DNA of 64,000 bases from Debaryomyces hansenii CBS767 (taxonomy: Eukaryota > Ascomycota > Pichiomycetes > Serinales > Debaryomycetaceae). Within the stretch, counting starts at the first letter, position 1. The number at the start of each line of letters is the position of its first letter. The stretch covers positions 1,178,001-1,242,000 of the forward strand of contig NC_006046.2 of the NCBI RefSeq assembly GCF_000006445.2, given 5' to 3'. Positions 1 through 64,000 of the stretch are shown one piece after another. The translations under genes and the position numbers were made by a program. Under the pieces are notes generated by a model. It worked only from the letters and a program-made list of their open reading frames with translations. It was not told the DNA's origin and searched no databases.

Positions 1-1
1 T

Positions 2-709
2 GAAATTTTAGGAGAAGTCAAAATTAAGTCTCACTTAAGTGGTATGCCAGACTTAAGGTTAGGGTTAAACGATAAAGGTATCTTTAATAATGAGTCTAAT
101 AATAAAAATATCGATCTAGAGGATATAAAGTTCCACCAATGTGTTAGATTATCAAAGTTTGAAAATGAAAAGATTATTACATTTATACCCCCTGACGGCG
201 AATTTACCTTAATGTCTTATAGATTGTCGTCTAACCAATTTTTGGTGAAGCCATTGATTTTGGTCAATTGTAAGACCAAAGTCCATAAACATTCAAGAAT
301 AGAGATATTATGTTCTGTCAAGGCTCAAATCAAGAAAAGATCTGTTGCTAATAACGTGGAGATCGTGATCCCATTACCAGATGATGCCGATACCCCAAAG
401 TTTACTCCAGAATATGGGACTGTTAAATGGATACCAGAGAAGGCTTGTTTGATTTGGAAGTTGAAGACTTTCCCAGGAGGTAAGCAATTTCACATGAGAG
501 CTGAATTAGGATTACCTTCGGTAGTTGATTCAGAAACTATATTGTCCAAAAAGCCAATTAAGGTTAATTTTTCAATCCCTTATTTTACCACGAGTGGTAT
601 CCAAGTCAGATATTTAAGAATTAATGAACCAAAATTACAATACCAGTCTTACCCTTGGGTCAGATATATCACCCAGGCAGGAGAGGACTATACCGTTAGA
701 CTCAAATAA
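2..709 (+). CDS. APM1: AP-1 clathrin adaptor medium (mu1) subunit, C-terminal part
   Basis: The frame is open from the left edge of the window, so this is the last 235 residues of a longer protein. It covers the mu-homology domain that binds YxxPhi sorting signals on cargo in the trans-Golgi/endosomal AP-1 coat. Family hallmarks are FIPPDGEFTLMSYRL near the start of the visible part and the ending YPWVRYITQAGEDYTVRL. The AP-1 assignment rather than AP-2 rests on that ending and is from family knowledge. The first ATG inside the window (44) is internal. The stop is followed by an AT-rich 3' region, and the next gene on the same strand starts 138 bp later. Confidence 0.88.
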   Translation, partial: EILGEVKIKSHLSGMPDLRLGLNDKGIFNNESNNKNIDLEDIKFHQCVRLSKFENEKIITFIPPDGEFTLMSYRLSSNQFLVKPLILVNCKTKVHKHSRIEILCSVKAQIKKRSVANNVEIVIPLPDDADTPKFTPEYGTVKWIPEKACLIWKLKTFPGGKQFHMRAELGLPSVVDSETILSKKPIKVNFSIPYFTTSGIQVRYLRINEPKLQYQSYPWVRYITQAGEDYTVRLK

Positions 710-847
710 GTATATAAGCAATACATTTATTTTGCATCGGTAGGCCTAAATAATTATATAAATTCAATAAATTTATTGCAGTTAATATATATTACGGTTT
801 AAAGACAAACGAGCATTAAAAAAAAAGGCAGGATAACTCTTTTATTG

Positions 848-1588
848 ATGACTGATGATAAAATCAAATTTGCTGTCCATAATTGTATTAAGACATATGA
901 ATTAACGTCAAAGTCGAAGAGATTTTCTAGACTAACATTTGAACATGAATCAAAGATAGCCAAGTCGATCAATTTGAACCATAAAGAGAAATTTTTGGAC
1001 ATTCTATCCAAAAGAGATCATTACATTGGGAAGTTGAATAAACTACTAAATGATTCAATAACAGATGAAGCAGATCACAGCAGCAAGGGTCAAAACAGAC
1101 TAGTAGCCGGGCCAGATCCAAGGTACATCACCAATAGACATCATGCGAAGCAATATATCATAAATAACGTATTGCCAAACACAAATAAACTGCAAATAAT
1201 AGAACAATTAATATCTAAGCATTCTAAACTTCAAGACAATTACAAGGAGTCTAGAGAGTCCATTTTAAAGGGACATAAGGATTCAATTAAAAATTTACAA
1301 CCAAATACGAAGTTATCAAAGTTATCAAATATAAATGCACAAATTAAAGATCATAGCATAAATAACAAACGAGTTGAACTAACCAATGAATTGGATGCGT
1401 TAGACGATATGATAATATTCAATTCAAAACAGTATAGTATTGAAACTTATGAAACGTTACAGAGTTTGAAGATACCTTACTTTTTTATCGATGAGATGTA
1501 CAAATATCCTCAATTAGATGATGATAGGGTATATATGCTAGACTTATTAGTTGATTTGTTAACTGAAAAGAAACCTGTAAATAGATAG
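848..1588 (+). CDS. Hypothetical protein, charged and helical, function unknown
   Basis: A 246-residue protein that I do not recognise. The ATG at 848 is used; the codon just upstream is TTG. It is rich in Lys, Asn, Asp and Ile, with long helical or coiled-coil-like stretches around residues 35-75 and 110-200. The C-terminal third is more hydrophobic and structured (IPYFFIDEMYKYPQ, then a Leu/Val-rich helix). There is no signal peptide, membrane segment or metal-binding motif. Composition and length would suit a small subunit of a nuclear or kinetochore complex, but that is only a guess. It runs convergently with ILV3, whose stop lies 238 bp away. Confidence 0.7.
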   Translation: MTDDKIKFAVHNCIKTYELTSKSKRFSRLTFEHESKIAKSINLNHKEKFLDILSKRDHYIGKLNKLLNDSITDEADHSSKGQNRLVAGPDPRYITNRHHAKQYIINNVLPNTNKLQIIEQLISKHSKLQDNYKESRESILKGHKDSIKNLQPNTKLSKLSNINAQIKDHSINNKRVELTNELDALDDMIIFNSKQYSIETYETLQSLKIPYFFIDEMYKYPQLDDDRVYMLDLLVDLLTEKKPVNR

Positions 1589-1826
1589 ATTATATATTTA
1601 ACGTAACATTTGAGCTTATGAAAATACCAAGCTTATTGGGTATGTAAGAAGTTATAGGCATAGCTATAATAAATAGGCAAAAAGGATACGTTACAATTAG
1701 TTTTTTGGTTCAATCCATTCATTGGACAAATATATTACAATCCTTTCATAGGACATAAAGGTATATAAAATGCAGATAAAAAATAAAGATAAACAGAATT
1801 AAAAAAAGCCAGGCTGAAAATCATGA

Positions 1827-3608
1827 TTATACCAAATCAGTAACACAACCCAACGAAGCATCACTGACTAACTTAGAATATTTAGCCAATGTACCTCTTG
1901 TATATCTTGGCTTTGGTGGGGTCCATTCCTTCTTTCTTTCGGCTAAAATATCTTCAGATACTAATAAGTCGATTCTATTGTTTTCAGCGTCAATAACAAT
2001 TTCATCACCATCATGCACTAACGCAATTGGTCCACCAACTGCAGCTTCTGGAACAATATGACCAATTAAGAAACCATGAGAGCCACCAGAGAATCTACCA
2101 TCAGTTAATAACGCAACGTCTTGGCCTAAACCGTAACCCATTAATGCAGAAGAAGGCTTCAACATCTCTGGCATACCAGGGCCACCTTGAGGACCTTCGT
2201 ATCTAATGACACAAACAGTCTTTTCACCTTTCTTGATTTCGCCATTTTCTAAAGCAGTAATGAATGCCATTTCATCATCGAAAACTCTAGATTTACCCTT
2301 GAAATAAGTACCTTCCTTACCAGTAATTTTACCGACAGCACTACCTGGAGCTAAAGTACCCTTTAAAATTTGTAAGTGGCCACTTGGCTTTAATGGGTTA
2401 GATAAGGGTCTGACAATTTCTTGTTCAGCTGGCAAGCCTTTAACAGATTCCAAATTTTCTTTGATAGTCTTACCTGTGACAGTATATTGAGATCCATCAA
2501 TTAAACCTTCCTCGAATAACAACTTCATGACAGCTGGGGTACCACCGTACTTTTGTAAGTCAGCCATAACGTACTTACCACTTGGCTTGAAATCGGCTAA
2601 TAATGGAGTGGAGTCCGAAATTCTTTGGAAATCATCGACAGTTAAGTCAACACCAACGGTGTTTGCCATGGCAATCAAATGTAAAACGGCATTAGTAGAA
2701 CCACCAGTAGCGATAATATAAGTGATTGCATTTTCAAAAGCCTTCTTGGTCATGATATCCATTGGCTTCAAGTCAAGGACTAACAAATTCTTGATGGCAT
2801 CACCGACAGTAGCACATTCATGTGCCTTTTCCTTCGAAATGGCTGGGGCACTGGACGAAAATGGTAAGGACATACCTAAAACTTCAGCAGCAGAGGCCAT
2901 GGTGTTGGCAGTGTACATACCACCACATGCACCAGCACCAGGACATGCATTCTTAATGATATCCTTTCTTTCGCCCTCATTGATCTGGTCCGATAAGAAT
3001 TGACCATACGATTGGAACGCAGAGATGATATCAATCTTGTCAGGAATAATCGAGTTACCACAAGTTGGAGAACCTGGCATAATAGTACCACCGTAAACCA
3101 TAATAGATGGTCTGTTGTGTCTACCCATAGCCATCAAGGTACCTGGCATGTTCTTGTCACACAGCGGAATTGCGATGTTGGCATCGTACATCTGGGCCAT
3201 CATCATGGTCTCAAACGAGTCAGCAATAATTTCACGCGATTGCAACGAGTATCTCATACCATCAGTACCATTAGTGATCCCATCCGAGACACCAATCGAG
3301 TTGAACTGCATCCCCTTCAAACCGGCTCTGTTAACAGATTCGGTCACCTTGTTGTTCATCTCCATCAAGTGCATGTTGCACGGATTTCCTGACCACCAGA
3401 CAGATCCAACACCAACCTGTGCCTTGTTCATATCTTCTTCATCAAACCCGGTCGCATACAACATCGCTTGGGATGCCCCTTGCGACTTGGGCTGGGTCAC
3501 AATAGAAGAGTACTTATTTAACTTGTTGTCACAATTCAAAGCAGAATTGGAAAATAACCGGATGTTTCTACCTCCTAAGTTACGTTTACACTTTGTCAAT
3601 GCACTCAT
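1827..3608 (-). CDS. ILV3: Dihydroxy-acid dehydratase, mitochondrial
   Basis: IlvD/Edd family enzyme of 593 residues, the usual fungal length. It dehydrates 2,3-dihydroxy acids to 2-keto acids, the third step of valine and isoleucine synthesis and the source of leucine precursor. The N-terminus is basic and hydroxylated (about residues 1-27), as for a mitochondrial presequence. The Fe-S and Mg ligand motifs are visible: [21 protein letters not shown] and [17 protein letters not shown]. The C-terminal block GRFSGGSHG is also present. Codon use is strongly biased, as expected for a highly expressed enzyme. A perfect Gcn4-type site lies 97 bp upstream of the ATG, in line with general amino-acid control. 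Confidence 0.97.
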
Positions 3609-3704
3609 GTTGTAATTCTTCCTATAATATAGTCTGATACAGTCTAATGCTTGTAGAATGTTCGATTTAATACTCTAGTATCTTTAGTTTTTGTATACCG
3701 ATTG

Positions 3705-3711
3705 TGACTCA
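3705..3711. promoter_or_regulatory. Gcn4/AP-1 type site TGACTCA upstream of ILV3
   Basis: Perfect TGACTCA, 97 bp upstream of the ILV3 ATG. This is the consensus for Gcn4, which activates branched-chain amino-acid genes in yeasts. The match is seen; its function is inferred from position and pathway. Confidence 0.6.
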
Positions 3712-3872
3712 AGTGAAAAATTGACAAATAATTTTATATACAGGATCAAATCCACTAGCGATTAAGTAGTGCAAGTGCCACGAAAGTCCGCTGCTCCAAT
3801 CAGTAGTGCTCATTAAATAAGCACTTGCAGCCATTTGGCCCTTTGGCCGGTCGGCCGAACCCAGTGCGATCA

Positions 3873-3908
3873 TTTTGGTAATTTTGGTAATGTTGGTAAT
3901 TTTGGTTA
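3873..3908. repeat. Tandem repeat, four copies of a 9-bp unit
   Basis: The unit TTTTGGTAA occurs at 3873, 3882, 3891 (TGTTGGTAA) and 3900 (TTTTGGTTA). Copies 1 and 2 are identical; copy 3 has one change, and copy 4 differs only at position 8 of the unit. It lies in the ILV3 upstream region. Confidence 0.85.
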
Positions 3909-4031
3909 CCATATATTATATGGACCTCACACGCACACTTTTTCCGGAAACCGATTCCTTCCTTTTTCCCCACCCAGGGTCGTTTCCGATACTGACGTAA
4001 ACTGCTGGTAATGATACAATATAACGCCTAG

Positions 4032-4068
4032 TGCGCCTAAAATTGCGCTAATTGGCGAATTAGGCGCA
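4032..4068. repeat. Inverted repeat TGCGCCTAA / TTAGGCGCA
   Basis: Perfect 9-bp arms (4032-4040 and 4060-4068) around a 19-bp centre that is itself rich in GCG/CGC and AATT steps. It could form a cruciform or bind a dimeric factor. No family assignment is possible. Confidence 0.7.
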
Positions 4069-4453
4069 ATGCGAAGCATATTCCCTGCGGATGTACGACT
4101 GAGAGCATGGTAGACCAACGAGGATGAATAGCTAGGAAATGCTCTAATTGCAGAAATAGTTAAGTAGTAGTCATATGATGACAAATTATAAATAGGTGCT
4201 TAATAGTTAAAATATGAGATGTAAAATGCCGCTGGTATGAGAGAATGCTGGTAGGTGGCAGTTGGGTAGCGAAAACCGGTGGAGGGATAAAAGACGTATC
4301 ACATGACTGTAACGATAAAAAAAAAAAATATGGAAGCCGAGGGTCACGAAATGGACTGGGACATAATTGTAGAAAAGTTTATCATAGCGACCACTTTATA
4401 CCACATATTGGAGTATAGAGACGATACGTAAGGGTTATAGAAACGAAAACAGA

Positions 4454-6160
4454 ATGGCGGAAAAAAGACTATTCAAGGAATATAATCAACTCAAGAAAAC
4501 CCCGGCGCACGAAGCTAATCCACAGATTGTATCGCTTTTGCCAGTGGATATGTCTAATATTCTTGAATGGGAGGCAGTTGTGAGTAAACCAGACAAAAGC
4601 GGGAGTAGGTACTATTATAATGGGAAATGGAGACTTAATATTACGGTGCCTACCACGTATCCACTTACACCACCTAAAATAGAGTTTGATAAGTCCACAC
4701 CGATATGTCATCCCAACATTAATATAGATACGGGGGAAATCTGTTTAGACATATTAAAGCAAGAGGGATGGTCACCGGCATGGAACTTGCAGTACTTGGT
4801 GGTGGCGATATTGATGCTCATTGACGACCCAGAGCCGGATTCGCCGTTAAATATTGATCTGGCGAACTTATTCAGACAGGACAAGACTGCGTTTGAGAGC
4901 GTGGTGCAGTATTACATGTGGAAATACGATACATTTTGTACATCAGATGGGGGAGACAAAGACATTACGGGAGTGAAGGGGAAAGGGGTCGAAATTGTTG
5001 TAGAGTCAGACTTGGATATTGAGTCGATGGAAGTTTCCAATGATGCGAGCAAAGCTATCCATGAAATAAAAAACCAAGCACAAGAAATTGTCAACGAGAC
5101 CAATTCGGTATTAGTAGGATCACCTTCACATGATGAAAATCACACATTTTCTTACAGACTTACAAGGCCTATTGTACCTACCGACACCCAAAGTGACATT
5201 AAATCGAAATTGGATTTAAAGCTTAGTAAGATTGATTCTTTGAAGGACAGATTGAATATGGCCAAGTCGTTGGAGTCAACGGGCACTGACCAACATGTTC
5301 CAAACTACAAGGTGATCCATGACGTGGGAGAGGAAGTTACAAAACAGTTTATTGCGAAGGTTGATGAAATTGGCCATTCGTCTAGCTCATCTCAAGGATC
5401 AATTGAAGACCCACACGCGGATGATGATTTACAAGGTGTGAAACAAAAGGTAACTGCAAATGTTACCAAACAAGTAGAGATATTGTGTCTGAAATCGGTA
5501 TCGCCTGATACCACAGAATTTCAGGAGAGCATTAAAAATAATAATAATACCAATTATGGTAATGGAGAATTAGAAAGGGTTAGACAAAACTTCATGAGGC
5601 AAGTAGATGACAAAATAAAGAAACACGAGGAGTATATTAGAAGGCTGCAGTCTAATTCTCCAAGTCCAGCCAATCCGTTATATGAGACTCAAATGAACCA
5701 AACTTCGAAGCTGGAACCATATTTATCTAGCACCAGTAATAGGCCGAGAAGTCCGCTTGTTGAAACGTATAGTCAAGAAAAGCATACAATAAGCGAACCC
5801 GAAGGTGGCTTCATTGATAATTATGATATAGAAGGACACACTCATAAAAACGCTCCGATAGCCCAGCAACCAGAATCTGGCAACTTGCGATCTGAAACCC
5901 CACCACCTCGCAAATCAAGTTCGTCTGCTGGGCTGTCAGCAACTCCAAAGTCTGTGCTAAGCCAAGAACTGGATGCGGGTGTTGATACGCCCTTACAAAG
6001 AACCGACTCAGGATCATCGACAAGATCGTCGTTCTCCAGTTTGAAGAAGTCGCTCTCCAGAAAGAACTCGAAGTCAAAGACTAGTTCGCAGGACGATTCC
6101 GACATCTCAAAGAAAAAGAGGTTCCTGAATTTGCTCAAATCGAAGCCAGGTGACAGATAG
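4454..6160 (+). CDS. PEX4: Pex4-like peroxisomal ubiquitin-conjugating enzyme with a long C-terminal extension
   Basis: Residues 1 to about 160 form a complete E2 fold with HPN at 86-88 and the active-site Cys97 in GEICLDIL. The pattern DDPEPDSPLNIDLANLFR follows and closely resembles Pex4, the E2 that monoubiquitinates the import receptor Pex5 for recycling. Pex4 proteins are normally about 160-190 residues; this one is 568. The extra 400 residues are Ser/Asn/Lys-rich and probably disordered, with a predicted coiled coil near 375-400 (RQNFMRQVDDKIKKHEEYIR) and a basic Ser-rich end (LSRKNSKSK, then SKKKRFLNLLKSKPGDR). No membrane segment is seen. The E2 call is firm; the Pex4 name rests on core similarity. 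Its 3' end is duplicated at 9757-9961. Confidence 0.8.
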   Translation: MAEKRLFKEYNQLKKTPAHEANPQIVSLLPVDMSNILEWEAVVSKPDKSGSRYYYNGKWRLNITVPTTYPLTPPKIEFDKSTPICHPNINIDTGEICLDILKQEGWSPAWNLQYLVVAILMLIDDPEPDSPLNIDLANLFRQDKTAFESVVQYYMWKYDTFCTSDGGDKDITGVKGKGVEIVVESDLDIESMEVSNDASKAIHEIKNQAQEIVNETNSVLVGSPSHDENHTFSYRLTRPIVPTDTQSDIKSKLDLKLSKIDSLKDRLNMAKSLESTGTDQHVPNYKVIHDVGEEVTKQFIAKVDEIGHSSSSSQGSIEDPHADDDLQGVKQKVTANVTKQVEILCLKSVSPDTTEFQESIKNNNNTNYGNGELERVRQNFMRQVDDKIKKHEEYIRRLQSNSPSPANPLYETQMNQTSKLEPYLSSTSNRPRSPLVETYSQEKHTISEPEGGFIDNYDIEGHTHKNAPIAQQPESGNLRSETPPPRKSSSSAGLSATPKSVLSQELDAGVDTPLQRTDSGSSTRSSFSSLKKSLSRKNSKSKTSSQDDSDISKKKRFLNLLKSKPGDR

Positions 6161-6263
6161 GATTCTATTTATCTTCCCCTAGAGACAATACTAGAAACTT
6201 TCATAACGATTAACGAACTATTACATATCTATTTAATAAAATATATATTTAAATTTATGTAAT
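6043..6263 (+). repeat. PEX4 3' end, intact copy of a duplicated segment
   Basis: The last ~115 bp of PEX4 and the following ~103 bp are repeated in direct orientation at 9757-9961. After the stop codon the two copies differ at only about four positions in roughly 105 bp by hand alignment. The coding parts differ by small indels. Confidence 0.9.
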
Positions 6264-6369
6264 ATCCACGGATAACTTTGTGACTTTTGCTCCATATGTT
6301 ATCAAAACCCAGCCATGGTTTCTGTAATTCATTTTCACGTCAATATTAAGAACTCCTTATACTATCAAT

Positions 6370-7206
6370 ATGGAAGCCAATACTAAGTACAATTTAGTAG
6401 AAGAACATTATTCAGCGCATGTGAATAAGCTGACATCTGATAATACATTAATCGACTACAATCAAGAAGTCGCCGCATCGTTTGGATATTCGCTTGATGA
6501 CTTGAAAACAATCCCTACCGAATCCAACTTGGGAGTTTCCTGCGGAAACCCCCTTTCTCTTGCAAACTTGAAAGAAGGAGAAGTGGTAGTTGATTTAGGA
6601 TCGGGCGGTGGAATTGATGTATTTCTTGCTGCCAAAAAGGTCGGTCCACACGGAAAATCTATAGGCATAGACATGCTAAAAGAAATGATTAAAGTTGCCA
6701 GAACCAATGCAGAGAAGGGAGGCTATACGAATGTCGAATTTATTGAAGCACGTATAACTGATATCCCACTTAAAGAGGAGACTGCTGATGTAGTTATTTC
6801 CAATTGCGTGTTAAACTTGGTCCCTGACGACGAAAAGCCAACAACTTTTAAAGAAATATATAGGTTATTAAAGTCGGGTGGAAGAGTTGCTATATCAGAC
6901 CTTTTATCAGTTAGAGAATTACCAGATACAATTAAGAATAACCTAGCGTTTTACGTCGGATGTGTCTCTGGAGCAAGAAGTGTCGGCGAGTACGAGAAAT
7001 GGCTTAAGGAAGCAGGGTTTCTGCGTGTCGTGATAGTTAACACGAATAAAGATCTTAATGTTTACAAAGAAGGGGCATTGATGTCGGATTGTGCACAAAA
7101 AACGTCATCTAAGGATGGATCAGATGTCATGAACAAGGACGAGATCAAGGATGTTAACTTCAACGACTATATTGGTTCATATCAAATATATGCCCTTAAG
7201 GATTAG
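6370..7206 (+). CDS. arsM: Arsenite methyltransferase (ArsM/AS3MT family)
   Basis: A 278-residue SAM-dependent methyltransferase that would convert As(III) to mono- and dimethylated arsenicals. The SAM-binding motif DLGSGGGID lies at residues 75-83. The three As(III)-binding cysteines align as C58 (GVSCGNP), C146 (ISNCVLNLVPD) and C198 (VGCVSGA), corresponding to C61, C156 and C206 of human AS3MT. The extra N-terminal cysteine of animal enzymes is missing. The GVSCGNP/DLGSG pattern is of the bacterial and fungal type. A further Cys lies at 241. It sits tail-to-tail with ACR3, and ARR2 is next, so the context is arsenic detoxification. ArsM is not part of the S. cerevisiae ARR cluster, and acquisition by transfer from bacteria to fungi is possible. 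Confidence 0.93.
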   Translation: MEANTKYNLVEEHYSAHVNKLTSDNTLIDYNQEVAASFGYSLDDLKTIPTESNLGVSCGNPLSLANLKEGEVVVDLGSGGGIDVFLAAKKVGPHGKSIGIDMLKEMIKVARTNAEKGGYTNVEFIEARITDIPLKEETADVVISNCVLNLVPDDEKPTTFKEIYRLLKSGGRVAISDLLSVRELPDTIKNNLAFYVGCVSGARSVGEYEKWLKEAGFLRVVIVNTNKDLNVYKEGALMSDCAQKTSSKDGSDVMNKDEIKDVNFNDYIGSYQIYALKD

Positions 7207-7402
7207 TTTGGCAATTGACTTTAATAGATTGACTATATACTGGTAAATATTATATAATATGTAACTATCTTATTTACCTGACCAAACTGAAATGCAATCT
7301 TAAATACATGCCTAGGGAACATTGGCCTGTACAAATGGCTAAACGAAATTGTTACAAAATATGACATAGATTATAAGTAAAATTTATATAATACCAAAAT
7401 AA

Positions 7403-8674
7403 CTAATTTAATTCAATAGCTGAAGTATCACTATCTACCTCGACCACTTGTCCCGCCTCTTCATCAACATCTGACCATAAAAATTTAATTTTAAAATATT
7501 TAGCAACAAAACATAATACCAATAAAATTGGGACCTCTAGTAAAGGACCAAATGTAGCTGCTATGGATTCTTTACTTCCGGAGCCATACAATGAGATTGC
7601 TATTGCAAGACTTAATTCAAAATTATTCGACGCAGCAGTAAATGTCTGAGTGATAGTCTCAGTATAACTCGCTGAACAATTTGTTACCCACCTACCTGAA
7701 ACATTTGGAATTTGTTTTTCGCAACCACATAACAATTCAGTCTCTTCATCAGCGGCGATTTCTCCCCCTTTTCTAGGAGGAATGCGCCCAAGGAACCATC
7801 TTAAAAAGAAAAATGTGCCGAACCATGTTATCATAAAGTAGACAGTCAATGGAACAAAGCAACGCAACCCAGATCCTATATCACGAATAAAGTCGTTCCC
7901 GGTCTCTATAAAAATTACTATTATTGTGTATAATAAACCTATCAATGCCCAAGGACCAATGAAAGGAAGTATCTTTGAATCAAACGTTTTTATTCCAACG
8001 GTGAATCTAGCTGTAAGTCTGATCAAAAAACCAACCGCTAATGGGACACCTAAAAAGAATGCAACACTCTGTGCAACCAACAGATATGTGACACCTGCTC
8101 CAGCACCTTGTGCCTTATCGTAATCACCGGTTATCACGTAACAGAAAAATATTTGATACGGTGCATAAAGCACAATCTGAAGTAAACTGTTAATAAGCAC
8201 AATAACTGCACATAATGAGTTATCACCATCAGATATTTCATTCCAAACCAACACCATAGCAATACATCTCGCCAACCCAATCATGATAATTCCTGTTCTG
8301 TACTCGTCTAGGTCAAATAATGTAAGCCACGCAAGACCAAACATCAAAAACGGACATATAATCCAATTTATCACCAACGATATTAATATCGATCTTAAAT
8401 ATTTTTTCAGATTGAAAAAACTGAAAAAGTTTTCCCATTCAACTTTACACAACGGAGGTATCATCATGACTATAAGACCAACGGCCAACGGAACTGAAAC
8501 ACCAACCACCTTAGCTCCATCGAATGCTTCTCGACTGGAAGGTACGTACACCGACAATAATATTCCCAAGATCATGGCTAAAATAATCCAAAGTGGTAAT
8601 AACTTGTCGACCAAAGAAAGATCATCGAAAACTCGACGTAAGTCGCTAGACATAACTTTCTTACTGCAAACCAT
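7403..8674 (-). CDS. ACR3: Arsenite efflux permease Acr3/Arr3
   Basis: A 423-residue bile/arsenite/riboflavin transporter superfamily member with about ten hydrophobic segments. It exports As(III), and possibly Sb(III), at the plasma membrane. Diagnostic features are LPLWIILAMILGILL in TM1, CPFLMFGLAWL, the conserved Cys in GLARCIAMVLVWNE (C137) and the conserved Glu in SNNFELSLAIAI (E353). A Cys-containing cytosolic loop lies before the last helices, as in fungal Acr3. The frame is open further upstream, but that first codon is TTG. ATG codons at 8674 and 8653 are both possible. It is divergent from ARR2 across 173 bp and convergent with arsM. Confidence 0.95.
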   Translation of the reverse strand: MVCSKKVMSSDLRRVFDDLSLVDKLLPLWIILAMILGILLSVYVPSSREAFDGAKVVGVSVPLAVGLIVMMIPPLCKVEWENFFSFFNLKKYLRSILISLVINWIICPFLMFGLAWLTLFDLDEYRTGIIMIGLARCIAMVLVWNEISDGDNSLCAVIVLINSLLQIVLYAPYQIFFCYVITGDYDKAQGAGAGVTYLLVAQSVAFFLGVPLAVGFLIRLTARFTVGIKTFDSKILPFIGPWALIGLLYTIIVIFIETGNDFIRDIGSGLRCFVPLTVYFMITWFGTFFFLRWFLGRIPPRKGGEIAADEETELLCGCEKQIPNVSGRWVTNCSASYTETITQTFTAASNNFELSLAIAISLYGSGSKESIAATFGPLLEVPILLVLCFVAKYFKIKFLWSDVDEEAGQVVEVDSDTSAIELN

Positions 8675-8847
8675 GGTAAACTTCCAACTGTATTTCAATA
8701 AACACTATTATACAAAAGGCTAACTAAATTTTGTATTCTTATACGAGACCAAAATATTTTTAATTTGTTACCTAATAAAGCGAAAATTTTCGCCCACGTG
8801 GGGTAAATATTTCGTAGTACTATATAAGTAAGTAGTTTCTCAGAGAG
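8675..8847. promoter_or_regulatory. Bidirectional ACR3/ARR2 promoter with abutting palindromes
   Basis: A 173-bp divergent promoter. It contains a perfect 14-bp palindrome GCGAAAATTTTCGC at 8780-8793 that shares its last base with a perfect 10-bp palindrome CCCACGTGGG (E-box CACGTG) at 8793-8802. A TATA-like TATATAAG at 8821-8828 is only 20 bp before the first ARR2 ATG. The S. cerevisiae Arr1 (Yap8) 13-bp site was not found. Confidence 0.65.
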
Positions 8848-9318
8848 ATGATTTCAGCAGGACCAAAGAATATGTCTGGATTAGAATCAAACATACTGGT
8901 AAAGGATTGGTTAGAACTTTACCCAGAGCCCCAATCCACGGCCTCTCGATTGTCTGCCGATGAAGTTTTACAATTGTTGTCGGCCGGAAAATCTTCAACC
9001 ATTCTTGATTTGAGAAATGACCGTGCACCAGGATTTATTCGCGAGTCAGTTAATGTTCCTGCCACTTCTATCTCTGGATATTCTAACATAAAGGATCAGG
9101 TAATTGATAAGATATATGCGGCCAATCCAAATCTAAACTACATAATTGTTCATTGTAATAGTTCAAAGAATAGAGCCACGAAAGTGGCAGGTTGGATTCA
9201 AGATTATATTAACGACCAAAAGTCTGAAAATTTAAAGGTTGCCGTATTGAACGAAGGAATTACAGGTTGGTTAGAGAGACCAGAGCCATATAGCACCTTC
9301 GTAGAAAAGTATCCTTAA
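8848..9318 (+). CDS. ARR2: Arsenate reductase, Arr2/Cdc25 rhodanese-fold type
   Basis: A 156-residue rhodanese-like protein that reduces arsenate to arsenite with glutathione/glutaredoxin, feeding the exporter and the methyltransferase. The catalytic loop is the phosphatase-like HCX5R: HCNSSKNR with C103 and R109. It is flanked by the rhodanese strands TILDLRNDRAPGFI and AVLNEGITGW. Length is close to S. cerevisiae Arr2 (about 130) plus a short N-terminal extension. An in-frame ATG at 8872 (Met9) may be the real start, because a TATA-like element lies only 20 bp before 8848. A Cdc25-like phosphatase role (as in Ibp1-type proteins) is possible but less likely next to ACR3. Confidence 0.9.
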   Translation: MISAGPKNMSGLESNILVKDWLELYPEPQSTASRLSADEVLQLLSAGKSSTILDLRNDRAPGFIRESVNVPATSISGYSNIKDQVIDKIYAANPNLNYIIVHCNSSKNRATKVAGWIQDYINDQKSENLKVAVLNEGITGWLERPEPYSTFVEKYP

Positions 9319-9756
9319 GTGCTTGGATTTTGGGAACGCCTATTTCGAAAATAATGCATATATAACGAATAGAGTTGATGTAGGGACTTGTAATGCGAGT
9401 TCAATGTAATTCACCAACGGTAGTATTTCGAGTCTAAATGAGATTACACTAACTACGCGGTAGGCTAACAGAAATAGTATCGAAAATAAAATGAAACGAC
9501 GGCTACATATACCACATGTAGGATCACTCAAGTATTTTCAATATACGTTAACCAGCCTATTGTCAATAAAGCTCTTCGTTCCTTTGGTATTTCATTTGAC
9601 TAAAGATACACAGGCCAAGTGGCGTAATGTAGCCACAGACCAAGCACGTCTGATTGGAAGTCACCCATTCTGATATCAACTCAAGCCAGGAATTAACTTA
9701 GCATGTATAGACAGCCCCTTTGTACATAAAGCTGGTTCTAAGTGCTCTGCCAAATC
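9319..9756. other. Gap between ARR2 and the PEX4 relic; possible decayed membrane-protein frame
   Basis: There is no convincing intact gene here. The minus strand has a 63-codon hydrophobic frame (9340-9531) without an ATG, ended by stops on both sides, which could be a fragment of a lost membrane protein. The plus strand has an unrelated 60-codon ATG frame (9491-9673). Neither is recognised. Confidence 0.4.
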
Positions 9757-9961
9757 GTGGAAGAGATCGTTCTCGAGAAAGAATTCAAAGTAGCAGCGAA
9801 ATCTCAAAGAGAAAGAGGTTCCTGAATTTGCTCAAATCGAAGCCGAGTGACAGATAGGTTTCTATTTATCTTCCCCCTAGAGACAATACTAGAAACTTTC
9901 ATAACGATTAACGAACTATTACATATCCATTTAATAAAATATATATTTAAATTATGTAATA
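9757..9961 (+). pseudogene. Truncated, frameshifted copy of the PEX4 3' end
   Basis: A direct repeat of 6043-6263. It retains SFSRKNSK, then an in-frame TAG at 9791-9793. In a shifted frame it continues ISKRKRFLNLLKSKPSDR to a TAG at 9855-9857 (compare ISKKKRFLNLLKSKPGDR in PEX4). About 105 bp after the stop is nearly identical to the PEX4 3' flank. No start, E2 core or other upstream PEX4 sequence is present, so it cannot encode a protein. Confidence 0.9.
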
Positions 9962-10057
9962 ACTAAATGTACAAAATTAATTCAACCACAACCGATGGGA
10001 ACTAACTCTAATGATATCGATATCTTATTGTTTTTTCTATTATATGTTCGCCATAAC

Positions 10058-10409
10058 CTAACGTAATCTTCTTGCTTCTCTTTCGGATTCCATCAAGCAC
10101 AAAATGTCGTTTTCTCTGACTGGTCCCTTGACGTTTCTGACAATGGTTCTGGAAGCATCTTCTAAGAATTCAACTCTGACTTGAGTGACACCACCTCTTG
10201 ATCCGGTTCTACCTAAGACTTTGATAACTTTAGCTAAAGTAACTGGGGTTTTAGTATCCTGTCAATTGTTAGTTTTATGTCCACTTCTTGTCTACGTATG
10301 GGCCTCTGTGTCCTCCAACGTCCCAACGACGAAAATTTCTCTATTTTTAAAAAAAATTCAATACATCGTTTCCGCTGTCGTCCTCCCTTCTTTATCTATA
10401 ACATACCAT
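10058..10409 (-). CDS. RPS28: Ribosomal protein eS28, spliced
   Basis: The coding sequence joins 10407-10409 (ATG only) to 10058-10258 and gives 67 residues, exactly the eS28 length. The protein reads [17 protein letters not shown], then [18 protein letters not shown], and ends SEREARRLR. It is a small-subunit protein at the mRNA exit side. The 148-bp intron runs from 10406 to 10259 with donor GTATGT directly after the ATG, branch site AACTAAC and acceptor CAG a few bases further. Codon use is highly biased. The PEX4 relic lies 96 bp past its stop. It is divergent from BIM1. Confidence 0.96.
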
Positions 10410-10839
10410 TTTGTATTATATTACTGTTATTATTGATTCAAACTGCTCGAGTTAGTACCAATTTAGCACTAAGAAAAATTTTTCAATATTCCAATCGGGA
10501 AGAAATTCCGGGTAACTGATCGACGAACATTTTTTCGGTCCCAGATCACCGTCACATGGCGCGTTTTACTAGTGGTCTTTGGGAGTTATAGCCATATATG
10601 AATTGGTAGAAAGGAATTATGTTTATAGGATGGATTTTTTGCCATTCTGATTGAAAGAACTTTTTGTAGGAAATATAGCGGAACATCTGGTACAACGCAA
10701 ACGTAAAGTGTAGAAGAACTATTGGCGGGGAGGAAAATTTACACATACGTGTATCTACCGACTTACCGGGTTTGTTTACATTTCAATACATGGGTAGACC
10801 AAAAATACATATATCATCATTGTTAATAGTGATGACAAA
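10410..10839. promoter_or_regulatory. Shared RPS28/BIM1 upstream region
   Basis: A 430-bp divergent promoter. The RPS28 side is AT-rich. A GC-richer stretch with TCACATGGCGCG lies around 10553-10564. No perfect CACGTG or other firm site was seen. An open frame on the minus strand (10552-10746) looks like chance. Confidence 0.45.
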
Positions 10840-11670
10840 ATGGCGATAGGAGAGTCGAGAACAGAGCTATTACATTGGCTCAATAGCACATTAGACCTCC
10901 TGTATGGGAAAGTTGAGAATTGTGGGACGGGAGCAGCGTACTGTCAGCTAATGGACTCAATAGTGGGAGGCATTCCGATGACAAAGGTCAAATTTAATGC
11001 CCAGACAGAATACGATTACATACACAATTTCAAGATATTACAGGCTAGCTTCACCAAGCACAAGGTAAATAAGACCATAGATGTCGAGCGGTTGGTCAAA
11101 TGCCGGTTACAGGACAACCTCTTGCTATTACAGTGGTTCAAGAAGTTCTGGCATGAGAACAAGGATGTAAATGGGGTGTATGACGCGGCCTCTAAACGGA
11201 AAGTGAGTGGACTGTACTCCAATGGCAGCGGATTCAGCGTGACTCCACAAGAACGGTCGAGGACGTCGTCAGAGTCGTCGCTTGGGTCGCGTCGTACGAC
11301 GTTGCCTAGCAGAGTGCCATCGACGGGCCGTACGTCCATCACGCCAAACACCCCCACCAACACCACAAACAAACTTGCGCAATTGAACAAGGAGTTGGCC
11401 GACACGACCCACGAACTTTCCACGGTCAACGAGGAGCTTCTGGAGTACAAGATCCTGGCCGAAAGCCTTGAAACAGAGCGAAACTTTTACTTCAACAAAT
11501 TACGAGAAATCGAAATTCTCACCGAGAACTTGAAACACCTCGACGAGTCCGAATTTAGCAAATTATCTGTTAATGAGTTCATAGAAAAGGTCCAGTCGAT
11601 CCTTTACTCCACCGAGGAAGGGTTTCAGTCGAGTAATGATCAGGTAGATATTGATGGAGAATCCTTTTAA
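10840..11670 (+). CDS. BIM1: EB1-family microtubule plus-end protein
   Basis: A 276-residue protein. Residues 1 to about 100 form the calponin-homology domain that binds growing microtubule ends (GTGAAYCQLMDSI, then KVKFNAQTEYDYIHNFKILQ). A Ser/Thr/Arg-rich linker spans about 115-180. A coiled coil and EB-homology dimer region follow, about 185-255, including LAESLETERNFYFNKLREIE. It would control cytoplasmic microtubules, spindle positioning and kinetochore capture. Residue 21 is a CTG codon where human EB1 has Asn, which fits Ser and supports the CUG-Ser code. The ATG at 10840 fits the family start. Confidence 0.95.
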   Translation: MAIGESRTELLHWLNSTLDLLYGKVENCGTGAAYCQLMDSIVGGIPMTKVKFNAQTEYDYIHNFKILQASFTKHKVNKTIDVERLVKCRLQDNLLLLQWFKKFWHENKDVNGVYDAASKRKVSGLYSNGSGFSVTPQERSRTSSESSLGSRRTTLPSRVPSTGRTSITPNTPTNTTNKLAQLNKELADTTHELSTVNEELLEYKILAESLETERNFYFNKLREIEILTENLKHLDESEFSKLSVNEFIEKVQSILYSTEEGFQSSNDQVDIDGESF

Positions 11671-12169
11671 TTCACCCTTTTGTCCATCGTGTTTTTTCCA
11701 ATTACGTATCGCATATCCTATATATACCTCTACATGTCATATATAATAAACACCTAGGTTCACCAATGCATAGTCTTCAGGGTGCTACTTGTTTATCCGA
11801 TAAATATGGGGTTTGATGAGTCTCGTGATCAGACGCCAAAAATTGAAAAAAAAAAATTTTTTTGTGCAAACAAAGTTCTTGGTTCACCAGAAACAACGAA
11901 CATTGAGCAATATTTCTTACAGGAACATAAATATATACTTTGAAAAGAGTTACTAGTTAATAAATTGAATATTATCAAGCAAAAATCGCTTGACTGATCA
12001 TTTCTTATTGATAAAGCAGGGTTTATTTGTCTTTTCCGAATTCGAAAAATTATATGTACTAAAAGAAAACCGAGCAACAAAGTCCTATAATTCAAGCAGA
12101 GTTAAGTCTTTTTCACAATCATAGCTGCTGAAACATAACGATAATAGAGAAAAATAGGTTGAGTTAAAG
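11671..12169. other. Intergenic region with an A11T7 tract
   Basis: A 499-bp gap between two plus-strand genes. It holds the BIM1 3' region and the promoter of the zinc-finger gene. A run of 11 A followed by 7 T lies at about 11846-11863, a likely nucleosome-excluding element. No further gene was seen. Confidence 0.5.
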
Positions 12170-13168
12170 ATGTCCACAAGCATGCACACGCAATATAACT
12201 ATAATAGACGTAACTCGTCTGCTACACCGTACACAATTCCGATAAAACACCAGCACCAGTCATCGGGGTCAGGACAGACCCAAGGACAGTCTATCCCCAA
12301 TAGTGGCCACCAGGTCCATACGGGAGGGCCTGTCTCGTCGTCAGTTCCGTCATTATCGCGTGAATTTGTTGTCAGAAGAATCAGTGAAGGTGAAACAGGT
12401 CGATTGAAAGAAGAGTTGAAGTGTGAAGCGTGCGGAAAAGGTTATAAACATATATCATCATTAGCAAAGCATTTATGGGAGCATACTCCAGAATGGAACG
12501 TGACAAAAAAGTTGTTGATTTCGAAGCACCAGCAAGTTCAGTTGTTGGAGGCAGCAAGCATTTTAGTGGGGATGAACGAAAGCCAGACTCCGTCCAGAAG
12601 AAACTCAGTTTTCCCTGATGACAACCAGGCTGACGATCCAAAGTACCCGTCGCCGTTTTCTCCGAGCAATTCAGCCGATACAAACGTCACGTCTAACACG
12701 TCTACTCCTCCAATGCACCCCGACTCGAACAAGCCTGGACACGGTAGCACTGTTAGGTTCAACTTTCCTCAACCGCAATTCAAAAACTCTTTTGACTTAA
12801 ACAGCAACGAATACTATGATGGCCCCGGTAACAACAACTTTAATAGATCACACTCCATTTCGCATTACCCTCCAATCAGTGAACAGCAAACCATCAAGTC
12901 CCCATCGTTGGCAGGCGGATATTTGGATACGCACAATGAAACGTCTAGCACCCCTAGTTCAAGGATCAACGGTCGCTCCAACTCGATTATCCCCCCGGTG
13001 GGAAAGGACGATTTGAGATCCCCAACGTTAGCTGCTAAAAATAAAAACGCCAGTACCTTAACGCCTTCTCCAGCGCTTCATTTAAATAATAATGACGACC
13101 TCGACGACCTCGACAAACAGAGTAACGAGTCATATGAAGAAGAAAGTGTTATTGGCAAAATGGAATAA
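12170..13168 (+). CDS. Single C2H2 zinc-finger protein, probable regulator
   Basis: A 332-residue protein with one classical finger, CEACGKGYKHISSLAKH then LWEH (C85, C88, H101, H105). It is followed directly by TPEWNVTKKLLISKHQQVQ and a helix. A KGYKHISSLxKHLWEH finger with this C-terminal helix is a known fungal arrangement, but I cannot name the orthologue. The rest is low-complexity, rich in Ser, Pro, Asn and Thr, with many SP/TP sites. The acidic end (DDLDDLDK... EEESVIG) could be an activation or interaction region. It probably acts in the nucleus. Confidence 0.8.
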   Translation: MSTSMHTQYNYNRRNSSATPYTIPIKHQHQSSGSGQTQGQSIPNSGHQVHTGGPVSSSVPSLSREFVVRRISEGETGRLKEELKCEACGKGYKHISSLAKHLWEHTPEWNVTKKLLISKHQQVQLLEAASILVGMNESQTPSRRNSVFPDDNQADDPKYPSPFSPSNSADTNVTSNTSTPPMHPDSNKPGHGSTVRFNFPQPQFKNSFDLNSNEYYDGPGNNNFNRSHSISHYPPISEQQTIKSPSLAGGYLDTHNETSSTPSSRINGRSNSIIPPVGKDDLRSPTLAAKNKNASTLTPSPALHLNNNDDLDDLDKQSNESYEEESVIGKME

Positions 13169-13843
13169 TATAGTTGACCTATTACCCAATGTCAAAAGTC
13201 CCCCATTAATCAAATATATAAATTACAAAATAATCCCCAATTTCAAATTCTACATAGTTTCTAATCGATACGTACCATGTACGGTCTAATAATACTACAT
13301 CTTTATAACACCTTCCCGTACCCCCCATTCACGACTTAGAACCCTGCATTGGATCCCATAGGGACACCACTAGCCCTTCCCAAAAGCCGATCGTAGTGTC
13401 CGTACCAATAAATTCCGAAGAGTCTCATCTCGTCCATAAAGACCGGTGGAAAATTTCGCCATACCTAACAGTGGCTTCTTTATACAACGAATGGTCTTCA
13501 GCCGTCGGACCTGGTCAGATGAATTGCCTGTCAATTCAATAGATCGAACATCCTCCTTCTGACGACCCGTCTTGGTGAATCTTCTGAGGCAGGCCCCTGG
13601 CTGAGCACTAGCAAACACTTCGAGAAACTCTTCGAGCATCTCGAAGATATTGCTGGGCGTCCGATCATTCGAAGATCAAATAAAACGTGCATCATAGTAC
13701 ATCTAGCTGGCAATCTTCCGATTCAAACCACGGGTGTCTCCAAGAACACATACATATATTTACATGATTATCTGTACTACTATTGAACTATTGAACTATT
13801 TACATGTTTTGTACCACTCTATGTACATTCGTACCCATCTTCT
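13169..13843. other. Intergenic region with an unexplained GC-richer island
   Basis: A 675-bp gap. The first 150 bp is AT-rich 3' flank. About 13330-13740 is clearly richer in G+C than other spacers and holds a tight hairpin CTTCGAG-CAT-CTCGAAG. Its minus strand has about 100 codons open (to 13370; first ATG at 13639). At 13717-13727 the minus strand reads GGTTTGAATCG, close to a pol III B box. It may be a non-coding RNA or a decayed gene. I cannot decide. Confidence 0.4.
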
Positions 13844-14113
13844 CTACTTTTGTTCTTCGTCTGCCCGTATAACTTCGTTGTTTAACGGCTGAACACTGGC
13901 AAACTTCTCCTTAAGCATCATTTGTTCTTTGTGTTCCATATCATTGACTTTCTGCTTCTTGCTTAACTCCTTAGCGGCCACTCTTTCCGCATCTTTGATT
14001 GGGCCTTGTCTAAGTGACGCTCTTTCGCTTCTCTGGAGGTAGTTAATACCCAAAAAAGTTCCACCAGCGAGAAGGCATGCAGAACCAAAGGTGATTTTTG
14101 AAGCAGTAGACAT
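13844..14113 (-). CDS. PET117: Cytochrome c oxidase assembly protein Pet117
   Basis: A small 89-residue mitochondrial inner-membrane protein needed for cytochrome oxidase assembly, linked in yeast to Cox15 and haem A formation. The N-terminus MSTASKITFGSACLLAGGTFLGINYLQRSE gives a start, one membrane segment (about 7-26) and a basic flank. The QGPIKDAERV block is the family signature, followed by a charged helical tail. It is slightly shorter than S. cerevisiae Pet117 (107). It is divergent from the downstream cyclin gene. Confidence 0.88.
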   Translation of the reverse strand: MSTASKITFGSACLLAGGTFLGINYLQRSERASLRQGPIKDAERVAAKELSKKQKVNDMEHKEQMMLKEKFASVQPLNNEVIRADEEQK

Positions 14114-14618
14114 ATCTTAACGTATCAGCGACTCTTTAACCAATAATAAGTGCTTATGGCCGGACCAACTCATCTTACTAAATACACGGGTAAAAACGTT
14201 GTAGTAGTGTTGGACCACATTTGCTCATTTTGTGGTTTTGTGTAATTTTCGGAAATTATAGGAAATCAGTGGGCCTTCGATCAAGCCTAATAAACAATGC
14301 TTAGAGAGCTTTATTAACTCGAAAGAAGATCAATTAGAGATTGCTTGGGTTATAGCGAAATTATAATAGCACAACACCAAAAGGAAAATACAGTGGAAGT
14401 GTCTATGTACTAAGAGAAAAATCAGTTTATGTCCATAGAAGCCGTTTGAAAGATTTATGCTCGTACGTAATACCCTTGTCGGCAGAATTTGAAGAATATC
14501 ACTAACGACGATAGCAGAAGTATATTGAATGAAAAAAAAACAGAACACTCAGTAAAGCAATTGATAATATACACAAACCAAAAGACAAACACGAACAATT
14601 AATTATTGGTATATATTG
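14114..14618. promoter_or_regulatory. Shared PET117/cyclin upstream region
   Basis: A 505-bp divergent promoter, AT-rich, with several poly(A) tracts near 14532. A minus-strand open frame (14330-14548) has no recognisable content. No firm factor site was seen. Confidence 0.45.
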
Positions 14619-16358
14619 ATGAGTTCCCAGTACAATAATCCCGAAGCTGGCAGTTCCACGCAGCCGAAGGGCAGCGTTTCGAATTTGACCAGAAACTTAT
14701 TATCTTCATCACAGCTGCAGGTCGGGAAACCACTGATCCAGAAAGACTTATCGACGGGAGTTTTGCAGCTGCAACAAGGTGACGGTAACCGTTCTTCGAG
14801 CTATAACGCATCGCATGCATCGTCATTCAATAAATTCATACCTACGGAAGGCGATGATCGGGGAAATAACGACCTGAGGTTTTCCCAGTCAATTGACTAT
14901 GCCAACAGTTACACTAACCCCAATAATCATTTCACAAACTTCTCGTATCCAAATCAACCGAGTTTCATATACCGTAACAGTTCCAATCCGCAATATATAC
15001 CACCTAATAATGACTCGATGAATTATATACCTTCGGGCCATAACACACCCACGACTGTCAGCACCTCGTATTCGTCGACTAATTCATACACGCCGATGGC
15101 ATCGAGCGGAAACACATATGGTGTCCAGACACAACCCCAGAATATTTCTGCTGCTGCAAGTCTCAGACCTGCTGGACTCACCTCAACGGGGCAACCAACT
15201 ACAAATATTTCAATTGAATCAGTAAACACCGCAAACCAGTCGCTCAGATCCAGTTCAATTAATAGCACTAGAATGCCGCAACCGGGCTCGTTCACAAATT
15301 CCAATTATGGGTTTGAAGGTTCGAAATCCTTTCAATACCAACCTCAACTGCAAACGAACACATACGCTTCAATTCCACCACAGCCAATGCCCACTAATAC
15401 AAGTACAGCTTCGGTGCAAAATCAGGAATTTCTATCTCAACAACTGCAATTAAATGCCTACAATAATCAGTTTCCACATTTTTTTCAGGAGCCTGATCAT
15501 TACATGACATACAAGGAATTTTTAGAAAACTTGACAAATGATTCATCTGAAGAAGACGATAATGAACATTTAAATATAGTTGACTATCCCGTTAATGACT
15601 TAATACTAATGTTGTCATGTTTGTTGACTAAGATAATTGAAGCTAATGATAAATTGCACCCTAACCATTTCGATAATACAATTGCAGTTCGTCAGAAATT
15701 GAAAGAGGAAAAGAAGAAGAAAAAGTTGGAAAAATTAAAACAAAAGCATGCTTCAGTTGATTCTCATATCGATCCTGATGATTTAAGTAATGACGAGGAG
15801 GATGACAACGACGAAGAGGATGATGATGATGAAATGAAGAATAAGTATTTAGCCAACGTATTAGCATTTCATGGTACAAATGTTCCTGGTATATCATTAC
15901 ATGCCTATTTGGCAAGAGTATTGAAATATTGTCCAGTGACAAATGAAGTATTTCTATCATTATTGGTGTACTTTGATCGGATTGCCAAGAAGGCAAATAA
16001 TCTCAAACAATTCAAAAGTAATGATGATGAGCAAGACCAAGAGCCTGAATCAGAACAGCTATTCGTCATGGATTCATATAACATCCATAGGCTAATTATA
16101 TCTGGTATCACAGTTTCATCAAAATTTTTCTCCGACATATTCTATAAGAATTTAAGATACGCAAAGGTAGGAGGTTTACCATTAGAAGAGCTAAACTATC
16201 TTGAGTTGCAATTCTTATTGTTGTTAGATTTTAAATTAATGATTTCGGTAGAGGATTTGCAAAATTATGGCGACTTACTACTAAGATTTTGGAAGCGAGA
16301 ACAAGTCACTAACGAACTTGTCATCGGTTCACAAAGTCCTAATCAGATGGATGAATAA
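14619..16358 (+). CDS. Pho85-type cyclin (Pho80/Pcl6/Pcl7 subfamily)
   Basis: The ATG at 14619 is used (a TTG precedes it), giving 579 residues. The first 280 are Ser/Asn/Gln-rich and probably disordered. An acidic, lysine-flanked linker (DDNDEEDDDDE) lies around 395-410. The Pho80-type cyclin box is split across two blocks: ISLHAYLARVLKYCPVTNEV with LVYFDRI, then YNIHRLIISGITVSSKFFSD and LELQFLLLLDF near the end. Such cyclins direct the Pho85 kinase to targets in phosphate, glycogen or other nutrient control. The pattern favours Pcl6/Pcl7 or a close relative, but the exact orthologue cannot be fixed here. Confidence 0.85.
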   Translation: MSSQYNNPEAGSSTQPKGSVSNLTRNLLSSSQLQVGKPLIQKDLSTGVLQLQQGDGNRSSSYNASHASSFNKFIPTEGDDRGNNDLRFSQSIDYANSYTNPNNHFTNFSYPNQPSFIYRNSSNPQYIPPNNDSMNYIPSGHNTPTTVSTSYSSTNSYTPMASSGNTYGVQTQPQNISAAASLRPAGLTSTGQPTTNISIESVNTANQSLRSSSINSTRMPQPGSFTNSNYGFEGSKSFQYQPQLQTNTYASIPPQPMPTNTSTASVQNQEFLSQQLQLNAYNNQFPHFFQEPDHYMTYKEFLENLTNDSSEEDDNEHLNIVDYPVNDLILMLSCLLTKIIEANDKLHPNHFDNTIAVRQKLKEEKKKKKLEKLKQKHASVDSHIDPDDLSNDEEDDNDEEDDDDEMKNKYLANVLAFHGTNVPGISLHAYLARVLKYCPVTNEVFLSLLVYFDRIAKKANNLKQFKSNDDEQDQEPESEQLFVMDSYNIHRLIISGITVSSKFFSDIFYKNLRYAKVGGLPLEELNYLELQFLLLLDFKLMISVEDLQNYGDLLLRFWKREQVTNELVIGSQSPNQMDE

Positions 16359-16478
16359 GTCACTTTCTTACGACTAAAAGAAGGCAAATACGGAACACTA
16401 TACCTTTCTGTTAATGGCCTTAATTGGTTACATACAAATGAAACAACTTATTTATTCCATATTTAATTCAATCATGTA

Positions 16479-16503
16479 TTTATTATTATTATTATTGTTA
16501 TTA
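16479..16503. repeat. TTA/TTG trinucleotide microsatellite
   Basis: About eight units of TTA, one interrupted by TTG, in the 3' flank of the cyclin gene. Confidence 0.75.
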
Positions 16504-16686
16504 ATTTCTGTACTTATCAAGAATAAAACTAGGTATTCGTGTATACCCATTTAGTATTAAACATGACAGACTAAGTATTACTGATGTAATGATATTACCG
16601 TGGCTTGTCATAGTCTCCAAGAATTCCAAACGATAGACTGCATTACTGGTGATAGTGCCTTGGTTATTATTTGACGACAAGACGTT

Positions 16687-16893
16687 CTAGTTTCTTGATT
16701 TAGGAATCCATGCAGACGCATTTTTAATGCAAAAATTATCGTAGCACCCACAGGGTTTTAGCTTATTAACATCAGTTTGAGAATCTTGAACTATTAGACA
16801 TGGGTGATAGTTAGGGATCTTGGCTTCTGTTTTAGTTTTAGTTGGCGGAATAAAGGTGTTCTCAAGCAAACTTATTAACCTAGTTGAATCCAT
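16687..16893 (-). CDS. Possible small Cys-containing protein, unknown
   Basis: A 68-codon frame with a true ATG (16891-16893). A TATA-like run TATATATTTATAAA lies about 45-60 bp upstream on the same strand. The predicted protein does not look like a random translation: NYHPCLIVQDSQTDVNK is followed by LKPCGCYDNFC and a Trp-containing end. There is no membrane segment. The Cys pattern C-x-C-x4-C could bind metal or form disulfides. I do not recognise the family, and it could still be chance. Confidence 0.35.
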   Translation of the reverse strand: MDSTRLISLLENTFIPPTKTKTEAKIPNYHPCLIVQDSQTDVNKLKPCGCYDNFCIKNASAWIPKSRN

Positions 16894-17739
16894 CTTTTAG
16901 GCTCCAGTATGTAAATAATTGCGAATAATGATTATTTTTGATTTTATAAATATATATACTTTCAAGAATAAAAATAGTGCCTACTTAGAATATGACTCAG
17001 AACTCTTCTTATATAAATCTTGAATGAACCATCCAAGCAGGGACTAGGTCATCTAAACAAGGAATTTTAGATAAGAGCCTCAGTACACTGTATTTTGCAA
17101 TCATTCAAAAATAGGGATATCCGCTAAATTAGGGATTACCTTATTCAGGTAAATATTTTTATATTGGCGTAAATGAACTGATCACTCATGATAATCATCA
17201 TGACGCCCTTATAATTTCGTATTTTGGATAATAGATCAAACAAAGCTACAATAAAATTAGCTTTTGGTTTGGAGGTGCGCGGGACAACGGTTCCGTCTGG
17301 TTATCATCATTATGCCTAATTCGGACGATTTATGTTATAATATAGGACTGATCCAGTTTATTTGCTATCGGGATCTAGATTTATTTATTCATTGTTTTAT
17401 AAACATTGTTAATATGAGGTTATTCTCAATGATATTTTACCATCCATTGGAATTTCCGTCTTTCGAATTTTGAATTGAATACTGAGATATTCACATGATG
17501 TAGGAGTAGCGGTGACGGATCTGTAACAATTTGTCACCATTCCTGAGTCAAACTGTTCATAGACCAAATCCATCCCAGATCTACCGTAATGAAATACTTT
17601 CAAGCGATACATGCATACAAAATCTACAGGGAAAAAATAAACGTATAAATGTGTATTAAAAACGACAAAGAAATTTACATAGAAGATACCATTAAAAACC
17701 AAAAACTAGATATTACAAAGCTTCAATCTTTAAGTTAAC

Positions 17740-18501
17740 TTATTTCTTACCGGTCTTCTTGGCGGACTTTTGTTCCTTATCTTGTTGTTCTTTCAACACT
17801 CTCTTAACGATCTTTTGTTCTTCGATCAAGAAAGCTCTGACAATTCTTTCCTTGACACAGTTAGCACATCTAGAACCACCGTAGGCTCTTTGGACGGTCT
17901 TGTGGGTCTTAGAAACTTGAGCGTATTCTCTTGGTCTTAAAGTAGAGATACCTTGTAAAGCATCACCACAGTCACCACACTTTGGTCTAGAAGCGAGCTT
18001 CTTGACGTGTTGGGCAACTAATTTACCACCTGGGGTCTTAACAACCTTAATCTTGTTAGATTTGGTATTGTCTATATTCTGTTAGTATAATTTCAAAAAA
18101 ATATCAATTTATTGACCATTCAACTGAACTATATGTAAACCTAAGGAGTATTACAGGATACCATCTCCTCAGAGCATTGGTTAACGAAGTTTCTCATGAA
18201 TACCCTCTATATCATCTTGTTTTTCATTTCCATTCCTTAATTTTTCACTTCCCATATTTCTCGTCTAATCCAATACTTCTTATCCCATTCTTCGTTATAC
18301 ACATCTCTTTTACTTTTCAACCACATTAGAACCATATCCTCTTTTCACGGAGCTCTACATTACATTTTGTCATAAATTTCTCATTGGACCGTATCACCGT
18401 CCTTTGCTCTTCTCTTTCATTCTTATAGTTCAATAGTCCTGGTCATACTTAGATATAAACATACATGGATTTCTTCTTCTGTAAGTAACACGTTGAGCCA
18501 T
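17740..18501 (-). CDS. RPL34: Ribosomal protein eL34, spliced
   Basis: Exon 1 is 18465-18501 (37 bp) and exon 2 is 17740-18071, together encoding 122 residues (121 in S. cerevisiae). Exon 1 gives [12 protein letters not shown] plus the first base of Tyr. Exon 2 begins with the other two Tyr bases and runs on as [15 protein letters not shown], then [26 protein letters not shown] and a basic tail ending KKTGKK. The CGDCG and CANC pairs are the zinc ligands of eL34. The intron is 393 bp, with donor GTATGT, branch TACTAAC and acceptor TAG 15 bp after the branch adenine region. Its non-coding strand is pyrimidine-rich. Codon use is highly biased. Confidence 0.97.
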
Positions 18502-19334
18502 TTTGAAGTCGATTTCTATGCTATAATTCCACAGGAACTGTAAGTAAACTTTCTCTTCAAGTATTAGGTATGTAGTATCAAAATTTTCCACCGAGAGTAT
18601 GAGAATTTTCACCGAATTTCGCAGTCGTGTCCAATTACAAATCCTTCACTATGGGACGAACTGGGTTTTTGTTACACAAAAGACCGCGACATAGCTAACC
18701 GGAGCTCATCGTAGGTTTGGTGAGGTCCATAGTTAAGATTTAAGCGCGAGACATAATTCCGACAATGTCGCTATTATCGAGAGTTTCAGCACGTGAAATA
18801 GTTTTATATAGGGCTTTACACCTATATGGCTGCAATTGTCCGTTCCTGATAGTGGGTAACTATGGATATGCCATATGGGTGTATAGAACCAGTATTCAAG
18901 CTGGGTCACAAAGGGGTAGTATATGAGTTATAAATGCTGGATCTACACTGTAGGAGTATTATAATGGCATGGCTGGGGTTGGGGATATTATAGGAGTTGA
19001 TTTGAATAGTCTTTAGGAGATTAGTTTGTATTCCGAGTAATGCACTGGTAACAAGAATCGTAGATTTCAGACAATTAAGGAGATAAGCGATTAGATATTG
19101 AACGAATGGGGGATTCGTGGGGCTATAATAGGTACGATATTATAATTTATTTATGAGTATATTTGCTAAGATGTTGAGGTGTATCCACGAGAAGCCCATA
19201 TAGCCATGTAGGAACTACAAGTAACGTATGGGTATAAAAATTTCTACAGGTAGAGTATAGCAGATACAATTCAATAGAATATTGTATATTCAAGCTAAAT
19301 ATTGCGGGAGTTTACAGATTCAATGTGAGCCGGA
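18502..19334. promoter_or_regulatory. RPL34 upstream spacer
   Basis: An 833-bp spacer between the RPL34 start and the 3' end of the RidA-family gene. It has CACGTG at 18790-18795, 289 bp upstream of the RPL34 ATG; Cbf1 binds such sites at ribosomal-protein genes in Candida. Several TATA-like runs (TTATATAGGG near 18803) are present. No gene was seen. Confidence 0.45.
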
Positions 19335-19905
19335 TTACAACTTTGGATCTTCCTTCTCAATGGCAATAACTTCCATTTCTAAGTCAACACCTAAAGGTAA
19401 AGCCTTGACGGCAACACATGATCTAGCAGGCTTGTGTTCGGAGAAGTACTTACCGTAAACCAGGTTGAATTGGGGGAATTGAGTTGGCATGTCTGTCAAG
19501 AAAATGTTAGCCTTGACAATGTGCTTCAACGAAGAGTTGGATGCTTCCAAGATGTTAGAAACATTTTGAATAACTTGTTCAGCTTGTTCTGGAATAGATG
19601 GATTTTCCGATAATGGCTTGTTATCTGGGGTGTATGGAATCTGTCCAGAAACGTAGATGAAGCCTGCGATTGTTAGTATATATGCGTTTTGGTTATCAGG
19701 GGGTACATAATCAACTCCAAATTGCAATGTCGTCCTTTAATACTATGAAATACATACCATTGACCTTAATAGCCTGTGAGTAAGAGGCTGCAGGTGGTGG
19801 GGCATTGGCAGTTTTAACCTGAAAAGTTAGTATTTGATTTCCGGATCAGATGTTTGCTTCACTACTTACTGGAACAATTGAAGAAGATAATCTCTTGGAA
19901 GACAT
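19335..19905 (-). CDS. MMF1: RidA/YjgF-family imine deaminase (Mmf1/Hmf1), two introns
   Basis: Three exons: 19870-19905, 19758-19818 and 19335-19663, joined to 141 residues. The product starts MSSKRLSSSIVPVKTANAPP, continues AASYSQAIKVNG-FIYVSGQIP and ends AIEKEDPKL. It hydrolyses reactive enamine/imine intermediates such as 2-aminoacrylate, and in yeast mitochondria it supports branched-chain amino-acid synthesis. The conserved Arg (KPARSCVAVKALPLGVDLEMEVIA) is present. Introns are 51 bp (GTAAGT, branch ACTAAC, CAG) and 94 bp (GTATGT, TACTAAC, CAG). The short basic/Ser N-terminus hints at mitochondrial targeting; a cytosolic Hmf1 role is the alternative. Confidence 0.92.
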
Positions 19906-20159
19906 ATTGATTGATTTAGTGATATTAGAACGTAATTTGTTAGCGAACATATTGAAAGAAATTATAGTTTTCCAGTTATTCGGTGATAATGAAGATATAA
20001 GTAGTAGTTAGCGTTCCCCTTTTAGACTTTTGTGTAAGACCTGGCCTTTTCCAGAGTCATTGTCATATTGACCCTGATTCAAGACGGAGAGCATACTACA
20101 TTCCTATGGCCTACACTCAACATATATCGATACTAGTATATTTCTATATATTATTATCC

Positions 20160-22994
20160 TTACCAGAAATACTCTTTTACCTGCTTCTTCTTCTTCTTCT
20201 TTTTCTTGTTTTTCTTCTTTGATGATTTGCTTTCGTTGTCGTCTTCTTTTTTGTCGTTGAACTTACCTTCGCCATTGAGAAACAGGTCATTAAATTCAGA
20301 ATCAAACTCTTCTGTTAGCATAGGAATTTTCTCAATAAAGTGTCCTGTGGTCGCAAGGTTTTCGAAGATACCAAATAGCTCTTCAGCGAAAAAGTCTATT
20401 TTGCAGAAAGTGTTAAAATTTTGTAGGAAAAGGTTGAAGTCACTAGACATTTGGTTGAGATCAGTAGAAATCATGTCTTCGCCTATAAGATTGACTTCAT
20501 TCAATTCAGTGGCTATGATAGTCTTGACATGCTTCTCTAACCGGCCTATTAATACAACCAAAATCGCTATACGCGACAGGTTCTTCTCCAAGTCTTCAGT
20601 AATTTGCGCACCGGTCATTTGCGAGTAGCGTGTGATTAGGTCGGTGACATCTTGTTTGTTATCAGTCTCATTAGTAGATACTGTAGGAACTTCGGCAAAC
20701 GATTTTTCTATAGTAGTCTCATCGCCATTATAGTTTGCCTTTTTGATCTTAAAGAAAAGCTCACGAGCTTCTGGTAGTTTACCTATCCATTGTATTAAAA
20801 GGACTTGAAGATCAGTTGAATAATCATGGATATCTTCTTCGCCTTCTGACTTGTCACTGGCCGAATTTCTGTCGAGATTTATTATTCCAATATTGATTAA
20901 TTGATTTATCATAAGACAAATGAGAGTCATATATTTCTTTGCAATAGATTCGGATAACACTACCTTGTAACCATTATCAATTTCAATACCGTCTGTGGCA
21001 GATAAGTATATTCCGCTGTTGGTTAAAAACTCATGGAGAAGCATCAGTTGTTCAACTACACTTAATTCGACCCTTTCTCCTTTTCTAGTATGCTTATAAG
21101 GTTTCTGTTTCTCATCGTTTCCTCGTAAACCCGCTAATAATTCAAAAATGTAATCGATCAATAATGTAGATAAATTGATATCATGTGTAATGAACCAAAT
21201 CAATACTCGACGATATCCTTTACACATGAGCATTTCATCCATAAGACATCTTGCTAACTTACTATTATTATGCAAAAGTAATTCGAATTTGGTAATATTA
21301 AAAATCGGAACTATTAGTTTATTATTGTTCTGTGTATTTTGAATAGCTTCTTCCGATGCCAGCTCACAGAAATACTGATAGATAATATCGGGAGTGCTGG
21401 GTTGGGCATGATCGTTAGGCTTATCCTCAGATTCATCTTTAATGGCCTTAGAAACAGTGTTGATAACAACTTGTCCGAATTTTTCTTCAGCCTCATTGTC
21501 ACCTTCTATGCTAGTGGTAATAAGAAAATCAAAACTTTCTTTAAGTTCACTCCAACAGTAAAGAATATCATCCGAATTACCTTTTTGCACTTCTAACAGG
21601 TTGTCAAAGGTATTGGCAATATCAATGAACCAGTCTTGGAAATATGCATTATTTCCGCGAGGTAAATCACGCCAATCATTCCCATATTCATCGAATTCTA
21701 TGTCATCTTTAGTTCGAACTGCATTGGACATTTTTCTCTCCTTTCCGTTTGGTTCTTTCGTCTTCGAGGCATTTTCCTTATTACGAAGCTTTGCAATTTC
21801 CTCTTCTTCGACCACATCCAGCCATTCCTCCTCTAAATCATCATATTCGCAGTCGAAAATATATCGTATATCCTCGTCGAATTGATCGTCGTACTCTAAA
21901 TCAATAAGCAAATCGCCCAATTCCGCAATTGGAGTCGCTTGATTTTTAATTCTTTCGGACGCCACGATCGCAAGATCATTAGTTTTTTCTTGACTAGAGG
22001 TGAAAGAAGTACCTGAATTAATGATTAATAATGCAATAACAACCAATCTCATGTCTATCAGTAGCGCACCCCCATTTATTTTCTTACGAGACATTGGTTG
22101 AGTAAAATTAAGCAAGCTTTGGTACTTTGTATCGTAGATGCCACCGAAATAACCTTTACTTGCATCGGAACTGGCATCATCAAACCCATAAAATGCTAAC
22201 AGTGAAGGATTCTGGTTTAAAGTCCATGCCAACACATATCTTATAGAACTGGAGCCTTTCAATGTCCGAGTAATCATATACGGACATTGGGCCTGCTCGA
22301 GTTCCAATCGGCGATCAATTTCTAAACCCAATAATATGATATTCGTATGGCACTTCCAGAGCTTAATGAAATATTGCAAGTATGGATTCAATGCTAAATT
22401 GTATTCTTGATCACCATTTTCCGGCTTAAACAACTTAGATATAGCAAACAAGAGGACACAAGATATGGAATAACAAAGCTTTAGAGCAAACTCATCGCAT
22501 AGTATGTCTTCTTTCGGGGTCCATATTGGCAAATTTTTAAACCAGACGTCTTCGGAATTCTTAACGTATCTTAGTTTGATTTCATCGTCAGCGTTTAATA
22601 ATGCCTGAATATATCTTAAAAGCGTAAAGAACTGCGCTGAGAGGGCAAATTTCACGGAGTGTATGTCTGGATTCCGCAAGCTTTCATCTTCCTCATCGAT
22701 TGCGTGGTTTTTGAAATATGTATATGATAATGCAATAAGAACGTCTGATAAACAATCTAAGCTTAGGATCGAGTTTTCGTTTTCTTCTGGTTGTGTAAAT
22801 GGATCACAAATCGTTGCCACCGTGCTGAAAAGATGTTGTAATTGAATATCATCCTCTGGTAGTCCGAGTAGAATACCAATTTTATTATGTCGTTTCATGA
22901 GATTTGCCGATGGTCGTATCTCATTCAATGGTAATGGAATATCAAACTCCATTACCTTTTGCTCCTGTTCATTATCTATATGCTGCTCCAGCAT
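20160..22994 (-). CDS. Large protein, possibly Caf130-like CCR4-NOT subunit
   Basis: A 944-residue intracellular protein, mainly helical, with no membrane segment. The best landmark is the mid-protein block DDIEFDEYGNDWRDLPRGNN around residues 437-456. It is followed by helical segments (LLHNNSKLARCLMDEMLMC, then KGYRRVLIWFITHDINLSTL). The C-terminus is a lysine run (KKKNKKKKKKKKQVKEYFW). The DWRDxPRG block and the overall arrangement remind me of Caf130, the yeast-specific CCR4-NOT subunit, but this is from memory and unconfirmed. If not that, it is a fungal protein of unknown role. The 3' end lies 254 bp from the RidA-family gene's start. Confidence 0.8.
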   Translation of the reverse strand: MLEQHIDNEQEQKVMEFDIPLPLNEIRPSANLMKRHNKIGILLGLPEDDIQLQHLFSTVATICDPFTQPEENENSILSLDCLSDVLIALSYTYFKNHAIDEEDESLRNPDIHSVKFALSAQFFTLLRYIQALLNADDEIKLRYVKNSEDVWFKNLPIWTPKEDILCDEFALKLCYSISCVLLFAISKLFKPENGDQEYNLALNPYLQYFIKLWKCHTNIILLGLEIDRRLELEQAQCPYMITRTLKGSSSIRYVLAWTLNQNPSLLAFYGFDDASSDASKGYFGGIYDTKYQSLLNFTQPMSRKKINGGALLIDMRLVVIALLIINSGTSFTSSQEKTNDLAIVASERIKNQATPIAELGDLLIDLEYDDQFDEDIRYIFDCEYDDLEEEWLDVVEEEEIAKLRNKENASKTKEPNGKERKMSNAVRTKDDIEFDEYGNDWRDLPRGNNAYFQDWFIDIANTFDNLLEVQKGNSDDILYCWSELKESFDFLITTSIEGDNEAEEKFGQVVINTVSKAIKDESEDKPNDHAQPSTPDIIYQYFCELASEEAIQNTQNNNKLIVPIFNITKFELLLHNNSKLARCLMDEMLMCKGYRRVLIWFITHDINLSTLLIDYIFELLAGLRGNDEKQKPYKHTRKGERVELSVVEQLMLLHEFLTNSGIYLSATDGIEIDNGYKVVLSESIAKKYMTLICLMINQLINIGIINLDRNSASDKSEGEEDIHDYSTDLQVLLIQWIGKLPEARELFFKIKKANYNGDETTIEKSFAEVPTVSTNETDNKQDVTDLITRYSQMTGAQITEDLEKNLSRIAILVVLIGRLEKHVKTIIATELNEVNLIGEDMISTDLNQMSSDFNLFLQNFNTFCKIDFFAEELFGIFENLATTGHFIEKIPMLTEEFDSEFNDLFLNGEGKFNDKKEDDNESKSSKKKNKKKKKKKKQVKEYFW

Positions 22995-24262
22995 ATCATG
23001 TCTCTTTAGCTCTTATGGAAATATGCCAAATCCACAACAAATTCAATATTTAAGTCTCGTGCTAATCTGTAAAACCGATGCAAGTGGTTTACAGGTTATC
23101 TTGGAATATCTTGTTATACTCAGGGAAACAGCTACTATTTTGTCCAATTGAGCTTCCTTATTGAGTCTAATGGTGATTAGGACGGGGTGGTGTTGATTGG
23201 ACAAAGAGTTTGCCTTTTTCCAGAGAGTTTAGAAGTAAATATATTTTTAAATGGTAGTCACTGTCCGAAACGACTTGTACAATTATCTTGCAGCGTCTTC
23301 TCTAGTCGTGAACCTACAGAAACTAAGTCAAAGTGATTAATTAAGCCTTCTTTGGCTTGTGGAATGGTTTTGCTAGGTTTCTGTAATGCTTGAAGTCTAA
23401 TGGTGCTGTTTTGCAGCTTACCACGATCCACCTTAATTTGTCCCAAGAACCATAATTTTGGCCAACTGGTACATGGTCCGTTGGAGCAGAAATCTACTTT
23501 CGACTACAATATTGTGTCGTGATATCTAAGTGTTCAGCTCGTGAACGTCCACTACAACGTATTCCCGTAGATAATTTTAACCCAGACGAGCTCTCCACAA
23601 GATATCAAAGGCATTTACTGGATATCATTCAAATCCTATGTATTCACCATTCCAGGCATTCTCTATTCACCATATTCACCATCCTAGTATCTTCTATTCC
23701 ACTTGAACCCACTTACCATTCTAGTATGCCCAAATCACCTCCAAGCAACAAAGAGCCCGCAAAATCTACACATACATACCTTCTACACATACCTATACAC
23801 ATACTTTCTCTTTAATCCACTCAACCTTACACATACCTGCTCCCTAATACACCCAACCTTACATACACTCTTCAATACCTCTTATTACACCCTTCATTGT
23901 TCCTGTGGTGGTGGATTGGAACGATCATGTGACCATGTTTTTTTTCAACGCAGAAAATGGATCAATGAATTGGTGCGTTGGCAGAATTAGCGTTGTTTAG
24001 ATCTAGAATAAGACACAGATTCAATAGATTATAAGTAATAATCAATCGAAGTTAGTTAACCAATTGTTATCCTAATAATTAATTGTCGTTGAAAATTTTG
24101 TATATCTTTAAAAAACTAGAAGTTCTTATACAAGAATTAAAGTGTTAATACAAGGATTGTGAAAGAGTTTTCAAAGTGAAGGACAACTTAAACACATTTC
24201 AATAATTAAAAAGCATAATACAGTTGCTAAATTAGACGGTATAGTTATAATTGATTATTAGA
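22995..24262. promoter_or_regulatory. Long SEC31 upstream region
   Basis: A 1.27-kb divergent spacer. Its left part (23258-23505) has a minus-strand frame of about 80 codons without an ATG that I could not identify. Its middle is the G-depleted tract listed separately. The last 250 bp before SEC31 is AT-rich. No RNA gene was recognised. Confidence 0.45.
23760..23898. repeat. G-depleted low-complexity tract (degenerate ACACATACC repeats)
   Basis: Only one G (at 23839) occurs in 139 bases of the plus strand. The tract is built from variants of ACACATACC, ATACACCCAACC and TTACACC. Flanking sequence to 23640 is also low in G. It lies about 365 bp upstream of the SEC31 ATG. Confidence 0.8.
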
Positions 24263-27200
24263 ATGGTTAAGATCGACGAAATATCACGTACTTCAACATT
24301 TGCTTGGAGTCAGGATTGCTTGCCGTTACTAGCAACGGGGACGGTTGCGGGAGCGGTAGATGTGAATTTTGACTCGACATCTACGCTTGATTTGTGGGAC
24401 ATATTTTCGCCAACTAATGGAGGCAAGCCAGTGTTTTCGGCGTCGGTGGATAACCGGTTTTATGCGTTAGCATGGTCCAAGCCATTTGAAGGTAGACCCA
24501 AGGGACTTCTTGCGGGTGCTTTCGAGAACGGCGTGGTGGAATTCTGGGACGCAGAAGTGTTGATCAAGTCCAAAGATTTAAACAAGGCATCGGTGCACAA
24601 GGGCACGAAACATAGCGGGCCAGTCAAAACGTTACTGTTCAATCCAAATCAGGATCATGTGTTGGTTACCGGTGGATCAAATGGAGAGATTTTTATCTGG
24701 GATACGAAGAAATTCACCGAGCCATCTGTTCCTGGTCAAGCCATGACTCCTATGGATGAAGTCACCAGTGTTGCATGGAACAATTCGGTTAGCCACATTT
24801 TTGCAAGTGCTGGTAATGGTGGCTATACTTCTATTTGGGACTTGAAGTCCAAAAGAGAGGTCTTACATTTATCTTACAATGGTCCTTCTGGAAGAGCTAA
24901 CTTTTCGTGTGTTGCATGGCATCCAACTCAATCAACAAAATTAATCACTGCAAGTGACAATGATGGATGCCCATTAATATTAACCTGGGACTTGCGTAAT
25001 GCAAATGCTCCTGAAAAGATTATGGAAGGCCATAAAAAGGGCGTTTTGTCGTTAGACTGGTGTAAACATGACCCAGAACTTTTGATTTCTAGTGGTAAAG
25101 ATAATTCAACCATGTTATGGAATCCTATTAAAGGTGAAAAATTAGGTGAATATCCAACCACCGCTAATTGGGCTTTCCATACTAAGTTCGCACCAGCAGC
25201 TCCTGAAATTTTCGCTACTTCTTCATTTGATGGTAAGATTATTATTCAATCATTACAAGATACATCCCCACCCGTATCGACAAAAGTTGCATCAAATGAT
25301 GATAATGAATTTTGGAATGAGATTTCTACCACTGAAACTCAACAGCCAGTCTTCGACGTGAAACAGGCTCCAAACTGGTTGAAGGTTCCATCATCCGTAT
25401 CATTTGGGTTTGGTTCAAAGTTAGTTTCTGTAAAGAAAGACTCGAATGGTAAGTCCATAGTCAGTATTGAAAAATTTGTTACCAATACAGGTTTCCAAGG
25501 CTCTTCTAATAGATTGACTGATGCTTTCAAGTCTAATGATTTCAATTCTATTATTGATTCCAAATTAGAAGGAAAGTTCGTTAACAAGATCGATCAATCT
25601 GATTGGGAATTATTGAAAAAGCTCCATGATACTGGTAAAGACAAGTTATTTGATGAGGAAGTAAACGGAAGCGAACAACCGAAAGTTGATGGAGAAAAGT
25701 CTGAACAAAAAGATGAAGGCGCAAATGAAGCCATTTCCTCTACTGAGGACTCGTTTTTCGATAAATTGGGTTCTAACAGTGGAAATGGTACATCAAATAC
25801 GGTTTCTTACATTCCTCAAGGAGATTTTAAAATTTTTGATTCAAAGCAATCTGAAGGTGATAAAAAGTTGATTAAATTGATCTTGAATAAAAATATTGAT
25901 GAAGCTGTGTCATCATGTTTAGAACAAGACAAATTAGTGGAAGCATTGATTTTAGCTTTGGATAGTTCCGATGCAATTAAGGAAAAGGTTAGGAATTCAT
26001 TTTTTAAGAAGAATGATAATGAACTTGCAAGAGTACTTTACAGTGCATCCTCTAATAACGTTACCGATTTAGTGTGTCATGCTGACGTTGCAAATTGGAA
26101 AGAGATTGCTATGAGTATTTCTTCATTCTGTACTGACGTTAACGAATATAACAGTAAGATGACTGAATTAGGTGACCGTATAATTGACTCTAAAGGAACT
26201 TCTGATGAAAAGAGAAACAATGCTATCTTATGTTACTTATCAGGTAATGCTTTGGGAAAGATTGCTTCTATATGGCTCAGAGAATTACCAGAACTCGAGG
26301 AAGAATTATTGCAGTCTAAGGATACGAAGATTTCAACACCATCGGACGCTAGATATGAAGCTTTATCTAATTTTGTTGAAAAAATCACTACCTACAGATC
26401 AATTTCTAATATTTCTGGTGAATTTGAGGGCCCATCAATTGAACCTATTTGTAAAGCTATTTTGGAATATGCTAATTTAGTTGCTGGATATGGTCAATTT
26501 GATTTGGCAGAAAAGTTCTTGGAGTTGTTACCTAGTGATTTTGCAGGCTTGAAATCTGAGAGAGACCGCATTTTAAAAGCATCAGGTACTACAACCATTA
26601 AGCAAGGTACTGTACATTCAAGGACTGCCTCCCAAAGACCCACCGCTATCAATGCTGGGAATGCTTACGGTAAACCAACAAATTTTGCACCTTCAACTGG
26701 GCTTGGTGGTTTCCAAAGCACACCAAGCAATGTTGTTCCTCCTATCAATCCAGCTTCTATGCGTTTACCACAAGGGCATACTCAACCGCCAATTAACCAA
26801 CCACATATCCTGGCTGCTCCTGCTGCTAATCCGTACGTGAAAACTGCCTCAACTAATCCGTACATGCCAGCGCATCCATCAAATTCATTCAGTAATCCAT
26901 ACAAACCAGCAACCCCATCAGCAACGCATGCAACAAACCCACTTTCACCACCACCACCAGGTCCGCCAAAGGCTTCGTTTAAGAATCAAACTGAGGGATG
27001 GAATGATTTACCTGATACTTTTAAACCTAAAGCTGCCCCTCGCCGTGCCGCAGCTTCCGCTGTATCTCCATCTCCAGTTCCGTCTAGTCCACAATTGGCT
27101 ACTAGTGCTCCAAAACGAACTTCAGTTGCTCCACCACTTGCCCCACCTCCTCCAAAGGGAGTAAGTCGTAACCAATCGAAAACATCAATAAGCACATCCA

Positions 27201-28060
27201 ATGCTAATTCTCCTCGTCAGAGCCAGGCACAAATGAGCTCGCGTTATGCTCCACCACCAGGCGTTTCTACTGCTCCTTCTACGCCTGGGGTAAATGAAGC
27301 TCCACCTACAGTTACATCTGCGCCAATTCCACCGCCTAAGAATCCTTATGCTCCAGCAATGCAAGCTGCATCACCATCATTACCTAAGAATCCATACGCA
27401 CCTCCACCAAGTTACGGTCAACCAGGCATTCTTCAACCAACTATTCCAACACCTAATATTGCATCACCTTCATTAGGAAGGGCTACGACGGCTGCTCCAC
27501 CAAAGAATCCATACGCACCTCCACCAGGTTCAGCTGTTTCTCCTAAACCTCATGCTGCTGGAATTCCAGCTCCAAGAATGGGTGGAGTTGTTGCACCTCC
27601 TCCCCCAGTGGCTAGCTCAACGTCTTCACTTCCACCACCGCCAGGAATTAGTCAACAACCACCAGCGGCTAATGCCCCTCCTATGGCCACGACCGTTGAC
27701 CAAGAACCTCCAAAATATCCACCTGGTGATAGGTCGCATATTCCAGAACAATCGTTACCAATTTTTAATTCATTAAGTAGTATTCTTGATGATATTAAAC
27801 CTAAGATTCCGGAAAGATATGCTAAACATGGTGTTGATATGGACAAAAGAATTAATTTATTATTCGATCACTTGAATAATAGTGATTTATTATCAGATGA
27901 ATCGATTGCCTCATTAAAAGAAGTTTGTACTGCGTTAGAAGCAAGAGACTTTCCAACTGCTAATGCGTTGAACATTCAAATCGCCACTAATCATAGTGAA
28001 GAGACTGGTAATTGGCATACAGGTGTTAAGCGTCTTATTCAAATGTCCGAAGCATTATAG
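24263..28060 (+). CDS. SEC31: COPII outer-coat protein Sec31
   Basis: A 1265-residue protein; the ATG at 24263 ([18 protein letters not shown]) matches the family start, and the frame upstream opens with TTG. Residues 1 to about 335 form the WD40 propeller (repeats such as WDTKKF and [16 protein letters not shown]). Residues of about 380-760 are the alpha-solenoid that pairs with Sec13. A Pro-rich region follows, about 815-1145, with KNPYAPPP repeats that contact Sec23. A C-terminal helical domain ends the protein. With Sec13 it forms the cage of ER-to-Golgi vesicles and stimulates Sar1 GTP hydrolysis. Confidence 0.97.
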
Positions 28061-28196
28061 ATGTAAAACATTCAAATACTTGGAAAGACAAAAATTACAT
28101 AGAATATCTATATATCTTTATTTTCTATTTCTGTTTCTGTTTATTTTTTGTATTAAAAATGAATTTTAAACAAGTATATTTTATTTTGAAATATAT

Positions 28197-31100
28197 TCAC
28201 TCAAAAAACTCAACTTCATAGAGTTTGGCGCCTCCAGTCTCATCATCAATAGGTTCTGTATCATGAATATCAGTTACTTCTATTAGCAAAAATCTAGCAC
28301 CTAAACCTTGCTCTATATTGAAGGACGTTGTGTTATGTCTCAGTGGAATTTTAACCTCGGCATAATCCTTTGGATCAAATGGAGCAGATATATCAACCTC
28401 TTCCGAAACTATAGTCGTAAAAACATCGTCCTGGTCATAGATTGTACCGGCATCTATGAATTGATACTTCTTATATAAATCATTACCAAAATTAACTTTA
28501 CTGAGGAAATCAATGACATCATTTAAATCATTTATCTTAGATTGTTCTTCCGAACCAAAAGCCAGCAAAGACCAACTCTTTGGCGGCCTGTCTCCCCAGT
28601 TTATCGCGCCACTGGTTAAATTCCTTGATTGCTTGAGATCTACTAGAATCTTTGCAGTTGTATCATTATATTTCAGTTGCCAATGCGTAGTATTATCACC
28701 ATCATTAACCAGGACAGTAGCGTCACCGTAGGCACTTTCAGTAATATTGATGAATTTTGCTGAAGCGCATTCGGATACACTCAATTGAGATCCTGCCGTT
28801 GGTACAAAAAGTGGGAATACTAATTCTTCACCTTTGTCCAAAGTATAAACACCACTTTTCGGGTTTCTTTTTGCAAGGGAGATTCTAATCGAATCGCTGT
28901 CGCCACCTGCTATTGGACCATTGTGCTTGATAATAAATGAGGTCTCATTTATGGCTAATGATATACTTTGGTTCATATACTTAATACTGTCAAATTGAAC
29001 TCCATTTCCTAAACAAGGTAAAGAAATTGGATCAAGAGTTAACATTCTTGATAATTTATTCCTGTCATCAAGATCAAAATCAAACCTTAATCCAGTTAAG
29101 CCTTGCAATATTGCTTGCAAAAATCCACCATGCGCCGTCATAAATGGGAACGCAGGGTGAGTTCCACCATTGGTTAAGAAATTATCATTATTTTGTTCGG
29201 AGAATTGGGCAAAAGGGCCCCTTAAGAATGGTTGAACTGCTTTATGTAAATATGATTGGGAAGCACAGCCAGAAGGAGACAAATTAGAAGCAACAATGGA
29301 GAAAATCGGAAATGTCATAGCAGGCCCATAACTGACTTGTTTCATTGAATAGAATTCCATATTAGTGTATGCCTGATCATCAGATATTAATTCATTACCT
29401 AGTGGATAGGTCATCATAATAACGTCTGCTTGTTTAATTCCAACGGACGAATTCATCCCAGTATATTCTAGAGTAATATTATCATGATTATCTGAAGTAG
29501 GTATATGCATGCTTCCAGCAATATCAGTGTACTTCGAGGGAACAGGTTTTCCTAAATGATTTGAAATTGTAATTGCCCATTTCATAAGCAACGATATCCC
29601 TGCATTTGTGTATGCAGCATTATCAACATGGTTAGCATATTCATCTGGATCGGTCATATTATGAGAGACATATTGAGCAAGTGATTCATTATACTTAACA
29701 TAATCAGCCAAGAAAGTAGCCGCATCATTAATTAGCGGATATGCAACAGAATCTAAATAATCATCATCCGCAGCTCCACTCAAATAAACTTCCCACGCAG
29801 CCATGGCAACAGCAACGTTAATATGATACTCATAATCCAAGCATGGCCCAGTTGAAGTACAATTTCCAAACCTACCACTTGTCCAAGAATATACTGCACC
29901 GCTTTCATTATTTGGAACATTTTTTATTGCCTGTTCGTGAGTATGAATCCTATAATTAACAATACTTTTAGCATGATCAGGATTGAATGGCAATAATCCA
30001 TTTAGCATCCATAAGTCTGTGTCCCAAAAGACCATTCCACCGTATGAATCTGAAGATAAACCCCCAACTGGCAAAGCTGCAGTGACACCTTGAGCTCCAG
30101 GCCTTGTATTTGCGTTTAAATGATAGATTGACGCTCTTGATGCTAACGTTAACAACGGATCGCCAGAGAATGTTATTGAGTTAGATGATTCAAATGTACG
30201 AGCCCACCCGACCTTATGCGATTTGATGAGCTTCGAAACAGAATCTTTTTGTTTAGTGGCAACCTCTTTCGCAAAATCATTTACAGTATTATGCGATTTG
30301 TATTTTTCAGGGTCTAAATCTGAAGAAACAATTCCCACTAGCTTGGAAATTTTAAACGATTTCGAAGGCTCGACAGAAATATCTAATTTCTGGGTTGATG
30401 TATCATTTGTTGAGCCTCTACTTATAGCATTTGAGGACATTTCATCATATTGTAACGTCGAATAGATAGCTCCATTAACATAATCTATTTCGTTAGGTTG
30501 GAAATGAATAAAAATACCTTCTTCATCGCTACCTACCTCACTCAATTGACATCTTTGTGTAGAAGCGAAATCTAACTTGTCTTCAACTTTCAAATCAACT
30601 GTAGAATTGTCAAGGTTTACAATCCTCAAGTTCACGATACCAAGATTTATATTGGATCTATGTGCTACCACTTCAAAATGAACTTGAATGGACTCCAACC
30701 AAGTAAATTCTGTTGTCACAATACCATTACTGAGCGACAAGTTCTGAGCATAATTGGAAATATCTCCTTGTGAATCTCTCGAGAGCGATGGATCCAACGA
30801 AAGAGTTTTACCATTTTTAACTGTAGATAAGGTTAACGTAGTCCACTGTGGAACAGCCGATAATATGCTTTCATAACCCTTTTCGATCAATTCGGGAAAA
30901 TTAGTTTCTGTTGTATTCTTTTGAATATCATAGAATCCACCTATGAAACTACCCGAGAAACGTTCATTAAATAACGGCCAGCCGTTCGATAAGTCGTCTT
31001 CAACAGCATCTGGTGAATCACTCAATTGGTCAAATGTAAATCCTTGTCCCAAATTGGGAATACGGCTACCAATATAGCCATTTGACACATACGCTTGTCT

Positions 31101-31499
31101 CTGGTATTGGTTATAGGTTGGAAACTCAGCCGTTCCCACCGTATTGCTAGTTGGATCATAATATGCGCTGCCAGAGTTTTGTAATTGTAAAAAGATTTCC
31201 TTATTTTCACGACTGTTTATTAACGATTCCAATTGCTTCTTGTTGTTTTCAATGGTTTCGAATGAAACAGTCGAATCATTAAACGAATCATCAATATCAA
31301 TATCCTTTATCGTAAAAGGCAAGGCATATGTAATCCCGTGATAATACAGATACAACACAAATATTAGGATAAAGTTTAAAACGACCATAGTCTTGATAAC
31401 AATTTGTCTTTTGCAAAACTTGTGAATGAAAATATTGCAATAGTCTATCTTCGAAATTGTTCTATGCTTGAACCTTTCACCTATAGAATCGTACTCCAT
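28197..31499 (-). CDS. ATC1: Acid trehalase, GH65
   Basis: An 1100-residue glycosidase that hydrolyses trehalose outside the cell or in the vacuole. The ATG at 31499 (MEYDSIGERFKHR) is used; a longer frame opens with GTG. One hydrophobic segment (about 37-62, VVLNFILIFVLYLYYHG) acts as signal anchor, as in fungal Ath1/Atc1. GH65 landmarks include FWDTDLWMLNGLLPF and the KQADVIMMTYPL motif. Many NxS/T sites suggest heavy glycosylation. The family length fits (S. cerevisiae Ath1, 1211). The C-terminal 250 residues resemble a discoidin-like beta domain. Confidence 0.95.
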   Translation of the reverse strand: MEYDSIGERFKHRTISKIDYCNIFIHKFCKRQIVIKTMVVLNFILIFVLYLYYHGITYALPFTIKDIDIDDSFNDSTVSFETIENNKKQLESLINSRENKEIFLQLQNSGSAYYDPTSNTVGTAEFPTYNQYQRQAYVSNGYIGSRIPNLGQGFTFDQLSDSPDAVEDDLSNGWPLFNERFSGSFIGGFYDIQKNTTETNFPELIEKGYESILSAVPQWTTLTLSTVKNGKTLSLDPSLSRDSQGDISNYAQNLSLSNGIVTTEFTWLESIQVHFEVVAHRSNINLGIVNLRIVNLDNSTVDLKVEDKLDFASTQRCQLSEVGSDEEGIFIHFQPNEIDYVNGAIYSTLQYDEMSSNAISRGSTNDTSTQKLDISVEPSKSFKISKLVGIVSSDLDPEKYKSHNTVNDFAKEVATKQKDSVSKLIKSHKVGWARTFESSNSITFSGDPLLTLASRASIYHLNANTRPGAQGVTAALPVGGLSSDSYGGMVFWDTDLWMLNGLLPFNPDHAKSIVNYRIHTHEQAIKNVPNNESGAVYSWTSGRFGNCTSTGPCLDYEYHINVAVAMAAWEVYLSGAADDDYLDSVAYPLINDAATFLADYVKYNESLAQYVSHNMTDPDEYANHVDNAAYTNAGISLLMKWAITISNHLGKPVPSKYTDIAGSMHIPTSDNHDNITLEYTGMNSSVGIKQADVIMMTYPLGNELISDDQAYTNMEFYSMKQVSYGPAMTFPIFSIVASNLSPSGCASQSYLHKAVQPFLRGPFAQFSEQNNDNFLTNGGTHPAFPFMTAHGGFLQAILQGLTGLRFDFDLDDRNKLSRMLTLDPISLPCLGNGVQFDSIKYMNQSISLAINETSFIIKHNGPIAGGDSDSIRISLAKRNPKSGVYTLDKGEELVFPLFVPTAGSQLSVSECASAKFINITESAYGDATVLVNDGDNTTHWQLKYNDTTAKILVDLKQSRNLTSGAINWGDRPPKSWSLLAFGSEEQSKINDLNDVIDFLSKVNFGNDLYKKYQFIDAGTIYDQDDVFTTIVSEEVDISAPFDPKDYAEVKIPLRHNTTSFNIEQGLGARFLLIEVTDIHDTEPIDDETGGAKLYEVEFFE

Positions 31500-32091
31500 A
31501 TTTATACGCTTTTCAACATAACAAAAAAATATTGTCCTTAATGGATAATCTTCCAATTTTGGCCAACGGAAAAACACTGAACAATAAATTACGCTATTGT
31601 CTTAGTGTATAACATGTAATGCATAAAAAGTGCCTTTTATCAGTCAATTACACAGTCCTTAGTATTAGTGATTGTGGGGTCATATCTCAAATGGTTACGA
31701 GAATAGGGAACAAGAAAGATCTTGCTACTTTTAATGATAAATGTGTATTAATAAACTTTTTAATACGTTTTAGTATTACAGGGTATAAAGTAATATTACA
31801 AATAGGAAAATAATATACAATTCTTAATAAGCATGGCTTTTCCATTGCCAAAAGGGTATAGGGTTGAACTGTTTGTGGAAGGAGGGAGGTATGACCCCCG
31901 AGAACTCAAATAGCAATTAACAGACAATGTTGCATAGAAAAGTTTATTTGCTCCGCATTCGCAGTACAAGAACTACGGGTCACAGAAGTACACGATAAAC
32001 ATGCCGTATTATGAACCACTAGGACTGATGATGAATGGGAATGGGAACATGAAGGTTGCAGTTCATGCGGCTGCGAACATGAGCGAATAAT
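31500..32091. other. ATC1 promoter and DSN1 3' flank
   Basis: A 592-bp spacer. A plus-strand 64-codon ATG frame (31619-31813) has no support. A short GC-richer patch lies near 31860-31910. No RNA gene was recognised. Confidence 0.45.
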
Positions 32092-33816
32092 CTAATCAGT
32101 TTGACTGACTCCAGGGTCATCAAGTCTTGTAATACCTCTGAGCAATTCCTTCGTAGTGATTCTTCTGTTGGGTACTGGCCACGATGAAGTGCCAGGAGAC
32201 AGAGGTTCACGGAGATGCTTGGTCATATAGTTTTGTACTAGGGATGATACTTTATCGTTCAATTTGTCAGTCTGCAATTTTGCAATTAATTCACGAGCTT
32301 GAGATAAGCGATACGATGCATCGTATAGCTTATCCGTGGATGTCTCCACATCATGAGGAATGTTTTCGTTAACGTTATTATAGTTATCGTTAATTTTTTC
32401 TGCAAGGGAGTTGTTAAGTACAGTGGAATTGAAATCTACTGAGCTATCTTGAGTTTCGCTTCTTATTTGACAATAGTCTTGTAAATCAGCCTCCTTTTGG
32501 TTTGCGTCAATTTTAAGATTCGGTATATGGCTTGTTGATCTATTAAACGACGATTCCCATTGCGATCTTTCTTGCTTTAACGACTTCAACTTTTTAGTGA
32601 AGATTTCAATATTTTCTTCATTGGTGATATTAAGGGGATTGGGCAATGTAACCTCTTTGTTTGTTAGCATGTTATCGTTCGTTTCATCTTCGTTGTCGTC
32701 ACGATTATACCAACTTATGGAAATTTGGCCCTCTATCAAATCTCGTAATACTTCTTCTTTGATGACTTTGGCAATATTAATAATAGTCTGGTCTTCGGTA
32801 GTCTCAGATTTTGACTTGCTTCTTGACAGCTTTTCTTCCTGGTCCAATTTCTTCTTGAAGGACCATATTAATAACTGTTTCATCCTGTGAGGTTCAGGCA
32901 AAGACGTATCCAATAACTTATAGTAGTCGCTTGTAGGTACATCCTCATGAGGAACTCCAACAAATCCATTTCCTATAGACAGCACTCTCTTTCCTCTATT
33001 ATGATATGACGCTCTTCTTTTATTTTTACCATTTGGTGCCTTCTGGTTTCTCGTTCTGGCAGTATCCGAGTCCTCCAAGTTCATCTTAAGATGCGACACC
33101 TGTTCCTCGTATACGTCAGATGAATATGCATCGTAAAAATTTTCATAATTCGGCGATTTTATTGGCGATGATAAGTGCAAGCTTGAATCATCATGAAAAT
33201 TAGACTTCCGTTTCGTCGCTTGTCTTCTGGATACACCATTTGGCTTTGTATTGACTTTTGTCTTACTCCCGTTTGTTTTTGTCGATTTCGTCGACTTCGT
33301 TTCCCTTTTGGTTTTCTTCTTGGAGGGCTCTTCCAAGTCCAAGTGACGCAAATTGTCTTCATTGGTCATTTGATTTGTTTCTTCCCTCAATTGTGATATG
33401 AGCGAGTTCACCGGCTTTCGCTTTTTATTTTTATCATCTTCCTGGTCCCTCTTATATATGAAGCCATCATCCTCTTCAAATTTTCCCGTAGCCCGGTTTC
33501 CTCCTTTCTTTCCTTTAGGTCCGCTTTGGGTTGCATTATTTGTGTGTGATGTTTGTGATGATGCTAGTAAATCATTTAACCGGTTTTTCCTCCCAAGTAA
33601 CAATTGGCTCGGCTGACTTTGCAGATTTCCTGAGTAAAAATCGCTTTCATTGTCCGTTTCTGAATCATTTGTTGTTGTTTTGTTCTTTCTGTTCGTGTCT
33701 GGCGATACACTAGACTTCTTTGATGCTTTCCTATTATTCGTTGTACCAACCTTACTTTTAGCGTTCTTTGGAGCAGTACCCAGTTTATTGGATACTTGCT
33801 TCTTCTTTGGACCCAT
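32092..33816 (-). CDS. DSN1: Kinetochore MIND/Mis12-complex subunit Dsn1 (Mis13)
   Basis: A 574-residue protein; the ATG at 33816 (MGPKKKQVSN) is used. The N-terminal half is basic and disordered, with many KK/KR stretches. The Mis13 core is the block LPEPHRMKQLLIWSFKKKLD, around residues 300-320, followed by a helix (IINIAKVIKEEVLRDLIEGQI) and ISWY. A long helical C-terminal half ends with LSPGTSSWPVPNRRITTKELLRG. Dsn1 joins Mtw1, Nnf1 and Nsl1 and links CENP-C to the Ndc80 complex. The start lies 216 bp from the divergent gene at 34033. Confidence 0.82.
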   Translation of the reverse strand: MGPKKKQVSNKLGTAPKNAKSKVGTTNNRKASKKSSVSPDTNRKNKTTTNDSETDNESDFYSGNLQSQPSQLLLGRKNRLNDLLASSQTSHTNNATQSGPKGKKGGNRATGKFEEDDGFIYKRDQEDDKNKKRKPVNSLISQLREETNQMTNEDNLRHLDLEEPSKKKTKRETKSTKSTKTNGSKTKVNTKPNGVSRRQATKRKSNFHDDSSLHLSSPIKSPNYENFYDAYSSDVYEEQVSHLKMNLEDSDTARTRNQKAPNGKNKRRASYHNRGKRVLSIGNGFVGVPHEDVPTSDYYKLLDTSLPEPHRMKQLLIWSFKKKLDQEEKLSRSKSKSETTEDQTIINIAKVIKEEVLRDLIEGQISISWYNRDDNEDETNDNMLTNKEVTLPNPLNITNEENIEIFTKKLKSLKQERSQWESSFNRSTSHIPNLKIDANQKEADLQDYCQIRSETQDSSVDFNSTVLNNSLAEKINDNYNNVNENIPHDVETSTDKLYDASYRLSQARELIAKLQTDKLNDKVSSLVQNYMTKHLREPLSPGTSSWPVPNRRITTKELLRGITRLDDPGVSQTD

Positions 33817-34032
33817 ACTCAAGTCTCCTATGACCTAATTTGTCTAATTTTGATGTAGTTTTAATGAAAGATCCTATCGTAGATGGAGAATATCCTGTAT
33901 GTTGATTGTTTTTGTTTTATGGTCTTTTTTGTTATGATTTTATTTTGGTGATTTTGTGTCAGTATCGATTATTGATATTATGATAGACAGCAAAACCACT
34001 ATCAAAGAAACGTAGGTGCAAAGAAGAGAAAT

Positions 34033-35862
34033 ATGTCCTCTGGTAAAGTAATTGGAGGGAGAATGAGCGCCCCGTCGCAATGTGGGAACTTTGTTGCAGT
34101 TATAGTTCCAAAATCCTCGATACTTGACATATATAGCGTTTCAAGAACGGCCAATCGACTATACAGAACATATGATTTGGGGCAATTGATAAGGCAGCAC
34201 ATACGTAGGAATATAGAGGAACACATAGGTATAATAGGTCATACATTGGATATTAGCATAATACGATGGGAAAGGGTGTTGCCGGGATTGAGTAGTTCCA
34301 AATTGGGCCTAGTCTTCGAGAAGCTTTCCATGCTACTTATATTTGATATTAGGGAAAAGTTGGATCCGATCGTGATACACCAAACGAATAATGAAGGAAT
34401 TGAGGATTTCCAGTGGGTTCCCCCAACAGAGAATGATACGGAGGATAAAAGTGACAAACCAGGAGCATACACGAATTGCAAACAGTTGGTGGTATTTACC
34501 AAACACAGACTTCAAGTAAAGTTATTTTCACTTGATTGCACGCATATGTTATGGAAAATAGACAGACCAATTTCGGATGAGATACTAGTTAGGCCTGGGC
34601 TGAATAATACAATTTGGTCATTGGTCGTAAACTCGGGACTCCCAGTAGATGCAGCGCCGGTAATCTATCACTTTTATAACGAAGGATCTATAAGCAGCTT
34701 ATTGTATAAGTTCAAATTTTCTACTAACGCATCGCATACGCTGGTCAATTGGTCGGGTTCAGGAAAATGGCTTTGTAATTTAAATTCAATCGATTGTCTT
34801 TTTGGCTTTGATTTGCAAATTTATAATTCTCTAGGGGTGTACAGAAATCCATTCAACCATATATCGGACGTGCCTGTTGGTGATCCTATCATAACTTTGG
34901 ATTACTTGAATAAAAGTGTCGTTGACCACCAGCAAGGGAATTCCTTAATATCATATGGATCGGTGGAGTATCTTTCACAATGGATAGAAATCGCAGCAAA
35001 CAACAATGAATACCTATTAATAGCAAGCACAATACATACAGAAGACTCATGCAAGATAGAGCTAATCCTCGTCTCCATTAAATCGTTTGGGATTATCAAT
35101 AGGTCACTAGTCCCAGATGCACCCGTTTATAACGTCTGGAAACAGTTTCGTGATCCATCTACTCGTACTATAAGGTACCGCAAAACATTAAACAAGACAT
35201 TAATATTGAAGAGTAGCTGTAAACTAGAGAACTTTCTAGTTGAAAACACTAAAACTGTTAACTGGGCATGCGTACAAGTTGAGGATATTATACTTTTGTA
35301 CAAAGTATTCGTGGAAGACGCTACGTCAGTAAACAAAAACGTTATTTACGAATTGGAAACTGCAATCCACGTAAATTCAAAGGTCTTGTCTTTGAACCTA
35401 TTTAAGGCTGGAAACGAAGAGGTAAAATTCCTAATTACAACAGAAGATCATATAGCGGCGTACGACTTTTCGAAACATTCGCTAGAAGTCTTATACCCTA
35501 ATACCATTCCCACAAAAATTAGGAATGTTTTCGTCTTCCAGAAGAACCAAATCACAGAGTTATTGATTGTTTACGAAAGAATCGAACACATCAATTGGCA
35601 AATAATCACCCATGCAAATAAAACTGAAGATGTGGGGCAGACAGCCATTGAAGATGATTCGAATTTCTCCATTATGAAGAGATTCCAATACCAGGAGGAC
35701 AACTCCAAGGTCATGGGGCTTATGAAGGACGTTCAACACTCAGAGTGGGGCCAGGGCCAGAGAATAAAGCGCAATAGATTCAACCACAACCGGCCTAGTC
35801 TCACGGAAAATACCGACGACGTAACCGATACCTTCAACCTACAGAAAAGAGCTAAACGATAA
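34033..35862 (+). CDS. Unidentified 609-aa protein, WD-propeller-like
   Basis: I do not recognise this protein with certainty. Short beta-rich repeats such as GNFVAVIVPKSSILDIYSV, SKLGLVFEKLSMLLIFDI and SGSGKWLCNLNSIDCLFGFD suggest one or two seven-bladed propellers covering most of the length. The final 70 residues are basic and disordered (GQGQRIKRNRFNHNRP). A Wdr8/WRAP73-type spindle-pole protein is one possibility because of its layout, but key motifs were not confirmed. No signal peptide or membrane segment is seen. The true ATG is at 34033. Confidence 0.7.
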   Translation: MSSGKVIGGRMSAPSQCGNFVAVIVPKSSILDIYSVSRTANRLYRTYDLGQLIRQHIRRNIEEHIGIIGHTLDISIIRWERVLPGLSSSKLGLVFEKLSMLLIFDIREKLDPIVIHQTNNEGIEDFQWVPPTENDTEDKSDKPGAYTNCKQLVVFTKHRLQVKLFSLDCTHMLWKIDRPISDEILVRPGLNNTIWSLVVNSGLPVDAAPVIYHFYNEGSISSLLYKFKFSTNASHTLVNWSGSGKWLCNLNSIDCLFGFDLQIYNSLGVYRNPFNHISDVPVGDPIITLDYLNKSVVDHQQGNSLISYGSVEYLSQWIEIAANNNEYLLIASTIHTEDSCKIELILVSIKSFGIINRSLVPDAPVYNVWKQFRDPSTRTIRYRKTLNKTLILKSSCKLENFLVENTKTVNWACVQVEDIILLYKVFVEDATSVNKNVIYELETAIHVNSKVLSLNLFKAGNEEVKFLITTEDHIAAYDFSKHSLEVLYPNTIPTKIRNVFVFQKNQITELLIVYERIEHINWQIITHANKTEDVGQTAIEDDSNFSIMKRFQYQEDNSKVMGLMKDVQHSEWGQGQRIKRNRFNHNRPSLTENTDDVTDTFNLQKRAKR

Positions 35863-35947
35863 TTATTATAGCATTGTGCCACCTGATCGAAGGCAACATA
35901 TATATGTACAAGTAATATACTGATTGAATCCACCACCTCGTATACTC

Positions 35948-36259
35948 CTAACTAGACTTTTTCTTTGGTGCACCCTTATTTCTTTTCTTTCTATCCTGGA
36001 CCATCTTAACACGATACACTTCCTTTGGATCGACAAATCCTAATTCTGGAAACCATTCCTTGAAGTCCTTGAATGTTGGCATAGCATTATTGTCACCGTA
36101 GTACGAGGCAACTTGAGGGCCCTTCAATGGAGCTCTCAAAACATTCGATCCATTTCTTACGTTGTTTGGATTCCAGTTATTTCCAAATATTTCGGCACTA
36201 AGTTTCTTGGCCTGCTGAATCCTCTCCTTGGACGGTAATCTCTTCAATATTGACGACAT
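35948..36259 (-). CDS. RSM27: Mitochondrial ribosomal protein mS33
   Basis: A 103-residue protein; the ATG at 36259 (MSSILKRLPSKERIQQAKK) is used because the upstream frame start is GTG. The mS33 pattern is LSAEIFGNNWNPNNVRNGS, then RAPLKGPQVASYYG and a basic tail ending GAPKKKSS. It belongs to the head of the mitochondrial small subunit. S. cerevisiae Rsm27 is 110 residues. It lies convergent with the gene at 34033, with an 85-bp gap. Confidence 0.85.
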   Translation of the reverse strand: MSSILKRLPSKERIQQAKKLSAEIFGNNWNPNNVRNGSNVLRAPLKGPQVASYYGDNNAMPTFKDFKEWFPELGFVDPKEVYRVKMVQDRKKRNKGAPKKKSS

Positions 36260-37552
36260 AATGGACACTTGAAGGTTATTATTTGTTCTTCTCCGACTGG
36301 ATGTCTTTCAACTTTTCAATTTTCACTGCTGCTTACGTAATTAATTTAAAAAATAAAATGTAAAAATCAATAATTTACGGTTACAAGTTAGATTAGTACC
36401 TGATACCTCTTATCAAATGCCTACAAGGAAGTTGTCAAATACTATGAAAGCTGATTGTAATACTATGTAAACACAGCCAATTCCATTGATCTACTCTCCA
36501 TCAGGATTCGATTCATAATAATTGTGTTTATAATACTTTTGAAGAATTCTTTTGTGAGTCGTAGTATATAAGCTCTCTATTTGTTAATTTTGTAGAAAAC
36601 CGCCACATCGAACTCAAATGTAAAGAAGCATGTATCAGTCAGATTAATGAAAACAGCAACAGTCACAAGTTGACTTACATAGCTTTCTTTTCGCGTCTTC
36701 AGTGGAATGCCAGATACAAAATGGCTCTGAACCCGCGTAAATCATCCCATATTGTGTACATATTAGTTTGATTTGGAATTATATGAGTCGATTTGTGATC
36801 ATCTGAGAGAATATGTGTTCCCTCTGATTATACATTTAGCGAAAGATCTAATTCATCATACATCTCAAAATTATACCACGAGAAATTTTGCAGTTGCCAG
36901 AAGCGGCTGCATAGACCGAATTTTAAGTGATGGGCTCATTATATTTCAGAACATAGGACCATATTTGTATTCACGTCACTACATACTCAATAATCACATA
37001 TTTATTGCAGATGGAAATGGATCCTGATCAGTATCAATATCTATATGCTTAAATCTACATAGGTACACCAAAAGACCTAACGTGTGAGCATCAAAATGAG
37101 TATGTAGGTTAGAAATGTGCCTGTTATCACTACTCAGATATCATGATATCATTATCCAACCACCCTCCGAAGACATATTAACCTAGCCACTGTAAACCTC
37201 TATGTAGATCGTAAGCTTGAGCACCCATTTAGATCACAGTAACTAAAGGCCGTAAATTCTACGGCAGATCAAACCATCTTGAGCAAATTACCGAAAATGA
37301 CACAAAAATTAGTAGAGAAGATCTACAAAGCCTCTTCATAAAGTGAGGTCTAGAGTTAAATATAGAAAGTTGGATTTTTTTCAAGTACCAATAGATTAGG
37401 GTTATTTTTACCGAAGATTATATTCATAGACATAAGGATCTAGAGATTAGATCAATAAGGGGATTATTTATAAAAAAAACTGATAAGGAGTTAGCATTAA
37501 AATTGAGGTTTCATAATTCTTGAATCAGGGCGTTTGGGATATATTGATCAAA
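36260..37552. other. Long CCH1 upstream spacer
   Basis: A 1.29-kb AT-rich gap between divergent RSM27 and CCH1. An 84-codon frame (36773-37027) starts with TTG and has no recognisable content. No tRNA-like B box, LTR end or repeat was seen. Its length may reflect regulation of the channel gene. Confidence 0.5.
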
Positions 37553-40500
37553 ATGGATCAAGGAATAGGACAGCCACATCCAGATATATACGTGCGGTCA
37601 CCTAGCGAGGACTTGTTAGATGGAAATGCTAGTAGAACGATGTTTGGCGAAATTAGAACATCTTTAAGGCTGTCATCAATAGGCGATGCAGAAAGCATCC
37701 AGTCATTCAGGACAGGCATGAGCCAGAGGAGACGGCGGCCATCGACAAAGAAGAGTTCGTCTACGGGTAAATCGAGCGAAACCTTATCGTTAAAAATGCA
37801 AAAGAATCATAACACATCGGGGCCGAATACGCCAGTTATAGAAGAAACGTCGTTTATTAATAAAGCTACAAAAGAGCATAATTTTGAAGCATTAAAGGAA
37901 GGATTGGGGTTTGCATTAGGGACAGCTGAGACGGGAGCCAACTGGTTTCCTGTAACACCGGATCCAAAATCGGGGTCTGAGAAAAATCAGAATGGGTCAT
38001 CAGATAATCTCTCACAAGATCTCACATCTGCTACAGACGAAGGGTACACGGACACGATTCAGCTAGATAATTTAAGTACTGGACGGATAAATAATCACTT
38101 TAATCGAGATACCAATAAATCGGCATATTTATCTCCATTTGACGATCCAACACACTACCAACCCGACTATGGTCCTACTACGCCTACTTCAGACATGGAA
38201 TTTAGTTTTAATGATACTACTAATCCTGATCTTTTAGAAGCGGGTCACTTGACGCCTACATCAGGATCGGCTCCACCGCATTCTAAAATATCGAATGTGC
38301 TTACCAGATTGTCTGATCGTATTGCAGGAAATAGGACGGGATCCTCTCCAACGGCAACATCTCCATCGAAGAGCTCTAGACGCTTGAGTACGTATAGTGA
38401 AGGCGAAAGCCCTGTATCTCCAATGAGAATGACTCTGTTTTCGCAGCATGGGTCTGATTCAGCTTCCAATAATAATGGATCTGATTCTGCCTCCAATAAT
38501 AATAATGGGTCCGATAACGCTTCTAATGATCCGCATTATTTACCAGATGTCACTGTGACTGATGAATTTCAAAATGAAAATTATCTTCAAGGGACGAATG
38601 CATCAGAGGGCCTTGGGCTCTTTTTGAATAAGGATTCATATTTGAGTACAGATTCCTTACGAAATAACAACCCACAACCATCACCTGTCACATCTTCACA
38701 TAATCCATTACTACTGCAGCTATCTCCTGAGAAATTAGACACAGAAAATAACAATTTACGCAAACCAATTAAAAAAGGTACGTTTACTGATACTAGGACT
38801 ATGTATTTTTTTGGAAAATCTTTGAAAATTTTTTCACCACAGTCTAGTGTACGTCTTCTTTGTCATAAGATTCTGTCAAACCGGTCAACTAATTTACTTC
38901 TATTGGTTTTGCTTGTTTTACAAACTGCACTACTTTCATACAGGCAATGGAACCCCATGCATTTAGGTGGGTATTATTACGCAGGATATAACTGGGCTGA
39001 TTACATTTTGATTGTCATTAACATAGTTTATACCATCGAGGTATTCGCCAAGATTATTGCATATGGGTTTATTGATGATCATGCTATGTTTAAAGAATTG
39101 GGCTTACTTTATCCCGAAAATGACGTTAAAATTATGTACTCTAATCTGAAATACATCAAAGGTTTTCTACGTATGTTAGGATTATTGAAATTTGCTGCAA
39201 AAAGAAGTGGCGACAAGAATATTCCTCCACAACACATGAAAAATTCATTCGATGGATTGAATGATTCTAGTGATGATATTGATGTAAAAGAAATTAATCT
39301 TGGTGAAGACGCACCTACAAACACTGATCTGCCAGAACATAAAAGTAGTAATCCATTCGTGGATCCTTCGATGAATATCCAAAAAAAATACAGCGATACT
39401 AACTTGCATGATGAAACATCGACTAATATTTTAGAAGAACATGATAGTGATAGTCTGGATTTAGTTGACGAACCTGTTTTGGATTCACAAAGGTTTGATG
39501 TAAAGAATACACTTTTATTGTCGAAACCAAGAGGGAGAAATATTGACCAACTTCATTTAAAAAGAGCATTCCTTAGAAATAGTTGGCATAGAATAGATTT
39601 TCTTTCTATGATATTCTTCTGGATGTCGTTATTTTTATCAATTAATGAATATGATAGTAAACATCATATCATGCTATTTAGAGCTTTGAGTTGTTTAAGG
39701 ATTTTAAGATTGTGTAATTTGACTACTGGTACCACAACTATATTGACGGCTTGTAAAGTAGCTATTCCACAATTAATTGATGTTTCAATTTTTATTTGCT
39801 GTTTCTGGTTATTCTTTGGAATCATTGGTGTCCAATCTTTCAAGTCTTCTTTCACAAGACAATGTGTCTGGTTTAACCCGAATGATTCTAATGATACTTA
39901 CATTAACGAGGGACAATATTGTGGGTCTTACATCGGCTTAGATGGAAAAGCTATGCCTTACATTCTAAGAGATGGGCTGCATTCAAGTACAAAAAAGGGA
40001 TTCACATGCCCTAAATACTCAAAATGTATAAGTGACAAAAATCCTTATGGTGGAACTGTAAACTTCGATAATATTCTTCAATCGATGGAATTAGTGTTTG
40101 TAATCATGAGTGCTAACACGTTCACTGATTTGATGTATGATACAATGAACTCAGATAATATGGCTGCCTGTCTATTTTTTATATTTGCCATCTTTATTTT
40201 AACAGTTTGGTTAATTAATGTTTTTGTCGCTGTAATTGTTGCATCCTTTACTATTACTAGAAGAGAGGCTGCTGAAGAGAAGAAACAGCAAAAGAATGGT
40301 AATAAAACGTGGAAGATTTTCGGTTCAGCAAACCAGGAAGTATCTTTACACACAGAGAGATTAAATTTGCTCAAGAAGCAAAACGTATTCTTGAAGTATT
40401 ATTATAAATTTGAGTTCATATTTGTGATCCTCATATTTGTCAGTTTATTTGTTCAATGCTTTCGCGATTTTAATATGAACAATAATATGCGTCATATTTT

Positions 40501-43500
40501 GTATCGATTTGAAGCTAGTATTACAGGGATACTCCTTGCTGAGATAGTACTTCGTCTTGGTTTTCATTTTCCAAATTGGAGATTATTTTTCATCTCCAGA
40601 AGAAATTGTTTTGATTTATTCTTAGCTGTCATTACAACAATAATTATCATTGGGCCAATCAAAGAAAAGCTAGGCCATGCTTATTATTGGTTGACCATCT
40701 TCCAATTATTGAGATTCTATAGGGTGGTCTTGGCTACAAATATAACAAGAAAGCTCTGGTTGAAGATAATGGGTAATTTCAAAGCGATTTTTGATTTAAC
40801 ATTGTTCTTTTTCATTCTTACATTCTTAGCTAGCATTATCACTTCCAGGTTTTTCGAAGGCACTATACCGAAGGATGAACTTGATGATATTGATTTTCCA
40901 ATGCATACTCTACCAAATGCGTTTATTGCTCTTTATGTTATTACATCAACAGAAAATTGGACAGATATTTTATATGCTCTACAGGAATTCTCTTCGACAA
41001 CGTCTTCGAGAGCTTTTGGTGCAATGCTTTTAATAGGGTGGTTTATAATATCCAATATGGTTATTTTGAATATTTTTATTGCGGTTATTGCTAGAACTTT
41101 AGAAGTGTCTGAAGAAGGTAAGAGAAAACAACAGCTAATTCAATTTATCGACAATATGACAGAAAGGTTACAAAATCTAGAACATGAGCCAGGAATGTTG
41201 ACAAAAATGAAGAATAAATTATTTGGAAAGAGAGGCGTAAAGCATGAATTAGAGAAGGCTGTTGTTAATTTGCTTTTGAGTGGTACCGCGGTAAATGATT
41301 TTTTAGAGACAGAAGCTAATGACGACGATGTAAATGATGATACAGAAATTAAAAACTTACCCAATTCTTCTTGGAAAAGATGGTTTCAGGTTAATTATTG
41401 GCGTACAAAAAGTTTTTTTAGAAACCCATTCTATGCATCGAAAAGTAAGAAACCTGAAATTACCAATTTTGATCCTGCTCATTTTGCACAAAACATTATT
41501 TCAGAGAGAAATATACTTATTTCAAAACAGAATAAATTCTTGAAAGAAAATCCAAAATTCAATAACGTTTTTTACGTCATGGGGCCACGTCATAGACTAA
41601 GAAGAATGTGCCAACGTCTTGTTAAGTCTAGTTATGGTGAAAGAATTGACGGAGTAGAACCAAATAAAACAGTTTCTGAAACTTTCATAGTGGTAATGTT
41701 TTTAGCTACGATAGGATTGGTTGTTACAGCCTGTTATCTTACACCATTATTCAGGAAAGAAATGACTTCCAAATATGGCTATATGAATTTCACATTTTTT
41801 CTTGAAATTGGGTTTGTTGCGTTATTCACAATTGAATTCTTTATTCGAATTATTGCGGATGGATTGATATTTACACCTAATGCCTACTTGAGATCTTCTT
41901 GGAATTTTATTGATGTAATAGTCTTAATTTCATTATGGATTGAGTTAATTGCTACTTTAAAAAATGATGGAAATCTATCTAGGATTGTTAGAGGATTGAA
42001 AGCCTTAAGAACCTTGAGACTTTTGACTATTAGTGAAACTGCAAAAAATAATTTCCATAATACTATTATTTCAGGATTCTGGAAAATTATTAATGCTGCC
42101 ATCATTTCTCTTTGTTTATTATTCCCTTTCGCAATTTGGGGTTTAAACATTTTCAATGGTAGATTAGGATATTGCATTGACGGTGAATCTTATGAATCGG
42201 GTTGCATTCATGAATATGAGAATCAAGTATTTAATTGGAATGTTATGAGTCCTAACGTGTATACTAATCCGTACTTGGAATTTGATGATTTTGGAACTTC
42301 CTTCTCATCATTGTTTCAAATTATTTCGTTAGAGGGATGGGTGGATTTATTATTGGATGTGATGAAAATTACGGGTGTTGGCACCCCACCTGAAGATTTT
42401 GCATCCCCGTTTAATGGCTTTTTTGTTGTCTTATTTAACTTTACGAGTATTGTATTTATTTTGACGTTATTCGTCTCGGTTATTATCAGTAACTATTCAA
42501 AGACCACTGGTAGGGCATATATGACGAAAGACCAAATTTCTTGGTATCAGGTCAAGAAATTCTTAGTACAGGTTAGGCCTTCAAAAAGAAAGGACTTTAA
42601 TCTGTTATCCTTCTTTCAGAAATTTTGCTACTCCATGACTGTGGAAAAAAATACGTATTGGCATGAGACATTGAATTTTGTTTTGCTAATGCATGTATTG
42701 GCTTTGTTATTAGAATGCTTCCCTTCGTATGATGGGTTAGATACATTCAGAGCTGTGATTTATATGATTACAGCGCTGTTGTTTTTGATTAATGCACTTA
42801 TGTTATTTATTGGACAAGGTGCCAGGACTTTCATTAGATATAAATGGAATGTCTTTAATCTTGTTGTTTCTTCAGGAGCATTCTTGACTACAATTATTGC
42901 ATTTTTTGTGAGTTCGGAAAATCCATTCCTCAATTTCAATAAATTGTTCTTGGTAGGTATTTTAACGTTTATTATTCCTAGAAGCAATAGATTGAGTGAA
43001 TTGTTGAGGTTTGCTTCGGCTAGTTTACCTACATTGCTATCTTTATCGTTCACGTGGATTATTGTCTTCTTGGTCTTTGCTATAGCTATGAATCAAATTT
43101 TTGGATTAACGAAAGTGGGTCCTAATACGTCGAATAATATCAACTTGAGGTCAGTTCCAAAAGCCCTAATTTTGCTTTTTAGGTGTAGTTTTGGGGAAGG
43201 TTGGAACTTTATTATGGACGATTTTGCATTAGTTGAACCATATTGCTCATCAATCGATAGTATGGATGATAATGATTGTGGTAGTAGGCAATATGCTTAT
43301 ATTTTGTTTATGCTGTGGAATGTGGTATCGATGTACATATTTTTGAATATGTTCGTTTCATTGATTATTGATAGTTTCAGTTACATTAATAATAGGTCTT
43401 CATACAGCCATTTAATTAAGCGAGAGGAGATACGAAAGTTTAAAAGGGCGTGGCAGAAATTTGATCCAGAAGGATCGGGATATATCAGGCCATTTGATTT

Positions 43501-44533
43501 ACCAAGATTTTTGCATTCATTGGATGGTGCTTTAGCCTTTCATTTTTACTCAGGTTCACTTGAAATTCCTGTATTATGTCGCCAATGGTTCAAACGTAAT
43601 CAAAAAGATGATCCATATGATATAACTGTGAATTATAAAGCAATTGATCAAACCTTAAGTTTAATGGATGTTCCTAGGATTAGGGAGAGACGCAAAGCGT
43701 ACGAAAGATTCATGGAAGAAGCTATCATGAATATGGAACTTAATGGTGATCCTGGAATTTCATTTACTAGAATTATCTTGCAGTTACCATTGTATGCATC
43801 ATTTGAAGCTGGCCAGTGTCTTAACTTGATTGACTTCTTGGACCGTCGTCTTTTGGTGCAAAAAGTCGAAAAAAGATTACATACTAAGAGGGTATATGAA
43901 ACAATCGCTTCATACGCATGTCGCTGGAAATATGTTAACAATAGGAACCAAGGTATTAGAGATACTAATATAGATTTCAGCAACGGGATTAAAAGAAATA
44001 GCTATTTAGCTAATGAAAACTTGGAAGTTAATGCCCCTTCTATATTTGTTACGGATACCAATGACAGCTATGATTCGTTTGATAAGGAGGAAGATGAGAC
44101 AGTTCCCTTAACAAAGTCTGCAGGTTATATGGAAGAGGATGATAATGAAAATGGTGGGACAACAAGTGGAGTATATGTTCCAAAATCACCATTGCATATT
44201 TACAACTCCAGAAACAGAGCACATAATCATGAATCCCCAGAAAAAAAGCCTAAAAGTAAAACACCGCCGAAGTTATATATTCAAATACCGACATCACACA
44301 TGAGATCAGGAGGTACAAGTCCTACGAGTCCTATTGATGATGCGATTAATATATCACCGTTTTTAAACTCTGCTAAGATCGATGATGACACATTGACTGA
44401 AGCTAACGTTTCCTTGATAGATCTTTCGAATCTTAGTGAGACATTAGAGAATTCTCAATGGGGTGATGCATTCAGAGAAGTTCAATCAGATAGAAAAACT
44501 GAAAATAATAAGGATGCAAATAAAGAGGAATAG
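37553..44533 (+). CDS. CCH1: High-affinity voltage-gated calcium channel Cch1
   Basis: A 2326-residue four-domain channel; the ATG at 37553 (MDQGIGQPHPD) is used because the frame opens with TTG. About 430 disordered N-terminal residues precede domain I. The four pore loops are seen: SANTFTD (near 40110), STENWTD (near 40947), SLEGWVD (near 42328) and FGEGWNF (near 43193). This is the N/E/E/E filter typical of fungal Cch1. S4-like Arg/Lys repeats are present (RALSCLRILRLCNL; RIVRGLKALRTLRLL). A C-terminal EF-hand-like stretch reads FDPEGSGYIRPFDLPRFL. With Mid1 it mediates calcium influx on mating, ER or cell-wall stress. Confidence 0.97.
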   Translation: MDQGIGQPHPDIYVRSPSEDLLDGNASRTMFGEIRTSLRLSSIGDAESIQSFRTGMSQRRRRPSTKKSSSTGKSSETLSLKMQKNHNTSGPNTPVIEETSFINKATKEHNFEALKEGLGFALGTAETGANWFPVTPDPKSGSEKNQNGSSDNLSQDLTSATDEGYTDTIQLDNLSTGRINNHFNRDTNKSAYLSPFDDPTHYQPDYGPTTPTSDMEFSFNDTTNPDLLEAGHLTPTSGSAPPHSKISNVLTRLSDRIAGNRTGSSPTATSPSKSSRRLSTYSEGESPVSPMRMTLFSQHGSDSASNNNGSDSASNNNNGSDNASNDPHYLPDVTVTDEFQNENYLQGTNASEGLGLFLNKDSYLSTDSLRNNNPQPSPVTSSHNPLLLQLSPEKLDTENNNLRKPIKKGTFTDTRTMYFFGKSLKIFSPQSSVRLLCHKILSNRSTNLLLLVLLVLQTALLSYRQWNPMHLGGYYYAGYNWADYILIVINIVYTIEVFAKIIAYGFIDDHAMFKELGLLYPENDVKIMYSNLKYIKGFLRMLGLLKFAAKRSGDKNIPPQHMKNSFDGLNDSSDDIDVKEINLGEDAPTNTDLPEHKSSNPFVDPSMNIQKKYSDTNLHDETSTNILEEHDSDSLDLVDEPVLDSQRFDVKNTLLLSKPRGRNIDQLHLKRAFLRNSWHRIDFLSMIFFWMSLFLSINEYDSKHHIMLFRALSCLRILRLCNLTTGTTTILTACKVAIPQLIDVSIFICCFWLFFGIIGVQSFKSSFTRQCVWFNPNDSNDTYINEGQYCGSYIGLDGKAMPYILRDGLHSSTKKGFTCPKYSKCISDKNPYGGTVNFDNILQSMELVFVIMSANTFTDLMYDTMNSDNMAACLFFIFAIFILTVWLINVFVAVIVASFTITRREAAEEKKQQKNGNKTWKIFGSANQEVSLHTERLNLLKKQNVFLKYYYKFEFIFVILIFVSLFVQCFRDFNMNNNMRHILYRFEASITGILLAEIVLRLGFHFPNWRLFFISRRNCFDLFLAVITTIIIIGPIKEKLGHAYYWLTIFQLLRFYRVVLATNITRKLWLKIMGNFKAIFDLTLFFFILTFLASIITSRFFEGTIPKDELDDIDFPMHTLPNAFIALYVITSTENWTDILYALQEFSSTTSSRAFGAMLLIGWFIISNMVILNIFIAVIARTLEVSEEGKRKQQLIQFIDNMTERLQNLEHEPGMLTKMKNKLFGKRGVKHELEKAVVNLLLSGTAVNDFLETEANDDDVNDDTEIKNLPNSSWKRWFQVNYWRTKSFFRNPFYASKSKKPEITNFDPAHFAQNIISERNILISKQNKFLKENPKFNNVFYVMGPRHRLRRMCQRLVKSSYGERIDGVEPNKTVSETFIVVMFLATIGLVVTACYLTPLFRKEMTSKYGYMNFTFFLEIGFVALFTIEFFIRIIADGLIFTPNAYLRSSWNFIDVIVLISLWIELIATLKNDGNLSRIVRGLKALRTLRLLTISETAKNNFHNTIISGFWKIINAAIISLCLLFPFAIWGLNIFNGRLGYCIDGESYESGCIHEYENQVFNWNVMSPNVYTNPYLEFDDFGTSFSSLFQIISLEGWVDLLLDVMKITGVGTPPEDFASPFNGFFVVLFNFTSIVFILTLFVSVIISNYSKTTGRAYMTKDQISWYQVKKFLVQVRPSKRKDFNLLSFFQKFCYSMTVEKNTYWHETLNFVLLMHVLALLLECFPSYDGLDTFRAVIYMITALLFLINALMLFIGQGARTFIRYKWNVFNLVVSSGAFLTTIIAFFVSSENPFLNFNKLFLVGILTFIIPRSNRLSELLRFASASLPTLLSLSFTWIIVFLVFAIAMNQIFGLTKVGPNTSNNINLRSVPKALILLFRCSFGEGWNFIMDDFALVEPYCSSIDSMDDNDCGSRQYAYILFMLWNVVSMYIFLNMFVSLIIDSFSYINNRSSYSHLIKREEIRKFKRAWQKFDPEGSGYIRPFDLPRFLHSLDGALAFHFYSGSLEIPVLCRQWFKRNQKDDPYDITVNYKAIDQTLSLMDVPRIRERRKAYERFMEEAIMNMELNGDPGISFTRIILQLPLYASFEAGQCLNLIDFLDRRLLVQKVEKRLHTKRVYETIASYACRWKYVNNRNQGIRDTNIDFSNGIKRNSYLANENLEVNAPSIFVTDTNDSYDSFDKEEDETVPLTKSAGYMEEDDNENGGTTSGVYVPKSPLHIYNSRNRAHNHESPEKKPKSKTPPKLYIQIPTSHMRSGGTSPTSPIDDAINISPFLNSAKIDDDTLTEANVSLIDLSNLSETLENSQWGDAFREVQSDRKTENNKDANKEE
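38450..38530 (+). repeat. Coding tandem repeat GSDSASNNN in CCH1
   Basis: Three consecutive units encode GSDSASNNN, GSDSASNNNN and GSDNASND (27-30 bp each) in the disordered N-terminal part of the channel. The unit boundaries are clear at the nucleotide level. Confidence 0.85.
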
Positions 44534-44621
44534 GATTCTGAAACCTAAAGTTTTACATCATTATATAAACTCATTCAGGAGATTATTTATAATTTCTAAT
44601 ATACACTTTAACTTTATATAA

Positions 44622-46121
44622 TTAATCTGTTTTCATATCATTCAAACCCAAATCTTCATTCATTTCATGAGTTCTTTCAAAGTCTTCAATAATCATATTA
44701 GGATCATTGTCAGGCGCGTAAACATTTTGAATATATGAAGAAGCCATAGGGTCTTCCATCACAACGGTAAATCCAATTTTACCTTCAATAGCATCTTGTA
44801 ATCTAGCAAAGAAGGTTGTCCATCTCGTTTTCGTGGAATTATCCATAGAGTCGGATGTTTGAGAAAACACTCTGGAATGTAATTCTTCGTAAACTTGTGT
44901 CAACAAACCCTCTATAGTAGTAAATCTACCGCCTAATGTACCAGGAGTTAAATCAAGATTTAATTCAGGAATGTTTAAGCCACATGATTCACCCTTCAAA
45001 ATATCTCTGGCCAAATCTTCCGGATCGTTTACCTTTAACGTAACTCTTCTACCTTTTTCAGGAACTTCTCCTCCAGTCTTGACTTCGTTAGACTTATAAC
45101 CACAGTTATCACAAGCGGTAGACATGATGATGACGTCTTTAAAATGAGGAATATTGACAGTCTTCATATGGGTTTCACAAGATTTAAGACATGAAGAGCA
45201 AGTGGCATGGAATGTCTGCACCTCATTATCCATATTTTCAATTTCACTGGTATCAGAAATAAAGCCAGACGCCTTAGGATTAGAGGCCAAAGATGACGAA
45301 ACGTTGCTGGCAGTTGCAGCCTTTTTGTTTTCCGATTCCACTCTACGGTGCTGAGCTACCTCATCGGCCGAAACTAAACCTAAAAAGACATTTTGCTCAG
45401 CAGTTCTGTTGTATTCATACATCGACCACTTGTGAGATGGCTCATCCGGAAGATATTCGATCCACGAGTTACCGGCTGGATCGTCGACAGAAACAGTCAA
45501 TGGCAAAGTATTTGGTTCTGCATTGACGAAGGATTTAATTTTAGAAATAACTTCATTGATTTTCTCGTAAACTTCCGGTTGAAGCTCTTTTCTGGCTTCC
45601 TGGTCCGATTCTAAATCGTCCACCATCTCGTTTAATAACCCTTCAACATTGGATAATTGGCCTCTCTTAGGTGGAATTTCGATATCCAACTCATTGAATT
45701 TGCAGGTAGCTGTTTCCGACTTGACAACCTGTCTGTTAAAATCCTTCTTATTTTCTAACTTCAACACATAACGAGATCCCTTTTCAGAAATCTGGGCTGC
45801 CGGCTGGATTTCTGAATTCTTCAACCCACAGTGTGGACACTCAAACGACATAATAATGATTTCTCTGAAAAATGGAATTCTGGTCAACAACAAACGAGTA
45901 GTCCCGTTCTTGTGACAATTCATACACAATGATTCAATTTCCTGAACTGGGTGTCCTTCGGCATCAGCTGCTCCTGTTTGTCTAACACCGTCTTGCGATG
46001 GCTGTTCAACAGTTTCAACTTGTTCTCCCACATTGGTGAAAAGTTCTTTATTTTCTTCTGACATACTCAAACGCTGTTTTTTCTCTTCTTGATTCGAACC
46101 TTGTTCTTCTGCTCTTTTCAT
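44622..46121 (-). CDS. ZPR1: Zinc-finger protein Zpr1
   Basis: A 499-residue protein with the family's two-fold layout: two C4 zinc fingers, each followed by a conserved beta domain. Finger 1 has CMNC...CPHCG and finger 2 has CSSC...CDNCG, each with an IPxFRE/IPHFKDVIIMS core. Each A domain carries an EKGSRYVLKLENKKD or EKGRRVTLKVNDPED type strand. The N-terminus is charged. It is a known chaperone for eEF1A in yeast. It is convergent with CCH1 (88 bp) and divergent from MET30. Confidence 0.96.
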   Translation of the reverse strand: MKRAEEQGSNQEEKKQRLSMSEENKELFTNVGEQVETVEQPSQDGVRQTGAADAEGHPVQEIESLCMNCHKNGTTRLLLTRIPFFREIIIMSFECPHCGLKNSEIQPAAQISEKGSRYVLKLENKKDFNRQVVKSETATCKFNELDIEIPPKRGQLSNVEGLLNEMVDDLESDQEARKELQPEVYEKINEVISKIKSFVNAEPNTLPLTVSVDDPAGNSWIEYLPDEPSHKWSMYEYNRTAEQNVFLGLVSADEVAQHRRVESENKKAATASNVSSSLASNPKASGFISDTSEIENMDNEVQTFHATCSSCLKSCETHMKTVNIPHFKDVIIMSTACDNCGYKSNEVKTGGEVPEKGRRVTLKVNDPEDLARDILKGESCGLNIPELNLDLTPGTLGGRFTTIEGLLTQVYEELHSRVFSQTSDSMDNSTKTRWTTFFARLQDAIEGKIGFTVVMEDPMASSYIQNVYAPDNDPNMIIEDFERTHEMNEDLGLNDMKTD

Positions 46122-47055
46122 TCTCTTTATACCTTAAGTATATACTCTTCTAGAATGATCCAAGCTCATCTTCGTGAAGAAGAAAAAAAATTTTAGTAAG
46201 CAAGTCACGTGAAAATCGCCAAAATACCCGACCCAGGATTCTTCTACACCCTGGGCACAAGTAATCAAGTAAACGTAGCCAGGCTCAAGACTGGGGTCCA
46301 CTATGGTCAGTCCCGGTTTCAATATGCTCCATTATCGCTTATGTTGTTGTTGTTGGTAATTCACGATTGTGGTGTGTGATAAGAATGCGAACGTCCTTAG
46401 CCACATATTTGCATGGGCAGCCTGACCCTGTAGTTCTATAGAAGCGATGCATACATTGCGTCATGTATAGACTCTAAGTCTCCTATTGTAGCAGGATCAG
46501 GCAAGTCGTAATTGATGCCATACTCGATCTTACTCTAATTATGCCGTGGTGTGCCACACGGTCGGCGTCAACCATAATTAGATATGGCAAGGCAGTGGAA
46601 CCAGCACCAAATTGGTAATGGCGGACACGTATTTCCACACTACGGCTGTCTGTCTCTAGAATAGTTTGGTTCGCAGCACGAGGTCATCAGTGGTTGAACA
46701 TAATAAGCGGTTTTGGGAATCATAACTATGGTGGCAATTTTGTGTAACAAGCCACGGCGTATGATGCCACAGAAATTAGGTAGATTTTTGTATACTTTTG
46801 TTAGCATTTGTCAGTATTGTTTATATATATTAAAGAGTTGCTTACGAAAAGTCGCAAAAGGGTTTCAGGGTGTTGAGCTGCTTATTTTGTTTATTGAGAG
46901 TATTTATTGGGGATAAAAGTACGATAAAATTGCATCGAAACCATTAGGGTTAATTTTAAAATAATTTTGAAGACAATAAACTACGAGGGTTTTATTTGCA
47001 CATAGTAAGAAATAGCTGGATATTAGGGAACCAAAAGATTGGTTTATTATAAGAG
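46122..47055. promoter_or_regulatory. Divergent ZPR1/MET30 promoter with sulfur-type motifs
   Basis: A 934-bp region. CACGTG lies at 46206-46211, 85 bp from the ZPR1 start. GCCACA (TGTGGC on the other strand) occurs at 46400-46405, 46553-46558 and 46766-46771. The last reads CTGTGGC, the core of Met31/Met32 sites. The middle copy lies within the imperfect palindrome CCGTGGTGTGCCACACGG. A sulfur-control role is inferred from MET30 biology. Confidence 0.5.
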
Positions 47056-49059
47056 ATGAATTTACAAGATATTTGCATTCCTAAGGATTCAAAATACGGA
47101 GAGCATCAGGCGCCGCTGCTGTATTCAACCACCGAGAGTTTCGATAATATACTTTCGAGCAGTGTATTGCCACACAAGCAGTCTTCGTCTAGCAATGTGA
47201 ATGGAGAGAGCTCTCTGAGAGTGAATGGACATAATAATCAGATTCAGGGGGATAGTGTTGAGGATGTGAGAGAAATAAATACTGTAACTCAAGCGTCGCA
47301 ATCAGAGGGTAAGGTTTCGGTAGTAACTCCGTTTTTGGTGAAGCATATTAGTGACCAGTCCATGATACCCAAGGACAATTTTCACCGGTATTGCTACAGA
47401 CATAATCCGGATGTGACGTGCAATAAACAGACTGATGAGGTCAAAATGAAGAACATACAGAAACAGATGGAGAAATTGCCATCGAGGGACCAGGAAGCCA
47501 TAAATCACGTATGGTCGATTTTCAGTGCTGCGCCTGACCCGCATAGGTCGTTAATATTACAAGGTTTGTTGAGTCAGTGTTGTTTTCCCCAGTTGTCATT
47601 TATATCGCAAGAGGTGAGTTCATTAATTAAGATTGATTTCATTTCGACCTTGCCAATGGAAATATCATTAAAAATATTGTGTTACCTTGACTGTGCATCG
47701 TTGTGTAACGCAGCACAAGTATCAAGAAAATGGAAATGTCTTGCTGATGATGACCGGGTGTGGCACCACATGTGTGAGCAACATATAGATAGAAAGTGTC
47801 CAAATTGTGGATGGGGTTTGCCGTTAATGCATATGCAAAGAGCGAGACATATGAATAACGATGAACATAATAGCAAAAAGAGAAAGCTTGAGACTGTGGA
47901 GCCGTCAAATGGATCTAACAGTTCGGAAGTGGAATTAGAAATTAAAAAGATGAAGGTTACACAAGACGAACAAGACAAACAACGCAAACTCTTAAAGAAA
48001 AGACCATGGAAATCGGTCTATAGTGAAAGATTTAAGTTGGAAAAGAATTGGCGTAAGGGTATATATAAAATCAAAACGTTTGAAGGTCACACGGATGGAG
48101 TTACATGCTTACAATTTAATAGAAAGTATCTTATGACTGGTTCCTATGATAATACTGTTAAAATTTGGAAAGTGGAGACTGGCGAATGTTTGAGAACCTT
48201 GACTGGACATACGAAGCCAATAAGATCATTGGTATTTGATTCTCAAAAATTGATAACTGGTGGCTTGGATTCTACGATAAAGGTTTGGAACTATCATACT
48301 GGTGAATGCATCTCAACATACAGAGGTCATGACGCGGCTGTAGTGAGTGTTGATTTCCTGAAAAAAACAATTGTTTCCGGTTCAGCTGATCACACGGTCA
48401 AGGTATGGCATGTTGACTCCAGAACTTGTTATACATTAAGGGGACATACAGATTGGGTCAATTCAGTTAAGATTCATCCTTTATCAAACACGGCTTTCAG
48501 CGCTTCTGATGATACCACCATTAGAATGTGGGACTTGCAAAATAACCAATGTTTAAGAATTTTTGGAGGAGTCGATAACAACGGGCATTTGGGTCATGTG
48601 CAATGTGTGATCCCATTAATTTATAAGGATAAATTAATACAAGATAATAATGAGAGCGATGGAGAAAATAATGAAGGTATTACCCACAATAATTTAAATG
48701 CCAATCAGGAAGATCTTAATGAAGAGATCAATAATACCCAATTAGCTGACAATAAAAATTATCCAACACATTTATTGACTTCATCTCTAGATAACACAAT
48801 TAAACTTTGGGATGTTAAAACAGGTAAGTGCATTAGAACTCAGTTTGGTCATATTGAAGGAGTGTGGTCTATTAGTGCTGATACATTTAGAATTATCAGT
48901 GGTGCCCATGATAGGTTAATTAAGGTATGGGATTTACAAAATGGTAAATGTTTACATACCTTTGGAAATAATTCGATTGTTAGTTGTGTTGGTTTAAGTG
49001 ATTCAAGATTTGCAGCGGCTTTGGAAAATGGGTGTGTTAAAATGTACTGTTTTGATTAA
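47056..49059 (+). CDS. MET30: F-box/WD40 ubiquitin ligase receptor Met30
   Basis: A 667-residue SCF substrate receptor. The F-box lies around 195-245 (LPMEISLKILCYLDCASLCN, then AAQVSRKWKCLADDDRVWHHMC). A propeller of about eight WD repeats follows from residue 340 (EGHTDGVTC, TGSYDNTVKIWK, SGSADHTVKVWHVDS) to the end. A short acidic Asn-rich loop (48646-48765) breaks the propeller between repeats. SCF-Met30 ubiquitinates Met4 and coordinates sulfur use and cell cycle with heavy-metal stress. The N-terminal MNLQDICIPKDSKYGEHQAPLL region and KCPNCGWGLPLM after the F-box fit the family. Confidence 0.95.
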   Translation: MNLQDICIPKDSKYGEHQAPLLYSTTESFDNILSSSVLPHKQSSSSNVNGESSLRVNGHNNQIQGDSVEDVREINTVTQASQSEGKVSVVTPFLVKHISDQSMIPKDNFHRYCYRHNPDVTCNKQTDEVKMKNIQKQMEKLPSRDQEAINHVWSIFSAAPDPHRSLILQGLLSQCCFPQLSFISQEVSSLIKIDFISTLPMEISLKILCYLDCASLCNAAQVSRKWKCLADDDRVWHHMCEQHIDRKCPNCGWGLPLMHMQRARHMNNDEHNSKKRKLETVEPSNGSNSSEVELEIKKMKVTQDEQDKQRKLLKKRPWKSVYSERFKLEKNWRKGIYKIKTFEGHTDGVTCLQFNRKYLMTGSYDNTVKIWKVETGECLRTLTGHTKPIRSLVFDSQKLITGGLDSTIKVWNYHTGECISTYRGHDAAVVSVDFLKKTIVSGSADHTVKVWHVDSRTCYTLRGHTDWVNSVKIHPLSNTAFSASDDTTIRMWDLQNNQCLRIFGGVDNNGHLGHVQCVIPLIYKDKLIQDNNESDGENNEGITHNNLNANQEDLNEEINNTQLADNKNYPTHLLTSSLDNTIKLWDVKTGKCIRTQFGHIEGVWSISADTFRIISGAHDRLIKVWDLQNGKCLHTFGNNSIVSCVGLSDSRFAAALENGCVKMYCFD

Positions 49060-49343
49060 TGCAAGGGAATGTTCACTGAACAACTAGAATTGAAACGGAG
49101 TTCTAATATTTATGGATAGTTTACTATTTAGTTTGATTTAGTATTATTTGTTTAGATGGTCTTAAACAATAAAATTTAATTTTATTAAGCATATATGTAG
49201 GAGATCTATAAAACATGTTTGGAATTGAAACAAAGAATAAAATGCTGCAGAAAAGAAATATTAACCAATAGTTCTATAATTAAGCCAGTTAAATAAAAAA
49301 AAGAAATGTTGGAGCTACAGCGACCGGTGCAAACCGCCAATGC

Positions 49344-51230
49344 TTAAGCTTTCAATATCGAGGATACCGTTAAAGAATTATTATTGCCATTAGACCTTTC
49401 CTTATTGGAATTAGAATTGACCTTTTTGGGAGTTGAATCATCTCTCACTGATGGAGAATTATTACCATTTGATTCAACGATATTCGATGATTCTTTCAAT
49501 ATCTCATTTTTGTCCGAACCAGTAGATAATGAACTTCTAGGTGGAGTCAGCGACAATAAAATGTCGGAAGAGTTTGTATCATCCTCGGGGCTTGTAGAAA
49601 AAAAGCAATATGTATCAAGCAACTCCTTATAAGATTTCGTGTCCAACATTTTGGTTCTGAATGACTTATCATCTTCGCTTGCATTAATATCATCTTTATT
49701 ATGAATTGGATCATAACCTTCATCCTGTCCTTGAGAAAAGTTTTTTGATGGTGATCGATATGAAGTTAAGGTGTCAGTAGAATAATTATGTAAAAAATCG
49801 TTTTCATAATTTGAATTGTTAAGGCTTGATAACAATGGAGACAGTAAGTAAAAGTCATTATTGACAAAGTCGCTACCATTTGAGAAATCGGACGATTTAT
49901 TTTCGATGTTTTCTTCTGATTTCTTTGGTTGCATCTCTAGTTGTGAGTCTGATACTCTTCTCTTTAAGTATGAAGACGAATACTTAGGTTTGTTATTATG
50001 TTCTCCAATCTTTGAGGAGCTTGTTTTTTTCGATTTCGTTATCTTGATTAAATTAAAATCATAGTTTCTAGATTCGTTGTTGTCCCAAAATTCAAGGAAA
50101 TTGGTATTATATTTGATACAAAGACTGTAATGCTGTTCTTGGGATTTGTTGCAACTTTGATCATTACTTCTCGGCATCCTAAAACTATTGAATAAGGAAT
50201 CTAGCGGAATTCGAAAGATAAATCTATCATAATTGTTGGATTTCAAGATTTTTGGGCTATCAGGAGCATAGATTGTGGGAATTTCAACAATTGTGCACCA
50301 ATTATCCAAAGTATACCTAACGGTAATAAACTTTTCAAACGCTAGGTTCTTGGCCGCAATATGGCCGAGCAAGAACTTCTTATCAACACTAATAAATATA
50401 CGTTCCAAAAAAACTGGCGACTTTCTGATTTTTATTTGACGATCGTATGATAACGGTGGAAAGTTTGGTAATTGCAAATCCCATAATACCGATTTTTCAT
50501 GACCGGCACCGGGAAAAGTTGTTGATCCCGACGAGCTTAAGTCAAGGGTAAAGCAATCGTCATCATGGTCCAAGTTCGCATAATCATCTTCGTAATCACC
50601 ATCGTCATCATCGTCTTCATCTTCACTCCCCATTTGTAACTTTCTAAAGCCCCCTTCCACACCACGCAAAGTAGGTGAATTCGATGCAGAAATCGCCGCT
50701 GGTCTATCTTTCTTCTTGAAATATATTATATCGTTGTCTCCACCAAAATGTACTTGTTTATAGGTTGGAGTTGTTGGCAAGGATCGCGATCTCTTCTTAT
50801 CAAAATATGAATTGTTTCGACTATCCTTTAACGACAGTCTTAAAAACTCGCCTGATTTCTTCCGTACCAATCTGTGATTCTCATTGTTTTCATTGCTAGG
50901 GGATGTATCTGCTGTGTCCCCTTCACTTGTAGTACCCGATTCATTTGATATATGGGAATTTAAAATGCTATTAGCACGGGTAGGGTCTGAAGCTTGAGCA
51001 AATAAATCTTTGGATCGACTAGGTTTGTTTATAAATTTCAATGATAACAAGTTCTTGTTATCATCCTTAAGAAGGCTTGGTCTGAATGGGAATCCCGGTG
51101 GTATTTCATCTTCAATATTCTTCACAGGTGTATCAATGGGAGTTCCGGATTTTTTGCAAGCAAAATTTGAATTATCACTAGCAATTTTACTCGTGTCGGA
51201 TCCGTCCTTAACGCCCCTGTCAATTGCCAT
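49344..51230 (-). CDS. GAC1: PP1 glycogen-targeting regulatory subunit (Gac1/Pig family)
   Basis: A 628-residue protein; the ATG at 51230 (MAIDRGVKDG) is used because the upstream start is TTG. A CBM21 domain spans about 240-400 (SVDKKFLLGHIAAKNLAFEK, FITVRYTLDNWCTIVEIPT, YSLCIKYNTNFLEFWDNNES). A PP1-docking motif of RVxF type, KQVHF, lies at residues 158-162, preceded by LVRKKSGEFLRLSLKD, resembling the conserved N-terminal block of Gac1/Pig proteins. It would bring Glc7 phosphatase to glycogen synthase and glycogen. The C-terminal 200 residues are Ser/Asn-rich. Whether it is Gac1, Pig1 or Pig2 cannot be fixed. Confidence 0.82.
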   Translation of the reverse strand: MAIDRGVKDGSDTSKIASDNSNFACKKSGTPIDTPVKNIEDEIPPGFPFRPSLLKDDNKNLLSLKFINKPSRSKDLFAQASDPTRANSILNSHISNESGTTSEGDTADTSPSNENNENHRLVRKKSGEFLRLSLKDSRNNSYFDKKRSRSLPTTPTYKQVHFGGDNDIIYFKKKDRPAAISASNSPTLRGVEGGFRKLQMGSEDEDDDDDGDYEDDYANLDHDDDCFTLDLSSSGSTTFPGAGHEKSVLWDLQLPNFPPLSYDRQIKIRKSPVFLERIFISVDKKFLLGHIAAKNLAFEKFITVRYTLDNWCTIVEIPTIYAPDSPKILKSNNYDRFIFRIPLDSLFNSFRMPRSNDQSCNKSQEQHYSLCIKYNTNFLEFWDNNESRNYDFNLIKITKSKKTSSSKIGEHNNKPKYSSSYLKRRVSDSQLEMQPKKSEENIENKSSDFSNGSDFVNNDFYLLSPLLSSLNNSNYENDFLHNYSTDTLTSYRSPSKNFSQGQDEGYDPIHNKDDINASEDDKSFRTKMLDTKSYKELLDTYCFFSTSPEDDTNSSDILLSLTPPRSSLSTGSDKNEILKESSNIVESNGNNSPSVRDDSTPKKVNSNSNKERSNGNNNSLTVSSILKA

Positions 51231-51581
51231 TGTTAATGGACGATAAGACAACAAGTTTAACTTACACTAAATTTCAATAATATAATTTCAATAATATAAT
51301 TTTTATATATCCTCAAATGTGTTACAAATTATTGCTTTATAGCCGCAAAAATTCGCTTAACTTTGTAGTAATGTGAATAACTATCACACCACTAATGTTT
51401 ACTTTTGAAGGATGAAAGGTCGTATTGTGTCTATATATTCCTCGGAGACGGTAGAACAGTTAGCGTCAACTGAGATGATTTGATAATACTGCGTTGAACT
51501 TTAATACGTAAGATAATGATGAAATTGAAGAATCTATGTACATGTTGTTTATGCATATAAATCGGCCCATATCAGGGCAAA
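51231..51581. other. GAC1 upstream spacer with a 14-bp direct duplication
   Basis: A 351-bp spacer between two minus-strand genes. ATTTCAATAATATA is present twice in perfect tandem at 51271-51284 and 51285-51298, about 40 bp upstream of the GAC1-type ATG. No gene was seen. Confidence 0.7.
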
Positions 51582-53624
51582 TTAGTTATTGAGATCATAA
51601 TCAAGTTTATAGATACCGTTGTAGCAACTACCAAATGAATAGCACACGGCACCTCCGCCGATACATATAACAGAATTTTCAAGTTCGGCTTTTCCAAACC
51701 CGATAAAAATTGGTGGATGGTTCTCCCAAATATCACGGTCAATTTCAATTGGATGCAACTTGGAAGTAATTATATCAAAAAGAATAATAGTGTCATGCTG
51801 GTTGAATATTTCCAACGGCGATATTCCACCTATAATAAGCAATTTATTATTAGGTAAGAGTCTGCTTTGGCATGATACTCTCAGTAGGTGCGAGTGTTGG
51901 TAAATGATGTCTACTACCAAGGTATCGTCTTTGATGACAAATTTGTACAAGCGGTCATTAACAGTTGGAACTGTTGTATCTATCATACCACCTAGTATAA
52001 GTCCGAACTTCAACTGGTCATTGTAGACCATAGAACAGCTGGATAAGTTGGGGATGCAACCTTCAACTTTTAATGCCTTGTATTGTTGGCTTTTACAATT
52101 GTACAATATGAATAGTTTGTCACTCATGTCTTCATGTTCTTCTTTCAAACCTCCAAATATCAATATATCCTGGTCCGATAACTTCACGGCTGAATGTCTA
52201 GACCTCTTGTTTGGTAAATCTTCTAATTTAGTCCACTGGTCTCCATCCAATTTATAGACATCTAGAAAATACTCTTCGGGTTTAGACCTTCCTCCGATTA
52301 GTATTGATTCCTTATCATTGAGCGCAGTCAACGTATGACACATCCTTGGTCCTGGCTCGTCTCCCCCGACGTTCTTTACTTCAAGATTATTTTTCTTGAA
52401 GGATAATGTTTTTTCCGTACGAGCCTGGAACAAGCCTCCATTTATTAAGACTTCATTACCTATTGCGCAAACAGCTGGAAATTTCAATTGCAATAGATCT
52501 GAATTATTCGATTCCTGATAAGAAACTTTAACTGAAGTACATGGTTCATCAAGCTCTTTTTGTGAAGCTGGCTTGTCGTCGTAAATACAAACCGAACTGT
52601 TGGTAGCATGTACAATAATATAATGCTGGCAAAATATTATGAATTCTTCCCATTCATCAAATGCTTCAATGTCACGAATTTTACGTTTCATTTCATCGTC
52701 GATGAGAAATTTCCAATTCTCGTATAAATCCTTAATTTCAACATTAGGATAGTACTTCTTAAAACGATTCATCTGATCTATTTTTAATGGATATGTCTGT
52801 ACACATTGTAATGGGCTTCTTAAATGGTTGAAATGATATAACATCTTTTGAGCGAATGCATGGAATTCACCAGCCGGTAAAATTTGCTCCAATATTAAGA
52901 AGTGAGAATTATCCAATTTAGCTGAATGTTCAATAATAGGATTTGCATATTCTGGTTTCATGTATGCTAGCGAAACTTCGGCGACAAATATCTTAACGCA
53001 TGACGAATTTCCAAGCAAATGATTCAATTGTTGATCATATAAATTACCGTCTTTTAAATCACATCCAACTAACTTATAATTTTCACTCAGAAAAGGCACA
53101 ACTGACTTCTCGATCGAGACATCATTAATTTCTTCCCCCAATATGGACAAAATTTCCGGCGAACCTTTAATCATTTCTAACTTATTTGCAATTAATTCAG
53201 GGTAATCGACATCTAGAAAACGCAATTTCAAATTACTATCAGTCTTTGCAAACTGGGATAATAATTGGAATGGTAACGGATCAAAACCACACCCTAAATT
53301 TATTATGGTAACTTCTTGATTAGGATCTTCTCTAGATGCAATTATTCTCAAAATCATTTGTTTAATTGATTCCATTCTTATCCAATATCCTCGATTAATA
53401 GCAGGAGATCTTCTTTTTGGCTTTTTGACAAAATACTTGAACCACTCTCCCATTTCAGGGTTCAATTTTGATGTATAAATCATCTCAACTGATCTTTTCG
53501 ACACAATAGATGAATTATTTGTTCCTTGGACCTGCAAATCATCATATTGTTTCCTTCTTCTATCTTTTTCAATTTTTTTGCGCTGTCTAGCTAATTGATT
53601 CTTATCTAAAGAACCTTCAGGCAT
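51582..53624 (-). CDS. PPM2: tRNA wybutosine-synthesis methyltransferase Ppm2/Tyw4
   Basis: A 680-residue two-domain protein. Residues 1 to about 320 are a leucine-carboxyl-methyltransferase fold with a SAM site (IINLGCGFDPLPFQLLSQF). The rest is a kelch-type propeller (SILIGGRSKPEEYFLDVYKL, SDQDILIFGGLKEE, NKLLIIGGISPLEIF). Ppm2/Tyw4 methylates and methoxycarbonylates yW-72 in the last step of wybutosine formation at position 37 of tRNA-Phe. Family length is 680-700. The N-terminus is lysine/arginine-rich, as in other fungal members. Confidence 0.94.
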   Translation of the reverse strand: MPEGSLDKNQLARQRKKIEKDRRRKQYDDLQVQGTNNSSIVSKRSVEMIYTSKLNPEMGEWFKYFVKKPKRRSPAINRGYWIRMESIKQMILRIIASREDPNQEVTIINLGCGFDPLPFQLLSQFAKTDSNLKLRFLDVDYPELIANKLEMIKGSPEILSILGEEINDVSIEKSVVPFLSENYKLVGCDLKDGNLYDQQLNHLLGNSSCVKIFVAEVSLAYMKPEYANPIIEHSAKLDNSHFLILEQILPAGEFHAFAQKMLYHFNHLRSPLQCVQTYPLKIDQMNRFKKYYPNVEIKDLYENWKFLIDDEMKRKIRDIEAFDEWEEFIIFCQHYIIVHATNSSVCIYDDKPASQKELDEPCTSVKVSYQESNNSDLLQLKFPAVCAIGNEVLINGGLFQARTEKTLSFKKNNLEVKNVGGDEPGPRMCHTLTALNDKESILIGGRSKPEEYFLDVYKLDGDQWTKLEDLPNKRSRHSAVKLSDQDILIFGGLKEEHEDMSDKLFILYNCKSQQYKALKVEGCIPNLSSCSMVYNDQLKFGLILGGMIDTTVPTVNDRLYKFVIKDDTLVVDIIYQHSHLLRVSCQSRLLPNNKLLIIGGISPLEIFNQHDTIILFDIITSKLHPIEIDRDIWENHPPIFIGFGKAELENSVICIGGGAVCYSFGSCYNGIYKLDYDLNN

Positions 53625-53854
53625 AGTTCAATTATTCACGACTCGAGTTATTGAAGAGTTATTGCAACTACTTCAGTTTTGTAGGAATTTTTTCAGTTTT
53701 TCATATTCCTACACGTGATCGAAATTATATAGTCGATGGAGTTGATTCTATAATACAAATATATACCTATGTATACAAATATATGCATACACCGAATGCA
53801 ATGTAGGACATTGAATACAGTAACATAATCTAAGAAATAATAGGAATGGAAACA

Positions 53855-54634
53855 TCAGAAATGTTTGAAGGCTTCTTTCAATTCTATATCTATTTGGCTA
53901 GGATTTATATGTTGGCACTTTGTCAAAAATCTGCAAGCTGCTAAAGTTGCCCTTAAATCTCTTGCTGAGCTTGAGCTCTTTTCCTTATCATCATCCTCAG
54001 CATCATTAGTCTGTTTTTTAATACCATCACCGCATTTTAACCAAACTTTGCCATTTATACCAATAGCAATTTCGAATTTACATTTCGTAGATAGCTTCTC
54101 AAGAAATACTGAACTTTGGTTGAATAGTAATTCTCTTGCAAAGTTTAAATTAATATTGAAAATGTAACCAGACTCGTCCAACAATCCAAACCCGCCTTCT
54201 TTACCGGTAATAGGATCAATACATTCTAGTTCTGTGTCTATTTCCGGGATTGCTTGTGAAACTCTAGCATACACTGCTTGACCAATCTTCAAATTTGGCC
54301 TGTTTTTCTTGGACGCATTAGGAAAAGCCATCATCGACAATTGAACACTCGTTGAAAAGTCTTGCAACTGGACTTTATAGCTTTCACCAAAAACACCCAC
54401 AATGATGCCAATAACAAAATCGTTAGTTTGCGGTATATATCTCTTCGAATTAGAATCTGTGAATATGACTGTGTTTGTATTTTGTTTATTAGTTTTAACA
54501 TTCAAGATCCCAGCTGATGCTGGAATTATTTCTTGGGTTTGAGGGTTCTTATATATACCTGGACCTATTGTGGTTTTGGTAGTATTCGTATCATTTAAAA
54601 TACCATCTCCCGGTATAACTATATTGGACACCAT
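53855..54634 (-). CDS. RRP40: Exosome cap subunit Rrp40
   Basis: A 259-residue S1/KH protein of the RNA exosome cap. An N-terminal domain (VIPGDGILNDTNTTK) precedes the S1 fold (DFVIGIIVGVFGESYKVQLQ). The KH domain follows with the exosome-type GxNG motif (IGINGKVWLKCGDG). The C-terminal helix ends in QIDIELKEAFKHF. With Rrp4 and Csl4 it forms the ring entry that guides RNA to Rrp44 and Rrp6. Confidence 0.95.
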   Translation of the reverse strand: MVSNIVIPGDGILNDTNTTKTTIGPGIYKNPQTQEIIPASAGILNVKTNKQNTNTVIFTDSNSKRYIPQTNDFVIGIIVGVFGESYKVQLQDFSTSVQLSMMAFPNASKKNRPNLKIGQAVYARVSQAIPEIDTELECIDPITGKEGGFGLLDESGYIFNINLNFARELLFNQSSVFLEKLSTKCKFEIAIGINGKVWLKCGDGIKKQTNDAEDDDKEKSSSSARDLRATLAACRFLTKCQHINPSQIDIELKEAFKHF

Positions 54635-55087
54635 TCTTATAATATTCCGGAAAATATTGTTTCTGTTGGTAGTTCGTCACTTCTTATGAGAACAGTTTTG
54701 TCTCATCACTAATTTTTAAATGACACAAAATGACTTCACGTTAGTATGAACCGTACATAACTGTTTGAACCGTGTATCCATCTCAAATTAGATTAATTTG
54801 TTTCGAGGACGTCTTCAGCAACCTAGCATGTATTGCTTGCTTCACTGGTTTTGTTTTGTTATTCCTGGTACTATCAATATTTGATATTCTAGTATTATTA
54901 TTCAATTAATCAAAATGCTGCAAATTATATGGCTTCTAAAAAAATCAATTAAGCAAAGAATAGTTCAACCACAAATTTAGAAACATGCATTATCTATAAA
55001 CTCCTATACTCTGAATTATCCCAAAGATCGGATGTGTACATTAACAATAAATGTAGTACTTGATAGGTTGTAAAAGACATGGTAGAA
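54635..55087. other. Spacer between RRP40 and HOP1
   Basis: A 453-bp AT-rich region holding the RRP40 promoter and the HOP1 3' flank. No gene, RNA or repeat was seen. Confidence 0.5.
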
Positions 55088-56980
55088 TTAAAAACATGTA
55101 TCATCATTCACACTAATTTTCCGGTTTTTGACTTTATAGTTTATTATCAGACTACTATCCAACTTTCTCTTGGATGTCAGCACATGTACGTGATTTACTT
55201 TATCTTGCAAAAAGTTAACACCCTCCGAGTCTTGATTGTTAGCCGGTTGAGAGAGAAAATTTAACGAATCTTCAAATGACAATTCATCCATATCCTCATC
55301 AACTAGACTTTCATTGGCATGACTAGTTCTAGTTTGATCCACCGGTTTCATAATTTCTCCTCTATTTTCCATAGTTTTGGTATTAAAAATGGGACTGCTT
55401 GATTCGATTGGATCATCATCAAATTCTTGATTCTTCAATAAGCTGGTCTTGAACTCCTTCAATAAACTAAGAATGTTACTTTTTGTATTATACGTATCTG
55501 GGAAATAAAACACTTGCTTATCAGTATGGCACATTGATTTTGGAGATTTAAGAGTGGGGGTAAAGGCTATGTTATAAATATGATTTTTGACAAGTGAGTT
55601 TCCTTTATTGTCTAATAGCAAATCTATAGTTGGTGTCAAATATCCTGTTCCCATTGCATTCTTGTTTCCTCTGACTATAACAGGCTCATCTAATACCATT
55701 AGAATTTTATCATGGAATAGTTTATTCAACATTTTTCGGACCACATCATCCTCAGCCATGGTAGTCAAACTGAAAATTTCATAAAATAAGTCAAGCAGTT
55801 CAGGAATATCATAACAGGACATGTATTTCCACAAGTATCTCAATCTCATCAAGAGTATCAAATCTTCATCGAGCGAATCGGTATCTAACATACATGAATA
55901 GCATTTGAAAGTATGAACAGACTTTTTAATGGGCTTCGAATGATTCATTCCATAACAGCATGAATGCACCTGTCTCTGGCAAGTGCGACAAGTTAGAATT
56001 GCAAAACCCTTCATCGATAGTTTAATGCGCGAGGCAGACGTCCAACAATTACATTCGCAAGTTAGCCTGAAATTTCCTGAGTAATACAGTTGCGACGGAG
56101 GAACAAGCTGAGTAGAGTGAATATCATCTGGTTTGTTGGAAAATAAATATTTGTTCAAAGATAGCGAATTATTAGCTTTAGGGAACTCAATTTGGTTTTC
56201 AAACTTATGTGGGTCATGATTATCATTATCTTCTATTATGTCAAATGGATCCAAATTAAGTGGGTTTGTGATCTGTATCCCCACATTCGTTAGAATTTTA
56301 ATATTCACTTTATCATGGCCAGTATCGAGAGTGCCGATATTGTCACTCGAATTGCCCACATCAACTGTTATAGTAGGGGATTCTAAGTCTGATGCGTCCT
56401 TGAAAAAGGAAGGCTGATAATCTCTAGGACATTTTTCATTAAATAATAATCTAACGGATATATGTTTTTTTTCTGGTAAAGGTCCGAAGGTTTGAGTCAA
56501 GACAATTAATCGTTTGATTAGTTGCTGTACTTTCTCACGAGCAGTCAACTCCAGCAACGGTTCACATTTGTCTTCATCATTTATACCAAATGAGATATTT
56601 CCATTATTGTAATCAAACTTGAAGATGTACGTTTCACTCAATTTTTCTGGTTGATTCTCATCGATATAAATACCGAATTGAAGCGCCAGTAAATATTGCA
56701 AACTGATAGCATTATGTACACCACAATCAATCCAATTCTTGAACATATCTGCCTCCTTGGAAATACCTTCGACTAAGTGTTTTGTTTTGACAAAACCACT
56801 CTTAATATTAGGGTTTTCAGTGCAAATAAACTTCCTATCAACATAGTTATCGTCACCAAAGATGTTTCTCAAGAATGTAATACAATTTAACGAAATTGAC
56901 ACCAAATCTTTTACAAGTGCTTGGGATTGTTTGGTACTAATTTCTTGCTTCAATTCAACGCCTTTTAATTGTGTTTGCAT
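55088..56980 (-). CDS. HOP1: Meiotic chromosome-axis protein Hop1
   Basis: A 630-residue protein from the start chosen here. The HORMA domain spans about 14-235 (STKQSQALVKDLVSISLNC, ITFLRNIFGDDNYVDRKF). A PHD-like zinc module follows at about 308-363 (C308/C310/C312, C331, C334, H339, C341/C342, C360, C363). The frame opens at 57055 with TTG; ATGs at 57019, 57010, 56992 and 56980 are possible. I chose 56980 (MQTQLKGVEL) because the extra 13 residues are hydrophobic and unlike the family start. Hop1 organises the meiotic axis with Red1 and Mek1 and biases repair to the homologue. Confidence 0.9.
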   Translation of the reverse strand: MQTQLKGVELKQEISTKQSQALVKDLVSISLNCITFLRNIFGDDNYVDRKFICTENPNIKSGFVKTKHLVEGISKEADMFKNWIDCGVHNAISLQYLLALQFGIYIDENQPEKLSETYIFKFDYNNGNISFGINDEDKCEPLLELTAREKVQQLIKRLIVLTQTFGPLPEKKHISVRLLFNEKCPRDYQPSFFKDASDLESPTITVDVGNSSDNIGTLDTGHDKVNIKILTNVGIQITNPLNLDPFDIIEDNDNHDPHKFENQIEFPKANNSLSLNKYLFSNKPDDIHSTQLVPPSQLYYSGNFRLTCECNCWTSASRIKLSMKGFAILTCRTCQRQVHSCCYGMNHSKPIKKSVHTFKCYSCMLDTDSLDEDLILLMRLRYLWKYMSCYDIPELLDLFYEIFSLTTMAEDDVVRKMLNKLFHDKILMVLDEPVIVRGNKNAMGTGYLTPTIDLLLDNKGNSLVKNHIYNIAFTPTLKSPKSMCHTDKQVFYFPDTYNTKSNILSLLKEFKTSLLKNQEFDDDPIESSSPIFNTKTMENRGEIMKPVDQTRTSHANESLVDEDMDELSFEDSLNFLSQPANNQDSEGVNFLQDKVNHVHVLTSKRKLDSSLIINYKVKNRKISVNDDTCF

Positions 56981-57241
56981 TGTAATGATCATAAAAAGGA
57001 TATATACCATGAATCCCATTCCGCTCTTTGTATAGGAGTAATATATTGGTTGCAAAAAACTATGGCAGACAATGGTTATTGACCCGGTGAAAATTGGCAG
57101 ATCCCCTATTCAAAATGATTCTAAAATTACATCGGATTCGAGGGATATATCTGAATTGTAGTCGTTTTGAGCATTTTGAAAGAAGCAGTATATAATTGTA
57201 ACAAAAGGGCAGCAGTAGAATTTGCGCTGAAGTGGATTATA

Positions 57242-58687
57242 ATGAGTCAAAATCACCATACCAGAAAGCTTGGGTTTCTTGAGAAGTATTATGTCTGTAG
57301 AAATGTCGAATGGTATAAAGAAGATATTTGTGTTACCGCACAATATAATCAACATATTGACGAAGTATTACTATCTAATGCTCTTCGATCATTAATTTTG
57401 AAAAATACTGTGTTTGCTTTGAATGTTTACCGGGATGGGGACCCGCAATACGATGCAAAAATGAATGGAGACAATTTTACAGTTAGACCGGTGGAGAAAA
57501 TTGCATTCAGTGACGTGGTAAGCTTCAAGGATATAGATGAGCTGTTCGGAGTTGTGGAATTGAATGCATTGTCGGAGGAGGTAAGTCCTGTTAATGATAC
57601 GAGGCCATTGTGGAGACTAAAGGTTTACAAATCCTCTTCTAGCAAGAAACAATACGTTACGTTCCATTGTGACCATACGTTTTTCGATGGCCTATCTGCA
57701 GCTCAATTCCATAAAGACTTGATTGTTGAATTTGGAATCTATTCTGGGGATGCTGCTTTAAAGTTCCAGGAGACGTTGTTCGATTACACAGAAGATAAAA
57801 GCAAATTACCAGATATTCTTGACAGTCCGGACAAGATTGTTGATCTATACAATCCAGGTATTCTATTTTCGTTGCTGGCAATTGTACAGAGCATGCTTTT
57901 GCCAAAATGGCTAGCCGATGGCTTCTGGTCGCTCTTTTCAACCAATGCGGAACAGAAACCGCTTTACACCCACTTGCCGGTTCAAAAGGGAGCCAAATCG
58001 AACCAAAGACATGTCAATATCAAGCCAGACGACGTGAAACGACTCCGTGCGTTTTGTAGGTCGCAGAGTACTACCTTGACCCCATATATTACAGCAATTG
58101 CCATGTACGCTCTCCAAGAGACCGTTTTCCCCGTCGTGTCGAATAGCCAGTGTTCGTTCCAAGTGGACATCCCTATAGATGGAAGAAGATACTTCCCTGA
58201 CAAGGCAAACGATACCAAATATGGTATCTATGTTGGCGCTTTCTCATGCAAGATGGGTCCCGTATCTAAGTCTACAGGCTCTTACGATGACTTGAAAGTC
58301 CCCATCAACACCCTCACGACACAGTTATCCTCTAGCATGGCCGATAATTCGCCCTTCAGGTACTTTGGGCTCCTAAAGTACGTCAATTGCTGGAGCTTTC
58401 TAGCCAGTAAGATTGGCCAAACCGATTCGCGACTGACTCTCGAGGTGTCGAACCTTGGGCTTCACCTGATTTCTCATGACAATTGGTCCATCGAGAATCT
58501 TTGGTTTAACCAAACAAACGGTATCCTCAACCACTTCTGCCTTTCATTAATTGCTACTGAGTCAAATGGCCTCAACTTGCTGACTAGTTATCTCGCAGAT
58601 CTTGACATGGTCCAAACCTCGCTGCGAAAACTCGTCATCGACGAATTCATGGCTTTGTTTACTACAAAACTCTTGGAACATATTTAG
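57242..58687 (+). CDS. ATF2: Alcohol O-acetyltransferase (Atf family)
   Basis: A 481-residue acyl-CoA-dependent transferase; the ATG at 57242 (MSQNHHTRKLGFLEKYYVC) is used because the longer frame opens with TTG. The catalytic HxxxD motif is HTFFD (H145, D149) inside FHCDHTFFDGLSAAQFHKDL. The GFLEKYYVCRN beginning and VEVSNLGL-like LEVSNLGLHL near the end are typical of yeast Atf proteins. They make acetate esters from alcohols; Atf2 also acetylates sterols for export. Atf1 or Atf2 cannot be told apart here. It is divergent from HOP1 (261 bp). Confidence 0.85.
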   Translation: MSQNHHTRKLGFLEKYYVCRNVEWYKEDICVTAQYNQHIDEVLLSNALRSLILKNTVFALNVYRDGDPQYDAKMNGDNFTVRPVEKIAFSDVVSFKDIDELFGVVELNALSEEVSPVNDTRPLWRLKVYKSSSSKKQYVTFHCDHTFFDGLSAAQFHKDLIVEFGIYSGDAALKFQETLFDYTEDKSKLPDILDSPDKIVDLYNPGILFSLLAIVQSMLLPKWLADGFWSLFSTNAEQKPLYTHLPVQKGAKSNQRHVNIKPDDVKRLRAFCRSQSTTLTPYITAIAMYALQETVFPVVSNSQCSFQVDIPIDGRRYFPDKANDTKYGIYVGAFSCKMGPVSKSTGSYDDLKVPINTLTTQLSSSMADNSPFRYFGLLKYVNCWSFLASKIGQTDSRLTLEVSNLGLHLISHDNWSIENLWFNQTNGILNHFCLSLIATESNGLNLLTSYLADLDMVQTSLRKLVIDEFMALFTTKLLEHI

Positions 58688-59006
58688 ATCTCGCTAAGCT
58701 ACAATTCCCACTCGCCACCTCTGTCGATTCACCCCCCTATATAGAGCAATCGTGTACGTTCTGCAAAATAGAACAATATAATAGAACAATTAAACTGCAC
58801 CGAATAATATTTGTTGTTACGTAATCAGATGGTGAATATTTGTTTTGCGGTCATTGATGGTTATAAGCTCCTATAGAACTATCAAGATGATATTATGCTT
58901 GTCCTACTACGTTTGAAATATAAAATCTTTTGAAGAAGTAGAATAACTTAATTGAAAAGAAATCATACAATACAAGCATAAAAAGAATAGTCCTAATTTC
59001 ACAGCA
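58688..59006. promoter_or_regulatory. Spacer between the ATF gene and the low-complexity gene
   Basis: A 319-bp AT-rich region with the ATF 3' flank and the promoter of the next gene. Nothing else was recognised. Confidence 0.45.
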
Positions 59007-59852
59007 ATGTCACATCCAGCAGCTAGTGTTAAATCTATATTTAGTGGGAAGATGAATATAGATACGCCCGATGAGTTAGAGCCGTACGAATATTCGAATA
59101 ATAATAGTTATGACAATTTCTCACAGAATGATGTCGAAAACGATGATATGTCGTCGAAACTTAGCCAGGAATCCAATTATAGTGTCAACTCGAAGAATTT
59201 GAAGGCTTTGGCTAACATGCAGCCTAATGGGAAGGCGAACGAAAATCAGTTTTATAACCAAGATTCGTACACCAATGTGTCAATATTATCTTCGGGAAGC
59301 GACTACCAGCAAAATTACGTGAGCTCGAGTGTAAACTCGCCGAATGTGGCGTTAAGTTCTGAATCAATTGAAGATATGAACCATAATTTGCTCCCCTTTG
59401 AATCATGTTCCAGGCCATTATCCCGTAATTCTACGACATCGTGTCTTTCGACTACGGCTACTAAGGATGGGATCGAGGGTAAGAAGTTGCACAGATATGG
59501 CCCCACGCAGTATTCGAGCAATATTATTGCGAACATGATCCAGAATTCGAATCTGTATCCACCCCCGCCTCCACCACATCAGAGTAGGCATAACTATACG
59601 AATACAGGAATGGTGAGTCCGCCATTGAAATCGTACGGACAAAAGTCATCGGTGACCAATTCGCCAAGGGAAGATAGAGACGGTGTTTCTATTACGCAGT
59701 CTTCGATTAAGAGTACCAATGCAGAAGTTGATGGTGAAACGGAAGATAAAAGGAACATTTATATTGAGAATTACCCTAACTCTATTCCTCCTGTGTCTTT
59801 AAAGGAAAAGATCAATTTGTTGAATACTGACCCCATAAACCATGATCCATAA
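59007..59852 (+). CDS. Hypothetical low-complexity protein
   Basis: A 281-residue protein I do not recognise. It is rich in Ser, Asn, Asp and Tyr, with a Pro run (YPPPPPPHQSRHNY) near 190 and many SP sites. There is a small conserved-looking block, RYGPTQYSSNIIANMIQNSN, and a C-terminal helix (PPVSLKEKINLLNTDP). No signal peptide, membrane segment or coiled coil is obvious. It is probably disordered and may be regulatory. The ATG at 59007 is true; codon use is like the neighbours. Confidence 0.7.
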   Translation: MSHPAASVKSIFSGKMNIDTPDELEPYEYSNNNSYDNFSQNDVENDDMSSKLSQESNYSVNSKNLKALANMQPNGKANENQFYNQDSYTNVSILSSGSDYQQNYVSSSVNSPNVALSSESIEDMNHNLLPFESCSRPLSRNSTTSCLSTTATKDGIEGKKLHRYGPTQYSSNIIANMIQNSNLYPPPPPPHQSRHNYTNTGMVSPPLKSYGQKSSVTNSPREDRDGVSITQSSIKSTNAEVDGETEDKRNIYIENYPNSIPPVSLKEKINLLNTDPINHDP

Positions 59853-60118
59853 ACTCATCATTATTATTCGTCTCTGGGATTTTTAATACTTTTTTTTTTC
59901 TGATGGCCACATCCTGGTGATGCTAGGCGTCGACCATACGTTATTCTTCATCATGCCTGTCATATATTTAAGATCTTTATAGCTTGTCTTAGTTGAATGT
60001 ACATAAAACCGACACTACGGCTTAGGTCACATGACGCGAACCAAAGAAGTTCAGGGAAAGTTGTTGAACTACAATTTTTCATCTTTTATGACTACTAGTA
60101 TCAGTAACACAATTGAAG

Positions 60119-62011
60119 ATGCTTAAGTTAACTTCCAGAGTGGGTCCAAAGAGACTCTCAAGTGGATTAAAATCTTCTAGTTTCAAAGTGAATGCAACAA
60201 TAATTTCTAAAAAGTTTCAATCGTCACTTAACTCCAAGCCTAATGAGGTGTACACCAAGCTTTCTGATTCCGAAGATCCAAAAAGGCACCAATTTTTCCA
60301 ATATACTTGGGGTTCATGGATGAAAAATGATCAATCCGAAAAATCTAAAAGAGAAACCAAATTTTCGATTGAAGGTATTACAAAATTATTGCAAGACTTG
60401 AATGTCGAACTGAAAAATCAAAGAAATATTGACAAGAGTGGCGAACCTTTTGTTAAAGCTCCTAGTCAATTAAAGGATGGCTCATATGTTTTGACGCAGA
60501 ATTTGACCTCTAACTTAATTGGTAAAGAAGATTCGTTATTGGTGAAGTCTATTGCTAGTATTCATGAAGGTAAGCATAACAGAATCTATAAAGTTACCTT
60601 ATCTACTGGAAAGGAATTAGTGTTGAGAATTCCATATAAGTTAGAATCTGAATACTCTATTTCCCAAAAGATTAAGAGTGAAGTTGCAACAATGGATTTC
60701 TTAAATTTAAAATTGGGTGCAAATGTTCCAAAGGTTGTTGCTTATGGCGCAAACAAAGTGAATTCCTTACAAAGCCCATTTATTTTAATGGAACATATTG
60801 AAGGTGATTTATTGATGAAGCAATGGGACCCATTAGTAGCTGATGAGACAGAAGGTTCCCAAGAAAAATTAAAATCGGTTATTGAACCAATTGCAGCATT
60901 TCAAGAGAAGTTGCTTTCAATCACATTCAATAAGTTCGGGTCCTTATACTTTAATGACGATGTAAGTGTTACCGATCAGTCTTCGTTACCATACAATGGA
61001 GAGGAAAACCCATTACTCACAAAGAGATGGAGAATTGGACCAAGTGTTGAAAAGTCTTTCTCAAAAAATAAGAATCAATTATCTGAAAAGGAAATTAAGC
61101 AATATAGTAGGTCTATAGATGCTGATAAGCCATTAGAAACTATCACATCTATCGCAGGTATTGAATTAGAGAATTTGAGAAATAGATTAGCTTTAGCACA
61201 AGCTGATTCAGGTAATAAGGTTGAAAATGTCGAGTTAATCCAAAAGATGATTGCAACTTTTGAGAACTTGAAAACAATGAGTACAAAATTGTTTAACCCT
61301 AATTCTCAATCTCTTATGAACGCTGAGGAATTATTCAAGCCAAGATTATACTGCCCAGATTTAGACCCATTGAATGTGATTCTCAACTCCAATAAAAATA
61401 ACGAGCCATATTTCGTTGATTTTGAATATACTTCTATTAAACCATTTATCTTGTCTAGCTACCCTTCATTTGTTGGCTATCAAGGTGCAAAAATCTATAA
61501 CTTAGAAGAAGATATTCCAGGTTACAGTGAAATGGATGAAGTTGAAAAGCAACAATACCAATTCATGTATTACAAAACCAGAAACGAAAGATTGTGGGAA
61601 CTTGAATTAAATTCAAGGAAACATGACTTGATTGCCGTTGCTTCTCCACACGTTAAAGTCTTGAAAAGCCCTTACGTCCAAGCCTTGGATTTCAAGAATG
61701 ATAAAGATTATTTGTATATCGAAGGTTCTATTGTTCAATTACAAGCAATGTGGGAAGCCTACGTTGCCAATGAATTGTGTAATGCCACTGAAACCGAATT
61801 TCCAATCGCGTTCACTGCAGAATACTTAGATGAGCATCAAAAGGACATAGAAGACTACCAAATGGAAATTGTATCTACCCCATTTGCTGCAACTAGCGGA
61901 TGGGTGCCACAAGACATGTTCGATAGCTTGAAAGAACAAGGAATAATTGTTGAAACTGAGAATGGTGACTTCAAAGTGGAAACAGAAAATGTTTTGAAGG
62001 AATCTGAATAA
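60119..62011 (+). CDS. AIM9: Mitochondrial Aim9-type aminoglycoside-phosphotransferase-fold protein
   Basis: A 630-residue protein, close to S. cerevisiae Aim9 (627); the ATG at 60119 is used because the frame opens with TTG. A basic Ser-rich presequence spans residues 1-45. QFFQYTWGSWMKND follows, typical of the family. The kinase-like core has an N-lobe (KVTLSTGKELVLRIPYKLES) and catalytic-type LDPLNVIL followed by FVDFEYTSIKP, which stands where DFG would be. The exact substrate is unknown; loss affects mitochondrial inheritance in yeast. Confidence 0.92.
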   Translation: MLKLTSRVGPKRLSSGLKSSSFKVNATIISKKFQSSLNSKPNEVYTKLSDSEDPKRHQFFQYTWGSWMKNDQSEKSKRETKFSIEGITKLLQDLNVELKNQRNIDKSGEPFVKAPSQLKDGSYVLTQNLTSNLIGKEDSLLVKSIASIHEGKHNRIYKVTLSTGKELVLRIPYKLESEYSISQKIKSEVATMDFLNLKLGANVPKVVAYGANKVNSLQSPFILMEHIEGDLLMKQWDPLVADETEGSQEKLKSVIEPIAAFQEKLLSITFNKFGSLYFNDDVSVTDQSSLPYNGEENPLLTKRWRIGPSVEKSFSKNKNQLSEKEIKQYSRSIDADKPLETITSIAGIELENLRNRLALAQADSGNKVENVELIQKMIATFENLKTMSTKLFNPNSQSLMNAEELFKPRLYCPDLDPLNVILNSNKNNEPYFVDFEYTSIKPFILSSYPSFVGYQGAKIYNLEEDIPGYSEMDEVEKQQYQFMYYKTRNERLWELELNSRKHDLIAVASPHVKVLKSPYVQALDFKNDKDYLYIEGSIVQLQAMWEAYVANELCNATETEFPIAFTAEYLDEHQKDIEDYQMEIVSTPFAATSGWVPQDMFDSLKEQGIIVETENGDFKVETENVLKESE

Positions 62012-62105
62012 GAGCCTTCATAGATAACATTTAGTTTGGCTTTATATTATCGCTCGCTAATTCTTTTTGTACATATTATTTAATATACATTCATTCTATC
62101 ATACA

Positions 62106-62606
62106 CTATAAATACTTTCTAGCTAGCATTTTCAATCTCATATCGAAGTCCGGCGAGGTAATCGCATCATTAACCGAGTAAAACGGATTTAACAAGCATT
62201 TAACGTATAATTCATTGACCTCCGTGAAAAACTGTTTAATCGAATTATCCTCGTTCTTACTTTGAAGATTGGATCCTCCGCTACCTGGATTCCCGCCATT
62301 TAAATCATAACACAAGAGAAACTTAATATTACCTTGTGTTATAAATGCATTGATTAACAACCCATAGAAAGAATCAATTTTACCAAGACTGAATTGATTC
62401 GTAGACCACTGTATGTCCTCTATTAAATCTAATGACGAATTTGATATGAATGGTAGTATTTCCTTAACACTGGTTGGAAAGTTCGATCTCCCAGCTATAT
62501 TGTTGGTTGATGTTGAGCTCGACACCGCAGTTTTAAAAGACGAAAATTCTAACTCATACAATGGATTATCTCTGGTGCCTATTATAGTGAAATAGTATGA
62601 CGACAT
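62106..62606 (-). CDS. TRS20: TRAPP complex subunit Trs20 (sedlin)
   Basis: A 166-residue longin-fold protein of the TRAPP tethering complex for ER-Golgi and Golgi traffic. It starts MSSYYFTIIGTRDNPLYELE and has the core block QFSLGKIDSFYGLLINAFIT, then IKFLLCYDL and the ending LLNPFYSVNDAITSPDFDMR. A Ser/Gly/Asn insert (GNPGSGGSNLQSKNE) is present after the core strand. Family length is about 140-175. Confidence 0.9.
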   Translation of the reverse strand: MSSYYFTIIGTRDNPLYELEFSSFKTAVSSSTSTNNIAGRSNFPTSVKEILPFISNSSLDLIEDIQWSTNQFSLGKIDSFYGLLINAFITQGNIKFLLCYDLNGGNPGSGGSNLQSKNEDNSIKQFFTEVNELYVKCLLNPFYSVNDAITSPDFDMRLKMLARKYL

Positions 62607-62868
62607 GCTATGCTCTATTTAAATATTACTCTCCGTTTCTTCAATCTAGAGTAGTGTTCATGGAAATCATATTGCTTTACGGAATAACCTGTAAATATTT
62701 TGAGCTATTCTCAAAAAAAGTATATTTACAGGTTAGCTCTATTTGTTGTTTGTTTATAAAAACGATAAACAGGTATTATATGAATTGGTATATAGTACCA
62801 CATATAACAAAATAAATATTTGCTGATAGGTATCAAATTCATTATAAACTGGTTAAAATTGCTTCGAA

Positions 62869-64000
62869 ATGTTGTCTCTGAGACAGAGTATGAATATACT
62901 CAGACCGTATTTTAAGCTTCAAGCAGAGTATGATTTAGATAAACCAAACTTTATCTTTACGTCCGATATTCCTAAAAATATAATTAATATAGCGTCAAAA
63001 TATTTGCTGCTAGGAGGCAATACTACAGAGTTAACTGATATGACACGGTTCTACCATCCGATGCTTGAATTTAATATAAACATCGAGCTTAATACATTGC
63101 TCGCACGAAATCGGGATTTGAGGCCAAGCGACTTGATAAAAGAAAATTTAATCACATTAGCCAAAACCAAGGATCGGTGTTCGACGAGTATTGAAAACTT
63201 ATTTACGACAGTACCGAAGGCGCCGGGGCTTACTATCAACCCGTATAAATTCATGAACAATGAGGTATTTATTGTCAATTTAACGCTAAAGGTGTTAGAC
63301 TTTATAATTTGCATGAATGAGGAAACGAATGTGATTATTGATTTTTTGAAGGACGAGAACTACGGAATGTTATTATTGAGTGATGAACAGTTAATAGACC
63401 AGGTTGAAAATTATATAAAAGCAACATTGATAAAGGAACTCAAGGGCCAAAGGACACTAGACTCAAAGGATGAATCGAGATCAATAAACATTGACCACAA
63501 TGGCTATTTGGCCGATATCACTGATGTCCCCATAGGGGTCCAAGATGTCTCCATTAATAACGGAAAGTCATTTGTATATGATGATGATTATGAGTCATCA
63601 TTTGAGGAATTATTATTATTGAAATCTAACGATACAAGGTCGACCACTAATGAGGAAGGTAATGACGAATACGAGTTTAAAACCGAAAGCATATTAATGG
63701 AAAATGATGAGGACAATAATATCTTTCGAACTAAAATTGGCCTGTCGACATCAAAGACAAATAAGCAAATAAATACGATAAAGGAAGAGGAGTATGAAGA
63801 TACTTTTATTGAAGATATGAACAATCTAAGACACAATGAATTCTTCATTAGATCTGATAATTTGCAAGAGAGCACCAAAAACTCAAGTGCAATACCCGAT
63901 TCAATCCCGTTGGATACAGAAACTCAATACAGATCGAGACAAAATACGTCGCTTCTAAAATCCCCTGTTCAATTAACTGAGCAAATATTAGAGTCTCCAC
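62869..64000 (+). CDS. Unidentified protein, 5' part, runs off the window
   Basis: The frame opens with ATG at 62869 (MLSLRQSMNILRPYFKLQAE) and I saw no stop to the window edge, giving at least 377 codons. It is not listed among closed frames because it has no stop in the window. The first ~190 residues are mixed alpha/beta or helical (LLLGGNTTELTDMTRFYHPM, MNNEVFIVNLTLKVLDFIIC). The rest is acidic and Ser/Asn-rich. I do not recognise the family. Promoter distance to TRS20 is 262 bp (divergent). Confidence 0.8.
   Translation, partial: MLSLRQSMNILRPYFKLQAEYDLDKPNFIFTSDIPKNIINIASKYLLLGGNTTELTDMTRFYHPMLEFNINIELNTLLARNRDLRPSDLIKENLITLAKTKDRCSTSIENLFTTVPKAPGLTINPYKFMNNEVFIVNLTLKVLDFIICMNEETNVIIDFLKDENYGMLLLSDEQLIDQVENYIKATLIKELKGQRTLDSKDESRSINIDHNGYLADITDVPIGVQDVSINNGKSFVYDDDYESSFEELLLLKSNDTRSTTNEEGNDEYEFKTESILMENDEDNNIFRTKIGLSTSKTNKQINTIKEEEYEDTFIEDMNNLRHNEFFIRSDNLQESTKNSSAIPDSIPLDTETQYRSRQNTSLLKSPVQLTEQILESP

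Follow-up and report, generated by a model that had tools for sequence, protein, structure and literature searches.

An arsenic-related gene block lies downstream of an intact PEX4-like gene in Debaryomyces hansenii CBS767, within a stretch of 64,000 nucleotides (C4:1178001-1242000, hereafter the window) of a 12.18-Mb genome in 8 contigs (Table 1). The block comprises arsM, ACR3 and ARR2-like reading frames, all three intact under code 12 in the list of open reading frames. The adjacency of these three genes had been proposed in a sequence-only reading of the same DNA, and their identities are now borne out by family scores and motifs, least firmly for ARR2. ACR3 runs opposite to its two neighbors, diverging from ARR2 and converging on arsM, so the genes do not form a co-directional array. 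For each gene, the codon score, GC3 and GC fall within 1 s.d. of a background of 23 mechanically chosen open reading frames from the window. Such ordinary host codon usage makes a recent bacterial arrival unlikely, and a recent arrival of the block was rejected on the grounds of composition.

Table 1. Features of the arsenic-related block and its flanks, in window positions.
Feature	Position	Strand	Remarks
arsM, arsenite S-adenosylmethionine methyltransferase, fungal type	6370-7206	+	278 aa
ACR3/ARR3 arsenite efflux permease	7403-8674	-	423 aa
ARR2/ACR2-type probable arsenate reductase (rhodanese fold, HCX5R)	8872-9318, probably	+	148 aa; in-frame ATG upstream at 8848
ACR3/ARR2 divergent promoter, 173 bp	8675-8847 (or 8675-8871 with an ARR2 start at 8872)		
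PEX4-like ubiquitin-conjugating enzyme gene, intact left neighbor, 3' end duplicated	4454-6160	+	568 aa
Direct repeat, left copy: last ~60 codons of the PEX4-like gene and 3'UTR	5975-6264	+	well-conserved part 6100-6264
Direct repeat, right copy: broken remnant of the PEX4-like 3' end	9701-9961	+	well-conserved part 9797-9961

The ArsM protein scored 272.2 bits against the NCBIfam arsenite methyltransferase model PRK11873, above its cut-off of 263. The cysteines C58, C146 and C198 and the motif DLGSGGGID, named in the sequence-only reading, were located in the protein. These cysteines are present in 20 of 20 aligned relatives, are kept in 118 (with 2 gaps), 120 and 119, respectively, of the best 120 of 7486 homologs, and align with the algal enzyme structures 4kw7 and 4fr0; the catalytic cysteines of CmArsM are C72, C174 and C224. 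Algal and animal ArsM/AS3MT enzymes carry a fourth, N-terminal cysteine. No cysteine precedes C58 in the window protein, nor in 19 of the 20 aligned relatives, which marks this absence as a trait of the group and the fourth cysteine as not family-defining. The predicted structure has a mean pLDDT of 83.7. In a Foldseek search with this model, the best E-values belonged to solved ArsM structures, with TM-scores (by query length) of 0.51-0.63 that are no higher than those for other methyltransferases, such as TleD at 0.65.

The arsM gene is one uninterrupted frame with two CTG codons, at codons 21 and 218. Among the best 120 of 7486 homologs, the corresponding columns hold leucine in 12 and 14 rows and serine in 21 and 18 rows; the leucine counts take in the yeast rows, which were translated by the standard code. 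This pattern suggests that arsM is settled in a CUG-Ser genome. A second arsM was considered and rejected: the genome holds 19 methyltransferase-domain matches, and among the 8 that were compared, the window's own included, the 7 other proteins gave either no match or a partial one whose identity over more than 100 residues never exceeded 31%.

The permease scored 375.2 bits against the TIGR00832 equivalog model (cut-off 282.8), using a query that began one codon 5' of the ATG, and the ARCIAMV and SNNFELS motifs read earlier from the sequence are found in the protein. In a tree of 45 of the 120 listed homologs plus one piece, the window ACR3 clusters with rows from Priceomyces and other Debaryomyces (98/98). 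This grouping identifies it as the lineage's own type and rules out a foreign ACR3. One Debaryomyces tyrocola ACR3 row is only 69% identical to the window protein and is listed on a different contig from that species' ArsM; it forms a long branch within the same 8-row clade. A second ACR3, truncated and decayed with three stops, was found on a different contig (C3:75829-76560) and is identical to the window gene at 668 of 807 aligned DNA positions. Close to it lies an intact 258-aa frame, presumably a short-chain dehydrogenase to judge by its motifs.

The ARR2-type gene is a probable arsenate reductase, on the strength of its sequence and predicted fold. The 148-aa relatives begin at its second ATG (8872), so the upstream start is probably 8 codons too early. 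The protein scored 34.8 bits against the Pfam rhodanese model PF00581 (cut-off 22.2) and matched no NCBIfam model. The HCX5R loop noted in the sequence-only reading is present as HCNSSKNR and is kept in 10 of 10 relatives among the matches listed, the farthest named of which is Saccharomycopsis crataegensis at 51%. When a profile built from 8 relatives was searched against the PDB, the Leishmania major Sb(V)/As(V) reductase 2j6p ranked first with a weak score (E 8e-6), followed by armadillo-repeat constructs at 1e-4; a single-sequence structure search returned an armadillo-repeat construct only and missed 2j6p. The predicted structure (mean pLDDT 88.9) has its top TM-score by query length, among the 50 matches listed, to the L. 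major As-Sb reductase (0.65) and its best E-value to the MOCS3 rhodanese, in a fold common to many rhodaneses. No further ARR2 copies were found in the genome search.

The origin of arsM was examined through its relatives. Among the best 120 of 7486 homologs, many without a species name, the named budding-yeast rows come from D. tyrocola (93%), D. fabryi (87%) and Priceomyces carsonii (78%). Filamentous and mushroom fungi at approximately 45-57%, along with one bacterial MAG, make up the remaining named rows. The D. fabryi protein is already labeled an arsenite methyltransferase in UniRef. The P. carsonii model is short of approximately 105 N-terminal residues, among them the first catalytic cysteine, which may reflect decay or misannotation; accordingly, arsM may be dispensable there. 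A quick tree combined 79 of the 120 listed homologs with 80 of 80 prokaryotic loci, omitting 41 homologs, many of them Penicillium and Aspergillus kin of retained rows. It placed the yeasts beside mixed Pezizomycetes, Chaetothyriales and Basidiomycota, a placing that is not strong. A careful tree of 76 of these 159 rows resolved the 8 yeast rows as a single clade (100/100) within a fungal clade (98/85). The phylogeny suggested by the sequence-only reading groups the protein among fungal ArsMs. A direct bacterial origin is rejected, as the yeast rows lie inside the fungal clade and are nested among bacteria in neither tree. Among bacterial rows, the nearest in the careful tree belong mainly to Planctomycetota and Acidobacteriota, consistent with the planctomycete origin proposed in the available text of Chen et al. 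2017 (PMC5552862).

Whether the yeasts acquired arsM from another fungus is a narrower question. The earlier description of the gene as being of bacterial or fungal type and possibly acquired holds for the fungal kind; acquisition from another fungus is possible, and on this the tree is undecided. The nearest neighbors of the yeast clade, with weak support (81/61), are the Pezizomycetes Wilcoxina and Trichophaea. With groups chosen after inspection of the first tree, AU tests did not reject Pezizomycotina as one clade excluding the yeasts (p 0.353) or yeasts branching ahead of the other fungi (p 0.377). An ancestral Ascomycota arsM, lost in most budding yeasts, kept in the Debaryomyces-Priceomyces lineage and later brought beside ACR3 and ARR2 by rearrangement, would accord with the first of these AU results, with Pezizomycetes as the nearest fungal rows and with the ordinary composition of the gene. 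This history would require many losses, as only three budding-yeast species appear in the named rows of the best 120 of 7486, and we consider it possible but on balance improbable. The patchy species listing favors transfer from another fungus, of which the tree gives no proof.

The cluster appears to extend beyond D. hansenii. In D. fabryi, the consecutive tags AC631_05174, 05175 and 05176 are ArsM, ACR3 and ARR2, and tags 6252 and 6253 of P. carsonii are ArsM and ACR3. The longest contig listed for the D. fabryi ACR3 row differs from that of the ArsM and ARR2 rows, so the neighborhood in that species is read from tag numbers alone. The divergence of D. fabryi and D. hansenii is put at approximately 21 million years (41 minus 20) in the available text of PMC6563132, and if both species inherited the cluster, this is its minimum age.

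The surroundings of the block bear on how it came to lie there. The PEX4-like protein has an E2 domain at residues 5-154 and a C-terminal tail of approximately 400 residues beyond it. When residues 1-172 were compared with solved structures, the best matches included PEROXIN-4, with Pex4 entries named E2-21 kDa ranked above and below it. On either side of the block lies one copy of a direct repeat, not mentioned in the sequence-only reading, whose well-conserved parts are identical at 158 of 166 positions. The left copy remains attached to the intact gene. The right copy matches PEX4-like residues 508-568 in two frames (E 5e-7 and 0.011, protein comparison), and this split identifies it as a broken remnant. 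Identity between the copies is 101/103 in the 3'UTR and 57/61 in the last coding stretch, falling further upstream to 30/37 and to 32/56 with gaps; the upstream similarity exceeded that of all 1000 mononucleotide shuffles. No third copy of the repeat or the right flank was found in the genome search.

From sequence, this duplicated 3' end looks like the footprint of an old insertion, which would be the cause of the repeat. Most simply, the incoming block would have brought a new PEX4-like 3' end that took the place of the original. The steep identity gradient suggests long decay accompanied by late gene conversion in the 3'UTR, or else constraint at that end. The same steep upstream decay of the right copy could be expected if a tandem or template-switch event had duplicated the PEX4-like 3' end independently of the block's arrival, and the list of open reading frames holds no mobile-element gene between the copies. 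The copies nevertheless bracket exactly the three-gene block, and the left one is continuous with an intact gene, so we give independent duplication a minor share of the probability. A more ambitious form of the insertion reading, which we think rather unlikely, is a portable yeast resistance cassette: arsM-ACR3-ARR2 and a PEX4-like 3' end, borne on one DNA segment that may have been circular, would have integrated through a single crossover at this end, so that the gene stayed intact and its former end was left over. Recombination of one repeat with the other could excise such a cassette, whose ArsM would give a methylarsenite product or signal absent from ordinary ARR clusters. The insertion-like footprint is new in that it is unreported among the matches listed in the open literature searched.

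Regulation offers a lead only. Genome-wide, 7 bZIP (Arr1-type) matches were found and none lies in the window, in agreement with the earlier statement that no Arr1-like regulator is visible there. The target motif of Arr1 is TGATTAATAATCAA. The exact TGATTAATAATCAA is absent throughout the window, and exact Arr1 and Yap motifs do not occur at 6200-9400. The divergent promoter of ACR3 and ARR2 contains a CCCACGTGGG palindrome at 8793-8802, its sole occurrence in the window; the palindrome resembles Pho4/Cbf1 sites. A first-order model gives a chance of approximately 0.0015 for CACGTGGG on either strand in a 173-bp stretch, for a motif picked post hoc. The available text of PMC4324303 reports that arsenic responses of Candida albicans are mediated by Pho4. 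The palindrome may be a candidate regulatory site.

Reduction by Arr2 followed by export through Acr3 is the standard reduce-and-export route. Considered as a whole, the locus is probably a chromosomal Debaryomyces arsenic-resistance cluster, an inserted block with a fungal-type arsM. In this cluster, Arr2 would reduce arsenate to arsenite, Acr3 would export arsenite, and ArsM would methylate the arsenite left in the cell with S-adenosylmethionine as the donor. These putative enzyme activities follow family membership, and detoxification would be the main role. A lineage-type ACR3 would have been joined by the fungal-type arsM, and an insertion event would have set the block downstream of the PEX4-like gene, duplicating the 3' end of that gene.

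The fate of the methylated product allows other roles to be weighed. No ArsH match was found in the genome, in a search whose control passed the family threshold for 1 of 14 genomes and which remote members could escape; methylarsenite would therefore need further methylation, loss, other oxidation or use. S. cerevisiae is reported to methylate arsenite via Mtq2, and methylarsenite to elicit distinct protective responses there, in the available text of PMC9041338; arsenite methylation is likewise stated in that of PMC10616229, where the enzyme is not named. Methylation is thus not new to budding yeast, and what is new is a dedicated ArsM inside the cluster. These reports make it reasonable to ask whether ArsM chiefly produces a methylarsenite signal that tunes protective responses, and is not chiefly a detoxifier. 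The analogy with S. cerevisiae and the lack of an ArsH match speak for such a role, which we regard as unlikely. Deployment of the product against competitors would draw on the toxicity of trivalent methylarsenicals; the available text of PMC11370035 ascribes an antibiotic effect to the efflux of these compounds by ArsP. The same text reports that no arsP was found in fungi, and the cluster has no methylarsenite exporter; we therefore hold competition to be very improbable, with detoxification or signaling at least as likely.

Comparison with known systems places the block among variants of familiar arrangements. The description of the S. cerevisiae cluster as ARR1-ARR2-ARR3 in the sequence-only reading agrees with the available text of PMC7653285. 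That cluster likewise has an Arr2-type reductase adjoining an Acr3 permease, whereas the Debaryomyces window lacks a bZIP match and adds arsM. The S. cerevisiae cluster is under subtelomeric silencing according to the available text of PMC9266342, whereas the Debaryomyces block lies approximately 1.18 Mb into a contig that extends past 1.46 Mb. The fungal ArsMs of group IV in Chen et al. 2017 (PMC5552862) belong to the same clade, with approximately 45-58% identity among the matches listed and the same three cysteines; the available text reports introns in eukaryotic arsM genes except that of Hydra. In contrast, the Debaryomyces gene resides in a CUG-Ser budding yeast, is uninterrupted and adjoins ACR3 and ARR2. 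Bacterial ars operons with arsM likewise group adjacent genes for efflux, reduction and methylation, but the Debaryomyces genes are divergent or convergent with separate promoters, and their reductase has a rhodanese/Cdc25 fold. Methylation by S. cerevisiae Mtq2 (PMC9041338, available text) would likewise yield methylarsenite in a budding yeast, but through a different methyltransferase, the Debaryomyces enzyme being a dedicated ArsM-family member within an arsenic cluster.

Among the matches listed in the open literature searched, no description of arsM in Debaryomyces or any budding yeast was found in the text available. The yeast arsenic literature surveyed, as far as its accessible text extends, covers reduction, export and vacuolar storage; the sole methylation it describes is that by Mtq2. 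The arsM-ACR3-ARR2 block unites known families in a new combination and is a real variant of the yeast ARR cluster. With a dedicated methyltransferase beside a reductase and a pump, methylation, volatilization or methylarsenite signaling would be open to testing by single gene deletions, and the flanking repeat offers a checkable model for how a small block may enter a yeast chromosome without breaking the neighboring gene.
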